From contig NZ_CP012643.1 of the NCBI RefSeq assembly GCF_001310085.1, positions 3,083,501 to 3,147,500 on the forward strand: DNA of 64,000 nt, in the 5' to 3' direction. Numbering within the stretch: the stretch's first letter is position 1; each line of letters begins with the position of its first letter. The notes beneath the pieces were generated by a model, which ran no database searches, was not told where the DNA came from, and worked only from the letters and a program-made list of their open reading frames with translations. The DNA comes from Rufibacter tibetensis (GTDB lineage Bacteria; Bacteroidota; Bacteroidia; Cytophagales; Hymenobacteraceae). The translations under genes and the position numbers were made by a program. Of this stretch, positions 1 to 64,000 are shown in pieces.

Positions 1-1598
1 TGAGGAGTAAGAAAGTAGTAAGCCGTGGTCAGAGCCGGTTTGGTGGAAGCATTTGAGTTTTCCTGCATTGCCTGCTCTATGGTAGAAAAGGCATTGGTGA
101 GTTTTAAAGCCACTATTCTGGAAATGACATATTTCTGTACTAACCCAGAGGGGCTTTGCAGCAAGGGAAGTAGGCGCTTCTCCAGGTTTTGGTCCCCCGC
201 TCGTTCCAGCAACTCCAGAGCTAATATTACTTCTTGCGGATTTTTGCTGTTTAGTTTGTCCATCAAAAGAATCTTCACCGACACATCATTCAGAAACAGC
301 TCAGACCCGGTGAAATACCCTTTCTTCAAGGCGTTGACCAGAGAGCGGAGGTACTCTTTCTTTATCAGGAAGATAGAACCAATCCAGGCTATTAGCAGAC
401 CTACCAATATCTGGGTAACTAAAGTGATTGAAATATTGCCGTACAGGTAATTGTACCCCGTTAAGAATACGCCACTAATCATTAAGGCAATAGGCATGGT
501 GTAACCTTTTGAAATGAGGTGCCCTTTTAGCCTTGAGTGTGGGTCAAGGGGCTGGAAAAGCACAAGGAATGCGGGCTCCTGCACCGCTGATTTCAGCACC
601 TCAGACAGCAGTACCATTACCCCAAACATGATGAAGATATTAGTTTGGTTTTCAAAGGGCAGCAGCATGATGATGGAGATGGTCAACAATATTACAGGTG
701 CCAATAACAGGGAATTTGTTAACCCCAGCCGGCTGATCACCCTGCTGCTAAGCATCAGTTTTACCATTATGGCCAGGACCCTTCCAACCGCGAAGAACAT
801 TCCTAAGAAGGCCGCAATCTCAGGGCTCGTGTAGTACCTTGATTTTACCTCAGACAGGAACGTGTAATCTACCAGGGAATAGACCGTGAAGACTATCACT
901 GAGAAAACCGCAATAGAGAAAATAAGATGGTTATGGAAGTGCTTGGCTATGAAAGTTTTTTCTGGCACATGTTCATGGTGCACGGCATGACCCAGATCAG
1001 AGATGGCTTGGTGCTCAAAATTCCTCAGGAAGAAGAAAGCCAACAGAAAGCTGCCTATGGTTACCCATAACAAACTCTCCACCCCCAACACTGGGGCTAG
1101 AACAGACGCTGCCGTATACCCAAACATCTTAGCCGGTATGTCTCCGGCTCCCACCACAAAAAATAAACGTTTACTTTCCCGTACATTGAAGATAATGGCG
1201 GCCAAGCCCCAGAAAGCGTAGCCTATTAACATGTACACAACCATGTTCCAGGCCGCCAGGAAAAAAGGCAGCCATTTAGCTGGAACCAAAGTCAGTCCGG
1301 CCCAGGAGAGGAAAATGGAGATAGCAGAGAAGAGAATGACCGTTTGTAACAGCTTTTTAGGGCTTAACCTGGTTTCAAGTTTCCCATAAAAGAGGTTCGT
1401 GATCAGCATCAGTACTGCTGAGACGATGTATACTTTTGGAAAATCTTTGAGCTCAAAGGCGTCAAGGAACATGGCCAGCGTACCAGTAAAGAGGGTAGAC
1501 GTGGCAATACCCAAACAAAACTGCACCAGGAACAACTGCTTCACCACCCTGGATTCAGCAGTTTTGATATTCAACAGCAAATTTATTCTGCTATTCAT
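1..1598 (-). CDS. NTT/MFS-like membrane transporter with HEAT-repeat tail (3' end outside window)
   Basis: Open from an ATG at 1598 down to base 1 without a stop, so 532 residues are visible and the C-terminus lies off the window. The N-terminal ~420 residues are a polytopic membrane domain of about 12 hydrophobic segments. It includes a YSLVDYTF-type segment followed by an FLGMFFAVGR stretch, resembling ATP/ADP-translocase (NTT/Npt)-like members of the MFS. From about residue 430 the protein becomes soluble and leucine-rich with helical pairs (ILALELLERAGDQ, LLPLLQSPSGLVQKYV) typical of HEAT repeats. Family knowledge: Bacteroidota proteins of this build can carry a further C-terminal cyclic-nucleotide-binding domain, but that part is not visible here. 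Substrate is unknown. It is divergent from the adenylate cyclase at 2827, with two small genes between. Confidence 0.8.
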   Translation of the reverse strand, partial: MNSRINLLLNIKTAESRVVKQLFLVQFCLGIATSTLFTGTLAMFLDAFELKDFPKVYIVSAVLMLITNLFYGKLETRLSPKKLLQTVILFSAISIFLSWAGLTLVPAKWLPFFLAAWNMVVYMLIGYAFWGLAAIIFNVRESKRLFFVVGAGDIPAKMFGYTAASVLAPVLGVESLLWVTIGSFLLAFFFLRNFEHQAISDLGHAVHHEHVPEKTFIAKHFHNHLIFSIAVFSVIVFTVYSLVDYTFLSEVKSRYYTSPEIAAFLGMFFAVGRVLAIMVKLMLSSRVISRLGLTNSLLLAPVILLTISIIMLLPFENQTNIFIMFGVMVLLSEVLKSAVQEPAFLVLFQPLDPHSRLKGHLISKGYTMPIALMISGVFLTGYNYLYGNISITLVTQILVGLLIAWIGSIFLIKKEYLRSLVNALKKGYFTGSELFLNDVSVKILLMDKLNSKNPQEVILALELLERAGDQNLEKRLLPLLQSPSGLVQKYVISRIVALKLTNAFSTIEQAMQENSNASTKPALTTAYYFLTP

Positions 1599-1990
1599 GT
1601 AAGTAGGTAACTAGGTGATTCCATTTCCTTCTTTGTTTTTTCGTGCGTAAGGTATCTCTGATGTGATCTGAGAGATATTCTCAGGAAAAGCGGGGCGTGA
1701 AGGTGTTACTACTACTTCCGGTTAAAAGCTCATTACTGCATATTGGTATTGGTTAGCTCATGTGATTTTACCTGATCTGTATCTTTTCCAAGGTGTTTTC
1801 CTGAAATCGATTCAAAAGAAGACGCAGCCGGTTGGCCATAAAACTTTGGGTGCTAGCTGCAACCTACAACCTACAACTTATTTGGTTTACAGGTACTACG
1901 CTTCCTTTTATAAATGAAGGTGTGTAATGTTCTTGAAATCAATAAATTAAGGTAGAATTTTGAGAAGCTAGGGCGGGAGGTAGGGAATTG
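1599..1990. other. Intergenic region with a decayed apex-type hairpin
   Basis: No convincing gene. It holds a weak inverted repeat at 1782-1819 with arms TCTTTT and AAAAGA around a GTTTTCCTGAAA core, a member of the hairpin family found throughout the window. A short tandem repeat (CAACCTA twice, near 1860) lies downstream. The 5' leader and promoter of the minus-strand transporter gene should be here, but no clear TAnnTTTG box was identified. Confidence 0.4.
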
Positions 1991-2362
1991 TTACCTCTTG
2001 GTTCTGCTTTCTATGGCAACTGTACCCAGTAAAAGGAGAGCGGCTAACAAAGCAACTTTAGAAAGCAAGTCCTGAGGGATGTAGTCCTTTTGGGCCCGGA
2101 GCTTCTTTACATTTTTGGCTCCGTCAAGGGAAATGCGTTTGTCTACATCATAGTCAAAAGAAACCTCATTGTCTTTCTTAAATTGCCCTTTAAGGGCATC
2201 AAACCAGACTATATCAGAAGAGTCGTAGACTTTAACATACACTCTCCTCTTGTCTTTTTTAGCTGGTCCATCCCCATTCCTGGCAGAGTAAGTAGCCATT
2301 AATGGATCAGAATCACTTTCACTGCTTTGTGGCCTTACGGCAATTACAACTCCTTGTGGCAT
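1991..2362 (-). CDS. Small protein with MPQG N-terminus and C-terminal membrane helix
   Basis: 123 residues, family not recognised. The N-terminus (MPQGVVIAVRP) resembles that of the next upstream small gene (MPRGQVVPVKP). The middle is charged and rich in Lys/Asp, with a YVKVYDSSDIVWFDAL segment. The C-terminus carries one hydrophobic helix (about residues 101-117) followed by a basic tail (ESRTKR). This suggests a tail-anchored or single-pass inner-membrane protein with its bulk in the cytoplasm. There is no signal peptide. It lies head-to-tail behind the small interrupted gene at 2399-2677, only 36 bp after its final stop, and upstream of the partial NTT-like transporter. It is likely a real gene because the start motif and topology are shared with its neighbour. 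Function unknown. Confidence 0.65.
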   Translation of the reverse strand: MPQGVVIAVRPQSSESDSDPLMATYSARNGDGPAKKDKRRVYVKVYDSSDIVWFDALKGQFKKDNEVSFDYDVDKRISLDGAKNVKKLRAQKDYIPQDLLSKVALLAALLLLGTVAIESRTKR

Positions 2363-2398
2363 AATGATATAGGTTTAAGGTTGAAGAAAGAATGAAGA

Positions 2399-2524
2399 TC
2401 AGGCTGTTATGATTATCCAAAAGATGGTCAGGCTCAGGAATCTCAAGGCCTGTTTAGACATACTAAACCAGTCAAAACCAGATATAGATTTGAAGGTGTT
2501 TGGTAGCAATCTTACCAAGGCATC
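2399..2524 (-). other. In-phase continuation of the 2525-2677 small gene after a TAG codon
   Basis: After the TAG at 2525-2527 the same phase stays open for another 41 codons until a TGA at 2399-2401. It encodes DALVRLLPNTFKSISGFDWF and then a hydrophobic helix (LRFLSLTIFWIIITA) at the very C-terminus. That C-terminal helix matches the topology of the paralogous 123-residue protein at 1991-2362. It may be the lost second half of a longer ancestral gene, a readthrough extension, or a separate 20-residue hydrophobic peptide starting at its internal ATG. Confidence 0.35.
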
Positions 2525-2677
2525 CTAATGTTCAGGATCGTTGTTCCCTGATGGATCTTCTTCCTCCTGCATAGGATCTTTATTTGACTCATCCTCGGGT
2601 AAGATGGGGTCCTTATCCTCTTCTCTGTCATCTTTGAAAGAGATGGGTTTAACGGGTACTACTTGTCCTCGTGGCAT
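2525..2677 (-). CDS. Very small acidic protein with MPRG N-terminus (possibly truncated)
   Basis: 50 residues, starting MPRGQVVPVKP and continuing into a strongly acidic tail (EDKDPILPEDE, MQEEEDPSG). The N-terminal motif MP[R/Q]GxVxxV[K/R]P is shared with the gene 36 bp further downstream, so the two are probably paralogs. The reading phase continues past the TAG stop into a membrane-helix-encoding segment ending at 2399. That suggests the 50-residue product is a truncated form of a 92-codon gene, unless TAG is read through. No function can be assigned. Confidence 0.45.
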   Translation of the reverse strand: MPRGQVVPVKPISFKDDREEDKDPILPEDESNKDPMQEEEDPSGNNDPEH

Positions 2678-2826
2678 AATCCTGTTTTTCTAAGGTGGAA
2701 CATTTATCTATATCATGACTCTGTTGCTTTGATTAAAAATACAGTTTAAATAATTTAAATGCAATACAATATATAAATCGCACAAAAAATGTATATTCAG
2801 TATTCATTACCTCAAAGAATACTGCG

Positions 2827-5800
2827 ATGATTAAATATTTAATTATTCCTATATTCATTTTGATGGGTAATCTTAGGTTGCTGGCGCAAGTAGGTAATCC
2901 CTTTATCCAGACTTTTGAACCTGCCGCTTACAGGAGTGATGCCTATATCTCCAGTCCCCAGAACTGGGGGTTAATACAGGACAACCGGGGTATTATTTAT
3001 GTGAGTAATACAAGCGGTATTCTGGAGTATGACGGCGCTACGTGGCAAGCAGTGCAGGGCACCAACTACCAGGGCAACTTTCAATTAGCAAAGAACAGCG
3101 AAGGCAGAGTATTTGTAGGCGGCAACCAGGACATAGGCTATTTAGCACCTGATTCAACTGGCAAAATGCAGTTGGTTTCCTTGCTGCCTCATCTCAAAGG
3201 AAAATACAAAGACCTAAGCGTGACAAAGGTGGCCTCCATTGGCAGGGATGTCTATTTCAGTACAAAGAATACAATTTTCAGGTGGTCTAACGGAGGCTTT
3301 AAAGCGTGGCACAGTAGCACCGGTTTTGCCCGTGTTTTTTCCTGCCGTAATCAGTTGTATGCCATTGATAAAGAAAAAGGCCTTTGTGTACTGGAAAAGG
3401 ATCAACTCAAAGCACTTCCAGACACTAAAAAAGTAGGCGGGTTAACAGTAACGGCCCTTCTTCCACTTCTACCAACCACAGGGTCAAAGCATAATCTCCT
3501 TCTGGTTACTTTTGATAAAGGACTTTATACTTATCAAGACCATGTCCTGCAGAAGCTGGAGCTTAGTCCTGCACCTGAGTTTGGGGAGGCGCAGTTCATG
3601 CACGGAATCATGTTGGCAGATGGAACCATCGCCCTGGCCACTACTACCAAAGGGGTCATCATCATAAATCATCAGGGCAGGGTGAAAAAGGTAATAGACA
3701 AGCAGGCTGGCTTAAATGACAATACGGTTTTGCACCTCTTCAAAGATAGGGAAGGAGGGTTGTGGGCAGGCCTCAACATAGGGATAAGCAGAATAGACTA
3801 TCCATCGCCTGTTGCTTTCCTGAATGGATCTTCCAGGTTGGAGGGGTTAGTCCTTTCGGTTCTAAAGAAACGGCAGAACCTGTATGCCGGTACTACTTCC
3901 GGGTTATATGTAGCAGATGTCACCAGTATTGAACCCTCTTTCCAGAAATTTCCTCAATTGCAGAACGAGGTCTGGAAAATTTTGGATCTGGGAGACATGC
4001 TTCTGGTCTTGAGTTCTACGGGTCTCTACCAGCTTTCAAACAAAGTTTTGAAGAAGATTTCTCCAGTAAATGGGGGAGGTATTTACAAGACTATTCACCA
4101 GTCACAAAAAGACTTAAATAAGTTCTATGTAGGGTCCTCTGAGGGCTTGTATATTGTTCTGAATCAGGATGGCAGGTGGAAGTGGGAGGGGAAGGTGAAA
4201 GGGGTGAACCATGATGTTACCTGGCTGACAGAGGATCAAAAGAATAAGGTATGGGCAACCTGTGAAAACAACATCTCGGTCATAGATGCAGCAAGTGAAT
4301 ATGGGTTGCAACCCCCGGTGCAGAACCTGAAGCCTTCACCTGAAACAGTCAAGAAACTGACCAGGTTTGAGGTGCATAGTATAAACGGCAACATCTACTT
4401 TGGTACCAACAAAGGCATTTACAGCTTTCAGAAAAGAGGGAAGCGCCTGCAACTGGAGCCTGACAAGACTTTTGGGAGCATGTTTGCAAACGGCTCTAGA
4501 GAGGCCATCAACCTGACCCCCACCTCGAACGGGGAAATCTGGCTTACGTCTGAGTTTAGAACCGGTCCTTTGCGTAAAGTGAAGGGAAACGCCTATGTAT
4601 GGGATACCATTCCCCTGAGCATGATGCCCAATCAGGATGTCTGGACAATACATCCAGACCCGCAAGGGGTAGTATGGATGGGTACCACCGATGGAATCTT
4701 CAATTATAATTCTTCTATCGCCAAAAACTACCTCACCAAGCCCCATACTGTGCTTAGAAAGGTAAAGCTGTTAGGGGACTCCACCGTATTCTTTGGAGCT
4801 TTCGAAAACAAGGGAATTGCCTCCGTAATCCAATCCCTGGAATTCAGGCTTACGCTTCCCCACGCCATCAGGTCTATTAGGTTTGAGTTTGCGGCCACTT
4901 CCTATGATGCTCCGGCTAAACTTCAGTACAGCTATATGCTGGAGGGCGAGGACAACAATTGGTCGCACTGGACGCCTGAACGGAGGAAGGAATATACCGG
5001 CCTTGACGAGGGAAGCTATGTGTTCAAAGTGAAAGCAAGGAACATGTATGGCACCGAAAGCGTGGTGTCCAGTTTTGCATTCACCTCTCTGCCTCCCTTC
5101 TACCGGACCTGGTGGGCCTATTGCCTCTACTTTATTCTTTGGGTAGGATTCATCTGGGGGTTTGTCCAAATCAAGCACCGGAACCTGGTTGCCTCAAAGA
5201 ATTACCTTGAAGAACTGGTGCATCAGCGCACCATGCAGTTAGAGGCCGAAAAGCAAAAATCAGATGAGTTGCTGTTGAACATCCTTCCTGCTGAAACAGC
5301 CGAAGAACTAAAGGCCAGAGGCAGAACCCAAGCCAGGAGTTATGAAAATGCCACAGTGCTCTTCACTGATTTTAAAGACTTTACCAGAATAAGCCAGGAT
5401 CTTACCCCAGAAGAGTTGGTAACGGTCATTGACTTTTACTTTTGTGCGTTTGACGGCATTATTTCTAAGTACAACATAGAGAAAATAAAGACCATGGGCG
5501 ATGCCTACATGTGTGCCGGCGGAATCCCCAACCCAGAGGCTAACACCCCGGCAGATGTGATAAAGGCCGCCATGGAAATTGTAGCGTTTGTGGAGCGACT
5601 AAACCCACCAGACAAACCCAAAAAGCATAAGTTTGAGATAAGGGTGGGCATCCATACCGGTCCGGTCGTAGCCGGAATTGTGGGTACCAAGAAGTTTGCC
5701 TATGATATTTGGGGAGATACCGTAAACACAGCGGCCCGTATGGAGTCTAGCGGGGTAGAAGGAAAGATAAATATCTCAGGTGCTACCTATGAGCTCGTCA

Positions 5801-5928
5801 AAGATGAATTTATTTGCTCTCACCGCGGAAAAGTAGAAGCTAAAAACAAAGGCGAGATTGATATGTACTTTGTAGAAGCTGTGGTTGAGAAACAAGTTCT
5901 GGAACACAGTCATGTGCAGAGCTTTTAG
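2827..5928 (+). CDS. Periplasmic beta-propeller (Reg_prop/Y_Y_Y) sensor fused to class III adenylate cyclase
   Basis: 1033 residues. A signal peptide (to LLAQ, about residue 21) leads into ~650 residues of WxG and GLY-type propeller blades (VWAGLNIGISRID, VWMGTTDGIF) like the periplasmic sensors of hybrid two-component systems. A Y_Y_Y domain follows (about 677-758), then one membrane helix (about 761-783) and a coiled coil carrying the cyclase-linker motif LLLNILPAE. Instead of a histidine kinase, the C-terminus (about 842-1020) is a class III nucleotide cyclase. Metal-binding Asp848 (LFTDF) and Asp892 (TMGDAY) are present. Adenine-selecting Lys888 and Asp960 (YDIWGD) and transition-state Asn967 and Arg971 are also present, so it should be an active adenylate cyclase making cAMP in the cytoplasm in response to an extracellular, perhaps glycan, ligand. 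Confidence 0.93.
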   Translation: MIKYLIIPIFILMGNLRLLAQVGNPFIQTFEPAAYRSDAYISSPQNWGLIQDNRGIIYVSNTSGILEYDGATWQAVQGTNYQGNFQLAKNSEGRVFVGGNQDIGYLAPDSTGKMQLVSLLPHLKGKYKDLSVTKVASIGRDVYFSTKNTIFRWSNGGFKAWHSSTGFARVFSCRNQLYAIDKEKGLCVLEKDQLKALPDTKKVGGLTVTALLPLLPTTGSKHNLLLVTFDKGLYTYQDHVLQKLELSPAPEFGEAQFMHGIMLADGTIALATTTKGVIIINHQGRVKKVIDKQAGLNDNTVLHLFKDREGGLWAGLNIGISRIDYPSPVAFLNGSSRLEGLVLSVLKKRQNLYAGTTSGLYVADVTSIEPSFQKFPQLQNEVWKILDLGDMLLVLSSTGLYQLSNKVLKKISPVNGGGIYKTIHQSQKDLNKFYVGSSEGLYIVLNQDGRWKWEGKVKGVNHDVTWLTEDQKNKVWATCENNISVIDAASEYGLQPPVQNLKPSPETVKKLTRFEVHSINGNIYFGTNKGIYSFQKRGKRLQLEPDKTFGSMFANGSREAINLTPTSNGEIWLTSEFRTGPLRKVKGNAYVWDTIPLSMMPNQDVWTIHPDPQGVVWMGTTDGIFNYNSSIAKNYLTKPHTVLRKVKLLGDSTVFFGAFENKGIASVIQSLEFRLTLPHAIRSIRFEFAATSYDAPAKLQYSYMLEGEDNNWSHWTPERRKEYTGLDEGSYVFKVKARNMYGTESVVSSFAFTSLPPFYRTWWAYCLYFILWVGFIWGFVQIKHRNLVASKNYLEELVHQRTMQLEAEKQKSDELLLNILPAETAEELKARGRTQARSYENATVLFTDFKDFTRISQDLTPEELVTVIDFYFCAFDGIISKYNIEKIKTMGDAYMCAGGIPNPEANTPADVIKAAMEIVAFVERLNPPDKPKKHKFEIRVGIHTGPVVAGIVGTKKFAYDIWGDTVNTAARMESSGVEGKINISGATYELVKDEFICSHRGKVEAKNKGEIDMYFVEAVVEKQVLEHSHVQSF

Positions 5929-5956
5929 CTAATTTTCAGGAAATTATCCTAAAAGC
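5921..5956 (+). terminator. Hairpin at the cyclase stop codon, apex-type family
   Basis: Arms GCTTTTAG (5921-5928, including the TAG stop) and CTAAAAGC (5949-5956) enclose a 20-nt centre containing AATTTTCAGGAAATT, itself nearly palindromic. It belongs to the shared-apex hairpin family. There is no clean U-tract, so its role as terminator is uncertain. Confidence 0.5.
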
Positions 5957-6137
5957 AGGAGAGGCAAGCTTGGTTTGATGCTGATTTTTAGGCGTTGCTT
6001 TCTCCTTAAGCCAAGGGCGTACTTTCATGTGCTTGCCTAATAATATGTAATAGGATATGTAATAGGGAGGATGCCGAGGGTAGATTAGCTGCCTTTAGAT
6101 AACCCTGAAAATTTTAGGCAAAATGTTTGATCAGATA

Positions 6138-6166
6138 TTGGAATTAAAGAAAAAGTAGTAGTTTTG
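6138..6166 (+). promoter_or_regulatory. Predicted Bacteroidota sigma-A promoter of tRNA-Leu
   Basis: TTG at 6138-6140 and TAGTTTTG at 6159-6166 match the Bacteroidota -33/-7 consensus (TTG, then TAnnTTTG) with 18 bp between them. They lie about 32 bp before the mature tRNA-Leu 5' end at 6198, a suitable distance for a short leader. Confidence 0.55.
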
Positions 6167-6197
6167 TGCTCCCTAAAGCAATGAAGGGACATTTGAT

Positions 6198-6279
6198 GCG
6201 CTGGTGGCGAAATTGGTAGACGCACTGTCTTCAGGTGGCAGCGCCCTCGGGTGTGGGAGTTCGAGTCTCCCCCAGCGCA
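6198..6279 (+). tRNA. tRNA-Leu (CAG anticodon)
   Basis: The acceptor stem GCGCTGG (6198-6204) pairs with CCAGCGC (6272-6278), followed by discriminator A. The D-arm has GGCGAAATTGGTAGACGC. The anticodon stem CTGTC/GGCAG holds a 7-nt loop TTCAGGT with anticodon CAG. The long variable arm (GCGCCCTCGGGTGT) is class II, as expected for leucine. The T-arm carries GTTCGAGTC. CCA is not encoded: ACA follows the stem. A terminator follows within a few bases, so it appears to be a single-tRNA transcript. Confidence 0.95.
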
Positions 6280-6282
6280 CAT

Positions 6283-6310
6283 AAAGCCAGCTTCTTTTGA
6301 GGCTGGCTTT
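6283..6310 (+). terminator. Intrinsic terminator after tRNA-Leu
   Basis: AAAGCCAGC (6283-6291) and GCTGGCTTT (6302-6310) form a 9-bp stem followed by TTTTGTTTTT. It ends the tRNA transcript and also lies downstream of the minus-strand gene at 6349-6702. Confidence 0.85.
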
Positions 6311-6348
6311 TTTGTTTTTACCCCACTTTCCTAAAACAGAGCAAAAAC

Positions 6349-6702
6349 TTACTGGGTCAGCAATGGCAGCAGGTTAAGTTGCGCTACATACCCCTCCAAA
6401 TCTGGTTTGCCTGTAATGGCACTTATCTTTTCATTCCGGTTACTGGTCCGGGAGAAATACACTTCTACAAAGAAATTTCTGGTCCAGAATAACTGCACTT
6501 CATACCCGTCTTCCTGGCGATTGGCCAGGTATCTGCCGTGCGTCAACAGGTAGTCGGTACGGCCCGCGAAGTCTAAATAAAGGAAGCCATAAAGGTGCAG
6601 CATCCCAGATATACGCAGCAGACTGAGCCACCGGATTTTAACAAAGAAGCGTAATAATGGGCTAAAGTGAGTGTATCTTTCAAGGGGGTAGATTTCGTAC
6701 AA
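6349..6702 (-). CDS. Conserved hypothetical protein
   Basis: 117 residues, family not recognised. It is rich in aromatic residues (MYEIYPLERYTHFSPLLRFF, then RFFVKIRWLSLLRISG). It has no signal peptide or clear membrane helix, and a predicted beta-rich middle (YEVQLFWTRNFFVEVYFSR). It is divergent from the PAP2 phosphatase, with about 22 bp between the two starts, so a short bidirectional promoter region must serve both. The composition matches neighbouring genes and the frame is intact, which supports a real gene. It may be cytoplasmic. No function is proposed. Confidence 0.65.
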   Translation of the reverse strand: MYEIYPLERYTHFSPLLRFFVKIRWLSLLRISGMLHLYGFLYLDFAGRTDYLLTHGRYLANRQEDGYEVQLFWTRNFFVEVYFSRTSNRNEKISAITGKPDLEGYVAQLNLLPLLTQ

Positions 6703-6724
6703 ACCCTAAAAAAGCTGGTTGCCT

Positions 6725-7435
6725 ATGCAGCAAGAAATAGAACAGAAAAGTAAGAATGCAGGTGCTTTCCTGGCGGTGGTCTCGCTCCAGATGATGGTGT
6801 TATGGCTAGTGTTTGTAGGGTCTGCCTTTCTATTTTTTTGGATGGCGACGGTGGTCTTCATTGAACAGGAAAAAGAACTGGACCAGGCCGCCTTTGCCTT
6901 TGCTGCAGACCTCACAGACCCGCAGACCACAGAGGTCATGTACTTCATTACGTTTTTCGGGTCTAAGGATTTTCTCATTTATGGGTCGCTGGGGTTAGCT
7001 TTTCTGTTTTTGGTTTTCAAAAAATGGCGCTTTTACTCCCTCAAGATCATTGCCATTTCAGCCACCACCACGCTCTTTAACCAAAGCATGAAATTTCTCT
7101 TTGACCGTCCCCGGCCGGAGACTGCTTTCTTGGAACAAGGAGGCAATAGCTTCCCCAGCGGGCATGCCATGATTGGGGGCGCGTTCTGGGGTTTGCTCGT
7201 GTACCTGGTTTGGACCAACTTGCATAACAAATGGCTAAAATTGACCTTGTGCCTTCTGCTGAGCATTTGGATCTTCCTCATCGGCTTTAGCCGGGTGTAC
7301 CTGAATGTGCACTATGCTTCTGACGTGCTGGCCGGGTGGGCTGCGGGGATTTTCTGGCTGATCATTGCCATCTTTCTGCTAAACAAACTGCAGCAAAGGT
7401 TGGGCCGAAGGGTAGACAAGCAAATGGAGAACTAA
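6725..7435 (+). CDS. PAP2-superfamily membrane phosphatase
   Basis: 236 residues from the ATG at 6725; an in-phase TTG two codons upstream is a less likely start. Five to six membrane helices carry the three PAP2 signatures: a KFLFDRPRP motif, a SFPSGHAM motif (catalytic His) and a SRVYLNVHYASDV motif with the nucleophile-assisting Arg and catalytic His. The family dephosphorylates phosphatidic acid, phosphatidylglycerophosphate or undecaprenyl pyrophosphate at the inner membrane; which substrate applies cannot be told from sequence. An unusually long loop separates the first two helices (about residues 40-75). It is divergent from the hypothetical gene at 6349-6702 and about 155 bp before fabV. 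Confidence 0.92.
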   Translation: MQQEIEQKSKNAGAFLAVVSLQMMVLWLVFVGSAFLFFWMATVVFIEQEKELDQAAFAFAADLTDPQTTEVMYFITFFGSKDFLIYGSLGLAFLFLVFKKWRFYSLKIIAISATTTLFNQSMKFLFDRPRPETAFLEQGGNSFPSGHAMIGGAFWGLLVYLVWTNLHNKWLKLTLCLLLSIWIFLIGFSRVYLNVHYASDVLAGWAAGIFWLIIAIFLLNKLQQRLGRRVDKQMEN

Positions 7436-7590
7436 GGACACAGTCCCTCAAAAAGGCGAGAATCTATCAGAGAAATCAGGAAGTCCGTAGCGAAGAAGTC
7501 TTTCTGATGGGTTTTGTAAATAAAAATAGCAAATTTACGTCTGCAACTGACAAACCAACTCTACAGATTCATCTGTTAAATCAGCATTAT

Positions 7591-8781
7591 ATGATTATTA
7601 CGCCCAGAGTACGCGGCTTTATCTGCCTAACCTCCCATCCTAAAGGATGCGAACAGAATGTAGTGAACCAGATTAACTATGTAAAGTCTAAGGGAACCGT
7701 AGAAGGACCAAAAAACGTGTTGGTCATTGGTGCCTCCACCGGTTTTGGCTTAGCTTCCAGAATTACCAGTGCTTTTGCGTCTAACGCGGCTACCATTGGT
7801 GTCTACTTTGAGAAGCCATCGGCAGAAGGCAAGCCCGGTTCACCGGGTTGGTACAACACCGCAGCATTTGAGAAACAAGCGCATGAAGCCGGTTTGTACG
7901 CCAAGAGTATCAACGGTGACGCCTTCTCTGACGAAATCAAACAAAAAACGCTGGACCTCATCAAGGCTGATCTAGGCCAAATAGACCTGGTAATTTATTC
8001 ATTGGCTTCTCCGCGAAGAGTGCACCCTAAAACCGGGGTGGTACATAATTCGGTCCTGAAGCCGATTGGGCAGACGTTCTCTAACAAAACCGTTGATTTC
8101 CATACCGGCAATGTGTCTGAGGTAAGCATTACGCCTGCGTCTGAGGAAGACATTGAGAACACCGTGGCCGTAATGGGCGGCGAAGACTGGGCCATGTGGA
8201 TGGAGGCTTTGAAAGCCGCTGACCTTTTGGCGCCGGGTGCTACTACCGTGGCGTATTCATACATAGGACCAGCACTCACTGAGGCGGTGTACCGCAAAGG
8301 AACCATTGGTCGAGCCAAAGACCACCTGGAAGCTACAGCGTTCACCATTACTGATTCCTTGAAAGACCTGAACGGCAAAGCCTATGTATCTGTAAACAAA
8401 GCTCTGGTAACGCAGGCAAGCTCAGCTATTCCGGTTATTCCTTTGTACATTTCCCTGCTGTACAAAGTGATGAAAGCCAAAGGGATTCATGAAGGCACCA
8501 TTGAGCAGATTCAGCGTCTGTTCCAAGAAAGACTGTACACCGGCGGTGAAGTGGCCGTTGATGAAAAAGGCAGAATCAGGATTGATGACTGGGAAATGCG
8601 TGAAGACGTGCAGGCCGAAGTAGCTACCCTTTGGGAGCAAGCCACCACGGAAACCCTTCCGCAAATTGGAGACCTGAACGGCTACAAAACAGACTTCTTC
8701 AAGCTCTTCGGTTTTGAAGTAGCCGGAGTAGATTACGAGCAGGATGTCAACGAAGTAGTGGAAGTACCAGGATTGGTATAG
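7591..8781 (+). CDS. fabV: Trans-2-enoyl-ACP/CoA reductase FabV (NADH)
   Basis: 396 residues. The start at ATG 7591 gives the family N-terminus MIITPRVRGFICLTSHPKGC; upstream in-phase codons lack homology to the family. FabV reduces the double bond of trans-2-enoyl thioesters in the last step of fatty acid elongation using NADH, and is the triclosan-resistant alternative to FabI. Visible are a Rossmann motif (VIGASTGFGLASR), and the FabV catalytic Tyr234-x8-Lys243 arrangement within YRKGTIGRAK. Length and motifs are typical, so the enzyme should be active. It is monocistronic, ended by the hairpin at 8841-8871. Cytoplasmic. Confidence 0.96.
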   Translation: MIITPRVRGFICLTSHPKGCEQNVVNQINYVKSKGTVEGPKNVLVIGASTGFGLASRITSAFASNAATIGVYFEKPSAEGKPGSPGWYNTAAFEKQAHEAGLYAKSINGDAFSDEIKQKTLDLIKADLGQIDLVIYSLASPRRVHPKTGVVHNSVLKPIGQTFSNKTVDFHTGNVSEVSITPASEEDIENTVAVMGGEDWAMWMEALKAADLLAPGATTVAYSYIGPALTEAVYRKGTIGRAKDHLEATAFTITDSLKDLNGKAYVSVNKALVTQASSAIPVIPLYISLLYKVMKAKGIHEGTIEQIQRLFQERLYTGGEVAVDEKGRIRIDDWEMREDVQAEVATLWEQATTETLPQIGDLNGYKTDFFKLFGFEVAGVDYEQDVNEVVEVPGLV

Positions 8782-8840
8782 ATTACTCTTATACTATACC
8801 GGTGGTTTACTACCGGTTTATCCAAAACTCCTTAAAAACG

Positions 8841-8871
8841 GAAGACCGGCTCTGCTTTGGAGCCGGTCTTC
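8841..8871 (+). terminator. Terminator after fabV
   Basis: GAAGACCGGCT (8841-8851) and AGCCGGTCTTC (8861-8871) form a perfect 11-bp stem with a 9-nt loop, preceded by AAAAAC and followed by TGTTT. It may act in both directions between fabV and the convergent GAF protein gene. Confidence 0.8.
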
Positions 8872-8951
8872 TGTTTATAAGGAGTTTTCTTTGCTCATGC
8901 GAAATAGGAAGGCTTTGGAGGAGGACCGTAGGAAGAACCTTAACTTATTTC

Positions 8952-11288
8952 TCAACTCTTTATTTGTACCCGCAAGGCTTTTAAACCACTCACTCCCTGA
9001 AGGTCTTCTACTTCCAGTTGCTCAATTTCATCGGTGAGCACGTCTTTGTTCTGCAGGTATTCAATATACTCCAGGTACTCGTTCGCTTCACGGGCCTGAG
9101 AATAGACAATGGCGATCTTTCCGGGTTGGGTAAGGCGTTCTTCGGTGCCCCTGATGAGGGCTTTGTCAATGCGCTTCTTCACAATCTCGTACCGAATATT
9201 GTAGGCGCCGTCCACGTCAAATTTCCGTTCGTCCTGCCTGAACTTTATGGCCAAAGGCTGGCTATGAATTAGAATCAATTGAGTGGTTTCCAGGGGCACT
9301 TTCAGCTTTGGTTTAAGCGCGTGGGTACGTCTGGCCATCTCGCACACCACCATCAACTGCCATAGACGCAGGTTCCGCAGGAACATCAAATCAAAAGGCT
9401 GATTTTCTACCAGAGACTGGCCCACGTAGATGTTGAATTCCACACCATCGGTGACAAACCTCTCAAAATAATGCGGGTACATCTGTTGCGCATTGAGCTC
9501 TTCTTGCTCCACGTATTCGGCAATGGTCTCGTTGATGAGCGTGAGACTCTCCTCAAAAGCTTTCCGGCGTTTGTAAAGGATGCCCAGGGAAGGATCCATG
9601 GCTTCCCGGTACTCCTGAATATGCTCTGACAACTCAGGATGGGTTGCTTCCAGGAAATGGAACATGGGTTCTACCTGGGTACGCAGGGTCTCAAAAATCA
9701 GGATACCATCCTGCACCAAAACTCCTTTTTTGAGTTGCCGCAAATGCTTTGAGACTGAAAACCGGAGCTCATCCAGAATGGGCAGGGAATGTACCTCCAC
9801 GGCTCTTCTCAAGACACCCTCCGCCAGTTGCAAATGCTCCATTAAGTCACCTAAAATAGCCGTATTCCGCTCAGTGCTGGAGCCACGTACATCGGCCACC
9901 GCATACAGGGGGTACACGTCTGAGAAGACAATGGGTTCCATCTCTGGGGTAGGACCGGTAGGAGAGGCGTTCATCTTGTCTAAAAGGTTGAGGGCCGCCT
10001 CCCTGAACCGCCACTCCAGAATAGGGTGGATGGCCGTAAACTTTTCTCGGATGACCGATTGCACCCGGGCCTCTATCTCTTCCGAGTTCCGGTTTACCGC
10101 CACGGAAAACAAGGGCAGAAACTGCTCTACCTTGGCAATAGAGAAATTGTCCAGGTCTCCGGGATTAGGCGAACCAAGCTCCAGAATACCAATGGGGTCA
10201 TCACCGTACCTGAGCAGGGCCAGCACAATGTTTTTGATGCCCATGCTCAGCATCTCTTCGCGCACGCCTTCCGGCAGCTCGTCTGTGGACTCCACGTTCT
10301 TCACTACCAGCGGCACGCCTACACCTACCAGTTCGTCATAGATTGCTTTGAAGCCGGCATAACTGGTGCTGGTAATTTCGCTCTGCAGCAGAAAGCTGTG
10401 GTTAATTTTATTTCCGAAGTTGACGAACGCGCTTTTGTTTTTATGGAATGCCGCCACTCCCAGTTGCAGGTGAGGCCGTTTGAAGAGGATCCTGATTTTT
10501 TCCTGCAACTGCTCAAAACGGTCAGGCGCCAACATGACGTCGCGCTCCAACAGATCGTTTTTCAAAGAAGAAAGCACTTCCTGATCGGTGACGTCTACCA
10601 AGTTCATGATATAAAATCCGCTGATCTCAAAGTTTTCAGGGGGCAGAAGCTCCATCCAGATGTCCATGTCCCGGATGTTGTCCAGCATGGTCTGAATATC
10701 ATCTTCAGAAAGTTCAGGAAGAGCCTTGGTAGGGGTAATGTCTAGAAACTGGGTGTTCAGCACCACGTTGTAGTGGCGGTACAAGCCCAATTGATAATCT
10801 GGAACGGTATAAATAAGAAACTCTTCGTGCGGAACCTGCACCTGGTAGAATTTCTCCAGAATCATGAGGTACACCATGCGCACCCGGTTGAAGAGCATGC
10901 GATGCTCGTCAATGTTCAGGGGGCGTTTCAGGGTTTTATGATCCGTTAAGATGATTTGCTTGAACGGCTGCGTGTAATAGAAGCTTGCGTCATATAAAGG
11001 GCCTACCGCGCCGCTGGCCTCAGACTCTTGCGTGGCCGGCGGAAAGATTGCCGTCATCAGCAAGTCAATAAGGCAATGATGGTCTGGGCCAAGCTTGTTA
11101 AGATCTGTGATGGGGCCTAGTAATTCCGGAAGGTTTTGCAGTTGCCGGTCTATTTCCTGGGAGCACAGCATGAAGCTGCTTTTGCAGTCATCCTGAAACT
11201 GCTGCCAATAGGTAATAATGGGCTTCAGGCTAAGGTTTGCCTTGAACGGGAATGAGGAAGCACTGATTTGGAAATCGGTTGATAGCAT
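8952..11288 (-). CDS. Large cytoplasmic GAF-domain protein
   Basis: 778 residues without signal peptide or membrane helices. A GAF-like segment lies around residues 240-400 (QLGVAAFHKNKSAFVNF, NIVLALLRYGDDPIGILELG), ending in the helix FLPLFSVAVNRNSEE. The C-terminal half is helical with a conserved-looking VYPLYAVADVRGSS motif and long amphipathic stretches. There is no kinase, cyclase, GGDEF or HTH domain, so the output is unknown. Proteins of this size and architecture are annotated simply as GAF-domain proteins in Bacteroidota. It is convergent with fabV and divergent from nothing close: about 240 bp separate it from the fasciclin gene, which lies upstream on the same strand. Its role is probably ligand-sensing or signalling, by inference from the GAF fold only. 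Confidence 0.85.
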   Translation of the reverse strand: MLSTDFQISASSFPFKANLSLKPIITYWQQFQDDCKSSFMLCSQEIDRQLQNLPELLGPITDLNKLGPDHHCLIDLLMTAIFPPATQESEASGAVGPLYDASFYYTQPFKQIILTDHKTLKRPLNIDEHRMLFNRVRMVYLMILEKFYQVQVPHEEFLIYTVPDYQLGLYRHYNVVLNTQFLDITPTKALPELSEDDIQTMLDNIRDMDIWMELLPPENFEISGFYIMNLVDVTDQEVLSSLKNDLLERDVMLAPDRFEQLQEKIRILFKRPHLQLGVAAFHKNKSAFVNFGNKINHSFLLQSEITSTSYAGFKAIYDELVGVGVPLVVKNVESTDELPEGVREEMLSMGIKNIVLALLRYGDDPIGILELGSPNPGDLDNFSIAKVEQFLPLFSVAVNRNSEEIEARVQSVIREKFTAIHPILEWRFREAALNLLDKMNASPTGPTPEMEPIVFSDVYPLYAVADVRGSSTERNTAILGDLMEHLQLAEGVLRRAVEVHSLPILDELRFSVSKHLRQLKKGVLVQDGILIFETLRTQVEPMFHFLEATHPELSEHIQEYREAMDPSLGILYKRRKAFEESLTLINETIAEYVEQEELNAQQMYPHYFERFVTDGVEFNIYVGQSLVENQPFDLMFLRNLRLWQLMVVCEMARRTHALKPKLKVPLETTQLILIHSQPLAIKFRQDERKFDVDGAYNIRYEIVKKRIDKALIRGTEERLTQPGKIAIVYSQAREANEYLEYIEYLQNKDVLTDEIEQLEVEDLQGVSGLKALRVQIKS

Positions 11289-11447
11289 ACAGGGTTTTAA
11301 ACGGAAAACTCACAGACCAGATACAAAAAAGCCTCCTCCAGGATAATACAAACGCACCTAAAAAGGAAAAACAACCCCAAAAGAAGTTCACTGCTCTTTC
11401 AATGTAGATTCTGTGCTCAAAAGGTAGTCTTTCTCTTTCAGGTTTAA

Positions 11448-11470
11448 GGGTTTATTTCTGAAAATAGCCC
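11448..11470. repeat. Apex-type hairpin (GGGTTTATTTCTGAAAATAGCCC)-class element
   Basis: GGG at 11448-11450 and CCC at 11468-11470 bracket TTTATTTCTGAAAATAG, a compact imperfect palindrome of the shared-apex family. It sits just beyond the fasciclin terminator, in the spacer before the GAF gene. Confidence 0.45.
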
Positions 11471-11474
11471 AAAA

Positions 11475-11501
11475 AAGAAGCCCGCTATAAGCAGGCTTCT
11501 T
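11475..11501 (-). terminator. Terminator of the fasciclin gene
   Basis: AAGAAGCC-c-GC (11475-11485) pairs with GC-a-GGCTTCTT (11491-11501) around loop TATAA. Read on the minus strand, the hairpin is followed by a TTTTTTGGG tract, as expected for an intrinsic terminator 25 bp after the stop at 11528. Confidence 0.8.
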
Positions 11502-11527
11502 AAATGTAAGACTATAAACAAGTTGAA

Positions 11528-12112
11528 TTACATGGTTGGCAGCACCACGGTGTCAATTACGTGGGTAACACCGTTGCTGGAAATTACATCTGCGGTAGAA
11601 ACTTGGGCACCGTTGATCATCACCATGTTGCCTTTTTTGCTAACCATTAGGGTTTCGCCCTGCACGGTAGTCAGTTTCTGGCCATCTTTCAGGTCTTTGG
11701 CTTGTAATCTGCCTGGTACCACGTGGTAGGTCAGGACTGAAGCTAATTTTGTTTTGTTTTCTGGCTTAAGCAGGGTCTCCACTGTGCCGGCAGGTAGCTT
11801 GTCAAAAGCAGCGTTGGTAGGAGCGAAAACGGTAAATGGACCGGTGCCCATCAAGGTTTCGGCCAGACCGGCAGCTTTTACCGCAGCCACTAAGGTGGTG
11901 TGCTCACTGGAGCCAAGGGCATTTGCCACAATGTTTTTAGAAGGCACCATCATGGCACCACCTACCATAACACCTTCTTTCTTAGCAGTGCCAGTGGTTT
12001 TAGACTTGGTCTTGGTAGTTTTGGTTTTGGTTGTTGTAGTTTGAGCCGACGCAGTAAGAGTTCCCAGAGCCAGAGCTCCGGTTAAGGTCAATAGGAAAAA
12101 TGATTTTTTCAT
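11528..12112 (-). CDS. Secreted fasciclin (FAS1) domain protein
   Basis: 194 residues. A signal peptide (MKKSFFLLTLTGALALGTLTASAQ) leads into a Thr/Lys-rich linker (TTTTKTKTTKTKSKTTGTAKK, residues ~25-45) and one FAS1 domain (about 55-192). The domain has the hallmark FTVFAPTNAAFDKLP (H1 box) and LTYHVVPGRL and THVIDTVVLP (H2 box) motifs. FAS1 domains mediate adhesion or protein contact; in bacteria these are exported, often abundant proteins. The positively charged linker could bind cell-surface polysaccharide, which is speculation. It is a single-gene transcript with its own terminator downstream and a 9-bp-arm palindrome in its leader. Confidence 0.93.
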   Translation of the reverse strand: MKKSFFLLTLTGALALGTLTASAQTTTTKTKTTKTKSKTTGTAKKEGVMVGGAMMVPSKNIVANALGSSEHTTLVAAVKAAGLAETLMGTGPFTVFAPTNAAFDKLPAGTVETLLKPENKTKLASVLTYHVVPGRLQAKDLKDGQKLTTVQGETLMVSKKGNMVMINGAQVSTADVISSNGVTHVIDTVVLPTM

Positions 12113-12174
12113 TTTGGTTTGTTTGGATTGGTTAGATACTGATGCCCCACTTACGACAACAGAACTTCCCCCGG

Positions 12175-12193
12175 ATTTCTACTCAGTAGAAAT
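12175..12193. promoter_or_regulatory. Palindrome upstream of the fasciclin gene
   Basis: ATTTCTACT-c-AGTAGAAAT is a perfect 9-bp-arm palindrome with a single central base, 63-81 bp upstream of the fasciclin start. The spacing fits a dimeric regulator operator better than an RNA hairpin. No regulator is identified. Confidence 0.35.
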
Positions 12194-12307
12194 ACTTCTT
12201 ATCACCAATCTTCCACCTCCCTTTTTGCCAGCTTATTACGTTTTAGTTTATTTTTTGGAAAGCTGCTTCAAAACAGGGCTGGGTGATTTTTTGTCTACCA
12301 AGCCAGA

Positions 12308-14299
12308 CTACTTTTGGAACAGCACCAGCATAGAAACTGGCGGAACCAGTATGTGGCCTTCTACCTGGCGGCTACCGTTCAGGTGTATTACCTCCTCTTC
12401 TACGGCCACAGTCCATTCTCCATGGAGTGGAACCTCAGCGGCTTCCTCGCGGCCATTGTAGTAAACCAGGATGTTTTTCCAAGAGTCGCCGTGGGCGTAG
12501 TCTTTTAGTTTGTAGCCCACTAAGCCCGGCTCAGTGGTTACAAACTCCAGGTGGTGGTTGACCATTTGGGTAGTAGGCATCCAGAACGCTGGGTGGGCCT
12601 TACGGAGAGCAATGAGGTTTTTGTAGTAGGTAAACACGTCCGGATGTTCGGCTTTCCAGTCCCAGTTGATTTGATTGATGGCATCTGGCAGATTGTAGCT
12701 GTTATGCTCTCCGTTTTTGGTGCGCAACAGTTCGGCTCCGGCGTGTAAGAAGGGTGTTCCCTGGCTTGTCAGCACGATGGCGTCTGAGAGCAGGTTCATT
12801 TTTTTCAATTCCTCCGGAGAGGCATCAGGCCGGGAGACTTTCAGTTTGTCAAACAGCGTGAGATTGTCATGGCAGGAGACATAGTTCACCGCCTGCCAGG
12901 GCTCCCGTGCCCAGAAGGCTTTGGAGTAATTTACGTGGTGGATTTCTACCTGTGGATGGGGCACACTGCCCACTACGCCAAACTTGATGGACTCCTCTGT
13001 GTGTTTGGCGCCATTCACGAAGCCGGTGGATTTCTCGTCAAAGACGGAACCCTTGATGGCGTCTCTAAGGTCATCTGAGAAGGCACTGGTGTGGGTGAGT
13101 TGGTGCGTGTTGGCTTTAAGCGCTTTGGCGTAGTCAGGCAAAGGGCTGCTGCCGGCGGTCCAACCTTCGCCGTAAATGATGATGTTGGGGTTGATCTTCT
13201 TGAGTTCAGCCGTGAGCTGGTTCATGGTTTCCAGGTCATGGATGGCCATCAAATCAAATCGGAATCCGTCTATATGGTATTCTTTTGCCCAAAATTTACA
13301 GGACTCCATGATGAACTTACGGGCCATGGCACGTTCGCTGGCCGTCTCATTTCCGCAGGCCGAGGCGTCTGAATAATGCCCGTCTTCTTTCTGCCGGTAA
13401 TAATAATCCGGGAACTCCAGGTTGAAGTTAGAGCCCTTGGTCAGGCCTGTGTGGTTGTACACCACATCCAGAACCACGCCCAGCTGGTTGTCATGGAACT
13501 CTTTCACCATCTGCTTGAATTCCTTTATCCTTACCTCGGCGTTATAAGGATCTGAGGAGTAGGAGCCCTCCGGCACGTTATAGTTTTGCGGGTCATAGCC
13601 CCAGTTGAACTGCGGTTGGTCTAACTTGCTTTCATCTATAGACCGATAATCAAAAGAAGGCAGCAGGTGCACGTGCGTCACACCTAGCTCTTTCATGTGG
13701 TCGATGCCCGTGGAAAACCCTTTCGGTGATTTGGTGCCTTTTTCCGTAAGACCCAAAAATTTGCCCACTCGGGAGCTGCCCGAACTTGCGTGGGAAGTAA
13801 TGTCACGCACATGGGCTTCCCATAAAACCACTTCATTGGGCATTTTGACGGTTGGTCCTTTGTCTTGCGCCCAGCCCGCTGGGTTAGTGGAAGCCAGGTC
13901 CAATACCATGGCCCGTTGGCCGTTCACGCCTACGGCCGTAGCGTAAATTCCGGGCGTTTCATCCAGCCAATGGCCACTTACTTTCACATGGTAAGTATAG
14001 TAAACGCCTTGCAGGTTTTTTTTAACCACAAGCCGCCACAGGCCTTTTTCTCCTTTTCGCATGGAACGCTTTTCGCGCACGGTTCCTCCATAGCCCTTGT
14101 CATAGAATTTGACCACCACTTCCTCAGCCACCGGTGACCAAAGCTTGAACGTGGTCCCCTCGGGTTTATATTCGGTCCAGAGATTGGCTTGTTTTGGGGT
14201 AGGGTACTGGTCAAACTTATGGGCCTGAGCCCAGGTGGTGGAAGAACTCATCAGGAAAAGAAAGGAAAAGAGTACAGGAAGTAGCTTACGGCGTTTCAT
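12308..14299 (-). CDS. pulA: Type I pullulanase (GH13), exported
   Basis: 663 residues from ATG 14299, chosen because it opens a signal peptide (MKRRKLLPVLFSFLFLMSSS, cleaved near TWAQA); a longer in-phase start at 14467 has no family support. A CBM48-type N-terminal domain (ANLWTEYKPEGTTFKLWSPVAEE) precedes the GH13 barrel. The type I pullulanase motif NWGYDP is at about residue 230. Catalytic regions are VVLDVVYNHTG (about 278), GFRFDLMAI with nucleophile Asp (about 350), YGEGW with acid/base Glu (about 377) and VSCHDN with the transition-state Asp. It hydrolyses alpha-1,6 branches of pullulan, glycogen or limit dextrins, in the periplasm or at the cell surface. It is not within a visible starch-utilisation locus. 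Confidence 0.94.
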   Translation of the reverse strand: MKRRKLLPVLFSFLFLMSSSTTWAQAHKFDQYPTPKQANLWTEYKPEGTTFKLWSPVAEEVVVKFYDKGYGGTVREKRSMRKGEKGLWRLVVKKNLQGVYYTYHVKVSGHWLDETPGIYATAVGVNGQRAMVLDLASTNPAGWAQDKGPTVKMPNEVVLWEAHVRDITSHASSGSSRVGKFLGLTEKGTKSPKGFSTGIDHMKELGVTHVHLLPSFDYRSIDESKLDQPQFNWGYDPQNYNVPEGSYSSDPYNAEVRIKEFKQMVKEFHDNQLGVVLDVVYNHTGLTKGSNFNLEFPDYYYRQKEDGHYSDASACGNETASERAMARKFIMESCKFWAKEYHIDGFRFDLMAIHDLETMNQLTAELKKINPNIIIYGEGWTAGSSPLPDYAKALKANTHQLTHTSAFSDDLRDAIKGSVFDEKSTGFVNGAKHTEESIKFGVVGSVPHPQVEIHHVNYSKAFWAREPWQAVNYVSCHDNLTLFDKLKVSRPDASPEELKKMNLLSDAIVLTSQGTPFLHAGAELLRTKNGEHNSYNLPDAINQINWDWKAEHPDVFTYYKNLIALRKAHPAFWMPTTQMVNHHLEFVTTEPGLVGYKLKDYAHGDSWKNILVYYNGREEAAEVPLHGEWTVAVEEEVIHLNGSRQVEGHILVPPVSMLVLFQK

Positions 14300-14402
14300 G
14301 GCAATAAGTAAATAAATTACTGGCAATGGCCGTAGAAAGGCAAAGCCTGAATCTTTAAAGGAAGGAAATATTCTGCGCATCACAAGCAAGGATGCCGTTT
14401 TG

Positions 14403-14435
14403 TTTTGAGTCCTTATTTCAGAAAACAGGCTTAAA
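14403..14435. repeat. Apex-type hairpin upstream of pulA
   Basis: Arms TTTTGAGTCCT and AGGCTTAAA enclose TATTTCAGAAAAC, an imperfect copy of the shared-apex hairpin family. It lies between the MFS gene end (14537) and the pulA start (14299) on the minus strand, so it may end the MFS transcript. Confidence 0.45.
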
Positions 14436-14536
14436 TGGGGTAGCAAAGTCACATCTTGAAGCAGCAAACCAGATGCACTCTAAATGCAAAAGATGGAGGA
14501 AAGTTAATCGACCTGAATACTTAGCTAAGCAAAGAC

Positions 14537-15697
14537 TTACCCTTCCTCTGTTTTGATTCGGCTGGAAAGCAAGGCTACGCCTATCCCCATCAGGGCAATG
14601 GTGGCAAAGGAAAGCCGAAGGCTGCTGATTCCGGCTAGCATTCCAATTAGGGGAGGGCCTACCAGGAACCCGGCAAAACCAATGGTGGATACTGCGGCAA
14701 GTGCCATGCTTGGTGCCATGGTTTTGGTTTTGCCCGCCACGCCATACACCAACGGTACTACCGCTGAAACGCCGGCCCCTACCAATAAAAAGCCTATAAT
14801 CGCGGTAACCAGATTAGGGAGGAGAACGGAGATCATCAGGCCTACCGCCGTGAAAATACCGCTTAACTGCAGCACGCGTTTCAAGCCTAATTTTGTGGTA
14901 AGCCAATCTGCTATAAAGCGGGTGAACGCCATGGTGCTCATGAAAGCGGTATACCCGGCGGCAATCCAGGCTTTTTCAGCGCCTACCACTTTCTGGAAGT
15001 ACACCCCGCTCCAGTCAAACATAGCTCCTTCACAAATCAAAGAGCAAAACGCAATAAGGCCCAAGCCCATGAGCGACTTGTCTGGCATGACAAAAAGAGG
15101 CTGATCAGCAGGAGCGGGAGCATCTTTCGGAAAGGCATATTGGTAGGCAACAGCAACCCCGGCCAAGACTACTGCCATGATCACGAAGAAATGCTGAAGC
15201 GGCTCCACATCGGCCCCAATCATGACCGTACCTATGGCGGCCCCGAAGAAGCCGGCCAAACTCCACAATCCGTGGAAAGAGGCCATGATGGACTTGTTGT
15301 ACAGGCTTTCTACGCCCACTGCCTGTGTATTCACAGAGATGTTGGCCATGTTGCTCGCAAACCCAAACAAGAAAAGCACCGCCACCAAATGCAGCGTGGT
15401 CTGGCTCATGCCAATCATTACCAGCGTGGTGCTGTAGATAAGCAAAGCAATGGTGACCACTTTCCGGCTGCCAATTCTGGAGGTAAGCCAACCTGTAAAC
15501 GGCAAAGAAAGCATGAGCCCCACGGGCAACGAAAAGAGCACGCCCCCTAATTCGGCCTCAGACAAGTGAAGCTTTTGCTGGATGCTGGGAATGCGGGAAC
15601 CCCAACTGGAGAAGCAAAGGCCTTGCAGGAAGAATAAGGCACTAACGGCTAAACGATGGGCTTTTCGGGAAACGGGGGAGGAAACTAAAGAAAGCAT
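14537..15697 (-). CDS. MFS transporter, YbjJ-like
   Basis: 386 residues with about 12 membrane helices and no signal peptide. The N-terminal FFLQGLCFSSWGSRIPSIQ segment and the GWLTSRIGSRKV loop between helices 2 and 3 resemble E. coli YbjJ and related MFS members of the FucP/BcsA-like branch. Substrate is unknown; relatives are tentatively linked to sugar or drug efflux. The gene lies upstream of pulA on the same strand with about 237 bp between, so co-transcription is uncertain. Confidence 0.85.
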   Translation of the reverse strand: MLSLVSSPVSRKAHRLAVSALFFLQGLCFSSWGSRIPSIQQKLHLSEAELGGVLFSLPVGLMLSLPFTGWLTSRIGSRKVVTIALLIYSTTLVMIGMSQTTLHLVAVLFLFGFASNMANISVNTQAVGVESLYNKSIMASFHGLWSLAGFFGAAIGTVMIGADVEPLQHFFVIMAVVLAGVAVAYQYAFPKDAPAPADQPLFVMPDKSLMGLGLIAFCSLICEGAMFDWSGVYFQKVVGAEKAWIAAGYTAFMSTMAFTRFIADWLTTKLGLKRVLQLSGIFTAVGLMISVLLPNLVTAIIGFLLVGAGVSAVVPLVYGVAGKTKTMAPSMALAAVSTIGFAGFLVGPPLIGMLAGISSLRLSFATIALMGIGVALLSSRIKTEEG

Positions 15698-15858
15698 TGA
15701 TACAAGAATTCGGGCAAAAATACACCTTTTTACGGGAAGGACCCAGCTAGATGTAGTTCGGTCATGTTCATTGTGCTTTTGCCTCAGTAGCTTAAACCTA
15801 GTAAAATGGTTGGAATTGGCTATAGTAGAGCAATGTGAAAAGGCTGAAAGAAGGGCAA

Positions 15859-15908
15859 AAAAGAAGCTGCCTTCTTTCTGATGTGCTCAGGAGAAGGCAG
15901 CTTCTTTT
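15859..15908 (-). terminator. Terminator of the thioredoxin-fold lipoprotein gene
   Basis: A 17-bp perfect inverted repeat, AAAAGAAGCTGCCTTCT (15859-15875) and AGAAGGCAGCTTCTTTT (15892-15908). Read on the minus strand it ends in TTTTGCCCTTCTTTC. It lies 50 bp beyond the stop at 15958. Confidence 0.8.
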
Positions 15909-15957
15909 GATGATTTTTGTTTAGAACCTGTTTTGCTTAAACCAGGCTCAAAATAGC

Positions 15958-16566
15958 TTATTTGGCAGGAGTGCCTTTCAAGATGGTGAGCATGTTCATT
16001 TCAATAGTAGGGTACGCAGACTCTACTATGCGACCTACTTCCTTGCCATCACGGTATAGGATGAAGGTAGGAACAGCCGTGATATTGGCTGATTTCTCCT
16101 CACCGCTGGGGCTGGTCTTGTCTTCACGCAGATTGTATACATTGAAACGGGAATGCGGAAAATGCGCTTGGTCAATCACTTTGTAGAAGCGGGGTAAATC
16201 ACGCTGACTATCCATGCACCAGCTGCCAGCGTAGGCTTTTATAGACACGTTTTCCAGCAGGGGCTGCAATTCCTCCATTATCTTGGCATTGGGCGTGTAC
16301 CGTTGGTAGGCTGGGTGAAACCACTTACTGTAAGGTTCGGCCTCATACGCTACGCGGTTGCTGGGCCCGATCAGGATGTTCTCGTTTCCGGCAACGTTCT
16401 TTTCTTCTCGGTTCAAATGCTGGTCAAGGCCGGTTTGCCCGGCTGAAGAATAGCCAGACGATTGCTCAGCGGCACCGGAGGTAGACAAAGAAGTAGCTTG
16501 GCGAGCGCAGGAAAAAGACCCAAAAACTAACAGGGCAAGGAAAACTAAACGGTAATGCATCTTCAA
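15958..16566 (-). CDS. Thioredoxin-fold lipoprotein with single-cysteine active site
   Basis: 202 residues. A lipoprotein signal peptide (LVFLALLVFGSFSC, lipid-Cys about residue 20) is followed by a Ser/Gln-rich linker and a thioredoxin-like domain (about 100-200). The active-site region reads AGSWCMDSQRDLP, so the usual CxxC is WCMDS with only the first Cys. The cis-Pro motif (AVPTFILYRDGKEVGRIVES) is intact. Such proteins cannot form an intramolecular disulfide; they may act as reductase-independent chaperones or isomerases, or form mixed disulfides (inference). Expected at the periplasmic face of a membrane. It is followed by a strong terminator and stands about 90 bp from the DAACS symporter gene upstream. 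Confidence 0.88.
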   Translation of the reverse strand: MKMHYRLVFLALLVFGSFSCARQATSLSTSGAAEQSSGYSSAGQTGLDQHLNREEKNVAGNENILIGPSNRVAYEAEPYSKWFHPAYQRYTPNAKIMEELQPLLENVSIKAYAGSWCMDSQRDLPRFYKVIDQAHFPHSRFNVYNLREDKTSPSGEEKSANITAVPTFILYRDGKEVGRIVESAYPTIEMNMLTILKGTPAK

Positions 16567-16654
16567 CAGTGCTTTAAAGCGGTTAAAACGGGATGATAAT
16601 GGAAAAACGAATTATCGTGTCCAAAAGATATCCCATAGGAGGAAACTTCTGTGC

Positions 16655-18034
16655 TTAGATTGTTTCCAAGGCACGAGGAGCGTCCAAATCCACGAACTCA
16701 CCTTCCCAACGGGCAATCACCGCAGTGGCCAAGCAGTTTCCTATTACGTTCACCGAGGTGCGGGCCATGTCCATCAGTTCGTCAATCCCTAAAATGATGA
16801 AGATTGGTTCTACCGGCAGGTTAAACGAAGCGGCCGTTCCCAGCAAGATCACCAACGAAGCGCGAGGCACCCCGGCAATTCCTTTACTGGTCAGCATGAG
16901 GGTGAACACCATCAGCAACTGCTGTTCCCACGGCATCTCAATGCCGGCAGCCTGGGCCACGAAAACCGAAGCCAACGACAGGTACAGGGTTGAACCGTCC
17001 AGGTTGAAGCTGTAGCCCATCGGCATCACAAAGGCCACAATCTTACGCGGCACGCCTATGGACTCCATGGCCTCCATGGCACGAGGCAGGGCAGCTTCTG
17101 AACTGGTGGTGGCAAAGGCAATGGAAACGGGTTCCGCAATGGCCTGTACAAACATCTTTACTGGAATCCGGAAGAGAAGCGCCGCCGGTAGCAGCACCAG
17201 CAACAGGAATGCCACCAAAGCCACATAAAGAGTGGCCAGCAACTTAAACAGGTTCACCAGAATGCCGAAGCCCATGTGCCCCACGGTGTAGGCAATAGCG
17301 GCGCCTACGGCAATAGGGGCGAAGAACATGATGATGTTGGTGAACTTGAACATGGTCTCAGCGAGGCTCTCCGTCACTTCCAGCAACGGACGGCGTTTGC
17401 GCTCATTCAGCATAGCCAGGGCAATCCCGAAGAGTACGCTGAACACCACAATCTGCAGCACTTGTCCTTCGGCCACCGATTTAGCGATGTTTTCTGGAAA
17501 GATGTGCAAAATGATATCCTGCCAGGTTTGGGGCGGTGGGGCGGTGATCTCGTCACTCGTTTCACCTCTTAGCACAATGCCTTCGCCGGCACGGCTGATG
17601 TTAATGGCCGCCAAGCCGATGAAAAGGGCAATGGTGGTCACAATCTCAAAATAGATTAGCGCTTTCCCGCCCATTTTGCCTACCTGTTTCAGGTTGGAGT
17701 GGCCTGCAATACCTACCACCAGCGTTGCGAAAATGAGCGGCGCGATGATGGTTTTCACCATTTTTAAGAAAATCTTGCTTAAAACGTTAAGCCCTGAGGC
17801 AAAGGCCGGGAAACTGTACCCAATTTCGGCGCCAATGACCATGCTCACCAGAATCCAGGTGGTCAGGGATTTTTTCTTGGCGGCAAACAGAATCAGTACC
17901 CCAATACCAGCCCAGCGGGCGGCGGTAAGCACAACTTCCGGAAGGTTGACATAGCCGTAGTTCTGACATAGCGTGAGCACAACAGCCACCGTGATAATCA
18001 CAAAAGCCACTAAGGCGAGGGTGGATTTTTTCAT
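16655..18034 (-). CDS. Dicarboxylate/amino acid:cation symporter (DAACS, GltP/DctA-like)
   Basis: 459 residues, 8 membrane helices plus re-entrant hairpins. The family signatures are visible: the serine-rich FATTSSEAALPRAME of hairpin 1, the GYSFNLDGSTLYLSLASVFVAQ segment (Na+ and substrate site) and the TSKGIAGVPRASLVIL segment of hairpin 2. This family takes up glutamate, aspartate or C4-dicarboxylates with Na+ or H+ at the inner membrane. The segment MDMARTSVNVIGNCLATAVIARWEGEF closes the core, carrying the Asp/Arg/Asn positions that bind substrate in GltPh. Specificity is not predicted. It is a single gene with its start about 240 bp from the divergent dipeptide epimerase; both could relate to amino acid and peptide use. 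Confidence 0.94.
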   Translation of the reverse strand: MKKSTLALVAFVIITVAVVLTLCQNYGYVNLPEVVLTAARWAGIGVLILFAAKKKSLTTWILVSMVIGAEIGYSFPAFASGLNVLSKIFLKMVKTIIAPLIFATLVVGIAGHSNLKQVGKMGGKALIYFEIVTTIALFIGLAAINISRAGEGIVLRGETSDEITAPPPQTWQDIILHIFPENIAKSVAEGQVLQIVVFSVLFGIALAMLNERKRRPLLEVTESLAETMFKFTNIIMFFAPIAVGAAIAYTVGHMGFGILVNLFKLLATLYVALVAFLLLVLLPAALLFRIPVKMFVQAIAEPVSIAFATTSSEAALPRAMEAMESIGVPRKIVAFVMPMGYSFNLDGSTLYLSLASVFVAQAAGIEMPWEQQLLMVFTLMLTSKGIAGVPRASLVILLGTAASFNLPVEPIFIILGIDELMDMARTSVNVIGNCLATAVIARWEGEFVDLDAPRALETI

Positions 18035-18275
18035 AAAAGAGTTAATCCTTTTTCCTCAGGCAAAGGAAAAAGCAACGGTTTTTAGTTTGGTCTGGATGAA
18101 GGTTCACATGACCTGTTACGGCATGGGAACCTACAAATATACTTTTTTCTTCCGGTTCCTAAAGAGCGTTAGCCTTGTCTGGCTGTTTTTTGTGGAGCAC
18201 GGGCAAAAACACGTTTTTTATTGGGCTTTGCTTCTTTTTTACTACACTTGAGCCTCGCAAACGCTACTTATCACT

Positions 18276-19274
18276 ATGCTACTATGGAATTTGGAGGCCC
18301 GGGACCTCACCCTGCGTTATACCTGGAAAATCTCCCGCGATGCCTCAGACGTGAAAACCAATCTTTTTGTGACTGTAGGAGACGAAAGGGTGCAGGGCAG
18401 GGGAGAAGCCGCTCCCAACACGCGCTATGGTGAAACGCCTGCTTTGCTGCAACAGCAGTTCCAAAACCTGCATGCGAACGGGCTGGACCATGTTGCCTCC
18501 ATAGAAGAATTACAGCACCTCATGAGCCTGCACCCGGTGCTGCCGGCCCTGCGCTTTGCCATTGAATCTGCGTTTGTGCACTACCTCTGCCGCAAGAATG
18601 GGCAAACCGTTTCTGAGTTTTTAGGCGTTCAGCCTGTCACTTCTGCCCCAACGGCCTATTCTTACCCCATCATGGAGCCTGGTAAGATAGCAGCTTTCAC
18701 CAAAGAGCACGGGCTTCACCGGTTTGAGTACCTCAAGGTGAAAGTAAACCAGGTAAGCGGCCTGGACATGCTTTCTGAAGTAACCAAAGCCACAAGCCAA
18801 GGCCTTATTGTAGATGCAAACGAAGCCTGGCAGGACCCCGATTCTATCATGCGGTTTTTTGAAGGCATTAAGAAGTACCCCATTCTCATGATTGAGCAGC
18901 CCATGCCTTCCGGTTTGCAAGAAGAGTACCTGTACTTAAAAAAGCGCTCTCCTTATGACCTTTTCGCCGATGAGTCTGTCACAGACCACGCCGATTGGGA
19001 ACTGTTGCAGCAGCAATTTCACGGGGTAAACATGAAGCTGATGAAAGCCGGAGGCTATTTGAACGGATTGGCCATTCTGCAAAAGACCAGGTCACTGGGC
19101 ATGAAAACCATGATTGGCTGCATGATGGAAACATCCATGGCCATTTGGTCAGGCCTGCAACTAGCTCACGGCGTAGACCTGTTAGACTTGGACGGAATGT
19201 TAGTAGTAAAAGACGAGCCGTTCCAATTGGTAAAAGAAGAAGCCGGCAGGTTGTATCCGGTAGAGCAACCCTAG
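18276..19274 (+). CDS. Dipeptide epimerase (enolase superfamily, L-Ala-D/L-Glu type)
   Basis: 332 residues. It belongs to the muconate-lactonizing subgroup of the enolase superfamily. Visible residues are the KxK-type motif in the YLKVKVN strand (catalytic Lys), Asp in VDANEAW, Glu in MIEQPMP and Asp in FADES as Mg2+ ligands, and Lys in MKLMKAGGYLNG as the opposite-face base. GCMMETS completes the dipeptide-binding barrel end. These enzymes epimerise L-Ala-D-Glu from peptidoglycan recycling, or other dipeptides, to L,L forms for peptidase hydrolysis. The exact dipeptide is not decided by sequence. Cytoplasmic, single-gene transcript with a 24-bp-stem hairpin beyond. Confidence 0.9.
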   Translation: MLLWNLEARDLTLRYTWKISRDASDVKTNLFVTVGDERVQGRGEAAPNTRYGETPALLQQQFQNLHANGLDHVASIEELQHLMSLHPVLPALRFAIESAFVHYLCRKNGQTVSEFLGVQPVTSAPTAYSYPIMEPGKIAAFTKEHGLHRFEYLKVKVNQVSGLDMLSEVTKATSQGLIVDANEAWQDPDSIMRFFEGIKKYPILMIEQPMPSGLQEEYLYLKKRSPYDLFADESVTDHADWELLQQQFHGVNMKLMKAGGYLNGLAILQKTRSLGMKTMIGCMMETSMAIWSGLQLAHGVDLLDLDGMLVVKDEPFQLVKEEAGRLYPVEQP

Positions 19275-19290
19275 GTTCAGAAACGTTTTA

Positions 19291-19314
19291 AGGCTTGTTT
19301 AAAGGAAACAGCCT
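19291..19314. repeat. Apex-type hairpin after the epimerase
   Basis: AGGC-TTGTTT-AAAGG-AAACA-GCCT is a compact imperfect palindrome 17 bp beyond the epimerase stop. It is a short-arm member of the shared-apex hairpin family. Confidence 0.45.
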
Positions 19315-19372
19315 CAAAGTCTGGATGGGATTGTTCTTTCAAAATAAGCTTGTAAAACAAAACATATTCTCT

Positions 19373-19426
19373 ACACAAACCAAAAGGCCATTAGCTGCAA
19401 GAAGCTAATGGCCTTTTGGTTTGTGT
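19373..19426. terminator. Long perfect hairpin downstream of the epimerase
   Basis: A perfect 24-bp stem (19373-19396 with 19403-19426, ending AGCT/AGCT) with a 6-nt loop GCAAGA, followed by TTTTC. It probably ends the epimerase transcript and may also insulate the convergent gene at 19645-21333. Confidence 0.75.
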
Positions 19427-19644
19427 TTTCTGTAAACAGCTGCTCTCAGTAGTTGAGCATGCTTTTAGTGCATCTATCAAACGAAGGGATTTGCGTCCTC
19501 AATTGCACTACTTTGTGCTATCCATACCATTTTCATCTGCCGTCTCTAAACGCGTGACATTTTCTTTTAAGCTTGTATTAACAGGCATCTTCTTGAAAGA
19601 AACAAGATTTTTGAAAGTTAAACGAGCCTTTAGATAGAAGTTAC

Positions 19645-21333
19645 TTAGAAAATAGAAACCCCGTGTCCTGCTTTGCTTTTTGGGCAAGCAGTTAAGTTAC
19701 CTGCAAAATAAGTATCTGCTGCTTTTTTATCAGTTAGAACTACCTTTTGTTTGCTTTGGTAATTGTATAAGATGAGGTTCTCACCAAAAGGGTAAAATAC
19801 CTCTTCTCCATATACAGTAGTTGTGACACCTTGCTCATTATATTTGAATAGGTCAGTACGCACGTCTCCTCTTACCTTCTTCAGGTCGTAGGAAATCCTT
19901 AAAGCTCCTGAAACATCCCAAAAACACTCAAAGACGGGTGCCGGACCAATGTGAGGGCAAATACCATCTAGAATCAAAACTGAGTTCTCAGTTAAAACAG
20001 GAAATTTTTTCTGTACATCACTAAGGATTTCTAATTGAATAGGAAAGGTCTTATGGAAGAAGGTAGCAATAGTGTAATTAATCATGAACCCTATAGTGCA
20101 CAAGGAGGCAATTGAAACAGAAATCATGTTTCTCCTTAAGCGGGCAGACGGTAATACAAAAGAAGTAAGCCCGATTGCCCCTAAAAAGCAAGTGGCTACT
20201 CCTAAAGACGCTGCCATGGTTATTCTATTTGATAAACCAGTTGGATGGGGATCAAATTGAGCTGTAGTCAGGAATATTGCATAGCCAGCCCAGTAAACCA
20301 CTACCCCTGCTAAAATCACCTTTATCCATAACAGGGGTTTATAAAGTTCAGCGCTTACCTTTTGCAGGTAGTTGAAGATGAAGATTCCTAATGGGATACC
20401 AACAGCTACCAAAGTAAGATTGGAATGATTTGCAAAAATCTGCCAAATAACCTTTGGTAGTTTGATTCCAAAAATGATAAAGTCGTTTTTAATAACAGAA
20501 GTAAAAACAAGCCATAAGTGCTGCCAATAGCTTGTGTAAAACCCCCCAGTTCTAATAGATATCCAGGCCTTAAATAGAATGCAAAAGCAAAATGCTAAGA
20601 AATTAGCGAACAATAACAGCTTGGATTTCTTGTTAAAAGCAGCAAATGAAAATTTCCCTGTTTTTTTTGTATGCCATGAAATAACAACAAAGCTTACTAA
20701 GAATAGAGGTAATATCACTTCATAAGACAAGATGCTTAAGACTACGCTAGCTAAGCTAAGTATACCCCATGCCCAACTTGCTCTGCCCTGTGTTCGAAGA
20801 CATTTAATAATTGAAATGAAGTTCAAAAAGAAGAATGTTATGCTAATGTTCGTGTGAAAAGTGGACATCCAGATACGATCAGTAGAAAAATGTGGAAGAG
20901 TTGCATAAATCAACGGAATTCCTATCAAGAGTAAGCGAGGTACTTTCACTAGTCGAAGACTTAAGTAGATCAGGACGACTACTGACAATACAAATAGGGA
21001 GTTAATGATGTGATACCCTGTGGGATTGCTGCCAAAGAAAGAATACAAAATAGCCAGGTTAACTATCTGAACAGGGCGCATTCTGGCAATTGGGTCTTGC
21101 GTGAAAAAATCACGAATAAGCCCTAATATGCTTTGATCTTCAGCACCATGGAAAAGGGAAAGAAATGCCCAGTCATCACTATAGAAACCTAAGCCCCAAA
21201 TCATAAATCCCTGTAAAATCAAAAGAATACTTGCTAGAAAAATGCAGTCCTTTACAACTAAGTATTTGTCTTGGGCTGTTTGGGAAATCAATTCAGGTTG
21301 ATGGAGTTTTGAAGTTTCTTTTATAATGGGCAT
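19645..21333 (-). CDS. Polytopic membrane protein, glycosyltransferase-C-like architecture
   Basis: 562 residues with about 11-13 hydrophobic helices, then a ~120-residue soluble C-terminal region. Early residues after helix 1 include a DDW-like segment (GLGFYSDDWAFLSLF), reminiscent of the acidic motif in the first loop of GT-C enzymes such as PMT/ArnT-type transferases; this is a weak signal. No family can be named firmly. The gene is noticeably richer in A/T than its neighbours, and an AT-rich leader follows. The divergent gene at 21769 is a polyprenyl-phosphate glycosyltransferase, so the pair may modify cell-surface glycans, as in gtr-type systems (inference). Confidence 0.7.
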   Translation of the reverse strand: MPIIKETSKLHQPELISQTAQDKYLVVKDCIFLASILLILQGFMIWGLGFYSDDWAFLSLFHGAEDQSILGLIRDFFTQDPIARMRPVQIVNLAILYSFFGSNPTGYHIINSLFVLSVVVLIYLSLRLVKVPRLLLIGIPLIYATLPHFSTDRIWMSTFHTNISITFFFLNFISIIKCLRTQGRASWAWGILSLASVVLSILSYEVILPLFLVSFVVISWHTKKTGKFSFAAFNKKSKLLLFANFLAFCFCILFKAWISIRTGGFYTSYWQHLWLVFTSVIKNDFIIFGIKLPKVIWQIFANHSNLTLVAVGIPLGIFIFNYLQKVSAELYKPLLWIKVILAGVVVYWAGYAIFLTTAQFDPHPTGLSNRITMAASLGVATCFLGAIGLTSFVLPSARLRRNMISVSIASLCTIGFMINYTIATFFHKTFPIQLEILSDVQKKFPVLTENSVLILDGICPHIGPAPVFECFWDVSGALRISYDLKKVRGDVRTDLFKYNEQGVTTTVYGEEVFYPFGENLILYNYQSKQKVVLTDKKAADTYFAGNLTACPKSKAGHGVSIF

Positions 21334-21768
21334 TGGGTTTAACTATTTTAAGTTTTATGCAACACTGTTATGTTAATACAATGTGGTAATATAAAATGTC
21401 AATAATAGCAGTATTTATATTCAACTTATGTTATAAGTTGAATATAAAGTAGTATCACTTTTTAACCTTATAAAACTATTTACAAATTCTGGTTAGATGA
21501 ATTTCTGTGTTACTTCATAGCTGTCATCCTAAAATTAGAGGATTTCAGAAAATCATTACTCAATTTGGCGAGGCATATGGAAGCCAGTTTATTTTAGTGA
21601 AAAGTAATATGGTGTATAAAGTTATAAATTTTAATTAAAAATTCATATAATTGTTAAAGTCATTCACTAGTAAACTGTACCATAGGTTTGTAGTTGAAGA
21701 TGGACTCAGTAATCTGTCTTGGAAAGATGAAGAGTTGGACCTTGTAATTGTTTAATCAAAATATTCTT
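21334..21768. other. AT-rich divergent intergenic region with a hairpin
   Basis: The region is distinctly AT-rich compared with flanking genes and carries no recognisable gene. It should hold promoters for both divergent glycan-related genes. A 16-bp perfect inverted repeat TTTATATTCAACTTAT (21414-21429) with ATAAGTTGAATATAAA (21433-21448) and a 3-nt loop is the only strong structure. Confidence 0.5.
21414..21448. repeat. AT-rich perfect palindromic hairpin
   Basis: 16-bp perfect stem with loop GTT, about 80 bp upstream of the minus-strand membrane protein start. It could be a regulatory palindrome, a terminator-like remnant or a mobile-element end. Confidence 0.45.
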
Positions 21769-22785
21769 ATGGCACCCACCTATTCCCTGGTAGTTCCTGT
21801 CTACAATGAAGAAGAGATTTTGCAAACTCTATATCAGAGATTATGCGGAATAATGGAAAGGTTAGATGGCCCAGTAGAGTTAATTTTAGTTAACGACGGT
21901 AGCAAAGACAGGTCTCTGCAACTTATCAGAGAGTTGCGCCATCAGGATAAGCGGGTGGCCTATATTAGTTTGGCCAGAAATTTTGGCCACCAGGTTGCCG
22001 TCACAGCAGGCTTACATTATGCAAGGGGGCAGGCGGTCATAATCTTAGATGCAGATTTGCAAGATCCTCCAGAGTTGATCCCTGAGCTTGTTGAAAAGTG
22101 GAAGCAAGGTTACCAAGTGGTGTATGCGCAAAGAACAGTTCGCCACAAGGAGGTGCTTTACAAAAGAGTGGCCGCTTATACCTACTACAGAATGCTGCAG
22201 CGGCTCTCTGACATCACTATCCCTACAGATACCGGGGATTTCTGCTTACTTGACCGAAGAGTAGTAGATGTTCTGAACGCGATGCCTGAGCGTAATCGTT
22301 ATATCCGAGGGCTTCGTACCTGGGTTGGTTTCAAGCAAGTAGCAGTACCTTTTGAACGAGACCCCAGGTTTGCTGGTGAGAGGAAATACACTTTAGGCAA
22401 ATTATTAGGCCTGGCTTTTAACGGTATCTTTTCTTTTTCCAGAGTTCCGCTAAAGATTTCTACATACTTAGGGTTAGTGTCTGCTTTAGTAGCACTGGTG
22501 ATGGCTGGAATGGTCTTCTACTGGCGTGTTTTCCAATCTGACTCTCAATTTACAGGCTATGCAACTATCCTGATTGCCGTATTTTTCTTAGGGGCAGTCC
22601 AGCTAATTGGAGTAGGTATTTTAGGAGAATACATTGGCCGGATTTATGAAGAAGTAAAAGGCAGGCCCCTCTTTACATTTAGTGAACTGGAAGGCTTTAA
22701 TCAATCAAACCCATCACCTTTGGAAACGGATTTAAGAGTTAAGCAAGAAGCAGCTCTACTACAGAATCACTGGACCCCAGATTAG
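21769..22785 (+). CDS. Polyprenyl-phosphate glycosyltransferase (GT2, GtrB/DPM1-like)
   Basis: 338 residues from ATG 21769; an in-phase TTG seven codons upstream adds nothing typical. The GT-A domain opens [11 protein letters not shown], followed by [19 protein letters not shown] (DxD-type metal site) and [12 protein letters not shown], then an [11 protein letters not shown] segment. Two C-terminal membrane helices (about residues 230-252 and 265-290) match GtrB. The family transfers a sugar from UDP-sugar to undecaprenyl phosphate on the cytoplasmic face of the inner membrane, supplying lipid-linked sugar for later transfer. The neighbour on the opposite strand could be a GT-C-type transferase using that donor, by analogy with gtr systems; this is inference. 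Confidence 0.93.
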
Positions 22786-22857
22786 AAGCAGCGCTTATTC
22801 GGTTAGGGCTTTAAATTGAAATTCGCTCTCTTATTTTTCATTTAAAAAGAAGAAAGT

Positions 22858-23436
22858 TTAATTCTTCTTTTCCTCAGCGGAAAGCTGTTGTTCAAGCTTA
22901 GACAAGTCTGCGTCCAGTTTTTTCAACTCGGCTTGGTTGGACTTGTTCTGCGCAGTCTTCTGCAGGAGCTCGGTTTTGAACTGCAGAACACGTTGTTTCT
23001 CTTGCAGGAGCTTTAACCGGTCATTCATTTGCTGCGCTTGCAAAAGTTGTTTCCCAATTCCGGTGGTGTCGCCGGAGACGGTAGTGGTTCTTTGGGTGAT
23101 GACGGTTGACCTATGCAGATTTCCTTTTAGGTCAACATAATCTCCTTCGTTCAGTTGAAGAACTTCGCCGCCAGTCAACGTAAGAGATCCGTTTGGCTGT
23201 AAAATGGAGCCGTTAGGGAAAGTTCTGCCTTGCGCCAAAGGGGTAAAATCTTTGCCTTTGACATCCATCAATCTTCCGTTGCGCATGATAATACCTTTTC
23301 GCAACGGGGTAACGCTGGTGGTGGTGGTGCGGCCGCTCTCACTTTTTCGGATAGAAGCAGTTTGCGCTTGCGCCAACATAGGAGAAGCCAAAATACCTAG
23401 CAGAAGGGCACTAGCCAAGAGAATACGTTGTAGCAT
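22858..23436 (-). CDS. Exported DUF6799-type protein
   Basis: 192 residues with a signal peptide (MLQRILLASALLLGILASPMLAQAQ). The middle has short repeating units of the DUF6799 kind, in which G-x-L/V and LxxGxxxPNG phrases alternate: IIMRNGRLMDVKGKDFTPL, RTFPNGSILQPNGSLTL, GEVLQLNEGDYVDLKGNL. The C-terminal third is a charged helical/coiled-coil segment (about residues 125-192, rich in Gln, Lys and Leu). Role unknown; such proteins are periplasmic or outer-membrane-associated in Bacteroidota. It is convergent with the glycosyltransferase at 21769 and followed upstream on the same strand by DedA. Confidence 0.85.
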   Translation of the reverse strand: MLQRILLASALLLGILASPMLAQAQTASIRKSESGRTTTTSVTPLRKGIIMRNGRLMDVKGKDFTPLAQGRTFPNGSILQPNGSLTLTGGEVLQLNEGDYVDLKGNLHRSTVITQRTTTVSGDTTGIGKQLLQAQQMNDRLKLLQEKQRVLQFKTELLQKTAQNKSNQAELKKLDADLSKLEQQLSAEEKKN

Positions 23437-23513
23437 AGGGAGCTTGATTGGTTGCGGTATTTATACGTTAATTTCCTAAAAACTGATCGAAATCAGGCAG
23501 TGTCGAAAATGGC

Positions 23514-24158
23514 TTATGCATCGGCTCCCTTTCTGCGCTCTTTCATGTATTGGATAAAGCCCGGCAGAATAGATAGAAAAATAATAACCGGGATAGCGTA
23601 GTGCAGGTAGTCTTTCATTTGGGGAAACTGCCGGCCCAGGTAATAACTAGCCACCACCAACGAGGAAATCCAGAGAGCGGTACCCAATAAACTTAACAAG
23701 GCAAACCGGCCAAGGGGCATGCCCGTCACGCCCGCCAACAAGGGGTTAAAAGTACGTACCACGGGCACAAACTTGCCCAGCACAATAGCCGACTTTCCTT
23801 TCTCCTTGTAGAATTGTTGCGCGCGGTCCAGGTTCTTCCGTTTGAAGTACCAGGTGTCTTTTTTCCGGTAGAGCTTTTTGCCCATCTTCTTGCCAAGGCT
23901 GTAGCCCAGAAGGTCTCCGGCCACTCCGGCCGCCGTCATGCTGACCAGAAGCACACCCAAAGGCACTTGCAGCACATCAGCTCCCGCCAACAAGCCCGTA
24001 GCCAGTAAAAGCGAGTCGCCTCCGGGGATGACCAGGCCAATAAGTAAACCCGTTTCCACGAAAACCACAATGAGAATAAGCGTGAGTCCGCCGTATCTGA
24101 TCATGTTTTCTGGACTGGAAAACATTTCTGACCACGAAATCAGAAAAAAGTCTGTCAT
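23514..24158 (-). CDS. DedA family membrane protein
   Basis: 214 residues, 5-6 hydrophobic segments including re-entrant loops. Family motifs are visible: ETGLLIGLVIPGGDSLLLATGLLAG near the start (with the conserved acidic Glu), GDLLGYSLGKKMGKKLY, GKFVPVVRTFNPLLAGVTGMP, and RLARF-like FALLSLLGTALWISS. DedA proteins (SNARE-associated/VTT superfamily) are undecaprenyl-phosphate or phospholipid flippases linked to membrane potential and envelope homeostasis. The gene sits upstream of the DUF6799 gene on the same strand with 77 bp between. Confidence 0.94.
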   Translation of the reverse strand: MTDFFLISWSEMFSSPENMIRYGGLTLILIVVFVETGLLIGLVIPGGDSLLLATGLLAGADVLQVPLGVLLVSMTAAGVAGDLLGYSLGKKMGKKLYRKKDTWYFKRKNLDRAQQFYKEKGKSAIVLGKFVPVVRTFNPLLAGVTGMPLGRFALLSLLGTALWISSLVVASYYLGRQFPQMKDYLHYAIPVIIFLSILPGFIQYMKERRKGADA

Positions 24159-24308
24159 TTGCCTTTAAAAGTAGATGTAGGGGAAATACGCACGATGGAA
24201 GCCCGATGTTGGTTGTATCTTTAAGAGATAGGCAGAAATACGGTGGCTATGTTGCTGATTCTGCGGCAGGAACCTATATTTGAAAATCCCCTAAAGCATC
24301 AAGATTAC

Positions 24309-24758
24309 ATGAAAATCGAAGAAGAAATAAAGCAAAGCGCTTTTAAAGACGTTTACCAAAAAGCCTATATAAACGTGGTCTATACTTCTAACTGGTTAGA
24401 CCAAAGACAGGCGACGCTGTTCAAACCATTCGGGGTTACGTTGCCCCAGTACAATGTGCTGCGTATCCTGCGAGGGCAATACCCTACACCCGCCACGGTG
24501 AACCTGCTAATAGATCGTATGTTAGATAAAACCTCTAATGCGTCACGCATTGTTGACAAGCTGGAGGCGAAAGAACTGGTGACACGCAAGCAATGCCCTA
24601 CAGACCGCCGGACCGTTGATATCCTCATCACCGAGAAGGGACTGAACTTGCTGCAGGAGATGGATTCTCTGGGCGATGGTGGCCTGATTGGCTTGAAAAG
24701 TCTCACGCCGGAAGAGGCAGAACAATTAAGTAGCCTGCTTGACAAAATCAGAAGCTAA
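24309..24758 (+). CDS. MarR family transcriptional regulator
   Basis: 149 residues from ATG 24309; upstream in-phase ATGs would add residues without homology. The winged helix-turn-helix is clear: QYNVLRILRG, then PTPATVNLLIDRMLDKTSNASRIVDKLEAKELVTRKQCPTDRRTVDILITEKG, ending in the conserved D-R-R wing (TDRRTVDI). It is followed after 58 bp by a yceI-like gene, and the pair is likely coregulated. A perfect 12-bp palindrome, TTAAAGCTTTAA, lies in the spacer. MarR regulators often control a neighbouring gene in response to lipophilic or oxidative ligands; which ligand applies is unknown. Confidence 0.92.
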   Translation: MKIEEEIKQSAFKDVYQKAYINVVYTSNWLDQRQATLFKPFGVTLPQYNVLRILRGQYPTPATVNLLIDRMLDKTSNASRIVDKLEAKELVTRKQCPTDRRTVDILITEKGLNLLQEMDSLGDGGLIGLKSLTPEEAEQLSSLLDKIRS

Positions 24759-24769
24759 TTTTGCTTAAC

Positions 24770-24781
24770 TTAAAGCTTTAA
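24770..24781. promoter_or_regulatory. Candidate MarR operator palindrome
   Basis: TTAAAGCTTTAA, a perfect 12-bp palindrome between the MarR gene stop and the yceI-like start. Position and symmetry fit a dimeric regulator site, but one AT-rich palindrome is weak evidence. Confidence 0.3.
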
Positions 24782-24816
24782 ACCCTTTATACTTACCCCT
24801 TAACGTGTTTATTCCC

Positions 24817-25491
24817 ATGAAAAAAGTGTTACTCTCTCTTATGGTTGCTGCTACTATAGGGGCTTCTGCTTTTACCGTAGTTTCACCGGGTTCGCCGGAG
24901 AAGAAAACAGCACCAAAGAAATCAGTGGCGGTTGCTATTCAGAATTACAAAGTGATTCCTGCTGAAAGCAAAATCACCTGGATTGGCCGTAAAGTAGCCG
25001 GTGAGCACAATGGCAACATTACCCTTGCTAGCGGAACCATTCTGTTAGACAGGACAGCCCTACGCGGCGGAACGTTCATCATGGACATGAACTCTATTAC
25101 CTGCAATGACCTGCAGGGCGGTTCAAACAAGCGGTTGGTAGATCACCTGAAATCAGATGATTTCTTCTCTGTGGAGAAAAACCCTACGGCCATGTTTGCC
25201 ATCACCAACATCGCACCAAGAGCAAACGCTAAATCGGGTACTGCTAATTACACCATTACCGGTGACCTCACCATTAAAGGCATTTCAAACCAAATCTCTT
25301 TCCCGGCACTGGTAACCTTGAAAAAAGGAGTAGCCACTGCCAAGGCCAACTTCAAATTTGACCGCACCAAATGGGATGTCAAATTCCGTTCTGGCAACTT
25401 CTTTGAGAACTTGGGTGATAAAGCCATTCAGGACGACGTGGAGTTGAACATTGAACTGGTGGCCAAACAAGAATCAGTAGCTAAGAAGTAA
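24817..25491 (+). CDS. YceI family periplasmic lipid-binding protein
   Basis: 224 residues from ATG 24817, giving the signal peptide MKKVLLSLMVAATIGASAFT. The YceI barrel is visible: ESKITWIGRKVAGEHNGNITL, MNSITCNDLQGGSNKRLVDHLKSDDFFSVEKNPTAMFAI, TITGDLTIKGISNQISFPALV, and FKFDRTKWDVKF. YceI proteins are eight-stranded lipocalin-like barrels that bind isoprenoid or polyprenyl lipids in the periplasm. The Pro/Lys-rich stretch PEKKTAPKKS after the signal peptide is a linker. Coexpressed with the upstream marR-type gene (spacing 58 bp) and ended by a hairpin at 25509-25539. Confidence 0.93.
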   Translation: MKKVLLSLMVAATIGASAFTVVSPGSPEKKTAPKKSVAVAIQNYKVIPAESKITWIGRKVAGEHNGNITLASGTILLDRTALRGGTFIMDMNSITCNDLQGGSNKRLVDHLKSDDFFSVEKNPTAMFAITNIAPRANAKSGTANYTITGDLTIKGISNQISFPALVTLKKGVATAKANFKFDRTKWDVKFRSGNFFENLGDKAIQDDVELNIELVAKQESVAKK

Positions 25492-25508
25492 TTAAATCTA
25501 CTTTAAGG

Positions 25509-25539
25509 AAAGGTCAGCACTAAGTCAGTACTGACCTTT
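25509..25539 (+). terminator. Terminator of the yceI transcript
   Basis: AAAGGTCAG (25509-25517) pairs with CTGACCTTT (25531-25539), followed by TTTTTG. Confidence 0.85.
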
Positions 25540-25630
25540 TTTTGTGCCATGGAGTTGAGGAAAGGCAAGAATATAGCCCTGATTAGATTGGATTTTGTGG
25601 GCCATTTTCTGAAACCAGGATTAAAACGAA

Positions 25631-25668
25631 AACCCGGAAGCTTGGCTGTATCACCATGCTTCCGGGTT
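25631..25668 (-). terminator. Terminator of the small acidic membrane protein gene
   Basis: AACCCGGAAGC (25631-25641) pairs perfectly with GCTTCCGGGTT (25658-25668). Read on the minus strand it is followed by TTCGTTTTAA. It lies 32 bp beyond the stop at 25700. Confidence 0.7.
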
Positions 25669-25699
25669 GGGTACTTCGTTCAATGGAATTTGCTAATTA

Positions 25700-25924
25700 C
25701 TACAGAGTAGAGGATTTTACCTGCGGCCGGTTGTAATCAGGTTCCCAGTCATTAATAGGCAGGCAAATGCCTGGTGGAAGGTCCAGATCGGGCAACCCAT
25801 CATTGAGGGGTTCGCCTCCGTCATCGTCGCTGTCATCTTGCGGAGGTACGCTAAGTCGTTTACGGGGGGCCAGCGCCAAAAAAGCAATCAAGGCAAACAT
25901 GGCCAAAGAGTATACGATCATCAT
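25700..25924 (-). CDS. Small membrane protein with acidic tail
   Basis: 74 residues. A single N-terminal hydrophobic helix (MMIVYSLAMFALIAFLALA) is followed by a short basic patch (PRKR) and a strongly acidic, proline-rich tail (DDSDDDGGEPLNDGLPDLDLPPG). Family not recognised. The charge pattern places the basic patch on the cytoplasmic side, so the acidic tail probably also faces the cytoplasm (inference). The composition and a dedicated downstream hairpin support a real gene. It is divergent from the TPP-riboswitch-controlled receptor. Confidence 0.5.
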   Translation of the reverse strand: MMIVYSLAMFALIAFLALAPRKRLSVPPQDDSDDDGGEPLNDGLPDLDLPPGICLPINDWEPDYNRPQVKSSTL

Positions 25925-26088
25925 AAAATCAGATGAATTAAAAGTCTCACATCACATCCACAGCCGGTTGGCGTCTCTTCCTTGTTCAACGTATGGTCGC
26001 CTCCCTATGTTGAGCACGAAAGCAAAAAAAATCATATAAGTTGTGAGGCCGGTTGGTTTTGAAAAAGACCGGGCGTAGCTTTGCCTCA

Positions 26089-26166
26089 GTTTAGGGGTGC
26101 CTTAAGATAACGGGCTGAGATCATACCCATTGAACCTGATCCGGGTAATGCCGACGGAGGGAAAAA
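26089..26166 (+). promoter_or_regulatory. TPP riboswitch (THI element)
   Basis: The conserved THI-box pattern is present: AGGGGTGCC (26093-26101), GGGCTGAGATCATACCC (26112-26128, the pyrimidine-sensor helix), TTGAACCTGATCCGGGTAATGCCG (26130-26153) and the closing GGAGGGAA. It lies 73 bp upstream of a TonB-dependent receptor, so thiamine pyrophosphate should repress that gene. The expression platform is not obvious, but the leader includes a T-rich tract (TTTTATTATTTTTATC) before the start. Confidence 0.95.
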
Positions 26167-26239
26167 CAAGGGAACAAAACAGAGTGGGAGCACCGGCCCC
26201 TGGTGGCTCCTGGTTGTTTTATTATTTTTATCTTTTCGC

Positions 26240-28675
26240 ATGAAAAAAGCTTTAGCCCTGCTCTTGGGCTGCCTGCTGCCTTGGTTTGCCATGGCACAGA
26301 ATACCTTATCTGGCCGCGTAGTTGATGCTGCGACCCAATCACCCCTTACCGGTAGTACTGTTAGGCTTACTTCTGGCAACCGTGCCACCCTCACCGATGC
26401 CTCAGGCCGTTTTGCTTTTTCCAATCTTCCTGCCGGAGACTATACCTTACAGGTAAGCTACCTGGGCTATGCCTCCGGTACCCAATCTGTCACCTTGCCC
26501 ATTGCCCAACCCCTTGAAATTTCTCTTACCCGCACCAGCGTGGCTACCAAAGAAGTACTGGTAACCGCCACCCGCGCCAATGAGAAGACGGGTACCACCT
26601 ACACCAACATAGGCAAGCAGGAGCTGGAAAGCCGCAATTTCGGGCAGGATTTGCCTTATTTGCTGGAAAACACGCCATCTTTGGTCACCAATTCAGATGC
26701 AGGAGCCGGAGTAGGTTACACCAGCATGCGCATCAGGGGTTCAGACATTACCCGTATCAACGTAACCGTGAACGGAATTCCGGTGAATGATGCCGAAAGC
26801 CACGGCGTGTTCTTCGTAAACATGCCCGATTTCGCTTCGTCTTTACAGGATGTTCAGATTCAGCGTGGGGTAGGGACATCTACCAATGGCGCCGGAGCCT
26901 TTGGCGCCAGCCTGAACCTGCAGACGCAGGATGCCAGCCCCGAGGCGTACGCCCGCACTGACAATGCCTACGGCTCTTACAACACCTGGAAAAACAACGT
27001 GCAGTTTGGCACTGGTTTGCTGGGCGGTAAGTTCGCCGTAGATGGCCGCTTGTCCAGGATCACTTCTGATGGTTACATTGACCGGGCGTCTTCTAACCTT
27101 AAATCGTTCTATTTGTCTGGTGGCTATTACGGTGCCAAAGACCTGCTAAAGGTGGTGGTGTTTGGTGGCCATGAGATCACGTACCAGGCCTGGAACGGGG
27201 TAGACGAGGAAACCTTGAAAACCAACCGCCGCTTCAACTCCGCTGGTACAGATTATGGCAGCACTGACATACCGTATGACAACGAGGTGGACAATTACCA
27301 GCAGTACCACTACCAACTGCACTACGGGCATGAGTTCAGCCCGGCTTTGTCGCTCAACGCGGCGCTGCACTACACGCGCGGCTTCGGGTTTTATGAGCAG
27401 TTCAAGGTGAATGAGCGGCTTAGGAACTACAACATTCCGCCGGTAACCATAGGCGGAACTTCCATCACCCGTACTGATCTGGTGGGCCGGAAGTGGCTGG
27501 ACAATGATTTCTACGGAAGCACCTTCGCCCTGCAATACAGAGGTACTAATAAGCTGTCTGCCGTTTTAGGTGGTGGCTGGAACCGCTATGAAGGCGCGCA
27601 CTTCGGAGAAGTGATCTGGGCGCAGTATGCCTCTACCATCCGGCCACGCCACCGCTACTATGACAATGATGCCGTGAAAACCGACTTCAACGTGTACGGT
27701 AAGGCAACGCTTCAGGCCACTGAGCAGTTGAGCTTCTTCGGGGATCTGCAGCTTCGTACGGTGAATTACAAAGTAGATGGTTTAGACGATGATCAACGTG
27801 ATGTGACCACCCGCGCCGATTACAACTTCTTCAACCCCAAAGCAGGGGTGACGTACTCCCTTTCTGACCGGCACAACCTGTACGCATCTGTGGCCGTGAG
27901 CCACCGCGAGCCTACCCGTTCTGACTTCACTGACCGTCCGGTTTCAGACCGCGCCAAGCCAGAGCGCCTGGTTGACTGGGAAGCCGGTTACCGCCTGAAC
28001 CAACCCATTGGTGAACTGAATGGCTTGCCCTTGAACATCACCGCAGATATGACCTACTTCTACATGGACTACAAAGACCAACTGGTGCTAACTGGTCAAC
28101 TTAATGACGTAGGAACGGCTTTGAGGACCAACATCCCGGAAAGTTACCGCACCGGCGTGGAAGTGGCTGCCGGAGTAGGTCTGGGAGAGTTTGCCCGCTT
28201 TACTACTAACTTGTCGTTGAGCCGCAACCGCATTAAACAGTTTACCGAGACGTTGCCCATAGACTACAATCCTGAAGATGTAGTGGTGAACCAGTATGAT
28301 GAGACCACTATTGCTTATTCGCCAAGTTTTGTGACCTCTACTCAATTAGAGGTGCAGCCGGTAACCGGGCTTCGGTTCGCGTTCCAGTATAAAACCGTAA
28401 GTGAGCAATTCCTGGACAATACCGGCAGTGAAAGCCGCCGCCTGAAACCGTATGAGGTAGGTGATGTGCGTGTGTTCTATCGTTTCAAGCCGGTGAACTG
28501 GATGAAGGAAATTGAACTGGGCTTACTGGTGAACAACGTGCTTAATGAAGAATACGAAGCCAACGGCTACACCTTCACTGAGTTGTATTCCGGCGATACC
28601 AATCGCTATGACTATAACTATTACTTCCCGCAAGCACCCCGAAACTACATGGCGCAAATCAGCCTGCGTTTCTAA
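26240..28675 (+). CDS. TonB-dependent outer membrane receptor, TPP-riboswitch controlled
   Basis: 811 residues with a signal peptide (MKKALALLLGCLLPWFAMAQ). An N-terminal carboxypeptidase-like regulatory domain (about 22-105: LSGRVVDAATQSPLTGSTVRL, DYTLQVSYLGY) is followed by the plug (RIRGSDITRINVTVNGIPVNDAESHGVFFVNMPDFASSLQDVQIQRGVG) and a 22-strand barrel ending QAPRNYMAQISLRF, with a C-terminal Phe. TonB-dependent receptors take up scarce nutrients at the outer membrane. The THI element in the leader makes thiamine or a thiamine precursor the likely ligand, a placement known in other Bacteroidota. No inner-membrane partner (pnuT, thiN) is visible next to it. Confidence 0.95.
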   Translation: MKKALALLLGCLLPWFAMAQNTLSGRVVDAATQSPLTGSTVRLTSGNRATLTDASGRFAFSNLPAGDYTLQVSYLGYASGTQSVTLPIAQPLEISLTRTSVATKEVLVTATRANEKTGTTYTNIGKQELESRNFGQDLPYLLENTPSLVTNSDAGAGVGYTSMRIRGSDITRINVTVNGIPVNDAESHGVFFVNMPDFASSLQDVQIQRGVGTSTNGAGAFGASLNLQTQDASPEAYARTDNAYGSYNTWKNNVQFGTGLLGGKFAVDGRLSRITSDGYIDRASSNLKSFYLSGGYYGAKDLLKVVVFGGHEITYQAWNGVDEETLKTNRRFNSAGTDYGSTDIPYDNEVDNYQQYHYQLHYGHEFSPALSLNAALHYTRGFGFYEQFKVNERLRNYNIPPVTIGGTSITRTDLVGRKWLDNDFYGSTFALQYRGTNKLSAVLGGGWNRYEGAHFGEVIWAQYASTIRPRHRYYDNDAVKTDFNVYGKATLQATEQLSFFGDLQLRTVNYKVDGLDDDQRDVTTRADYNFFNPKAGVTYSLSDRHNLYASVAVSHREPTRSDFTDRPVSDRAKPERLVDWEAGYRLNQPIGELNGLPLNITADMTYFYMDYKDQLVLTGQLNDVGTALRTNIPESYRTGVEVAAGVGLGEFARFTTNLSLSRNRIKQFTETLPIDYNPEDVVVNQYDETTIAYSPSFVTSTQLEVQPVTGLRFAFQYKTVSEQFLDNTGSESRRLKPYEVGDVRVFYRFKPVNWMKEIELGLLVNNVLNEEYEANGYTFTELYSGDTNRYDYNYYFPQAPRNYMAQISLRF

Positions 28676-28698
28676 GCTTCTTTCCCGAAAGCAGCCTT

Positions 28699-28744
28699 AA
28701 ACAAGAAGTCCCTGGTAGTTTGCGCTGCCAGGGACTTCTTGTTT
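28699..28744 (+). terminator. Terminator of the receptor gene
   Basis: A 17-bp perfect stem AAACAAGAAGTCCCTGG (28699-28715) with CCAGGGACTTCTTGTTT (28728-28744), 12-nt loop. Confidence 0.85.
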
Positions 28745-28759
28745 TAAGAAGGAACGAAA

Positions 28760-29011
28760 CCGCTGGCGCGAGCTTCCAGCTCGTGTCCGCACGTATTGCT
28801 GATAAGTTCTTTAGTTCTCGTTCCAAAGGTTCAGTACTCGGATTTAAAGACTTTTTAACTCTCCATTGTCATCCTGCAAGGATCTTGTGTGTGAACCAAA
28901 ACGGCCTTGGAAGCGACTCCACCGTTCGTTCACAAGATCCTTGCAGGATGACAAAATGAAGGGAAGGTTCATGAATGCGTGCGGACACGAGCCGGAGGGT
29001 CGCGCCAGCGG
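28760..29011. repeat. Nested inverted-repeat element (MITE-like)
   Basis: Outer arms 28760-28793 and 28978-29011 are inverted and match at 31 of 34 positions (CCGCTGGCGCGA...GCTCGTGTCCGCACG). Inside them a second, perfect 24-bp inverted repeat lies at 28866-28889 and 28931-28954 (TTGTCATCCTGCAAGGATC core). The element is 252 bp and encodes no convincing protein. It sits in the non-coding gap between the TonB receptor and gcdH. This architecture suggests a dispersed or transposase-dependent miniature element, or a long RNA hairpin. No target-site duplication is evident. Confidence 0.6.
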
Positions 29012-29057
29012 AAGTATTGTATACTACTTAACTGGCATCAATCCCCCTGTTTTATAC

Positions 29058-29075
29058 CTGTTTTCAGGAAAACAG
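29058..29075. repeat. Apex-type short palindrome before gcdH
   Basis: CTGTTTT-CAGG-AAAACAG, a perfect 7-bp stem with a 4-nt loop, matching the apex of the shared hairpin family. It has only weak outer arms here. It lies 113 bp upstream of the gcdH start. Confidence 0.5.
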
Positions 29076-29187
29076 CACAAAAGCACAGAGCGAAACTGAT
29101 GTCTTGAAAGGTTTTGCTAACAAGTGTTGGCAAGGGGCAGGTTTCTTGTTAAGTTTGGAAACAGACATTGACGGTATCTTAGAACTT

Positions 29188-30366
29188 ATGGCTACAGACA
29201 ATTCCAGCGCCCCAGATTATTTCAACGTAGACGACCTGCTTACCGATGAGCACAAACTCATCCGGCAGACCATGCGTGACTTCGTGCGTCGCGAAATTTC
29301 CCCTAACATTGAGAAGTGGGCGCAGGACGCGCATTTTCCGTCTGAGATTGTACCTAAGTTTGGAGAAGTGGGGGCCTTTGGTCCGACCATCCCGGAGGAA
29401 TACGGAGGCGGCGGACTGGACTACATCAGCTATGGCATCATCATGCAGGAAATTGAGCGCGGCGACTCTGGCATGCGTTCTACGGCTTCGGTGCAAGGTT
29501 CTTTGGTCATGTATCCTATTTACGCCTATGGTTCTGAAGAGCAGCGCAAAAAGTACCTGCCTAAGTTGGCCACCGGTGAGTGGTTGGGCTGCTTTGGGTT
29601 AACAGAGCCAGATTTTGGGTCAAACCCAGGCGGCATGATCACCAACATCAAAGACATGGGCGACCATTATCTACTCAACGGGGCCAAACTCTGGATCTCT
29701 AATTCACCGGAGTGCCAAGTAGCGGTGGTGTGGGCAAAGAACGAACAAGGGAGAATCAAAGGCTTGATTGTGGAGCGTGGCATGGAAGGCTTCTCTACTC
29801 CAGAAATTCACAATAAATGGAGTTTGCGTGCATCCAGCACCGGCGAGCTGGTGTTTGAAGACGTGAAAGTGCCCAAAGAGAACCTTTTGCCTAACATTGA
29901 TGGCTTGAAAGGACCTTTGGGTTGCTTAGACTCGGCCCGGTACGGTATTGCTTGGGGAGCCATTGGGGCTGCCATTGACTGCTATGAATCTGCGTTGAAC
30001 TATGCCAAGCAGCGTATTCAGTTTGATAAACCCATTGCCTCTTACCAGCTTATCCAGAAGAAACTGGCCGAGATGGTGACGGAAATTACCAAAGCTCAGT
30101 TGATGGTGTGGCGTTTGGGCACGCTCAAGAATGAGGGCAAGGCTACTACCCAGCAGATTTCCATGGCTAAGCGTAACAGTGTGGACATGGCATTGCACGT
30201 GGCCCGTGAGGCGCGGCAGATTCACGGAGGCATGGGCATTACCGGCGAGTACCCGATCATGCGTCACATGATGAACCTGGAAAGTGTGATCACCTACGAA
30301 GGTACCCATGACATTCACCTGCTTATTACCGGCGCTGATATCACCGGCATTCAGGCGTTCAAATAG
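29188..30366 (+). CDS. gcdH: Glutaryl-CoA dehydrogenase-like acyl-CoA dehydrogenase
   Basis: 392 residues from ATG 29188, where the acyl-CoA dehydrogenase fold begins (MATDNSSAPDYFNVDDLLTD); upstream in-phase residues lack family similarity. It closely follows glutaryl-CoA dehydrogenase. The substrate-carboxylate Arg97 is in the DSGMRSTAS segment, the FAD-binding CFGLTEPDFGSNPGGM and WISNSP motifs are present, and the catalytic base Glu371 is in the TYEGTHDIH segment. It should oxidise and decarboxylate glutaryl-CoA to crotonyl-CoA in lysine and tryptophan breakdown, passing electrons to ETF. Other pathway genes are not nearby. A perfect 20-bp hairpin ends the transcript. Confidence 0.92.
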   Translation: MATDNSSAPDYFNVDDLLTDEHKLIRQTMRDFVRREISPNIEKWAQDAHFPSEIVPKFGEVGAFGPTIPEEYGGGGLDYISYGIIMQEIERGDSGMRSTASVQGSLVMYPIYAYGSEEQRKKYLPKLATGEWLGCFGLTEPDFGSNPGGMITNIKDMGDHYLLNGAKLWISNSPECQVAVVWAKNEQGRIKGLIVERGMEGFSTPEIHNKWSLRASSTGELVFEDVKVPKENLLPNIDGLKGPLGCLDSARYGIAWGAIGAAIDCYESALNYAKQRIQFDKPIASYQLIQKKLAEMVTEITKAQLMVWRLGTLKNEGKATTQQISMAKRNSVDMALHVAREARQIHGGMGITGEYPIMRHMMNLESVITYEGTHDIHLLITGADITGIQAFK

Positions 30367-30379
30367 AGAACTACTAGTA

Positions 30380-30423
30380 AAACATGAAAGGCAGCTACGT
30401 TTCCGTAGCTGCCTTTCATGTTT
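30380..30423 (+). terminator. Terminator after gcdH
   Basis: Perfect 20-bp stem AAACATGAAAGGCAGCTACG (30380-30399) with CGTAGCTGCCTTTCATGTTT (30404-30423) and a TTTC tetraloop. A shorter imperfect TAGGC/GCCTA hairpin (30424-30452) follows directly. Confidence 0.85.
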
Positions 30424-30630
30424 ATAGGCTGTTTTAGGTAAAGGAAGCCTAATCCATAACTTTATTCTGATAATAAAGGCACCTCAGAATTTAAGATAGC
30501 ACGAGAGTGGCATTGCTGTGGGGTTGCCAGTTCGGTGAAGGAGCGCATTACCATGGTGGCATAGGGTACAAAGAAAGAGGTATCCGGCTTTCATTCTACC
30601 ATAGAATAGAGGCCGGTTAAGCTGAAACCG

Positions 30631-30972
30631 TTAGTTCTGGTTAAGGTTCAAGATGATTTCAAGCCCAGCGTGCGCAGGACCGCAAATATCCATCATGTCT
30701 TCTTTCCTGTCAATTGAATGTAAACTCGCGGTGTACACCTCAGCCGCAGATAAAGCCGAGTGTATGTATTGCAAGGCCTGCTTGGTGGCTAGTTGAACAT
30801 GAGCCGAGTTGTCAGAGAATTGTAAATGTTGAATAAGGTCCAACACTTTCTCGCACTGGTTCCTTATCTCGTAAATGGCATCTGGGTTGTCATGGGCATC
30901 GCACTCCAGGTCATCCATTAATTGCTTCAAAGTAGAGAAGGTAACGGTATTCATAAGTTCTTGGGTTTGCAT
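30631..30972 (-). CDS. Small helical hypothetical protein
   Basis: 113 residues, all-helical by appearance, without signal peptide. It has short Asp/Glu-rich (MDDLECDAHDNPDAIYEIRNQCEK) and Ala/Ser-rich helices (KQALQYIHSALSAAEVY). Family not recognised. A second Met seven residues in (MNTVTFST) could also be the start. There is about 50 bp between its start and a non-coding stretch upstream. The bases and codon pattern resemble neighbouring genes, so it is probably genuine. No function is proposed. Confidence 0.55.
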   Translation of the reverse strand: MQTQELMNTVTFSTLKQLMDDLECDAHDNPDAIYEIRNQCEKVLDLIQHLQFSDNSAHVQLATKQALQYIHSALSAAEVYTASLHSIDRKEDMMDICGPAHAGLEIILNLNQN

Positions 30973-31499
30973 CTGTAAGATGGTGAGTTGCCTTTTTTAA
31001 GTGATGCACGTGGTTAGCGAACCATTGATGCCGTTAATGTAGAAGCTAAGTGCAAGAACTGGTCCATCTTTCTCCAATATGTGGTGGGGTGAATTTTTAT
31101 TGGAGCATCTATGCCCAAAAGCGCTCTGTTTTTAAGTTGTTATGTCAAAAAAGGCTTCAAACAACAACGTAGGAGTAGTTATTGTCTAAATCAATTTATG
31201 GCTGATAAGTTGTATGCTTTTACCAAATACCTAGCTTTAGACTTGTTTTCTTGGAAAGAGGTAGGAAATAGAAAAGGCTTATACTACTTCCTTGAGCTTG
31301 AGGTGAAACAGGATAACTAGAAGAGAAGCAAACCAAGAAATATATTGAATCTGCGTTGCTAAAATAATTGGAATTTAATTTGTTATGTTAAAAATAATAG
31401 TAATTTTAGAGCTTTTCTGTTCCTGTAGGGAGCGATTTTAGGTGGAATGCTGTTATCTTTACAACTGCGTCTGAGCATCACTGCCAAGATATTTTTACC
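30973..31499. other. Intergenic region before ruvB
   Basis: This 527-bp stretch has no recognisable gene. A 69-residue reading frame at 31111-31320 (basic, Cys/Tyr-containing, no family) is too weak to call. The ruvB leader ends in ATCTTTACAACTG; TATCTTTA at 31452-31459 is a partial match to a TAnnTTTG -7 box. Otherwise nothing is seen. Confidence 0.4.
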
Positions 31500-32543
31500 A
31501 TGAGAGAAGACTATTTAAGCGGCTCTGCCGATCACCTAACCCCCGCCGAGAAGGAGTATGACAAGGCCCTGCGACCTTTGGACTTCAGTGACTTTACCGG
31601 TCAGGAGAAGGTGGTAGATAACCTGAAAGTATTTGTGGGGGCGGCCATTATGCGGGGCGAGGCGCTGGATCACGTGCTGCTGCATGGACCTCCCGGCTTG
31701 GGGAAAACCACCTTGTCCCACATCATCGCCAACTCATTGGGTTCTAACATCAAAATCACGTCTGGTCCGGTATTGGACAAACCCAGCGATTTAGCGGGGC
31801 TGCTCACCAATCTGGAAAAGAACGACGTACTTTTCATTGATGAGATTCACCGACTGAACCCGATTGTGGAGGAGTACCTGTACTCTGCCATGGAGGATTA
31901 TAAAATTGATATCATGCTGGACTCGGGTCCAAATGCCCGTTCTGTACAGATTTCCCTGAATCCTTTCACCTTGATTGGCGCTACCACCCGTTCAGGTTTG
32001 TTGACCTCGCCGTTACGGGCTCGTTTCGGGATTAATGCGCGTCTGGAGTACTATGACTCCAAGTTGTTGACGTCTATTGTGCAGCGTTCGGCAGAAATTC
32101 TGGGTTCGCCTATTTATGAGGATGCCGCCTTTGAGATTGCTCGCCGGAGCCGTGGCACGCCACGTATCGCGAACAACCTGCTGCGCCGGACCCGTGACTT
32201 CGCCCAGATCAAAGGCGATGGTACCATTACGGTAGAGATTGCCCAGTTTGCCCTGAACGCCTTAGATGTGGATCATAACGGTTTGGACGAAATGGACAAA
32301 CGCATTCTCATGACCATTATTGACAAGTTCAAAGGCGGTCCGGTCGGGCTTTCTACCATCGCCACGGCTTGTGGGGATGAGGCCGAGACTATTGAAGAGG
32401 TTTACGAGCCGTTCCTGATCCAGGAAGGCTACATTAAACGTACCAGCCGCGGTCGGGAAGCTACTGAAGCTGCCTACCGTCACCTTGGCAAGATTCCGCC
32501 TAATCATGTGCGCAGCGGCACCTTATTTGACAATGCAGAGTAG
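31500..32543 (+). CDS. ruvB: Holliday junction branch migration helicase RuvB
   Basis: 347 residues, full length. The AAA+ motor has Walker A ([14 protein letters not shown], about residues 62-75), Walker B with DEIH ([17 protein letters not shown], about 115-131), sensor 1 ([20 protein letters not shown]) and the arginine-finger region. The C-terminal winged helix begins at [32 protein letters not shown] and reads [16 protein letters not shown] at the end. It works with RuvA and RuvC to move Holliday junctions in recombinational repair in the cytoplasm. ruvA and ruvC are not adjacent, as in many Bacteroidota. Confidence 0.97.
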
Positions 32544-32571
32544 TTTTCCAGTTCTTGTTTATAGTTGAAAG

Positions 32572-32599
32572 AATCCCCGGCTATCCAATGCCGGGGATT
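32572..32599. terminator. Bidirectional terminator between ruvB and the RidA gene
   Basis: AATCCCCGGC (32572-32581) and GCCGGGGATT (32590-32599) form a perfect 10-bp stem with an 8-nt loop, between two convergent genes. Confidence 0.75.
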
Positions 32600-32621
32600 T
32601 CTGCTTTCAAGAGCATAAAGT

Positions 32622-33062
32622 TTATTCTGTTTTCTTGATCTCGGCAACTAATTCTACTTCTATCACCACATTTGGCTCTAAAAGCCGGACGACCTGTACC
32701 CACGTAGCAGCCGGAGTATGGGTGCCATAAAATTTCTTCCGAACCAAGTGGTGTTTAGACGTCTCTTCCATGTTGGTGGTATACAAATTTTCCTTCACCA
32801 CATGCGTGAAATTTAGGTTATACTGTTTCAACGTGGCTTGCAAGGTGCGGTATACCTGCTCAATGGCTTTGTCCATCGGCCCACTTGCCACCGTGCCGGA
32901 AATATACAGGAGATTACCGCTTCGGTAGGCTTGTGCATAATTCCATTCTTGGTTGGGTCTTAATACTTTAGGCGCTTGACCAGATACAGCATTGTTTTTT
33001 TCCTGCGCCTTTGCAGTAAAGGCCAGTATGGTGAAAAGTAGGGTAAAGAGCATCTTGTTCAT
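32622..33062 (-). CDS. Exported RidA/YjgF-family protein
   Basis: 146 residues with a signal peptide (MNKMLFTLLFTILAFTAKAQ). The YjgF core follows: YAQAYRSGNLLYISGTVASG, then AIEQVYRTLQATLKQYNLNFTHVVKENLYTTN, and PAATWVQVVRLLEPNVVIEVELVAEI. Cytosolic RidA hydrolyses reactive enamine/imine intermediates of amino acid metabolism, but this exported paralog should act in the periplasm, so its substrate is unknown. The canonical catalytic arginine near the C-terminus (normally R in the ARxxV/xxLP loop) appears as VRLLEPNVVIEVE. It is convergent with ruvB and divergent from queG. Confidence 0.88.
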   Translation of the reverse strand: MNKMLFTLLFTILAFTAKAQEKNNAVSGQAPKVLRPNQEWNYAQAYRSGNLLYISGTVASGPMDKAIEQVYRTLQATLKQYNLNFTHVVKENLYTTNMEETSKHHLVRKKFYGTHTPAATWVQVVRLLEPNVVIEVELVAEIKKTE

Positions 33063-33251
33063 AAGAGAGAAGGTGGTTTTTATGATTGACAGGCCAAAGA
33101 GATAGTATCCCCATTTGGAAGTTAGAAAATGGGGGACTTGCTGAAGTATCCAAATTCCACAAAATGGGCTTAAATCAGAAAAATTACGCTAAGTGAAATT
33201 CTTTTCCGCCAACTTTGTTCACTAGAAACGGTCATCATTGCCCAAAGCATT

Positions 33252-34223
33252 ATGTTTAATCTCGCCCCAAAACATACCCAAATCATCAAGCAGAAAGCCC
33301 AGGAACTTGGGTTTATGTACTGTGGTGTGTCTAAAGCTGAGTTTTTAGAAGAAGAGGCACCTAGGCTGGAAAGTTGGCTGAATCAGAACATGCATGGTCA
33401 AATGCACTACATGGCCAACCACTTTGACAAGCGCCTTGATCCGCGCCTGTTGGTTGACGGTGCCAAATCTGTAGTGAGCTTGCTGTTGAATTACTTTCCT
33501 GAGGAAACCCAACCTGAGGACACGTTTAAGATTTCTAAATACGCGTACGGCCAGGATTACCACTTTGTAATCAAAGACAAGCTAAAAACGCTCTTCCAGT
33601 ACATACAGGAAGAGATTGGCGAAGTAGGCGGGCGGGTGTTTGTGGACTCCGCACCAGTAATGGATAAGGTATGGGCGAAGAAAAGCGGTTTGGGTTGGGT
33701 AGGGAAAAACAGTAACCTCATCAGACCAGGGGTAGGCAGTTTCTTCTTCATTGCCGAATTGATCCTGGATTTGGAATTAGAGCCTGATGGTCCAATCAAA
33801 GACTATTGCGGTACCTGTACTAAGTGCATGGACGCCTGTCCAACAGATGCTATCTCGGCGCCTTACGTGGTAGACGGAAGCAAATGCATTTCCTATTTCA
33901 CTATTGAGTTGAAAGACCAGATTCCGCAGGAAGTAGAAGGGAAGTTTGGTAATTGGGTGTTTGGCTGTGACATCTGCCAGGATGTATGCCCCTGGAACAG
34001 ATTCAGTAAGGCGCACCGCGAGCCGGCTTTTGCGCCTCACCCAGAGTTGCTCCACCTTACATCAAACGATTGGGTGGAGCTTACTCAAGAGGTGTTCAGA
34101 GATATTTTCAGAAAATCAGCCGTAAAACGCACGGGGTTTGAAGGATTAACCAGGAACCTGCGTTTTGTGGCAAACGAACCAGCCGACTTAAGCAGCGACC
34201 GCGTTTCCGAAGACCTTGTCTAA
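33252..34223 (+). CDS. queG: Epoxyqueuosine reductase QueG
   Basis: 323 residues. It reduces epoxyqueuosine to queuosine in tRNA (wobble position 34), using cobalamin and two [4Fe-4S] clusters. The N-terminal domain includes the [12 protein letters not shown] and YAYGQDYH segments (DUF1730-type). The cluster motifs are [16 protein letters not shown] and [11 protein letters not shown], with an additional Cys in [11 protein letters not shown]. Length and motif order are standard. Its last 36 bp overlap the C-terminal coding end of a small gene on the opposite strand. Cytoplasmic. Single-gene transcript from the layout. Confidence 0.97.
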
Positions 34224-34382
34224 GATGCTGCCGTAGGAGCCAGCAAAGTGCGCATAGCACCACTCACGTAAGGTTTCAAGCTCTTTCTGCACCAGCATCC
34301 TCATGCTTTTTCTCAGTTCTTTCTCAAAAAGACCTGAGTCAAAGCTCACTTTGCTTAAAATTAATTTAACGTACTCTAACAT
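34188..34382 (-). CDS. Small conserved Bacteroidota protein, antisense overlap with queG end
   Basis: 64 residues, beginning [25 protein letters not shown] and continuing [20 protein letters not shown]. The sequence resembles a small hypothetical protein seen next to many Bacteroidota genes, with conserved features Y-x-K-x-I-L-x-K-V-S-F-D near the start and a WC pair. It is probably helical and cytoplasmic. The C-terminal 36 bases overlap the queG 3' end in convergent orientation. Function unknown. Confidence 0.7.
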
Positions 34383-34503
34383 GACTTAAGGGTATAGATT
34401 GTTGTATTTTGGTTGGGTATAAAGAATACGTAAAGATGCAAAAAATGATTCCAGTATTTATACTGAATATCCTACATTTTATACTCATTTTACAATTAAT
34501 AGA

Positions 34504-34543
34504 ACATAAGAAAGGCAGCCCTTTGGGGCTGCCTTTCTTATGT
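34504..34543 (-). terminator. Terminator of the ferritin-like operon
   Basis: ACATAAGAAAGGCAGCC (34504-34520) pairs with GGCTGCCTTTCTTATGT (34527-34543), 17 bp. Read on the minus strand it is followed by a T-rich stretch (TCTATTAATTG). It lies 17 bp beyond the stop at 34560. Confidence 0.85.
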
Positions 34544-34559
34544 ATTTAGAATTAAGAGG

Positions 34560-35405
34560 TTATTTAATGAACGGTGCCACAATGGAATTTACCTGTGCAA
34601 CGGTCAATGGCTCATCAAATGCCTCTGAAGCGGCGTTGGCATCAATGGCTATTCCGCCAAAAGTACCTACTATGTTTACGCCCGCTTGCGTGGTTACTTC
34701 TTCGCCATCATAGATTCCCTGGAAAGCAGCAGGAAGTCCGCCTCTGTCTTTCATGGTGATCCATGGCTTGTTAGTAGCAACTCCGTTAGCCATGTCTCTG
34801 CGCATACGGCGAAGGTGTGCCGCGTGTCTTGCTTCAACAGAGTGAATCTGCAAAGCTGCCTGTAGTACACCGTCATTGCTCATAAGGGCAGGTGCTGCTC
34901 CTTTGTAAGCTCTTACTCCGGTATCTTCAAATGCCTGGGCTACCGCCAGCATGGTTGGATAGTTAGTGAAGGTAGCATTGCCCAAAGTACCTTTAGCCGT
35001 CCAGTCAAAGTTAGCATCAGTATAAGTGGTTGGCGCAGCGCCTCCCATGCCTGAAATAGCAGTGCGCAGGAAGTTAACGTGATCTTCTTCATGGTCTCTA
35101 ATCACCGTAAAGGCTGTTTTACCAGCGGCATTAGCGAAGATGTTGGTATCAGCGGCACGTCTGTAGAAGAAATATTCCAGGTTCTCCAGTTTCAGGGCGA
35201 ACTCTAAGACATCACGTACAGAAGGCATGGCGGTTTGTCCGTATGCTTTGTTAAGCATAGAACCAAAGGCAATTGGAACTGCGGCAGCCGCTAGTTTCTT
35301 TCCAAATCCGCCGAAGTGTTTGAATACAGCGCGACGTGGATCCAGCCGGTCAAAGATTTCTGGATCTACTTTTTCTACTTCTTTTAATATATTAAAGATA
35401 TTCAT
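34560..35405 (-). CDS. Ferritin-like domain protein (PCC13-62 type)
   Basis: 281 residues. The ferritin-like fold (Ferritin_2/desiccation-related PCC13-62 type) spans most of the protein: DVLEFALKLENLEYFFYRRA near the start, VIRDHEEDHVNFLRTAI, AQAFEDTGVRAYKGAAPAL, and LQIHSVEARHAAHLRRMR. The Glu and His positions of these helices could bind metal. The N-terminus has no clear signal peptide but a hydrophobic AAAAVPIAFGSML stretch after a basic patch (FGKKLAAAAV). It follows the next gene by 12 bp on the same strand, so the two form an operon, ended by the 34504-34543 hairpin. The plant homologs are desiccation-related; bacterial role is unknown. Confidence 0.88.
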   Translation of the reverse strand: MNIFNILKEVEKVDPEIFDRLDPRRAVFKHFGGFGKKLAAAAVPIAFGSMLNKAYGQTAMPSVRDVLEFALKLENLEYFFYRRAADTNIFANAAGKTAFTVIRDHEEDHVNFLRTAISGMGGAAPTTYTDANFDWTAKGTLGNATFTNYPTMLAVAQAFEDTGVRAYKGAAPALMSNDGVLQAALQIHSVEARHAAHLRRMRRDMANGVATNKPWITMKDRGGLPAAFQGIYDGEEVTTQAGVNIVGTFGGIAIDANAASEAFDEPLTVAQVNSIVAPFIK

Positions 35406-35417
35406 GGCTTTCTTAGA

Positions 35418-36176
35418 TTAGGTAGTTGGCAAATTGCTTCCGTTGAGTTTTTCCATAATAAAAGGCTGGGCTGCAGCCAATACCTGGGCAGGCGTAAGGG
35501 CTACATCCAGACCATTGGCATCTACAATCATACGGCCCGGGATAATACCTGAATCGCCGCTGGCAAAGGTGCCATTCTCAATCATGTCTCTGATCTCGGC
35601 GGCGTGTCTTGCTTCAACTGAAACAATTTTACCGGCAAGACCTAAGAAGGTAGCATTTGTAAGAAGTTTGCCGGCTCCGTTATAGGCAGCCACACCTAAG
35701 TCTTCAAAGGTTTTAGCCGTTGATAAGATAGAGGCACGGCTTGCCAGAGCACTGGCTGGAAGATTTGGCGTTAAACTTGGAATAATCTGGTTTGCCGCGT
35801 TAGCTGTGATAGCAGCTTTAAAGAATTCGCGGTGGGCTACCTCGTGATTTCTGATGTCAGTTAGTACCTGTCTTTCAACAGCACTAGGGAAAAGGGTGGA
35901 GAAGTTTGGAAGGGCTACTACTGCAGTATAGAAAGCAGCTTCTAACTGCTCCAGCGCATACGCATAGTTTAAGATTCCTACATCATTACTACCTAAGTTA
36001 ACGGTGCCCGTTGTGTTGGGAGTGGTGGTGTCATCGTCATCATCACAGCCTGCAAGTAAAAGCGCTGAAACAGCCATGCCGGCTCCGGTATAGCGGAGAA
36101 AGGAACGGCGATTGAAAGGGTTGTTCAATCCCTGCAATACTTCCTGCTCAGGAACTGAATTTGTGTTTTTTGCCAT
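35418..36176 (-). CDS. Exported ferritin-like domain protein with Tat-type lipoprotein signal
   Basis: 252 residues from ATG 36176, chosen because it gives a twin-arginine signal (NRRSFLRYTGAGMAVSALLLAGC), with the lipobox LAGC followed by an Asp-rich linker (DDDDDTTTPNTT). The ferritin-like domain follows: GILNYAYALEQLEAAFYTAV, DIRNHEVAHREFFKAAI, KTFEDLGVAAYNGAGKLL, KIVSVEARHAAEIRDMI. The Tat motif suggests export of a folded, perhaps metal-loaded protein anchored as a lipoprotein. First gene of a two-gene operon with the 34560-35405 gene. The upstream region carries no obvious -7 box by eye. Confidence 0.88.
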   Translation of the reverse strand: MAKNTNSVPEQEVLQGLNNPFNRRSFLRYTGAGMAVSALLLAGCDDDDDTTTPNTTGTVNLGSNDVGILNYAYALEQLEAAFYTAVVALPNFSTLFPSAVERQVLTDIRNHEVAHREFFKAAITANAANQIIPSLTPNLPASALASRASILSTAKTFEDLGVAAYNGAGKLLTNATFLGLAGKIVSVEARHAAEIRDMIENGTFASGDSGIIPGRMIVDANGLDVALTPAQVLAAAQPFIMEKLNGSNLPTT

Positions 36177-36455
36177 AGTTTTGAAAAATGAAGGTGAAAC
36201 AATTGGTATTACCAGAGCCTTTGTCAAAGCCTAGGTTTAGTTTGGTACCGCCCCTGAATTCTGGCGGAATTAGCGAGACCTACGATAGGAGATATTTACC
36301 CGGATTTCAGAAGAATGAAAAAAAGTGAAATAAAATGGAAATATTTTTACAGCCTTGTCTTATAAGGCTTTATAAGAGATAGGGGCCTTGGTCTGTTCTT
36401 CGTACTTTTGGAGGAGAATAATACGGCAGCTTTCTGGCCGTTTTACTTAAAATAA

Positions 36456-37889
36456 ATGAAATACGCGGTAATCTTGTTTGTTTGGCTGATGGGCTGTGCC
36501 TCCTGGTGCAGTGCGCAGGACCACACCATAGAATACGGTCCGGCCGCCATTCCCATTGACCAATATTTCACTATTTCATTAAAGTCTCCGGGTACTAAAC
36601 CCACTAAGGTAGAGGGCTTTCCCGAAATTGAGGGAATGCAGAAGAGCACCCAAAAATCTTTTACTACAAAAATCACCAAAGGCACTCAAACCTCCTTTGT
36701 GTACACCCTAACACAGCAATATGCCCCGCTAAAAGAAGGAGAGGTGATAGTTAAGCCCTTTGCCTTGGTAGTGGACGGCAAAACTGTACCTGCCCCGGGC
36801 ATTAAAGTGAAAGTAGGTCCCTCAGCACCACCTCTCACTGGAAAACCCCTGGACAGCCTGGCAGCGGCAAAGGGTACACCGGCAACCCCCGAGTTTGTGG
36901 ACGTAAAGGAAAATGCATTTCTTACCCTGCACGTGCCCAAGAAAAGCTGCTATGTGGGGGAGGCGGTACCAGTCTCCTTGTGGTTTTATGTGGCAGAGGC
37001 AGACTTGGGGCTGCTGGACTTTGTGGACTTTGAGACTCAGATAGGAGCCATTGTACAGCAATTGAAGCAGAGAAGCGCCCTGGAAGAAGTGGTGCTGCAA
37101 GAGGAGATTCTGCCAGAGAAGATCAAAATAGGGGAGAAGGACTTTACCCGGTACAAACTTTATGAGGCTATCTTGTTTCCCATTACCCCCCAAGCACTCA
37201 GGTTCCCCGCGGTGGGGCTGCGGATGACCAAATACAAGATCGCCAAAAATCCCACCTTGCTTACGCAGAACCGACTACCTGAATCTAAGACCTACAACAC
37301 ACAAAGCAGAGAAGTGACAGTAAAGTCTTTGCCTCCGCATCCCCTGCGAGACCAGGTGGCGGTAGGGGTGTTCAGGTTGAAAGAGCAGATGTCCCGCAGT
37401 ACGGTTACGTTAAACCAAAACCTAGTGTACCACTTCAGGATTGAGGGCGAGGGTAATATCATGACCTTGCCAGTGCCGCAGAGTATAGGGATCTCCAGTG
37501 AACTGGAAATTTATTCTCCCGAAATCAGGCAAACCAAGCAGGTGCAGCAGGGACGCATGGTGGGCAGCAAAACGTTCCGGTATTTTATTGTGGGCCGTCA
37601 GGCGGGCGTGTTTCCGCTGCGGGAGCTGTTCCAGTGGGTGTATTTTAACCCGGTTACGGCCCGTTATGACACGCTGCGGCCTTCCTTTACTGTGCAGGTG
37701 CGAGGGCAGGAAGATCAAAATAGTTTTATCAGGGCACAAGATGTGGGCGATTTTTACAATATTGCCGCTACAGAAAGCAATCAGCTCATCAGCATTGACC
37801 AGTTCAGGGAAGTGCGCTTCTATACTAATGTGGTATTGGGCGTATTGCTGGGGGTAGCCCTGTTTATTTTCATACTAAAAAGAAAATGA
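36456..37889 (+). CDS. BatD-family protein
   Basis: 477 residues with a signal peptide ([21 protein letters not shown]) and a C-terminal membrane helix ([16 protein letters not shown], about residues 455-472). BatD proteins (named from the aerotolerance operon) are periplasmic, inner-membrane anchored. Here the tandem Ig-like segments are visible ([56 protein letters not shown]). Other bat genes (batA, B, C, E and the MoxR ATPase) are absent, so this is a stand-alone copy. The stop codon overlaps the aroC start by four bases (ATGA), so the two are translationally coupled. Confidence 0.9.
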
Positions 37890-38968
37890 GTAACACATAC
37901 GGATCCATTTTCCGGATCACCACCTTTGGGGAATCGCACGGTACGGCCGTAGGCGTAATTGTGGATGGCTGCCCCGCCGGATTGCCTATCACCATTGAGG
38001 AGATACAGGCCGCTTTGGACCGCCGTCGTCCCGGACAGTCAAAGATCACCACACCCCGTGATGAGAAAGACCAGGTTCAGATTCTGTCAGGCATTTTTAA
38101 TGGACAAACGCAGGGAACCCCTATTGCATTAGCAGTTTTCAACAAGGACCAGGCAAGCCATGACTATACTCACATAGAGAAAGCCTACCGCCCTTCCCAC
38201 GCAGATTACACCTATACTGCAAAATACGGTTCCCGCGATCACCGCGGAGGCGGGCGTAGCTCGGCCCGGGAAACCTTGGCCCGGGTAGCGGCTGGAGTGT
38301 TGGCGCAAAAGTTTCTGGCTTTGCAAGGCATTCAAATTACCTCTTATGTTTCTCAGGTAGGTTCTATCTATGCTCCGGCAGATTACACCCAACTTGACCT
38401 GAGCCAGGTGGACAATACCATTGTACGCTGTCCTCACCCAGAGACTGCCCAGGCTATGATTCAGCTCATAGAAGAAACCCGTGACAAACTAGATACCGTA
38501 GGCGGAGTAGTTTCCTGCGTCATCAAGGGAGTGCCCGCAGGCTTGGGTGAGCCTGTTTTTGACAAACTGCACGCAGAACTAGGTAAGGCCATGCTTAGCA
38601 TCAATGCCGTGAAAGGTTTTGAGTACGGAAGTGGTTTTGAGGGCGTGAGCATGTACGGCTCCCAGCATAATGATGTCTTCTACACCGATGAAGACGGACA
38701 GGTAAAAACCCGCACCAATCATTCCGGCGGAATTCAGGGAGGTATCTCTAACGGACAGGATATTTATTTCAAAGTAGCTTTCAAACCCGTGGCAACCATT
38801 TTGCAGCCGCAAAGCAGCATTGACCAAAGTGGGCAGGAGATTACGCTACAAGGCAAAGGGCGCCATGACCCTTGTGTTCTGCCTAGAGCCGTGCCTATTG
38901 TAGATGCCATGGCAGCCTTGGTGCTGGCAGACTTTGTGTTGCGCCAAAGAGCAAATAAAGTGGACTAA
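37886..38968 (+). CDS. aroC: Chorismate synthase
   Basis: 360 residues. Chorismate synthase converts 5-enolpyruvylshikimate-3-phosphate to chorismate with reduced FMN, the last step of the shikimate pathway. Family hallmarks are the N-terminal [27 protein letters not shown], the [18 protein letters not shown] segment, [20 protein letters not shown], and [25 protein letters not shown] near the end. The catalytic His residues in GESHG and RHDP are present. Cytoplasmic tetramer. The ATG overlaps the batD stop (ATGA), an unusual pairing. A strong hairpin follows at 39037-39100. Confidence 0.97.
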
Positions 38969-39036
38969 GCGCTGCTTTCCTGACTAGAATAAATGAGGCT
39001 AGTTGTTTTCTCAACTAAGCTTCTAAATTATCTATA

Positions 39037-39100
39037 AAAAAGGAGGAGGTGTTTAAGGGCCGTTTTGCAAGAAACAGTCCTTAAACACCTCCTCCTTTTT
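39037..39100. terminator. Bidirectional apex-type terminator (aroC / antiporter)
   Basis: Perfect 22-bp arms (39037-39058 and 39079-39100; AAAAAGGAGGAGG...CCTCCTCCTTTTT) around a 20-nt centre GCCGTTTTGCAAGAAACAGT. It lies between convergent genes and has A-tract/T-tract ends, so it should work in both directions. Shared-apex family member. Confidence 0.9.
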
Positions 39101-39112
39101 ACTGTGGAATTC

Positions 39113-40495
39113 TTAAAGAATCACCAACACCCACACTAATGCCAATACAGGCAGGAGGTAGATGAGGGAGTACTTGAACATGTATTGGAAGAACGGAGGC
39201 ATTTTAACCCCGGCTTGCTCAGCAATGGCTTTCACCATGAAGTTAGGCCCGTTTCCAATGTACGTCATAGCACCAAACAAAACTGCCCCTATGGAAATAG
39301 CTTCCAGCACCAACAACGTTTCCGGGGTCTGGCCTAACCCGTAAGCAAAGCTCTGTACCTGGTTAGGGTCGGCGTAGTTCAGGTGGTACTTGGCCATGCC
39401 CAAAGACAGAAAGTTGGCATAGGTAGGGGCATTGTCCAGAACTCCTGACAAGGTACCCGTTACCCAATAAAAGACAGAAGGCGTGAGTCTGGCGGCAAAC
39501 TCAGGGGAAGAAGCCAGTTCTGCAGAGAGTTGCAGGGCAGGCATCATGGTAAAGAAGATGCCAAAGAACAGGAACACCACCTCCAGAATGGGGTCAAAGG
39601 AGAAGTGATTACCGTTTAGGGCAGTTCGGCTGGCAAATTTAAAGCAAAGGAAAGCGGCAGATAACTGAATAATTTCCCGTACAAAAGAAACCTTTACGCC
39701 ACCTTCTAGGGGTATGTAAGGCAACCACTCATAAGAAACAGGGTTCAGGAAGGTGGCACCAATGATCACTGCCAGCCAGATAAGGTTGCGTTTGCCAGTA
39801 AAGAAGAACTCGGTCTTGGCCTCGTTCCTGGCGCGCACCTTGGCATTAGGTATAAAGGCTTCCTTGTTTCTGGAATCCAGAATGTAAAAAATAATACATA
39901 GGGCACTAATAGCAATCACCCAAGGGCTCAGTAGATGCTGCATGGTCCAGAAAAACGGTACTCCCTTCAGGAAACCAATAAACAGTGGCGGGTCTCCCAG
40001 CGGAGTCAACAATCCCCCAACGTTGCTTACAATAAAGATAAAGAACACTACCTGGTAAGGCTTGATGCGGTGGTTGTTCAATCTGATGAACGGCCTGATA
40101 AGCAGAAGGGAAGCCCCGGTGGTACCAATTACGTTGGCGATAACTGCTCCAAACAGCAGAATACCCACATTGATCAGGGGGGTAGCATTGGCATTGGCGT
40201 TTATGTAGATTCCACCTGCCGCTATGTACAAGGAACTAAGCAAAATGGCGAAGGAGGCGTATTCGGCTAGGGTTTCTATGGGCAGGTGCGTGTCATGCAG
40301 CACAAACAAGTAGTAACCTAACACCAGCAGGCCCAAGCCTACCGAAATAGTTTTAAATTGATGATGCCAGAAAGTAGGGAAAAAAATAGGTCCGGTGGCA
40401 ATAAGACCAATAAGCAACGCAAAAGGTGCAATCAAAAAACCAGGCACGTCTGGTGGGGTAGAGGCCAGTAAAACAGTGGCAGGGAGCATAAGCAC
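39113..40495 (-). CDS. NhaD/CitMHS-type ion transporter
   Basis: 460 residues with about 12-13 helices. It belongs to the ion-transporter (IT) superfamily, CitMHS-like sodium:proton antiporter group: a TGASLLLIRPFIRLNNHR segment, a VSNVGGLLTPLGDPPLFIGFLKGVPF segment (the canonical re-entrant GDPP motif) and LSGVLDNAPTYANFL in the C-terminal half. NhaD-type relatives exchange Na+ or Li+ for H+ at the inner membrane; whether this one transports an organic anion cannot be judged. No partner gene; it is convergent with aroC and divergent from the Nfu gene. Confidence 0.9.
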   Translation of the reverse strand: MLMLPATVLLASTPPDVPGFLIAPFALLIGLIATGPIFFPTFWHHQFKTISVGLGLLVLGYYLFVLHDTHLPIETLAEYASFAILLSSLYIAAGGIYINANANATPLINVGILLFGAVIANVIGTTGASLLLIRPFIRLNNHRIKPYQVVFFIFIVSNVGGLLTPLGDPPLFIGFLKGVPFFWTMQHLLSPWVIAISALCIIFYILDSRNKEAFIPNAKVRARNEAKTEFFFTGKRNLIWLAVIIGATFLNPVSYEWLPYIPLEGGVKVSFVREIIQLSAAFLCFKFASRTALNGNHFSFDPILEVVFLFFGIFFTMMPALQLSAELASSPEFAARLTPSVFYWVTGTLSGVLDNAPTYANFLSLGMAKYHLNYADPNQVQSFAYGLGQTPETLLVLEAISIGAVLFGAMTYIGNGPNFMVKAIAEQAGVKMPPFFQYMFKYSLIYLLPVLALVWVLVIL

Positions 40496-40701
40496 GCGGT
40501 TAGTGGAACAAAGTGTGCCCGTAAAGTTAAGGGTTCTCTATGAAAGGGTTAGAGGTTTTGCCTTTGTTTCCTAAAAACATGCCTTAAACAACGGCAGGGT
40601 GGTACCCAGAAAGTAACTAAGAGGTATGGGAAATTCTCACTAATTTTGGAAACTTAAATCACTGACCTTAAGTTTTTACTATATATTAATAGAAGACAGC
40701 C

Positions 40702-41319
40702 ATGACTGAAAATACAACCAAGCCGGTATCTGTGTACGCTGAGGCGAACCCAAACCCGGAGTCAATGAAATTTGTGTTGAACTCCACCTTGTTAGGCGAG
40801 GGAGGAAGCGTGGATTATCCAACGGTAGATAGCGCCGCTGATTCTCCTTTCGCGCAAGAGCTGTTCAACTTTGACTATGTGTCGCGGGTGTTTATTGCCA
40901 GCAACTTTGTAACCGTAACCAAGAACTCGCCGGTACAATGGGCACACCTCATCCCGGAGCTGAGAACGTTTATCAAATCATATATTGAGGCAGGCGGACC
41001 AATCTTTATCGGGAACCCGGTAACAACCACTGCGGCTTCTGCTTCGGCCGAAGTTCCTGCTGACCTTTCCGCTGAGGACACTGAGATTTCTCAGAAAGTA
41101 ATTGATCTGTTGGAAAACTACGTGCGTCCGGCGGTAGAGCAAGACGGTGGTAACATCACCTTCCGTTCTTACAAAGAAGGCGTGGTAACCGTGAACCTGC
41201 AAGGTTCTTGCAGTGGTTGCCCATCTGCCACTGTTACCTTGAAAGCTGGTATTGAAAACCTGCTGAAGCGCATGGTGCCCGAAGTACAGGAAGTAGTAGC
41301 CGAAGGCGTAGTGCTGTAA
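40702..41319 (+). CDS. Nfu-type Fe-S cluster carrier (NifU family)
   Basis: 205 residues. The N-terminal domain (about 1-95: VYAEANPNPESMKFVLN, FDYVSRVFIASNFVTVTKN) is the Nfu N-terminal fold. It is followed by an Ala/Ser/Thr-rich linker and the C-terminal NifU domain with GSCSGCPSATVTLKAG, whose CxxC binds a [4Fe-4S] cluster at a dimer interface. It transfers clusters to apoproteins in the cytoplasm. The DGGNITF phrase of this domain precedes the motif. A single-gene transcript ended by a perfect hairpin. Confidence 0.94.
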   Translation: MTENTTKPVSVYAEANPNPESMKFVLNSTLLGEGGSVDYPTVDSAADSPFAQELFNFDYVSRVFIASNFVTVTKNSPVQWAHLIPELRTFIKSYIEAGGPIFIGNPVTTTAASASAEVPADLSAEDTEISQKVIDLLENYVRPAVEQDGGNITFRSYKEGVVTVNLQGSCSGCPSATVTLKAGIENLLKRMVPEVQEVVAEGVVL

Positions 41320-41333
41320 GTACATCTTTCTTT

Positions 41334-41375
41334 CAATAAAAAAAGGTCCTGAGAAATCAGGGCCTTTTTTTATTG
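41334..41375 (+). terminator. Terminator after the Nfu gene
   Basis: CAATAAAAAAAGGTCCTGA (41334-41352) pairs with TCAGGGCCTTTTTTTATTG (41357-41375) across a GAAA tetraloop, with one G-T wobble. Confidence 0.85.
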
Positions 41376-41502
41376 AATTTTTTCTCATCCTACTAAGCGT
41401 TAGTAAGTCAATTTTAGGGATAGTGGTGCGTTCTACATTTCCGCAAAGGTATATTTCCGTTTCTTTTGCCTATTTTCAAAGCAGATTAAAAACTACACCT
41501 TA

Positions 41503-43149
41503 ATGTCAACACCAGCCTCAAAGCACCCGAAGGGCCTTTATTTTCTGTTTCTGGCAGAAATGTGGGAGCGCTTCGGCTATTACCTCATGATAGGTATTTT
41601 CTTCCTCTACATGACCGACACGCAGAGTGGGGGGATGGGACTACCTAAAGACCAGGGTTCTGATATTTACGGTACCTTCATTGCCTTAGTCTTTCTAACC
41701 CCTTTCATTGGCGGCCTGCTGGCTGATAGATTGTTAGGATATCGGCTTTCCATCACTATTGGCGGGATCTTGATGGGCCTTGGCTACTGCGGCTTGGCTA
41801 TTCCCGGTGACACTTTCTTCTATTTGTCTTTGGCGCTCATCATCATTGGCAACGGATTCTTCAAAGCAAACATTTCTACGCTCCTGGGGAACCTGTATTC
41901 GGAACCACAGTACCTGCCCCAGAAAGACGCAGGTTACAACATCTTCTACATGGGCATTAACGTGGGGGCCTTTATCTGCAATTTTGTGGCGGCGTACCTG
42001 CGCAACACCTACGGCTGGGGCTTTGCGTTTTTAGCAGCAGGTGTTGGTATGTTCATTGGCCTTATCATCTTCTGGGCCGGTAACAAAACCCACCGCGACT
42101 ATGACATCCGGAAGCCTGCCCAACCGCATGACATGCCTCTCTGGAAGGTCTTCAGCATAGTGATTCTGCCCGCCATTATTGTTGGAATTCTAAGCTGGGT
42201 GCTCATTCCCGGCGATGTGTTCGGTTCGGATTCAACTGATGCGTTCATCTTCGGATCAATCCCGATCATCCTGTTTTACGTGAGCCTTTGGGCCCGCGCT
42301 TCTACCGAGGATAAAAAGCCCATTGCCGCGCTGCTCTCCATTTTTGCGGTGGTGGTGGTCTTCTGGGGCGTGTTCAAGCAAAACGGAACCGCGCTTACCA
42401 CCTGGGCCGAATACTACACCGACCGCAGTTTGCCAGAACCACTGGAGAAGCCGGCTGCTTCTTTAGGAATGGTTCAAAGCGTAGACCCTACGCCTTCCAC
42501 TGTGCCAGATTTTGACGCCGCTTTCAGAACCCGCACCGATGCTGAAGGGAAAGTAATCACCAAAGAGGGCGTATCTCCTTACCTGAACAACCTGCCCAGA
42601 GAGGAATGGCCGCAGACAGGAAGTTCCTTGTCTTTAATTTCCACGGAGCTGTTTCAGTCCATTAACCCCTTCTTCGTAATCATCCTGACACCCTTGGTGG
42701 TTTCCTTCTGGGGCTTCACCCGGCGGAGAGGAAAAGAACCAAGCACGCCTGCTAAAATGGCCTTGGGATTATTCATCACCGGTCTTTCTACCTTGGTCAT
42801 GGTAGGTGCCGTGTGGGTAGGTGGAAACGGACAAGACAAGGTCTCAAGTTTATGGCTGGTGGGTACGTATTTTGTAGTGACCATAGGCGAGTTGTGCCTC
42901 AGCCCGATGGGGTTGTCCTTAGTATCAAAAGTAAGTCCGCCCCGTTTAACGGCGCTTATGATGGGCGGTTGGTTTATTGCTACCTCCATCGGGAACAAGT
43001 TATCCGGGATTTTGGCCAGTCTTTGGGATACTTATGATGACAAATCGTACTTCTTCTGGGTCAATTTCGCGGTAACCGTATCTGCGGCGCTGGTGCTGGT
43101 GCTTATGCTCAAGTGGCTCCGCCGGATCATGGAGAAACCAGCTATCTAA
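41503..43149 (+). CDS. Peptide MFS transporter (POT/PTR2 family)
   Basis: 548 residues, about 14 helices. The POT signature ExxERFxYY is visible as EMWERFGYYLMIGIF in helix 1, and the second PTR signature lies in GYNIFYMGINVGAFICNFVAAYL. Such proteins import di- and tripeptides with protons at the inner membrane. A long hydrophilic loop (about residues 320-380, with LPEPLEKPAASLGMV) sits between helices as in other Bacteroidota members. C-terminal helices include GELCLSPMGLSLVSKVSPPRL. Single-gene transcript, ended by the hairpin at 43218-43269. Confidence 0.95.
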   Translation: MSTPASKHPKGLYFLFLAEMWERFGYYLMIGIFFLYMTDTQSGGMGLPKDQGSDIYGTFIALVFLTPFIGGLLADRLLGYRLSITIGGILMGLGYCGLAIPGDTFFYLSLALIIIGNGFFKANISTLLGNLYSEPQYLPQKDAGYNIFYMGINVGAFICNFVAAYLRNTYGWGFAFLAAGVGMFIGLIIFWAGNKTHRDYDIRKPAQPHDMPLWKVFSIVILPAIIVGILSWVLIPGDVFGSDSTDAFIFGSIPIILFYVSLWARASTEDKKPIAALLSIFAVVVVFWGVFKQNGTALTTWAEYYTDRSLPEPLEKPAASLGMVQSVDPTPSTVPDFDAAFRTRTDAEGKVITKEGVSPYLNNLPREEWPQTGSSLSLISTELFQSINPFFVIILTPLVVSFWGFTRRRGKEPSTPAKMALGLFITGLSTLVMVGAVWVGGNGQDKVSSLWLVGTYFVVTIGELCLSPMGLSLVSKVSPPRLTALMMGGWFIATSIGNKLSGILASLWDTYDDKSYFFWVNFAVTVSAALVLVLMLKWLRRIMEKPAI

Positions 43150-43217
43150 TCTTATATAGATTCCTGACGATTCTCAGGCTAGCATTCGTCTTTACTAGAT
43201 CCGCTTTTCTAACCATT

Positions 43218-43269
43218 TTGCCTCTGCTTTAGGTATGTTTTTCAGGAAACGTGCCTAAAGCAGAGGCAA
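43218..43269. terminator. Apex-type hairpin after the POT transporter
   Basis: Perfect 16-bp arms TTGCCTCTGCTTTAGG (43218-43233) and CCTAAAGCAGAGGCAA (43254-43269) around the 20-nt centre TATGTTTTTCAGGAAACGTG. Shared-apex family; no long U-tract, so terminator function is not certain. Confidence 0.75.
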
Positions 43270-43460
43270 CTTGTTCTGTTGTTATTTCTCCAGCAGAAAT
43301 GCTTTTAACTATACTGCTTTATTCGGCTATGCCTGCAGATTCGTAAGAGGGTAGTGGATAGTAAATAAGTGCTTTAAACTTAGGATGGAGAGGTTTTTAA
43401 GAAAGGAACCCAGAAACCGCTTGCTTAAGGAGCCTTTTTTATTGCTATCAGCAAAGAAGC

Positions 43461-44240
43461 CCCATTGGTTTTGTAGGCGGAGAAATCAAAGACGTGAAAC
43501 GAAACATCCCGCGGGGCATTACCATTGGGGTACTAACGGTGATCTTGATTTATTTGCTGGTAAACGCCACCTAACTTTCTTTGCTGCTTATTCCGGCCTT
43601 GGAAGAAGTGTATGCCGCCGGAAACAAGATAGCCGCGATTGAAGCCGTGAAAAGCTTCTGGGAAACGGGCGGGTTCTTTATCTCAGTATTGATTCTGATC
43701 ACCACGCTGGGTTGTACCAACGCCACTATTTTGGCTAGCTGCCGCACCTATTTTGCGATGGTCCGCTAAGGCCTGTTCTTCAGGAAAGCTGCCAATTTAA
43801 ATAATGCCGAAGTGCCGGGTACATCTTTGGTTGTTCAGTGTGTCTGGGCCTGCGTGCTGGTGATGTCCGGCACCTTTGACCAACTCACGGATATGATCAT
43901 TTTCGCCGTGTTCATTTACTATGGGGCTACCACCCTCGAGGTTTTCATCCTGAGAAAGAAGATGCCAGATGCGCATCGTCCTTATAAGGTATGGGGCTAC
44001 CCCGGTGTGCCCACTATAATGGTGCTCTTTTGCGCCGCCTTGTTCTGTAATACCATCTTCGTGCGGCCTAGGGAAGCAGGCATCGGCATGATTCTCATGT
44101 TGACAGGCATACCCAGGTACTGGTGGTTTCTAAAGAACAACGTCAAAAAAGAAGAGCCCATGCAGCAAATGACTAAGGTGGAGGTTTCTTGTGTTCTTTC
44201 GCCAGAAAAGCAGAAGAGGTGTTTTAGCTCCGTTTTATAG
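43461..44240 (+). pseudogene. APC-family amino acid permease pseudogene
   Basis: One phase stays open apart from two TAA codons, at 43572-43574 and 43767-43769. Read through, it gives GGEIKDVKRNIPRGITIGVLTV, VLILITTLGCTNATILASCRTYFAMVR and EVPGTSLVVQCVWACVLV, then KVWGYPGVPTIMVLFCAALFCN. These are mid-to-late segments of an APC-superfamily (LAT/YbeC-type) amino acid transporter, covering about residues 230 onward. The N-terminal half is missing, with no upstream homology in the 300 bp before it. The stops interrupt the segments VNAT*LSLL and FAMVR*GLFF. It is a decayed, 5'-truncated gene. The 3' end runs into the hairpin at 44206-44271. Confidence 0.85.
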
Positions 44241-44271
44241 AAAACCGGGCTGAAACACCTCTTCTGCTTTT
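44206..44271. terminator. Apex-type bidirectional terminator (permease pseudogene / YitT)
   Basis: 23-bp arms (44206-44228 and 44249-44271, with one G-T wobble; ends AAAAGCAGAAGAGG and CCTCTTCTGCTTTT) around a 20-nt centre TCCGTTTTATAGAAAACCGG. It lies between convergent transcription units and is a shared-apex family member. Confidence 0.85.
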
Positions 44272-44301
44272 TACAATCAGCCAGTATAAAATAGGTTAGG
44301 G

Positions 44302-45183
44302 TTAATGCAAGGACCTTCTTTTTACCATCCCGCCATCTGTATCATCAATGCTCTGCTGGATGAGGAAAGCATCTGGGTCAATCAATTTTACCTCTTTTCT
44401 TAGTGCCGGAATCTCCAATCTGGTTACCACTGTGAAGATGATGTCAATTTCCAGGTTGTCTCCGCGTTTGCCATACCCTCTTTTGCCCTGGTAGATGGTA
44501 ACTCCCCTTCCTAACTTCTCGGTAATGGCCACTCTAATGTCTTCGCTCAATCTGGAGATGATGGTTACGCCCGTGTACTGCTCTATCCCGTGTAAAAGAA
44601 AGTCAATCATTTTAGAGGCCGCGAAATACGTTAAGATGGAGTACAGGGCTACATCGGTTCCCAAAAAGAGTGCAGCGGTTAGGAAGATGATGATGTTCAG
44701 CAGGAGAATGACGTCACTTACTTTCATCAGAGGATAAAGCTTGCTGACCAATACGGCAGCCACCTCGGTGCCATCCAGGACGGCTCCACCCCGCATCGCT
44801 AAACCTATACCCAAGCCAATGAAAACACCACCGAAAATGGCCGTCAGCATTTTGTCGGCGGTAAAATCTGGGTAAGTGACAAACACGATACAAAGAGACA
44901 AACCCACTATGGCCATGGCGCTCTTAATGGCGAACAACTTGCCTACATACCTGAATCCCATGAAGATGAAAGGGAGGTTTAAAAGCAGAATCAATAGGGA
45001 AAGTGGTATCCCGAAAAGGTGGGTCAATAGCATGGAAACCCCGGTTACCCCACCATCAATGAAATGACTGGAAAGCAGGAAACCTTTCAGGCCCATGCCA
45101 GCTGATAAAATTCCAATAAGAATGAGGGAGAGGTTCTTGATTTCAGACCTTAAATCAAAGTCTTGGGAAGAGGGAGAAATCAT
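44302..45183 (-). CDS. YitT family membrane protein (DUF161/DUF2179)
   Basis: 293 residues. The N-terminal ~200 residues have five to six helices with the YitT pattern (LIGILSAGMGLKGFLLSSHFIDGGVTGVSMLL; FGGVFIGLGIGLAMRGGAVLDGTEVAAVLV). The C-terminal cytoplasmic DUF2179 domain is GVTIYQGKRGYGKRGDNLEIDIIFTVVTRLEIPALRKEVKLIDPDAFLIQQSIDDTDGG. The family is widespread in Firmicutes and Bacteroidota; its transport substrate is unknown. It is convergent with the permease pseudogene and lies about 300 bp from secDF on the same strand. Confidence 0.92.
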   Translation of the reverse strand: MISPSSQDFDLRSEIKNLSLILIGILSAGMGLKGFLLSSHFIDGGVTGVSMLLTHLFGIPLSLLILLLNLPFIFMGFRYVGKLFAIKSAMAIVGLSLCIVFVTYPDFTADKMLTAIFGGVFIGLGIGLAMRGGAVLDGTEVAAVLVSKLYPLMKVSDVILLLNIIIFLTAALFLGTDVALYSILTYFAASKMIDFLLHGIEQYTGVTIISRLSEDIRVAITEKLGRGVTIYQGKRGYGKRGDNLEIDIIFTVVTRLEIPALRKEVKLIDPDAFLIQQSIDDTDGGMVKRRSLH

Positions 45184-45433
45184 GTGTATTCTATTCGATT
45201 AAAGAGCCCTTATTTGAAATAAGGTAAAACAACAATATAGGCAAAACCAAGGAGAGTAGGCTATTGGTGGCGCATTTCCTCTGGTAAACTTCATCCTTTC
45301 TGACAAGATTGGCTGTGCCAGACACTTTAGAGATATGGCTTTGTACTTTGTGTTTTCAGAAAAGGAATGGAAAACAGGTTTTTGTGATCAGGTAGTTTGA
45401 TGCAGCTTTTCAGAAAACACCCGCATAAAACAA

Positions 45434-45459
45434 AAAAGCCGGGCAATTGCCCGGCTTTT
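45434..45459 (-). terminator. Terminator after secDF
   Basis: AAAAGCCGGGC (45434-45444) and GCCCGGCTTTT (45449-45459) form a perfect 11-bp stem with loop AATT. The minus-strand read-out continues into TTGTTTTATG. Confidence 0.85.
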
Positions 45460-45479
45460 GTATGCTTTAAAATAATTGA

Positions 45480-48467
45480 TTAGCTGGCAGCCACTACTGG
45501 TTTAGCAGTAACTACTCTTTCTTTATCAACGTTGGTGGTGTCTACCACAATTGGAGCAGCAATGAACAGGGTTGAGTAAGTGCCGGTCAAGGAACCAACC
45601 AACATGGCAAACGAGAAGCCTCTCAGGGTCTCTCCACCGAAGATGAAGAGGATGATTACTACCAGCAATACCGTTAAGTTGGTAATGATGGTACGGCTAA
45701 ACGTGCTGTTCAAAGCTGGGTTCACGATATCACTGAACCTCATGCGCGGGTTCTCATTGGTGTACTCCCTGATACGGTCAAACACTACCACGGTATCGTT
45801 GATTGAGTAACCAATAATGGTTAGAACCGAAGCAATGAATACCTGGTCCATTTCAAAGGAAATCCCGAACAAGTTGGCGATGGTAAAGGCTGAGAACACG
45901 ATCAAAACGTCGTGAATCAACGCGATTACGCCACCCAAGCTAAACTGCCAACGGCTGAAACGGAAGGCCAGGTAAACGAAGATACCGGCAAAAGCAAGCA
46001 ACACAGCTATTACCGCAGTTTTCTGAATGTCATCTGCCATAGTGGCACCTACTTTCGCAGAGCTTACAACCGTTGGGTTCAGGTTTTTGTATTGGCTTAA
46101 CCCTTGGTCTAATGCTGTTCTTACTGACTCATCTGCCTGAGAAGATTCATCTTCTGCAATGTAGCTGGTTGTGATTTTCAGACGGTTGGCAGCACCATAG
46201 GTTTTTACCTCTGTACCTGCGCCTTTGAATTCGTCATCCAAAGCAGATCTTACCTCAGAGGCAGCAACTGGGCTGTTGAAATTCACCACGTAAGAGCGGC
46301 CACCTTTGAAGTCTACACCCAGAGGCAATTCTCCTTTGATGAATACCGCAGCAATACCGAAAACGATGAAAGCCAAAGAGAACATATAGGCTTTCTTGCG
46401 GTTACCCAAGATGTCAAATTTGATGTTCTTGAACCAGTTTCTTGACAAGGCAGTCTCCAGAGAAAGGCTGTTGGCGTTTTTGCCACGTGTCATCCACTCC
46501 ACTATCAAACGAGAGATGAATACCGCTGAGAAGAAAGAGGTAGCAATACCAATCATCAACGTTACGGCGAATCCTTTTACCGGACCAGATCCGAAGAAGT
46601 AAAGGATAATACCCGCTAATAACGTGGTCACGTTGGAGTCAAAGATAGAGCTGAATGCTTTGCTATATCCTTTTTTGATAGCGTCTGGAACACCCATGCC
46701 GGAAGCTAGTTCCTCTTTAATCCTTTCAAAGATAAGTACGTTCGCATCCACAGACATACCCATGGTCAATACCATACCAGCAATACCAGGCAAGGTTAGA
46801 GCCGTACCAAACTGAGCCAGGATACCAATGATGAAGAAGATGTTGAAGAACAAGGCGATGTTCGCAATCAGACCACCTTTGTTATAGTAGGCGAACATGA
46901 ACAATACCACCAATGCCATACCAGCCAAAGAAGAAATCAAACCTTGGTTGATAGCTTCCTGACCCAAAGACGGACCTACAATGGCTTCTTCCACAATACG
47001 GGTAGGAGCAGGCATTTTACCGGCTTTCAGGATGTTAGCTAAATCCTGAGCTTCTTCAATGGTGAAAGACCCAGAGATAGAAGAGTTACCACCGCTGATC
47101 TCACTTTGTACTACCGGGGCAGAGTACACATAGTTATCTAACACAATAGCTACCTGACGACCAATGTTGTCACCAGTTAAACGCTGCCATTTTTTAGAAC
47201 CAGCAGCATTCATGCTCATAGTAATCTCAGGGCGACCAGTCTGGTCATAATCCTGACGGGCATCAGAAATGTTTTCACCGCTCAAAGGAGCTTTGCCGTC
47301 ACGGCCTTTCTTGATCGCATACAGTTCTAGGAACTCAGCCCCATCGTTTGCCACAATTGGCTGCACACCCCATAAGAACTTCAGGTTTTGCGGGAACAAT
47401 GCTTTTACTTCAGGCTTGGCAAACAGAGCGTTTACTTTGGCCGTATCACGCACGTTGGTACCTAATCCACCCGGAAGGGTAGTGAACAGACGCGCTAAAA
47501 GTGAGCTTTGGTTAGGGTTGATGGAATCTTTCTTCGCAGCAGCGCTGTCGGCTGGTTTGCTTAATTGAGCAGCTAAGGCAGACGTGTCTTTTGCAGCAGC
47601 ACCCGTTAAGGCAGAGGCAGAAGTGTCAGCAGCAGAAGCAAGCGAAGCAGAAGAAGCGGCACCTTTCAGTTTGTTTGCTGCTTCTTGCTTTACCAGGTAA
47701 TCATTCAACTGTGTAAAGTAAGGACCGTATTCCTGCACGCTCCATACTTCCCAGAACTCCAGGTTAGCGGTTCCTTGCAATAGCTTACGAACACGCTCAG
47801 GGTTGTCCACGCCAGGTAACTCAATCTGAATACGGTTGGTACCTTTCAGGTGCTGGATATTTGGCTGGTTTACCCCGAATTTATCAATACGGGTACGCAG
47901 GATGTTGAAAGAACGGGCAACGGCATCGTCTACTTCTTTGTTGATGACCGCCAGCACTTCCTCATCGGTAGAGTTGTAGCTTAATGAACGGGTAGTGCTG
48001 TTCGCGAAGATAGACGCTAACTTGGCGTTTGGCTGAATTTCACGGTAAGAACGGTAGAACAGGTCTACGAAGTTCTCCTGGCTTGTAGCCTGTAATTTTT
48101 GCGCGCGGGCAATTGCTTGCTCAAAAGCAGCGTCTTTACGACCGCCAGCCATGGCACGAATAATTTCTACCGGGGAAACTTCCAGGGTTACGTGCATGCC
48201 GCCTTTCAAGTCAAGGCCAAGACTTAATTCACTTTCCTTTACCTGCTGGTAGGTGTATTCAGCTCCAAGGAAGTTGAATACCGGAGTTTTCCAGACAGAG
48301 TCAAGGTAAGTTTGTCTTTTGTAGTGGTCTACGGTGCCAGTGTTTGTGGTGGCAAACCGGGTAGCGTCTTCTTCAACGCCCTTAGAGACCAAAGAGAACG
48401 ATAGATAGTACAAGCACAAAGCAGATACTATTACCGTCAGGACTAGGATAAAACCTTTGTTACGCAT
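45480..48467 (-). CDS. secDF: Fused protein translocase SecDF
   Basis: 995 residues from ATG 48467, giving the N-terminal MRNKGFILVLTVIVSALCLYY helix of SecD; a longer in-phase start at 48539 is unlikely. SecD and SecF are fused as in Bacteroidota. SecD motifs: GLDLKGGMHVTLEVSP (D1 domain) and the MGMSVDANVLIFERIKEEL helices. SecF motifs: GVDFKGGRSYVVNF and IGYSINDTVVVFDRIRE. It uses the proton-motive force to help the Sec translocon export and insert proteins at the inner membrane. The region 300-380 is an Ala/Ser/Asp-rich insert (SSASLASAADTSASA) not typical of E. coli SecD. A terminator follows. Confidence 0.96.
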   Translation of the reverse strand: MRNKGFILVLTVIVSALCLYYLSFSLVSKGVEEDATRFATTNTGTVDHYKRQTYLDSVWKTPVFNFLGAEYTYQQVKESELSLGLDLKGGMHVTLEVSPVEIIRAMAGGRKDAAFEQAIARAQKLQATSQENFVDLFYRSYREIQPNAKLASIFANSTTRSLSYNSTDEEVLAVINKEVDDAVARSFNILRTRIDKFGVNQPNIQHLKGTNRIQIELPGVDNPERVRKLLQGTANLEFWEVWSVQEYGPYFTQLNDYLVKQEAANKLKGAASSASLASAADTSASALTGAAAKDTSALAAQLSKPADSAAAKKDSINPNQSSLLARLFTTLPGGLGTNVRDTAKVNALFAKPEVKALFPQNLKFLWGVQPIVANDGAEFLELYAIKKGRDGKAPLSGENISDARQDYDQTGRPEITMSMNAAGSKKWQRLTGDNIGRQVAIVLDNYVYSAPVVQSEISGGNSSISGSFTIEEAQDLANILKAGKMPAPTRIVEEAIVGPSLGQEAINQGLISSLAGMALVVLFMFAYYNKGGLIANIALFFNIFFIIGILAQFGTALTLPGIAGMVLTMGMSVDANVLIFERIKEELASGMGVPDAIKKGYSKAFSSIFDSNVTTLLAGIILYFFGSGPVKGFAVTLMIGIATSFFSAVFISRLIVEWMTRGKNANSLSLETALSRNWFKNIKFDILGNRKKAYMFSLAFIVFGIAAVFIKGELPLGVDFKGGRSYVVNFNSPVAASEVRSALDDEFKGAGTEVKTYGAANRLKITTSYIAEDESSQADESVRTALDQGLSQYKNLNPTVVSSAKVGATMADDIQKTAVIAVLLAFAGIFVYLAFRFSRWQFSLGGVIALIHDVLIVFSAFTIANLFGISFEMDQVFIASVLTIIGYSINDTVVVFDRIREYTNENPRMRFSDIVNPALNSTFSRTIITNLTVLLVVIILFIFGGETLRGFSFAMLVGSLTGTYSTLFIAAPIVVDTTNVDKERVVTAKPVVAAS

Positions 48468-48645
48468 TGGTAATAAATGGATGAATAAAAATGAAATAAA
48501 TAAATTATATGAAATCAGGCGAAGACTGACAGAATCCATAATCCTGCAAAGTAGAACAGGCTTTCAGGGTCAGCTTCAAGGGAAATGCAGAAATAAAGGT
48601 CCAGCGTATAAAACAGGAGATGTTGCTACAATCTGGAAGAAAAAG

Positions 48646-49011
48646 TTAAGGTGCGTTGGGAGAAATGGGCAGAATAGCCAATCGCTGCAGGAAGAAGGTC
48701 CAGTCAGGGAAAGCCAAGGATGTTTTGATGATCTGCTGAACCGGCGCTATAAAGGCCAGTCGCAGAAAAACAGCAGGTTCAGTAATTTCTAACGCTACGA
48801 AAGACGTAGTCGCCTCAAAGGAAACCTTTTGTTTTACCACAGATGATTCCGCATCACGGCCCTGCTTGTTTATCGCTGCCTGCTCTGCCGGAGTGGCCGC
48901 TGCATGCGCATAGGCCGGAAGGGCCCTATGATTGACGGTAAGCACCAACAGCAAGGCAATGCTTGTGCAAAGCAGCCGCCAATTACGTTGTATGTAGTGC
49001 CTGGGTTTCAT
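48646..49011 (-). CDS. Exported hypothetical protein
   Basis: 121 residues from ATG 49011, which places a basic N-terminus (MKPRHYIQRNWR) before a hydrophobic signal (LLCTSIALLLVLTV) with possible cleavage at AYAHA; a longer in-phase start at 49050 is less likely. The remainder is a mixed Ala-rich segment ending LAILPISPNAP. Family not recognised. The region just upstream of secDF on the same strand makes it a possible cell-envelope gene, but no link is established. Confidence 0.45.
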   Translation of the reverse strand: MKPRHYIQRNWRLLCTSIALLLVLTVNHRALPAYAHAAATPAEQAAINKQGRDAESSVVKQKVSFEATTSFVALEITEPAVFLRLAFIAPVQQIIKTSLAFPDWTFFLQRLAILPISPNAP

Positions 49012-49047
49012 CTCTGTAAACAAAGGTAGCGGAATCTTAAAATAAAA

Positions 49048-49086
49048 CAAAAGCCTCTGCTGTGGATTGAACAGCAGAGGCTTTTG
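49048..49086 (-). terminator. Terminator after udk
   Basis: CAAAAGCCTCTGCTGT (49048-49063) pairs with ACAGCAGAGGCTTTTG (49071-49086), a 16-bp perfect stem 28 bp beyond the udk stop. The minus-strand read-out continues as TTTTATTTTAAG. Confidence 0.85.
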
Positions 49087-49113
49087 ATAAGTGCCCTTTA
49101 TGTAAAATAAAGG

Positions 49114-49737
49114 TTATTTTTTGATTTTGGAGTTCAGATAAGTCACCAGCACCTCAAGGCCCACCTCAAAGTTCCGGTTGTTGGGGATGATCACATCAGC
49201 ATCGTTCTTGAACGGCTTAATGTATTTCTCATAGGTAGGGGCCACATGGTTGGTGTAGCGGTACAGTACGTCATCCAGGTCATAGCCACGCTCTACTTTG
49301 TCGCGCAGGATGCGGCGTTGTAGTTTGATGTACTCCTTGGCGTCTATGTACACCTTCATGTCCAGCAGTTTGGCTACCTCTTCAAAGTAGAACACAAAGA
49401 TACCTTCCACTACTACAATGGGTGCTGGTTTAAACTCCAGCTGGCGCGGCACAATGTTGGGGTTGTTGAACGTGTACTCTTTGCGGTAGACCGTCTCGCC
49501 TTTGCTTAACTGGAGAATGTCATGGGCGTAGGCCGCGCTGTCAATTGAACTCGGCAAATCAAAGTTATGAAAGCCGTTTTCGTCAATGAACTGTTTATCG
49601 CGGTCGTGGTAGTAATTGTCCTGAGAAACCAGGCAAATCTCTTCAGGTGCATAAGAAGCCAGTAGTCTGCTCAGAAATGTGGTTTTTCCTGATGCGCTTC
49701 CTCCCGTTATTCCTACAATAAATGGCTTTTGATGCAT
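49114..49737 (-). CDS. udk: Uridine kinase
   Basis: 207 residues. It phosphorylates uridine and cytidine to the monophosphates with ATP or GTP in the pyrimidine salvage pathway. The P-loop GITGGSASGKTTFLSRLL is at the start; the uridine-binding region includes LVSQDNYYHDRD and the FNFDLPSSID-like FHNFDLPSSIDSAAY. Also present are PIVVVEGIFVFYFEEV and the lid segment RRILRDKVERGYDLDDVLYRY. Length is normal, without the C-terminal PRTase domain of longer homologs. Cytoplasmic. Confidence 0.96.
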   Translation of the reverse strand: MHQKPFIVGITGGSASGKTTFLSRLLASYAPEEICLVSQDNYYHDRDKQFIDENGFHNFDLPSSIDSAAYAHDILQLSKGETVYRKEYTFNNPNIVPRQLEFKPAPIVVVEGIFVFYFEEVAKLLDMKVYIDAKEYIKLQRRILRDKVERGYDLDDVLYRYTNHVAPTYEKYIKPFKNDADVIIPNNRNFEVGLEVLVTYLNSKIKK

Positions 49738-49813
49738 AAATACGTATGGTTTACGGGATGCGAAATTAGCTTATTGTCTGCACGCAGCCTAACGCCTTTT
49801 CAAAAGAATTTAA

Positions 49814-50410
49814 TTATGTGCCGGTTTGTACATATCTGTGCTGCAGAAAGGAAACCAACTGCTGTACGGCGCGTCCGCGGTGACTGATCTGGTTCTTTTC
49901 CTGGCTGTCCATTTCGGCAAAAGTACGGTCTTTTCCTTCGGGCATGAAGATGGGGTCATACCCAAAGCCCTGCTCACCCCTGGGAGCGCCAACAATGTGG
50001 CCTTCCACAATGCCATTGAACAGGTGCTGTTCGCCTTCTTCTAAGATAAGCGCAATGGAAGTTCTGAAGCGGGCCCTGCGGTTATCCTGGTCTTTTAGTC
50101 CGTCCAGTACCTTTTGCATATTGGCCTGGTTGTCACGCTCGGGGCCGGCATAGCGCGCAGAGTAGACTCCTGGTTCATTGTTCAGGGCCTCCACCTCCAA
50201 ACCTGTATCATCTGCAAAGCAGAGTACCTTGTATTTTTCCCATACATAAGCTGCTTTCTGCAGGGCGTTTCCCTCCAAAGTGTCCTGGTCTTCGGCTAGT
50301 TCTTCGGTGCATCCCAAAGCTTCCAGGCTGATGATTTCAAAAGGTGGTCCTAGCAGTTGCTGGATTTCTTTCAATTTATGGGCGTTGTTAGAGGCAAAGC
50401 AAATTTTCAT
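49814..50410 (-). CDS. rdgB: dITP/XTP pyrophosphatase RdgB/HAM1
   Basis: 198 residues. It hydrolyses non-canonical purine NTPs (dITP, XTP) to monophosphates, keeping deaminated bases out of DNA and RNA. Signatures are the N-terminal MKICFASNNAHKLKEI, then VLCFADDTGLEVEALNNEPGVYSARYAG, and the late FGYDPIFMPEGKDRTFAEM and ISHRGRAVQQL. The catalytic Asp and Lys of the ADDTGL and GKDRTF segments are present. Cytoplasmic dimer. It lies 77 bp from udk on the same strand, so cotranscription is plausible. Confidence 0.96.
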   Translation of the reverse strand: MKICFASNNAHKLKEIQQLLGPPFEIISLEALGCTEELAEDQDTLEGNALQKAAYVWEKYKVLCFADDTGLEVEALNNEPGVYSARYAGPERDNQANMQKVLDGLKDQDNRRARFRTSIALILEEGEQHLFNGIVEGHIVGAPRGEQGFGYDPIFMPEGKDRTFAEMDSQEKNQISHRGRAVQQLVSFLQHRYVQTGT

Positions 50411-50937
50411 ACAGTATGTGATTCGTAAAGTGTAGCAATGATACTCTCTCTTGATGGCAGTTCAAAGGAAGCCTGTACAAGTTTTAAACCTTATCTACTG
50501 CTTGTAATTGGCTTAAAGCGCCTTGTTCTGGCTTAGGAGAACAGGTTATTTCGCTTGAATACTCCAATCCTTAAACCCCAATCTTAACTCAAGTACGTTT
50601 TTAATAGGTCATCAGGCTTTTTGATGTAATTTTGCCGCGGCTTTGCCGGAGCAAGACAAGCATCCCTCTCAAAACACAGATATACAGAGTATCCTATCAG
50701 GAAGAAATTATGTTTTGGGCTGCTTTTAAGAAAACAGACTAAAAACAAGAACTGATGTCTTAAGATTACTTTCAGGTTGTGCCTGTTTTGTGTTCTGGTG
50801 AAATGTAGCAGCGAAGAAGCCGTTAAGAGAACATTAACCCTTGTCACGGGTTGATAAAGCATAGGAGGCTGAGCTTCCAAACGCAGGTGAGAGCTTAAGC
50901 CAGAAAGGTGGGGTTCTGATGATAACAAAAGCAGTAG
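50411..50937. other. Intergenic region with a weak apex-type hairpin
   Basis: No convincing gene: a 121-residue minus-strand reading frame at 50584-50949 has no family features and overlaps the next gene start. It contains a shared-apex hairpin remnant at 50711-50746, with core CTGCTTTTAAGAAAACAG at 50720-50737. The upstream part has a second imperfect hairpin with TTGTTCT/AGAACAG arms. It must hold the promoter of the mla-type operon. Confidence 0.4.
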
Positions 50938-51750
50938 ATGGAATTTCAAAATGACGACGATAAACCGGTAAGACGGCCCCGAACACAGGTACTCACCAAG
51001 AGGTTAGACCGCGTGTTCTCTGAGCTGTATTCCATTGCCTCCTTTATCGGTCGTTTTTTCAAAGAGGTGTTTTTACCGCCTTATGAGTTTAAAGAAATAA
51101 TCAGGCAGTGCTTTGAAATAGGAGTGAAGTCCCTTCCGCTTATTTCTTTGACGGGTTTTATTATTGGTATTGTGTTTATGAACCAGTCGCGGCCTTCTTT
51201 GGCTGAGTTTGGGGCAACCTCTTGGTTGCCTTCCTTGGTGTCATTGGCCATTGTTCGGGCTTTGGCCCCGTTGGTGACCGCTTTGATTGGGGCAGGCCGA
51301 ATTGGGTCTATGATTGGGGCTGAGCTAGGTTCCATGAAAGTAACCGAGCAGATTGAGGCCATGGAAGTGTCTGCCACTAATCCATTCAAGTTCCTGGTGG
51401 TAAGCCGCGTTCTGGCTACTACGTTTATGATACCGGCCCTCATGATGTACACCATGCTGGTGGCTTTATTAGGTGCTTTCTTAAATGTGAACGCAAACGA
51501 AGGTACCAGCTTTACCACCTACTTCACCCAGGTATTTGATGCCATCACGTTTCTGGATATTTTTTCTTCGGTAATCAAATCTGCCTTGTTTGGGTTTACC
51601 ATTGGGGTGGTGGGTTGCTATAAAGGCTATAACTCTTCAAAAGGTACTGAAGGAGTGGGCAAGGCAGCCAACTCATCCGTAGTAACGGCTATGTTCTTAG
51701 TGTTTATTGAAGAGTTGTTATCCTTGCAGATAATTACGGCACTACGTTAA
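50938..51750 (+). CDS. mlaE: MlaE-type ABC lipid transporter permease
   Basis: 270 residues with 5-6 helices. The MlaE/YrbE signature is clear in SLPLISLTGFIIGIVFMNQSRPSL, GAGRIGSMIGAELGSMKVTEQIEAMEVSATNPF, and FGFTIGVVGCYKGYNSSKGTEGVGKAANSSVV. MlaE is the permease of the MCE-type complex that moves phospholipids between the outer and inner membranes. It is first in an operon with the ATPase (16 bp downstream) and MlaD (immediately adjacent). No mlaC or mlaB is present here, as is common in Bacteroidota, where the pathway is minimal. Confidence 0.94.
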   Translation: MEFQNDDDKPVRRPRTQVLTKRLDRVFSELYSIASFIGRFFKEVFLPPYEFKEIIRQCFEIGVKSLPLISLTGFIIGIVFMNQSRPSLAEFGATSWLPSLVSLAIVRALAPLVTALIGAGRIGSMIGAELGSMKVTEQIEAMEVSATNPFKFLVVSRVLATTFMIPALMMYTMLVALLGAFLNVNANEGTSFTTYFTQVFDAITFLDIFSSVIKSALFGFTIGVVGCYKGYNSSKGTEGVGKAANSSVVTAMFLVFIEELLSLQIITALR

Positions 51751-51765
51751 TTCAAGAAGAAGGCC

Positions 51766-52539
51766 ATGAAAAAGACCCAACCAGTAATAGATAGCAGCAA
51801 CTGCGTCATCAACATCAGAGGACTGGAAAAATCCTTCGGTGATCTGGATGTATTGCGGGGCGTGGACTTGGACTTGTATAAGGGCGAAAACCTGGTCGTG
51901 CTGGGGAAATCCGGGACCGGAAAATCAGTATTGATCAAAATCATATCTGGATTACTGAAGCCTGATGCCGGAAAAGTAAACGTGCTGGGACAGGAGGTAA
52001 ACAAACTAAAAGGCCGCGCACTGGACGAATTACGTCTTAAAATCGGGTTTTCCTTCCAGAACAGCGCCTTGTATGACAGCATGACCATCAGGAAGAACCT
52101 GGAGTTTCCGCTGGTACGCAACAGACGCAACCTGAGTAGGGGAGAGGTAAACAGATTGGTGGAAGTGGTGTTAGATGCCGTAGGCCTTTCCCAGACCATC
52201 AACCAAATGCCGTCAGAACTCTCCGGTGGTCAGCGGAAGCGGATTGGCATTGCCCGCACCTTGATTTTGCAGCCCGAGATCATGCTCTATGATGAGCCCA
52301 CCGCGGGTCTGGACCCCATCACGTGTATTGACATCAACAACCTCATCAACGAAGTGCAAAGCCGCTTCCATACCTCTTCTATCATCATCACCCACGACCT
52401 TACCTGCGCCAAAGACGTGGGCGATCGCGTGGTAATGCTCCTGGACGGCAGGTTCCAACGTCAGGGTACCTTTGACGAAGTATTCAACACCCAGGATGAG
52501 CGGGTGAAATTATTTCATGATTACAATTTTATAGACTAA
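51766..52539 (+). CDS. mlaF: MlaF-type ABC ATPase
   Basis: 257 residues. ABC ATPase with Walker A (GKSGTGKSVLIKIISGLL), Q-loop (FSFQNSALYDSMT), LSGGQ signature (SELSGGQRKRIGIARTLI), Walker B with DEPTAGLD (MLYDEPTAGLDPI) and H-loop (IITHDLTCA). It powers phospholipid transport by the MlaE permease. The C-terminus (DRVVMLLDGRFQRQGTFDEV) matches MlaF. Its stop is directly followed by the mlaD start, with no gap (52539/52540), indicating tight operonic organisation. Confidence 0.95.
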   Translation: MKKTQPVIDSSNCVINIRGLEKSFGDLDVLRGVDLDLYKGENLVVLGKSGTGKSVLIKIISGLLKPDAGKVNVLGQEVNKLKGRALDELRLKIGFSFQNSALYDSMTIRKNLEFPLVRNRRNLSRGEVNRLVEVVLDAVGLSQTINQMPSELSGGQRKRIGIARTLILQPEIMLYDEPTAGLDPITCIDINNLINEVQSRFHTSSIIITHDLTCAKDVGDRVVMLLDGRFQRQGTFDEVFNTQDERVKLFHDYNFID

Positions 52540-53637
52540 ATGAGTGCAGTAGAAAATAGGCGAGCCGTTGTTGTAGGAATCTTCGTGTTTTTGGCGTTGG
52601 TGATTCTGGTGGCAGGTATTTTTGTGCTGGGGGGCCAACAAAAGCGCTTTACCAAGACCATTCAGGTTTCTGCCGTGTTTGACGACGTGACTGGCCTGAA
52701 AACCGGGAACCAGGTTCTTTTTTCCGGGGTACGGGTAGGCGTGGTGAAGAAAATCGCTTTTGAAGGTCCTTCCCAGGTGGCTATTACCATGGACATCACC
52801 GAAGAAGCCCAGAAATACATCAGAAAAGATGTGAAAGCTAAAATCGGCTCTGAAAGCATGATTGGGAACAAGGCCATCGTGCTGTATGGCGGCAGCCCGC
52901 AAATGCCAGTGGTGCAAGCAGGCGACCGTCTCGCTACCGAAGGCCAACTCAGTACCGAGGCTATGATGGCCACTTTTCAGGAAAACAACAAGAACCTGGT
53001 GGCCATCACCACCGATTTCAAAAAGCTGAGTGCGGGCTTGGCCAATGGCGAAGGCTTGGCCGGTGCCCTTCTCACCGACGATCAGCTTGCGCAGAATTTC
53101 CAGGCCATTTTGGCAAACCTGCAAAGAACCTCAGCTACCAGCGTACGAGCATCTCAAGCCCTGGCTCAGTTCTCCAGCAAGCTGAATACCCAAGGCGGCT
53201 TGGCAGATGAACTACTAACCGATACCATGACCTTTAACAGGCTAAGAGCCACTATGGTCCAACTGGAGGAGGTAATGGCCACCACAAACCAGATTACGAG
53301 CAAACTCAACAACACTACCAATAAACTCGGCTCCAACAATAATGCCTTAGGCGTGCTCCTCAACGACGAGGAATTTGCCTTGGACCTGCAGATGACCATG
53401 CAGAACCTGGAAGCAGGCACAGATAAGTTAGATGCCACCATGGAAAGCCTGCAGCACAGCATCCTGCTCAACGGCTTTTTCCGCCGTAAAGCCAAGCGTG
53501 AGGCCCGTCAAAAAGAGCGGGAGCTACAACGGGATCAAAGACTGCAAAAGCTAGAGAAGAACCAGGACAAGAAACAGGTACCTGCCACCGTACCTGCTAC
53601 CAGAGTCACTCCTGATACCTTAGCCCCCGCAAACTAA
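52540..53637 (+). CDS. mlaD: MlaD-type MCE domain protein with long C-terminal tail
   Basis: 365 residues. One N-terminal helix (VVVGIFVFLALVILVAGIF, about 10-28) anchors the protein in the inner membrane. The MCE domain follows (about 35-115: IQVSAVFDDVTGLKTGNQVLFSGVRVGVVKKIAF, SESMIGNKAIVLYGGS). Downstream is a coiled helix-rich region with repeated Asn/Thr segments (TTNQITSKLNNTTNKLGSNNN), then a highly basic tail (FRRKAKREARQKERELQRDQR) and a Pro/Thr-rich end. The MCE domain forms the substrate-binding ring that contacts lipids; the tail is longer than E. coli MlaD (183 residues). Last gene of the operon, closed by a 28-bp hairpin. Confidence 0.93.
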   Translation: MSAVENRRAVVVGIFVFLALVILVAGIFVLGGQQKRFTKTIQVSAVFDDVTGLKTGNQVLFSGVRVGVVKKIAFEGPSQVAITMDITEEAQKYIRKDVKAKIGSESMIGNKAIVLYGGSPQMPVVQAGDRLATEGQLSTEAMMATFQENNKNLVAITTDFKKLSAGLANGEGLAGALLTDDQLAQNFQAILANLQRTSATSVRASQALAQFSSKLNTQGGLADELLTDTMTFNRLRATMVQLEEVMATTNQITSKLNNTTNKLGSNNNALGVLLNDEEFALDLQMTMQNLEAGTDKLDATMESLQHSILLNGFFRRKAKREARQKERELQRDQRLQKLEKNQDKKQVPATVPATRVTPDTLAPAN

Positions 53638-53657
53638 GGGTACACCCTTCCTCAATA

Positions 53658-53718
53658 AAATGACCTGCCCGTTTACGGCTTGTTTCAGAAAAACAAGCCG
53701 TAAACGGGCAGGTCATTT
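53658..53718 (+). terminator. Long perfect apex-type hairpin after the mla operon
   Basis: Perfect 28-bp stem (53658-53685 with 53691-53718; AAATGACCTGCCCG and CGGGCAGGTCATTT ends) with a 5-nt loop CAGAA, so the centre CTTGTTTCAGAAAAACAAG matches the shared apex. It ends the mlaEFD transcript. Confidence 0.9.
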
Positions 53719-53820
53719 GAATTTTATTCTAAGGAGTAGGTTATGTAACTTTTCTACGGGAAATGATTTTGGGAGTAGTCTAGCTCCGATAAAGGCAATC
53801 AGCACCACGAAGATCTGCAG

Positions 53821-54118
53821 GTGTAAACATCCCCCTTTGCCCCCTTCAAAGGAGGAGTATCAGCTATCGTTGTTGAGGCTATCGCCTCACTGCAGTTGCA
53901 AACTGCAGGTCATGGTAGGTCCAAGTCACAGACTTGAACCATGTTTGCTTATATGCTTTCTTCTAGTACGCAAACCCCACGCATTACCTTATTCCAGCCT
54001 TTCGTCAGAGCGCCTAGGACTCGACCCGGTGCCGCGGAGCGGCAGCCCTGAGGGGCAGGCGAGAGGCCACAGCGCGAGGGCGGAAGGCGGGGCCCCGCGG
54101 CCGTGAGCGCTTACCGCC
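53821..54118. repeat. Non-coding hairpin-rich, GC-rich repeat stretch
   Basis: It lies inside a 594-bp gap without genes. Near 53829 it has CATCCCCCTTTGCCCCCTTCAAAGGAGGA, a fragment of a widespread Bacteroidota intergenic repeat. It then has consecutive hairpins TGAGGC-TATC-GCCTCA (53875-53890), CTGCAGTT-GCA-AACTGCAG (53890-53908) and CATGGT...CAAGTC-ACA-GACTTG...ACCATG (53911-53943). The segment 54009-54118 is strongly GC-rich, with TGCCGC-GGA-GCGGCA, GCCC-TGAG-GGGC and GCGGGGCCCCGC palindromes. It is probably a structured RNA or dispersed repeat; no family is recognised. Confidence 0.5.
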
Positions 54119-54231
54119 AAAGATGAAACAATTAAGTCCATGAGCCAATGCTAAAAGCAGTCTATCTAAAGGAACAACAAAAGGCATTCACAAAAGGCAT
54201 TCACGAACGGCTTAGAGAAGTGTACTTTCCC

Positions 54232-54765
54232 CTACAACAAATAAGCATTCCATTCATTCTCCTTCAACACCACCCTAATATGCTCCCGCAGGGTAGTCGC
54301 TAAAGAATACCCGGTATAAGTAGCAGAGATGGGATACAATGTATGGTGGCGGTTGATCAGCGTGGCAATCTCCAGTTTCTTGCAGTCTTTGTCTAGGAAC
54401 TCCCGAAGGGTGTAAGCGAGAGTTTTGCCCGTGTTCAGCACGTCATCCACCAATACCACAGCGGTGTCTTGCAAAGAAGAAAGAGCAGGAGAAATGACAA
54501 TGTCGTGCGTAAGCGGCTCGGTTTTATGCAGCGTCACCTCCATCAATTGAACATCCAAAGGAGAAATCTCCCGAAGCTCCTTCGCGAGAAGCTCAGCCAG
54601 AAAATAGCCGTTCTCATGAATGCCGGCCAACACCAGCTGCTTTTCCTCGAAGTTTTGCTCGTATATCTCAAACGCCATGCGTTTGATTTTTTGTAGAATC
54701 TGGTGGTGATCCAGGATGCGGTTCTCTAGTGTGAAGACCATTGGGTTTTGCTGTTTGCTGGCCAA
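54232..54765 (-). CDS. Phosphoribosyltransferase, PyrR-like
   Basis: 177 residues. The type I PRTase signature VVLVDDVLNTGKTLAYTLREFL (PRPP loop) is central, preceded by VLAGIHENGYFLAELLAKEL, a PyrR-like substrate region, and followed by LEIATLINRHHTLYPI. PyrR in Gram-positive bacteria regulates pyrimidine genes by RNA binding and has uracil PRTase activity; in Bacteroidota the relatives are annotated as pyrimidine-type PRTases and the regulatory role is not established. It is convergent with nothing close; the gap downstream is the repeat-rich stretch. Confidence 0.87.
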   Translation of the reverse strand: MASKQQNPMVFTLENRILDHHQILQKIKRMAFEIYEQNFEEKQLVLAGIHENGYFLAELLAKELREISPLDVQLMEVTLHKTEPLTHDIVISPALSSLQDTAVVLVDDVLNTGKTLAYTLREFLDKDCKKLEIATLINRHHTLYPISATYTGYSLATTLREHIRVVLKENEWNAYLL

Positions 54766-54864
54766 ATTACCAAAATAATCCCCAAAACAGACACACGGTG
54801 CCCAGCAGAGTTGTATCTTTGAAAATATTTGTAGGAAAAGGTTTTAAAAGTGAGGCAAATGCTT

Positions 54865-54872
54865 TACTTTTG
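54865..54872 (+). promoter_or_regulatory. Candidate -7 box for rpmE2
   Basis: TACTTTTG matches the Bacteroidota -7 consensus TAnnTTTG, 41 bp before the rpmE2 ATG. No clear TTG -33 element at the ideal distance was found, so the call is tentative. Confidence 0.45.
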
Positions 54873-54912
54873 CAGTCCTATTCCAGAAATCCGAAGTTAA
54901 AAATATAGAATA

Positions 54913-55155
54913 ATGAAAAAGGACCTTCATCCTGAATACAGAGAAGTGGTTTTCCAAGATACTTCCTCTGATTTTAAATTCATCACTCGTTCTACCATGA
55001 ACTCTAACGAGACCATCACCATGGAAGACGGTAAAACGTACCCAGTGGTTAAAGTGGAGGTTTCTTCTGCTTCGCACCCGTTCTACACCGGTAAAAACAT
55101 CTACGTGGATACTGCCGGACGTATTGACAAGTTCAAGCAGCGTTACAAGAAATAA
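54913..55155 (+). CDS. rpmE2: 50S ribosomal protein L31 type B
   Basis: 80 residues. Type B (C-minus) L31: it begins [21 protein letters not shown] and lacks the zinc-binding Cys residues of the C-plus form. The characteristic [35 protein letters not shown] segment is present. L31 bridges the ribosomal subunits (bridge B1b). It is read from a likely strong promoter and closed by its own hairpin terminator. Confidence 0.97.
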
Positions 55156-55178
55156 GCGTATTTAGCGGTTCGCCGTAT

Positions 55179-55210
55179 AAAAGTCTTCCTGATTTTTCAG
55201 GGAGACTTTT
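55179..55210 (+). terminator. Terminator after rpmE2
   Basis: AAAAGTCTTCCTGA (55179-55192) pairs with TCAGGGAGACTTTT (55197-55210), with one G-T wobble and a TTTT loop. It is followed by TTATTTAG, 14 bp before the next ATG. Confidence 0.8.
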
Positions 55211-55223
55211 TTATTTAGTCTGT

Positions 55224-56453
55224 ATGAACATTATTCTCTTTGATGACCCGACGCTCAGAGCCAACCTGTTGCCCTTGACGTTCACCCGACCCGTGGCAGA
55301 CATCCGCATCGGGATTCTGACCATTGCTGAGAAGTGGCTAATGGTTTCTAATGAGGTCGTTTCTTACTTAACCGAAGGCTACCTGCAGGGTAAGTTTCCC
55401 CAAAACCTAGACGGAGGGCAAAACCTCTACATCAACGGAGCCGTTTGTCCTACGCCAGAGTTGTGGGAGCAAATACAGCAGTTACCTATGGGCGGAACCC
55501 TATTTCAAGAGGATTTGCTCGTAGCCCTGAACGCAGACACGCTGGAGTTGAGAAGCGTGGAGGAGGTGTACCAGCACAAAGCGGCAAACAGAAGCCAAAC
55601 TCAACTGCCGGCGCACGCGGTGATCACCCAGTTATGGGAAATCTTTCGGTTCAACGGTCCGCAGATTAGGGAAGACTTCAAGTTGGTGACGAAAGGGCGC
55701 GTAAGCCAACCTATCTCAGACCCGCACACCGTCGCGTACAACCTAGAGAACATCTTTATTGAGGAAGGAGCCGATTTCAAAGCTGCCATCCTGAATGCCG
55801 AGAACGGCCCCATCTACATTGGGAAGAACGCCCACGTGCAAGAGGGAACCGTGATCAGAGGACCGTTTGCCATTTGCGAAGAAAGTGTCATCAACATGGG
55901 CGGCAAAATGCGCGGCGATGTGACGGTGGGCCCTTTCTGCAAAGTGGGTGGCGAAATCAGCAACTGCGTGTTCTTTGGGTATTCCAACAAGGGGCATGAC
56001 GGGTTTCTGGGAAATTCCGTGGTGGGAGAGTGGTGCAACTTCGGGGCAGATACCAACACCTCTAACCTCAAGAACAACTATTCCAACGTGCGACTCTACA
56101 GCCATGCCCAGGAAAAATTTGTGGACACTGGCTTGCAGTTCTGCGGCCTGATCATGGCCGACCACGCAAAGTGTGGCATCAACACCATGTTCAACACCGG
56201 CACCGTGGTAGGCGTAGGCGCTAACGTGTTCGGGGCCGGCTATCCACCAAACTTTATTCCTTCCTTTACCTGGGGAGGCGGGGCAGAACCGCAGACGTTC
56301 AGGTTGCCTAAATTCTATGAAGTGGCAGAGGCTGTTTTAAGCCGCCGCGGGCTGAGCGTTACGGATGAAGACCGCAAAATTTATAGCCACCTGTTTGACC
56401 TCACCCAAGCCTCCCGCACCTGGGAGACGGAGCCGGTAGAAAAGACCGCTTAA
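55224..56453 (+). CDS. GlmU-family putative sugar nucleotidyltransferase
   Basis: 409 residues. The N-terminal region (MNIILFDDPTLRANLLPLTFTRPVADIRIGILTIAEKW) is a degenerate nucleotidyltransferase fold. The C-terminal half is a left-handed beta helix of hexapeptide repeats (GKNAHVQEGTVIRGPFAICEESVINMGGKM, GNSVVGEWCNFGADTNTSN, GAGYPPNFIPSF). The GlmU family makes UDP-GlcNAc, but this protein lacks a clear canonical GxGTRMxSxxPK nucleotide-binding motif, so it may use another sugar or have lost activity. It lies directly after rpmE2. Confidence 0.9.
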   Translation: MNIILFDDPTLRANLLPLTFTRPVADIRIGILTIAEKWLMVSNEVVSYLTEGYLQGKFPQNLDGGQNLYINGAVCPTPELWEQIQQLPMGGTLFQEDLLVALNADTLELRSVEEVYQHKAANRSQTQLPAHAVITQLWEIFRFNGPQIREDFKLVTKGRVSQPISDPHTVAYNLENIFIEEGADFKAAILNAENGPIYIGKNAHVQEGTVIRGPFAICEESVINMGGKMRGDVTVGPFCKVGGEISNCVFFGYSNKGHDGFLGNSVVGEWCNFGADTNTSNLKNNYSNVRLYSHAQEKFVDTGLQFCGLIMADHAKCGINTMFNTGTVVGVGANVFGAGYPPNFIPSFTWGGGAEPQTFRLPKFYEVAEAVLSRRGLSVTDEDRKIYSHLFDLTQASRTWETEPVEKTA

Positions 56454-56475
56454 TCACACAAAACATACTGCCTTC

Positions 56476-56533
56476 GGCGACGGACGGTTTTTACGCTATT
56501 TTCTGAAAAGTAGGGCAAAAACCATCCGTCGCC
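56476..56533 (+). terminator. Apex-type hairpin after the GlmU-like gene
   Basis: 17-bp arms GGCGACGGACGGTTTTT (56476-56492) and AAAAACCATCCGTCGCC (56517-56533), one mismatch, around ACGCTATTTTCTGAAAAGTAGGGC. Shared-apex family. It lies 23 bp after the stop. Confidence 0.85.
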
Positions 56534-56602
56534 GTTATCTTTACAGACAAATGGCGGGGAGTAGATTTTCCTAGCCTTCGTTTTAAAATAGTACCTTCAT
56601 TC

Positions 56603-57724
56603 GTGCAGTTTTCTCAGATTTACGGCCACCAGGGAACAAAGCAACTGCTGCTGAATTCCGTCAAATCACAGCACGTGGCCCACGCGCAGCTTTTTTTAGG
56701 ATCTGATGGAAGCGCCAATATGGCGCTGGCGCTGGCCTATGCCCAATACCTGAATTGCGAAGACCCGCAGCCTCTGGATTCCTGCGGCGTGTGCCCCAGC
56801 TGCAACAAGATCAGCAAGCGAATTCACCCAGACCTGAACTTTGTGATGCCAGTGACCAAAGTGAAAGACCAGGATGCCCTGAGCAAAAACTTTGTGACCC
56901 AGTGGCGCGCTTTCCTCAGTGACAGCCCGTACCAAACCCTTAACGACTGGATGCAGTTCATTGGCGCCGAAAACAAGCAAGGCACCATTCCAGTGGGTGA
57001 GAGCCGAGAATTGGTACGCATGACTTCGCTCAAAGCTTTCGAGGCGAAATATAAAGTGATTGTCATCTGGTTGCCCGAGCTTATGAATGCCAGCGCCGCC
57101 AATGCCTTTTTGAAGCTGTTAGAAGAACCTCCGGCTGCTACCGTGTTTTTGCTCGTGAGCAATGCCTCAGACAAGATCATGCCCACTATCTTGTCGAGAA
57201 CGCAGCTAGTCAAAGTACGCGCCTTCACCGATGAAGAAGTGATTCAATATCTGGTGGAGCAGCAAGGCACCGAGCGTGAACGCGCCTACCAAGTGGTCTC
57301 TCTAGCCGAGGGAAACCTACAAGCCGCCCGTGTGCTGAGTCAGGAAATGACCTCAGATTACTTTACCTTTTTCCTGAGCTGGATGCGTCTGTGCTATAAC
57401 CACAAATTTGATGGTGTGCTGGAGCAAAGCGAAGATTTTCAGAAGCTGGGCCGCGAAAACCAGAAGAACTTTCTGCAGTTTGCTTTAGGCTTGCTGAGAA
57501 AAGTGCTTTTGTACGGCGTAGACAGCAAGCTAATTGCGTTCTTACCTCCGCCGGAGCTGGACTTCGTACAGAAGTTTGCCAAACTCATTCACCAGGGAAA
57601 CGGGGCGCAGCTGTCGCAGGAGTTAAATGATGCGCATTACCACATTGAGCGGAACGCGCACCCCAAGATCACTTTTTTAAATACGTCCATTCAAATTGCC
57701 CAGCTTATCAGGCCAGTGGCATAA
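56603..57724 (+). CDS. holB: DNA polymerase III subunit delta prime
   Basis: 373 residues with a GTG start at 56603, chosen because it places the conserved QFSQIYGHQGTKQLLLNSV at the N-terminus. It is a clamp-loader AAA+ subunit. The zinc-binding Cys cluster is visible (CEDPQPLDSCGVCPSCNKISK), the SRT-type segment is TILSRTQLVKV, and the central helix KLLEEPPAATVFLLVSNASDKIMPT is standard. The Walker A motif of active ATPase subunits is degenerate (LGSDGSANMALALAYA), as expected for delta-prime. It takes part in loading the sliding clamp at replication forks. Nine bp separate it from hemC. Confidence 0.94.
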   Translation: MQFSQIYGHQGTKQLLLNSVKSQHVAHAQLFLGSDGSANMALALAYAQYLNCEDPQPLDSCGVCPSCNKISKRIHPDLNFVMPVTKVKDQDALSKNFVTQWRAFLSDSPYQTLNDWMQFIGAENKQGTIPVGESRELVRMTSLKAFEAKYKVIVIWLPELMNASAANAFLKLLEEPPAATVFLLVSNASDKIMPTILSRTQLVKVRAFTDEEVIQYLVEQQGTERERAYQVVSLAEGNLQAARVLSQEMTSDYFTFFLSWMRLCYNHKFDGVLEQSEDFQKLGRENQKNFLQFALGLLRKVLLYGVDSKLIAFLPPPELDFVQKFAKLIHQGNGAQLSQELNDAHYHIERNAHPKITFLNTSIQIAQLIRPVA

Positions 57725-57733
57725 ATAGATAGC

Positions 57734-58678
57734 ATGGAAACACCCCAAACAACGTCTCCTATTCGCATTGCTACCCGAGGAAGCCGCCTTGCTTTGTGGC
57801 AGGCCCACCACGTGGCCGAAACCTTGCGCGCCAACGGCATGGAAGTGGAGATTGTGACCATTACTACCAAAGGAGACATCGTTTTAGACCGTTCTTTAGA
57901 CAAAATAGGCGCGAAAGGCGTGTTCACCGAAGAGCTGGAAGAAAGCCTGCGCACTGGTGCTACTGACATTGCCGTGCACAGCGCCAAAGACGTGCAGTCC
58001 ACCATCCCAGATGATCTGGAACTGTTGGCGTTCATGGAGCGCGAGAAAGTACATGACGTGGTCATTTCCTTTGACCCGCTGTTCAAACTCGGCGAAGGAC
58101 AGCAGGTCATTGGCACCTCGTCTACCCGCCGCCGTTCCATGCTGAAACGGTTTTACCCTAACGTAATCACGTCTGAGTGCCGGGGCAACTTGCAGACCCG
58201 TATCCAGAAATTGAAAGACGGCCAATACGATGCCATTCTGCTGGCGTACGCTGGAGTAGCCCGCATGCAGTACGACCACATGGTGGCACAGCATCTGCCG
58301 CTAGAGACGTTCATTCCGGCTGCCGGACAAGGAAGTGTGGCCATTGAGTGCGCCAAAACCCTTCCGTTGGAACGCAAACTGAATTTGAAACTGGCTCTGG
58401 ACCACAAACCCACGCACCTGTGCCTTCTGGCCGAGAGGGCGTACCTGCGTACCATGGAAGGCGGCTGCAGCATCCCTTCCTTCGCGCTGGCTACCATTGA
58501 AGAGGATACCATAACCTTGAAAGCAGGTATTATCAGTCTGGACGGAGAGCAGTTGATTGTGGAGGAAATAACCGGTCCTTCTGAAGAAGCAGAAGCCATG
58601 GGTGAGCAATTGGCGCAAACCGTGCTTAGCAAAGGTGGTGACAAAATCCTGAAAGCAATCAGAGAAGAAAAAGCATAA
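57734..58678 (+). CDS. hemC: Hydroxymethylbilane synthase (porphobilinogen deaminase)
   Basis: 314 residues. It polymerises four porphobilinogens into hydroxymethylbilane in heme biosynthesis. Catalytic Asp is in AVHSAKDVQS; substrate-binding Arg residues lie in TSSTRRRSML and ECRGNLQTRIQKL. The dipyrromethane cofactor Cys is in ERAYLRTMEGGCSIPSFALA. The family motif GKGVFTEELEESL-like segment (GAKGVFTEELEE) is present near the start. Standard length. It is the second gene after holB and is followed by a cyclophilin gene. Cytoplasmic. Confidence 0.97.
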   Translation: METPQTTSPIRIATRGSRLALWQAHHVAETLRANGMEVEIVTITTKGDIVLDRSLDKIGAKGVFTEELEESLRTGATDIAVHSAKDVQSTIPDDLELLAFMEREKVHDVVISFDPLFKLGEGQQVIGTSSTRRRSMLKRFYPNVITSECRGNLQTRIQKLKDGQYDAILLAYAGVARMQYDHMVAQHLPLETFIPAAGQGSVAIECAKTLPLERKLNLKLALDHKPTHLCLLAERAYLRTMEGGCSIPSFALATIEEDTITLKAGIISLDGEQLIVEEITGPSEEAEAMGEQLAQTVLSKGGDKILKAIREEKA

Positions 58679-58747
58679 AAGAATACCAAGGGCAGCTAAC
58701 CTCTTAACTTGGGTGGCTGCTTTTGACCTGTTTATTTGAAAGTGCCC

Positions 58748-59368
58748 ATGAAAAGAAGTTTGTTCTTGTTAGCCCTGCTGGTTCTTGTAAGTACCGCTGG
58801 CATCGCGCAGAAGAAAAGCAAAAAAGATTACCTCGTCACAATTTCAACTTCGCAGGGAAATATCCGGCTGGTGTTGTTTGAAGATACCCCCAAGCACCGC
58901 GAGAACTTCCTGAAACTAGTGAAACAGAAGTTTTATGACGGCACTACCTTCCATCGGGTTATTGATGATTTCATGATCCAGGGCGGTGATCCTAACTCCA
59001 AAGATGATAATCCCCACAATGACGGAGCCGGAGACCCGGGGAATACCGTACCCGCTGAGATTCTGCCGCACCACAAGCATGTCTACGGGGCCTTGGCAGC
59101 GGCCCGGATGGGGGACAATATGAACCCCAAGCGGGAATCAAGTGGCTCGCAGTTTTACCTGGTAGAGAATCATGAGGGCGTTCCGTTCCTGAACGGGCAG
59201 TACACCGTGTATGGGCAGGTAATTGACGGCCTGGCTGTGATTGACAAAATCGCGGAGCAACCCAAAGACTTCCGTGACCGTCCTACCACTGATATCAAGA
59301 TGACGGTAACCGCCGACAAGATGTCTAAAAAGAAAATCACTAAATTGTACGGTTACCGCTACGAATAA
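58748..59368 (+). CDS. Exported cyclophilin-type peptidyl-prolyl isomerase
   Basis: 206 residues from ATG 58748, which begins a signal peptide (MKRSLFLLALLVLVSTAGIAQ); an in-phase TTG four codons upstream is less likely. The cyclophilin fold starts at VTISTSQGNIRLVLFEDTPKHRENF, with catalytic FHRVIDDFMIQGGDP (Arg), FYLVENHEGVPFLNGQYTVYGQVIDGLAVID. It accelerates proline isomerisation during protein folding in the periplasm. The tail (FRDRPTTDIKMTVTADKMSKKKITKLYGYRYE) extends the domain. It is downstream of hemC with 69 bp between, and 10 bp before the RfbD-like gene. Confidence 0.92.
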   Translation: MKRSLFLLALLVLVSTAGIAQKKSKKDYLVTISTSQGNIRLVLFEDTPKHRENFLKLVKQKFYDGTTFHRVIDDFMIQGGDPNSKDDNPHNDGAGDPGNTVPAEILPHHKHVYGALAAARMGDNMNPKRESSGSQFYLVENHEGVPFLNGQYTVYGQVIDGLAVIDKIAEQPKDFRDRPTTDIKMTVTADKMSKKKITKLYGYRYE

Positions 59369-59378
59369 CCCTCAAACT

Positions 59379-60278
59379 ATGAAGACTCTCCTGATCACCG
59401 GCTCCAACGGCTTACTGGGGCAGAAATTGATTGACCTGCTCCACACCGAGACCAACATCAAGCTGATTGCCTCGTCGCGCGGCCAAAACAAACTGGCAGC
59501 GTTGTATCCGCAGGTAACGTTTGTGCCCATGGATGTCACCAGTGCTGAAATGGTGGAAAGCGTGATTGCTGAAACCCAGCCCACGCACATCATCCACACC
59601 GCGGCCATGACCAACGTAGATGACTGCGAGAGCCAACGCGAGGAGTGCTGGAAACAGAACGTAGACGCTGTGGAGAACCTGGTGAAAGCCTCTGAACGCC
59701 ATGGCGTGCACCTCATCCACGTTTCCACGGATTTCATCTTCGATGGTGAAAACGGTCCTTATACCGAAGAAGCAGAAGGTGCTCCGGTAAACTTCTATGG
59801 ACAAAGCAAACTGGCTGCGGAGGAACTGGTGAAGAAAGCCGCCTGCAAATGGGCCATTCTGCGTACGGTGCTGGTCTTCGGGATTGTGCATGACTATGGC
59901 CGGTCTAACATTGTGCTGTGGGTGAAAGGCAGCCTGGAACAAGGCAAACAGATCAAAGTCGTAAACGACCAGCTTCGTACGCCTACTTTGGCTGAGGATC
60001 TAGCCCAAGGCTGCTGGCTTGCCGCTAAACATGATGCGCAAGGCATCTTCAACATCTCTGGCGAAGAGTTACTAACCCCGCACCAGATGGCGGTACAGGT
60101 AGCCGAATACTTTAACCTGGACAAGACATTGATTGAAGAGGTAGACGGTTCCATCTTCACGCAACCCGCCAAACGCCCACCGCGCACAGGCTTTGACATC
60201 ACCAAAGCTAAAACACAGTTAGGCTACCAACCCCGCACCTTTAAGGAGAGCATTGCCATTGTGGCAGGGCAGATCTAA
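59379..60278 (+). CDS. RfbD-like SDR (dTDP-4-dehydrorhamnose reductase family)
   Basis: 299 residues. The Rossmann motif TGSNGLLGQKLIDLL is at the start; downstream are AAMTNVDDCESQREECWKQNVDAVENL, STDFIFDGENGPYTEEA, and the catalytic YGQSKLAAEELV (YxxxK). C-terminal parts (RPPRTGFDITKAKTQLGYQPRTFKE) match RfbD/sugar reductases. The family reduces dTDP-4-dehydrorhamnose or related sugars; the ring of other rfb genes is absent, so the substrate is not settled. Cytoplasmic. It is close to the cyclophilin gene and ended by a hairpin at 60301-60344. Confidence 0.9.
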   Translation: MKTLLITGSNGLLGQKLIDLLHTETNIKLIASSRGQNKLAALYPQVTFVPMDVTSAEMVESVIAETQPTHIIHTAAMTNVDDCESQREECWKQNVDAVENLVKASERHGVHLIHVSTDFIFDGENGPYTEEAEGAPVNFYGQSKLAAEELVKKAACKWAILRTVLVFGIVHDYGRSNIVLWVKGSLEQGKQIKVVNDQLRTPTLAEDLAQGCWLAAKHDAQGIFNISGEELLTPHQMAVQVAEYFNLDKTLIEEVDGSIFTQPAKRPPRTGFDITKAKTQLGYQPRTFKESIAIVAGQI

Positions 60279-60300
60279 GTTACGTATACCTGTATAAGAA

Positions 60301-60344
60301 TGCTGTTCCGGGGCTGTTTTTATGAAAACGGCTCCGGAACAGCA
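60301..60344 (+). terminator. Apex-type hairpin after the RfbD-like gene
   Basis: Arms TGCTGTTCCGG (60301-60311) and CCGGAACAGCA (60334-60344) around GGCTGTTTTTATGAAAACGGCT. Shared-apex family. It lies 22 bp after the stop. Confidence 0.85.
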
Positions 60345-60459
60345 ATTTTGCATTAACAGAGATGTCTGCCGATTACAGTGAATCAATTATCAGACACACA
60401 GGAGAAATGTTAATTCAAAATATATAACAATTAAGATATATGTGCGTAGTATAGCATCT

Positions 60460-61413
60460 ATGCTGAACCGTCTGCTTCGCGCTCTTCAGGATTTCTTTTC
60501 GTTCTCCCAGCGGGAGCTCAAGCAGTTTTTCATTCTGATTTTCCTGATGGTGTTCATTGCTGCGGCACCATTTTTATTTTTCCAGGACGATGTTCCCTAT
60601 GACCCCACCGCCGACCAGCAGATTCTGGACAGCCTGGTGGTGCAGTTGGACACCCAGGTAGAAGAGGCCAAAGCCGAAAGAGCCTCCGCGTACAAACGCA
60701 AACCCATCAGGCTGTACCGGTTCAACCCCAATGACCTCACGGTGGAACAGTGGCAGGAACTGGGAGTAAACAAGTACATCGCGCAACGCATCCTGAACTA
60801 CAAAGCAAAAGCGGGTGCCTTCAAGAGCAAAGCCCAACTGCAGAAGATCTATGGGTTGCCAGACTCGCTTTTCCAGATGTGGTACCCATACATCAACCTT
60901 CCAGATGAGAGCCCCGGCTACGCGTACAACAGAGACAAAGGCCAACCGTTTTCATCCTCTTATCCAGAAAACCGGCCTAAAACGGAGTACCCCCGCAAGA
61001 AGTGGGAACTGCAGCCTTTTGACCTGAACACCGCTGATACTACTGAGTTAAAACAAATCAGGGGTATCGGCAGTAAACTTTCGGCACGAATTGTGGCGTT
61101 TCGGGACAAGATGGGTGGATTTCACTCAGTGGAGCAGGTGGCGGAAGTGTACGGGTTGGCCCCGGAGGTGGTAGACAGCGTGCGCAAGTACGGGTTCATC
61201 GCGAAGGCGTATGCCCCACGCAAACTCAACCTCAACACCGCTACGTTTGATGAACTAAGGCAGCATCCGTACATCGGGTATGGGTTGGCCAAAGCCATCG
61301 TGAATTACCGAACGCAGCATGGCCCCTACCCCAATGTGGAGGAACTGCGCAAAATCAAGATACTGGATGAAGCGAAGTTCCAGAAGATGCAAGCCTACTT
61401 ATTTACCCAATAA
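60460..61413 (+). CDS. ComEA-like helix-hairpin-helix protein
   Basis: 317 residues from ATG 60460; a GTG at 60442 in the same phase is an alternative. One N-terminal membrane helix (FFILIFLMVFIAAAPFLFF, about 28-46) anchors the protein. Three helix-hairpin-helix regions follow. The first is FNPNDLTVEQWQELGVNKYIAQRILNYKAKAGAF, the second FDLNTADTTELKQIRGIGSKLSARIVAFRDKMGGF, the third LNLNTATFDELRQHPYIGYGLAKAIVNYRTQHGP. ComEA-type HhH proteins bind DNA at the outside of the inner membrane in competence; the role in Bacteroidota is not fully established. Confidence 0.9.
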   Translation: MLNRLLRALQDFFSFSQRELKQFFILIFLMVFIAAAPFLFFQDDVPYDPTADQQILDSLVVQLDTQVEEAKAERASAYKRKPIRLYRFNPNDLTVEQWQELGVNKYIAQRILNYKAKAGAFKSKAQLQKIYGLPDSLFQMWYPYINLPDESPGYAYNRDKGQPFSSSYPENRPKTEYPRKKWELQPFDLNTADTTELKQIRGIGSKLSARIVAFRDKMGGFHSVEQVAEVYGLAPEVVDSVRKYGFIAKAYAPRKLNLNTATFDELRQHPYIGYGLAKAIVNYRTQHGPYPNVEELRKIKILDEAKFQKMQAYLFTQ

Positions 61414-61453
61414 CCTCAGTCAGGCTCCTTCCTCAAATCAGGCCCTTTGTTAA

Positions 61454-61505
61454 GCAGATGTTTTAAGGCTTCTTTTCCAAAAACAACTTTGAAACAAGCT
61501 TCTGC
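61454..61505. repeat. Decayed apex-type hairpin upstream of the PAS gene
   Basis: GCAGA (61454-61458) and TCTGC (61501-61505) enclose an imperfect stem with central TTCTTTTCCAAAAACAAC, close to the shared apex. It is a weak copy lying 41 bp after the ComEA-like gene. Confidence 0.4.
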
Positions 61506-61649
61506 CCAATAGTAGAATCTAAGCAAGCTTGCTCGTATTTATACTGAAAAAGCGATCGAAGAGCAGATTTGGCACCTTCTGGATGGGATATTTTTATTGT
61601 TTTAGTGGATCTGGCCGTATTTTAATAGATACAGGTTTACGGGCAATAC

Positions 61650-64000
61650 ATGCAAAAGGAATCGAAAGAGGGTAGTTCTATGAGTCAGGTAAAGGAGGAG
61701 GAAATTACCCAGATAGAACCATCTGTTCTGCTGCAGATCCTTGAGGCTGCTCCAGACCCCTACCTTATACTGTCGCCTGATCTTAAAATTCGGGCGGTGA
61801 CCCAGGCGTATCTCACCGCCACCCTTAGCAGGTCTGAAAACCTCATCGGCAAAAATGTGTTTGAGGCTTTCCCAGATAATCCTGCCACGCCTGAAGTTAG
61901 GACGGTAGAAAACCTGCTGGCTTCCTTAATGAAAGTACTGAGAACCAAGCATCCGCACCAAATGCCTACCCAGCATTATGATGTGCCCAAGCCTCTGGAG
62001 CTTGGGGGCGGTTTTGAGGAAAAGCACTGGAATCCGGTAAACGTTCCGGTGCTCAATAACGCCGGAGAGGTCATCTACATCATCCATAAAGTAACAGATG
62101 TCACCGCACTGGTGAATAAACAAGACGAGGTAAAGGACTTAACCCGAGAGCGGAATGCCTTGCAGGTGGGGTTAGACCTCGCCCATGACATTCAGCAGAA
62201 ACTAAAAGAAGACGAACGCCGCCTGAAAGAAGCCCAGGCCATTGGCCATATAGGAAGCTTTGAATCAGTGCTGCCGGGAGCGGAGGTAGTTTGGTCAGAT
62301 GAAATGTACCGGATCTACGGACTGGAGCCGCAAAGTGAGCCTGCCACCCTGGAAAGGTTCTCTTCTTTCGTGCACCCAGATGACAAGCTCCGCTATGACC
62401 AAGCCATGCAGGTTTTCTTTCAGGAGCAGCGCAAGTTGGACCTTACCTACAAAATCATCCGGGCCGATGGTCAGCTTAGGATAGTGCACACCCTTGCAAC
62501 CGTGACGAGAGGGGCAGGAGAACAGGACCGGGTGCATGGCACCGTGCAGGACATAACAGAGCAGAAGTTGGCGCAGGAAAAGCTGGAAGCCAATGAAGCT
62601 TTGTTGCGGCAGGCCGAGTCTGTGGGGCAAACCGGAAGCTATGAGGCCAATGCCGCCACCATGTATTTCCGTTTCTCCGATGAAGCATACCGAATTTTAG
62701 GGTATGAGCCCTATGTAGTAGAACCTACCCTGGAATGGCTAAACAGCATCTCGTTTCAAGAAGATGAAGAGCTCGTGAACCAGCGCATTGCCCAAGCTAC
62801 GGAGACAAATCAGCCTTACCAGTACATCCGCAGAATCTATTGGCCCAACGGGCAACTCCGGTACCTTGAAGGCAAAGGCAGGGTTATTTACGATGAACAG
62901 GGGCAGCCAGTAAAGTACTTAGGCACTATCCATGATATTACAGACCAGATCAGGACTGACCTTATTCTGAATACCATCAATGAGGTGTGCTTTGAGTTGG
63001 ATGAGCAACTTCAATTCAGATACGCCAACCGCAAAGCGTATGAGGCATGGGGAAAGAACCCGGAAGAGGTGCTGGGGAAAGGGTACTTCGAGGTTCTCCC
63101 TGAAAATAGTGACTCAGATATTTCAGAGGTGATCACCACCGCTGTGCAGAGGAAAGAGCAGATTCTGCAGAGATTGTACAACCCCATAGATGAGCGGTGG
63201 TATTTCTATAACGCCACGCCGTCGCCCACCGGATTAATTGTCTTGTACTATGACATAACCGATAGGGTGAACGCCCGGCGCAAAATACAGCAGCAACAGG
63301 AGCAGTTTCAGGTGCTCATAGAGAACATGCCAGACCTTATTTCCAAGTGGAACAAAGATGGGGTGTTGGTGTACAACAACCCCAATTTTGAAGCCAAACT
63401 AGGGCTGAGGACCGGAGGAGAACTAGGCAAAACTAACCTGGAAATGGGAATCATACAGGAGGTGGCCAGGCCTTTTCTGGAAAGTCTGCAGAAAGTGTTC
63501 GCCTCGGGCCAACCCCAGGACCACTCCTGTGACATCCAAACGCCGGAAGGATAGGTTCATCTTTTAGCCAGGCTGGTGCCGGAGTGTCTGCCAGACGGCA
63601 CGGTAAACACTGTTTTAAGCATTGCCCGTGATATTACCCAGGTAAAGAAAGCCTAGGAAGAAATCACCAGGCACCTCAAGATTCTGCAGCAATCAGAAGA
63701 ACTGGTGGGCATGGGCAGTTGGGAGTATGACATTGCCTCAGACACGTTTACCTAGTCAGAAGGCTTGGGGCACCTGTTGCAGGTAGGCCAGGGAGAAGGC
63801 CAGTGGACAGAAATCTTATTAGAGTACGTGCAGGAGGAAGATAAAGAAGCCGCCAGCAATATTATCAATGCGTTACAGTCAAACCCGCAGCCTTTTGATG
63901 AGACACTAAGACTACAGCTTGAACAGGGGTTAAAAGTGATTCGGGTGAAAGGAACGGTGGTGCCCGGGGCAGACGGAAGTCCCGCGAAGGTTTTAGGTGT
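61650..64000 (+). pseudogene. Multi-PAS sensor protein, interrupted by three in-phase TAG codons (runs off window)
   Basis: From ATG 61650 one phase gives 634 residues to a TAG at 63552-63554; it then stays open to the window end apart from further TAGs at 63654-63656 and 63753-63755. PAS segments are visible: PSVLLQILEAAPDPYLILSP (about 28), AIGHIGSFESVLPGAEVVWSDEMYRIYGL (about 195), a third around GQTGSYEANAATMYFRFSDEAYRILGYEP, a fourth around LDEQLQFRYANRKAYEAWGKNPEEVLGKG, and a fifth starting FQVLIENMPDLISKWNKDGVLVYNN. Read through, the fifth continues LLARLVPECLPDGTVNTVLSIARDIT. A histidine kinase or other output would lie beyond 64000. It probably was a PAS-based sensor kinase; the stops suggest decay. 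Confidence 0.8.

Follow-up and report, generated by a model that had tools for sequence, protein, structure and literature searches.

The locus of Rufibacter tibetensis described here is probably a cAMP-controlled transport cassette, composed of an adenylate cyclase, a cyclic-nucleotide-binding (cNMP) protein and an NTT-HEAT transporter, and the genomic support for this reading is good. The recurrence of a cyclase, in varied forms, beside the NTT/cNMP gene pair of relatives suggests that outside signals may control the transporter via cAMP.

Organization of the locus

The window is the whole analysed stretch of 64,000 nucleotides (contig NZ_CP012643.1, positions 3,083,501 to 3,147,500). The transporter gene runs off its left edge and is divergent from the cyclase gene. 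The following features have been identified; positions prefixed L014 are converted to window positions by subtracting 6000.

L014:3817-4443, plus strand: HD-domain gene, 208 aa, left of the window, convergent with the cNMP gene (17-nt overlap)
L014:4427-4873, minus strand: cNMP-binding gene, 148 aa, left of the window (PF00027)
to genome position C1:3082333 (L014:4833), minus strand: 3' part of the NTT-HEAT gene beyond the left edge (ORF)
3..1598, minus strand: first 532 of the 921 residues of the NTT-HEAT transporter (HEAT_2 match, NTT fold)
321..1598, minus strand: predicted 12-helix NTT (MFS-type) membrane domain, approximately residues 1-426 (AlphaFold2 model, AtNTT1 match)
1991..2362, minus strand: orphan ORF, 123 aa, C-terminus hydrophobic by eye, judged to lie outside the module (one of 16 genus genomes)
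2525-2677, minus strand: acidic peptide ORF, 50 aa, tail-less
2827..5928, plus strand: propeller sensor-adenylate cyclase, 1033 aa (Pfam, catalytic residues)
4900..5079, plus strand: Y_Y_Y domain of the cyclase, residues 692-751 (Pfam)
5329..5877, plus strand: class III cyclase catalytic domain, residues 835-1017, with AC-type Lys888 and Asp960 (Pfam, residues)

The NTT-HEAT transporter

The full-length transporter agrees with the divergent NTT-like protein with HEAT repeats that an earlier note on this DNA had described. A HEAT repeat is located C-terminal to the NTT part (HEAT_2, 41.3 bits, residues 569-634), and Pfam analysis of all 921 residues revealed no cNMP-binding domain. The label “NTT-like” is based on profile and fold matches and not on Pfam, because the TLC family (PF03219) gave no match to the window protein in a search to E 1; among 19 relatives tested it matched one (best E 0.0038). 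Profile similarity has been detected to NTT1 of Chlamydia pneumoniae (9j3n, E 1.2e-10) and of Arabidopsis (9j3j, E 1.3e-6). The AlphaFold2 model of the membrane domain (pLDDT 88.3) has AtNTT1 as its top PDB match (9j3m, Z 37.4, rmsd 2.8, 412 aligned residues). The top three rows of the structure search are all AtNTT1/CpNTT1 (Z 37.4, 35.3 and 31.1) and the best other MFS row stands at 27.1, while two further NTT1 entries are ranked among the MFS rows at Z 25.3 and 25.2. The predicted structure of a fused homologue (L146) contains helical repeats, and its membrane part is closest to AtNTT1 (Z 36.5); with a pTM of 0.52, the domain arrangement of this model is too uncertain for use. As modelled, the membrane part is of the NTT ATP/ADP-translocase fold, and nucleotide transport itself is a prediction only.

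Alternatively, the NTT-HEAT/cNMP pair may be a cAMP effector with a non-transporting NTT part, which would serve as a membrane sensor of nucleotides (ATP/ADP or NAD) or as a scaffold, signalling through the HEAT repeats. This explanation is unlikely. It would fit the identity to characterised NTTs, which is just 17-20% in structural alignment, and the single TLC match among the 19 rows, as well as the uncharacterised status, as of 2017, of the cyanobacterial and Chlamydia NTT fusions according to the available text of PMC5381601. Against it stand eight charged residues of the membrane part that are invariant in 57 sequences (R140, R144, D153, K157, K252, R356, H360 and K364) and the fold match, which spans the entire membrane domain.

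The cNMP-binding protein and the HD gene

The ATG of the cNMP gene of R. tibetensis lies 41 nt inside the 3' end of the NTT-HEAT gene, and its 148-aa product is the best PF00027 match of the whole genome (62.6 bits). The earlier note had expected a cNMP-binding domain at the end of the transporter itself, left of base 1. The rest of the transporter contains none, which taken literally speaks against that claim; this is offset because a separate, overlapping gene just left of the window, fused in relatives, takes the place of the domain. The phosphate-binding cassette of the protein is intact (GELSILDAEPRSASA), and its Glu and Arg are presumably the residues that bind phosphate in cyclic-nucleotide-binding domains. 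The cassette motif is present in 112 of 115 cNMP domains of relatives (duplicates included); the L110 domain carries a variant motif with Glu and Arg retained, and both residues are gone from L066 and L108, which belong to one genome. On these residues the 148-aa protein is a predicted cyclic-nucleotide binder. The comparison of R. tibetensis with R. glacialis indicates purifying selection on the ORF (dN 0.10 against dS 1.33, a dS above 1 being close to saturation).

The cNMP gene is separate from the NTT-HEAT gene in all 23 close orthologues, R. tibetensis counted, with an overlap of 41 nt in two, an overlap of 14 nt in four and an ATG 5-11 nt beyond the stop in 17. In all 16 distant loci examined the domain is fused in frame to NTT-HEAT, and the fused/split state changes once on a 97-row tree, which is a quick tree with long-branch warnings. 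A programmed frameshift or an assembly error as the origin of the split has been rejected, because the split is found in every close orthologue, in three geometries, and each ATG opens a similar MLLIEK-type start. The cNMP protein may represent a detached C-terminal subunit of NTT-HEAT.

An HD-domain gene, too, is often found beside the pair. In a 73-sequence alignment the H...HD...D pattern of its product is conserved, and comparison with solved structures gave weak matches only (E 0.4 or worse).

Co-localization of cyclase and transporter in relatives

The earlier note had named a lack of co-occurrence in relatives as evidence against its proposal; the two genes do co-occur. A class III cyclase is located within 8 kb of at least 75 of 100 NTT places (nine short secondary HSP rows excluded), against 0.67 expected, where PF00211 matches were counted down to about 69 bits and near partners may be undercounted, the neighbourhood limits of 6 and 8 kb are the analyst's choice, and the genomes are related and non-independent, with kinship uncorrected. 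An NTT has been found in 82 of 150 family genomes, and at least 73 of these 82 have a cyclase-adjacent one. Where an NTT genome has a single cyclase among the matches listed (36 genomes), this cyclase stands beside the NTT in 35. Among 99 distinct loci, 66 have a cyclase within 6 kb and 57 an HD gene within 1 kb.

Across distinct loci, the type, side and strand of the cyclase form eight combinations, the “REC-T” class in this count including rows with an unmatched motif. The state of the cyclase changes on the tree at least 21 times when absence is treated as a state (14 times if just presence/absence is scored, 18 if just the type is). A single inherited gene order is therefore not the explanation. 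Beside the NTT, the cyclase is usually a REC-cyclase accompanied by REC and histidine-kinase genes. Where a relative has a cyclase next to the NTT, the input is mostly two-component (histidine kinase, REC, REC-cyclase); a one-component sensor-cyclase stands there in the window lineage.

The proposed reading is weakened by 25 of the 100 NTT places, including six of the 23 close orthologues, where no listed cyclase lies within 8 kb. Of 80 cNMP-bearing loci flanked by 6 kb or more on each side, 23 likewise lack a cyclase up to that distance, and nearly all of their cassettes still look intact. In favour of the reading, a cyclase is present in none of 17 stretches from distant relatives whose complete transporter gene neither carries a cNMP domain nor is directly followed by one (18 minus L212, where a contig end cuts the transporter; upstream sequence is just 1.6 kb in L198 and 4.7 kb in L206) and in none of five loci having a cNMP domain without the cassette; since these controls are also more distantly related, clade and trait are confounded in both comparisons. 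Within the 17, L213 and L217 carry a cNMP-type gene without cassette elsewhere in the stretch. In L199 and L200 a response regulator of the same REC type lies 4-5 kb off, with a SpoIIE phosphatase end replacing the cyclase. Pontibacter ruber (G104), the sole NTT genome of the 82 without PF00211 among the matches listed, has lost the cassette Glu and Arg of its cNMP domain, and stops near codon 114 break its NTT frame. Against the reading, a REC-cyclase pair occurs in genome G008, which has no NTT match.

The propeller cyclase

The cyclase ORF encodes Reg_prop, Y_Y_Y and Guanylate_cyc domains (Pfam, the last with 185.5 bits). All six catalytic residues listed in the earlier note for its propeller sensor-cyclase (D848, K888, D892, D960, N967 and R971) are in place at these numbers; we take the two Asp to serve the metal, the Lys and Asp the adenine, and the Asn and Arg the transition state. 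Judged from its residues, the enzyme should make cAMP. A periplasmic position of the sensor is inferred from a signal-like N-terminus followed by one hydrophobic segment, both read by eye.

The propeller cyclase stands beside the NTT in only two of the 23 close-orthologue genomes, those of R. tibetensis and Rufibacter glacialis. Full-length orthologues (60-67% identity) are located away from the NTT in five genomes of genus g3 (Pontibacter, going by its named members), four with an NTT elsewhere and one (G052) without an NTT match. At other sites (C1:1607106 and C1:4424307) R. tibetensis also encodes two REC/REC-cyclase pairs, with 69-78% identity to the NTT-adjacent ones of L048 and L057, so cAMP could come from those. 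Both observations would be expected if the cNMP protein and the NTT act jointly under cAMP, the propeller cyclase of R. tibetensis came to lie beside them by chance, and a REC-cyclase encoded elsewhere does the work. This explanation is nevertheless improbable, as R. glacialis retains the adjacency, with 68% identity of the cyclase and purifying selection. In addition, cyclases as long as the propeller form (over 1000 aa) occur in six of eight close-orthologue genomes without an adjacent REC-cyclase and in none of 15 with one (Fisher 0.0003, kinship uncorrected, the signal coming from two clades).

Proposed mechanism and remaining alternatives

In the cAMP-controlled cassette proposed here, an external ligand would act on the propeller/Y_Y_Y sensor, and the cytoplasmic class III domain, with its observed catalytic residues, would produce cAMP. 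The cNMP protein, coupled to the transporter by the gene overlap and by fusion in relatives, would take up cAMP as a detached NTT-HEAT subunit and, via the HEAT solenoid, switch an antiporter of observed NTT-type fold and putative nucleotide specificity. The convergent HD protein may hydrolyse cAMP to end the signal, or act on the transported nucleotide; this is the weakest step.

The earlier note had drawn a module from cyclase through cAMP to transporter, with two small membrane-tail proteins between. Its core receives strong genomic support from the cNMP gene, with intact cassette, behind the transporter and from an adjacency far above chance, and it has been amended in that the domain is separate and the propeller form confined to two of 23 genomes. 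The small proteins look unrelated to the module, and both ORFs have been set aside: the 123-aa one has the hydrophobic end, yet occurs in R. tibetensis alone of 16 genus genomes, and the 50-aa peptide has no tail. A broader model, advanced tentatively, is a portable Bacteroidota cassette of interchangeable sensor-cyclases (two-component REC-cyclase, propeller, HAMP, ferredoxin, other), local cAMP, a cNBD-gated NTT antiporter and a dedicated HD hydrolase, in which the window lineage may have swapped the two-component input for a one-component one.

Pycsar systems pair a TIR or TM effector with a pyrimidine cyclase in a defence context. An antiphage system of this kind, in which infection would yield a class III cyclase product acting on the cNMP-bearing membrane protein as effector, is very improbable. 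Matches to PADLOC models have been obtained for the cNMP protein (TIR effectors/PycTIR, E down to 1.9e-17) and, with PycC models, for the cyclases (E down to 1.4e-15 in the window and to 1.2e-25 for the L084 REC-cyclase), but the same general domains are common to such models and are probably the cause of the matches. Moreover, the AC-type Lys/Asp pair is kept in the window cyclase, the genes scanned beside REC-cyclases are histidine kinases, Pfam detected no TIR domain in the cNMP protein or the transporter, and the neighbourhoods recur in several genera. A proximity that reflects chance or an inherited gene order and no functional tie, for which the relatedness of the genomes and the single fused/split change might speak, has next to no probability and was already disfavoured by the excess over the 0.67 expected places and by the different architectures and arrangements in which cyclases accompany this pair.

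Comparison with known systems

An architecture of NTT and HEAT followed by a cNBD, fused or several nucleotides downstream, has been described by Major, Embley and Williams 2017 (PMC5381601), who proposed that the cNBD might bind adenylate-cyclase-derived cAMP and modulate uptake by the NTT. As far as the available text goes, the window locus shares with that group the NTT domain, the HEAT repeats and the cNBD fused or just downstream, and differs in that a cyclase adjoins the pair and its type varies among relatives. A neighbourhood of NTT-HEAT with cyclase, REC, histidine-kinase or HD genes was not found described in the available text of PMC5381601 or of other openly accessible NTT-HEAT literature. 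That text of 2017 contains the architecture, and the cAMP role as speculation; the cyclase co-localization and partner swap were not found in it. Since one locus encodes a likely cAMP-forming enzyme, which differs in type among relatives, together with a predicted cAMP-binding protein and a candidate hydrolase, the speculation of 2017 becomes directly testable in environmental bacteria. If true, the mechanism would constitute a cyclic-nucleotide-gated nucleotide carrier in bacteria, and cAMP would gain a target in membrane transport, beyond transcription, in Bacteroidota. NTT-HEAT-cNBD proteins are widespread, occurring in Cyanobacteria and Deltaproteobacteria as well (PMC5381601), and the mechanism would bear on why free-living bacteria retain an ATP/ADP-type carrier.

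The Arabidopsis and C. pneumoniae NTT1 translocators (PDB 9j3j-9j3o) share with the window protein the membrane-domain fold and a distant profile similarity; they differ in the low identity (17-20%), and HEAT and cNBD parts are absent from the aligned NTT1 structures as far as listed. The cyclase has the Pfam domain and six catalytic residues of class III AC-type (Lys/Asp) enzymes. In contrast to REC-input class III cyclases, it possesses a propeller/Y_Y_Y sensor and a single membrane span, an arrangement also seen in propeller histidine kinases. It shares Reg_prop and Y_Y_Y with those kinases, whereas its output is a cyclase instead of HisKA/HATPase. In the NTT locus L057 a kinase of this kind is encoded upstream of the kinase, REC and REC-cyclase genes; R. 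tibetensis has one next to a REC-cyclase pair (L228), and another is present in L227. A class III cyclase and a cNMP-binding effector domain are shared with Pycsar, from which the window locus differs by AC-type residues, by a transporter instead of a TIR or simple TM effector, and by the two-component inputs of its relatives.

Cyclase, transporter and cyclic-nucleotide-binding gene

The window (G000:C1:3083501-3147500) and the stretch covering its left side (L014; L014 position = window position + 6000) carry the following genes:

Window 2827-5928, plus strand: propeller sensor-cyclase ORF, 1033 aa (Pfam Reg_prop, Y_Y_Y, Guanylate_cyc)
Window 1598-3, continuing left of the window to gene end L014:4833, minus strand: NTT-HEAT transporter, 921 aa (Pfam HEAT_2)
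L014:4427-4873, minus strand, as the transporter: cyclic-nucleotide (cNMP)-binding protein, 148 aa (Pfam PF00027, 62.6 bits)
L014:3817-4443, convergent to the cNMP gene and overlapping its end by 17 nt: HD-domain gene

The cyclase and transporter genes are divergent, with the transporter to the left. All six catalytic residues named in the earlier note have been found in the cyclase; Lys888 and Asp960 form the adenine-type pair. The enzyme would sense a ligand and produce cAMP.

Pfam TLC (PF03219) gives no match to the window transporter and matches only one of 19 transporter relatives. A profile from 57 relatives matched, in the PDB, NTT1 of C. pneumoniae (E 1.2e-10) and of Arabidopsis (E 1.3e-6), and the AlphaFold2 model (pLDDT 88.3) has AtNTT1 as its top structural match (Z 37.4, rmsd 2.8, 412 residues), ten Z units beyond the best non-NTT match. 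On these profile and model matches the transporter is an NTT by fold and a putative nucleotide carrier.

The cNMP domain that the earlier note considered possible at the end of the transporter was not detected by Pfam in the full 921-aa protein; it is encoded instead by a separate gene, whose ORF begins 41 nt within the transporter 3' end in a different frame. Its product ranks first among nine PF00027 places in the own genome, retains an intact phosphate-binding cassette, GELSILDAEPRSASA, and would bind cAMP. The gene is separate in all 23 close orthologues (own included; the other 22 are 39-66% identical), showing (i) a 41-nt overlap with the transporter in two; (ii) a 14-nt overlap in four; (iii) an ATG 5-11 nt past the transporter stop in 17. 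An in-frame fusion is present in all 16 fetched distant loci examined for it, and the fused/split state changes once on a 97-row tree. The fusion in relatives argues that transporter and cNMP protein act as a single unit. Binding of cAMP may gate transport. For transporter, cNMP protein, HD protein and cyclase alike, comparison of the own genome with Rufibacter glacialis gives a dN much lower than dS (itself near saturation). The HD protein may also have a role here.

Two paralogous PAP2 phosphatases, 43% identical, lie one on each side of the module (window 6719-7435 and L014:2971-3690). A 123-aa ORF with a hydrophobic C-terminus (window 1991-2362, minus strand) is present in one of 16 genus genomes; its N-terminus (MPQGVV) resembles that of a 50-aa ORF at 2525-2677 (MPRGQVV). 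Elsewhere in the genome, a PF00027 domain interrupted by an in-frame TGA (G000:C1:2132643-2132906) is possibly a broken Crp-type regulator.

Co-localisation across relatives

Among 150 family genomes, the transporter occurs in 82 and the class III cyclase domain PF00211 in at least 116. With nine secondary pieces dropped, 100 NTT places were used; among the matches listed, PF00211 lies within 8 kb of 75 of them, in 73 of the 82 NTT genomes, compared with 0.67 places expected under uniform placement, kinship ignored. Where an NTT genome has a single PF00211, the cyclase adjoins the NTT in 35 of 36 cases (among the matches listed, kinship ignored); PF00211 is present in 81/82 NTT genomes versus 35/68 without NTT, again among the matches listed.

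Addition of named genomes (Rufibacter, Pontibacter, Segetibacter, Spirosoma, Dyadobacter, Larkinella, Emticicia, Siphonobacter, Hymenobacter and others) gave 99 distinct loci; 66 of these have a cyclase no more than 6 kb away and 57 an HD gene no more than 1 kb away. Eighty cNMP-bearing loci extend for 6 kb or more to either side; a cyclase lies inside those 6 kb in 57 of them, and 23 lack one there. Unsupervised clustering of neighbouring ORFs in the same loci, ranked by number of loci, yielded NTT (97), a ~478-aa cluster (73), HD (53), REC-cyclase (51), single REC (42) and, in 36 loci, the cNMP gene as a separate ORF; no further cluster exceeds 18 loci. The ~478-aa cluster comprises 93 ORFs, five with a cyclase match; five scanned members are histidine kinases.

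Exchange of cyclase type

The commonest partner is a receiver-domain (REC) cyclase of ~350 aa with Thr replacing the adenine Asp, a class IIIb-like feature. A single-domain REC lies within 400 bp of 52 of the 58 REC-cyclases in NTT loci, and the ~460-aa ORF beside the REC is a histidine kinase in all five NTT loci where it was scanned. Other types beside NTT are:

Rufibacter latericius group: Asp-type REC-cyclase
L095: HAMP-cyclase
L067: ferredoxin-cyclase
L197: zinc-ribbon/AAA cyclase

Cyclase type, side and strand form eight combinations, requiring at least 21 tree changes (absence being a state), with 18 if type is counted alone and 14 if only presence/absence is. Among these loci, the propeller cyclase adjoins NTT only in the own genome and R. 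glacialis. As their sister group, four Rufibacter/Sabulibacter loci, has a REC-cyclase directly upstream of NTT, the swap from REC-cyclase to propeller cyclase is probably derived. Two REC/REC-cyclase pairs are retained elsewhere in the own genome, and four Pontibacter genomes have an NTT with no adjacent cyclase and a propeller cyclase elsewhere. The propeller sensor type is not foreign to the pathway, since L057, L228 and L227 each have a histidine kinase with a propeller in the vicinity of a REC-cyclase. In L227 (G008:C1:96000-115000), from a genome with no transporter match, the REC/REC-cyclase pair adjoins a propeller/Y_Y_Y histidine kinase.

Further class III cyclases were observed. Genome G339 (3.7 Mb, same phylum) has 68 PF00211 matches, some being pieces at contig ends and many in tandem; its stretch L231 (G339:C50:60500-75500) holds eight head-to-tail ORFs with 4-nt overlaps at six of seven junctions, three scanned ORFs being TPR + class III cyclase. 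Its family-mate G172 has 10 matches. A separate 235-kb contig of the own genome encodes a 1744-aa Ser/Thr kinase + AAA_16 + GAF + class III cyclase (G000:C2:161986-162534; L226:3331-8562).

Distant loci and module decay

Of 395 genomes sampled across the phylum, 28 matched, and 27 loci were fetched from 25 of them. No cyclase was found in the fetched stretch of 17 loci whose complete transporter gene neither contains a cNMP domain nor is immediately followed by one (L212, with a cut transporter, left out), nor of five with a cassette-less cNMP domain; of four cassette-bearing loci, L195 and L197 have a cyclase within 6 kb, L196 has one ~7 kb from the cNMP gene, and L194, whose contig ends just behind that gene, shows none, clade and trait being confounded in this comparison. 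Class III cyclases occur somewhere in 18 of the 25 genomes. Two loci carry another regulator near NTT-HEAT:

L199:1855-3036, minus strand: REC + SpoIIE phosphatase regulator; cNMP cassette lost
L200:1122-2327, minus strand: REC + SpoIIE phosphatase regulator; no cNMP domain

Their REC is of the type found in REC-cyclases, with the SpoIIE phosphatase in the cyclase's place; thus, in these two loci only, a transporter lacking a usable cNMP domain has a nearby regulator with another output.

Pontibacter ruber offers a naturally occurring example of joint module decay: PF00211 is absent from its genome among the matches listed, its cNMP domain (L108) has lost the cassette Glu and Arg, and stops near codon 114 interrupt the NTT frame (L108/L230; one assembly, possible sequencing error).

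Comparison with known systems

The earlier note proposed that, if the transporter carried a cNMP domain, cAMP from the propeller cyclase would control it; this holds in its core and errs in details, such as the cNMP domain, which has its own gene. Neither the portion of PMC5381601 consulted nor the literature searches showed the recurrent cyclase/HD neighbourhood or the switching between cyclase types. The architecture and the cAMP idea are already known: in that portion, Major, Embley and Williams (2017) described NTT-HEAT and NTT-HEAT-cNBD proteins as well as cNBD genes lying several nucleotides downstream, and raised the possibility that cAMP from an adenylate cyclase binds to the cNBD and so adjusts ATP uptake.
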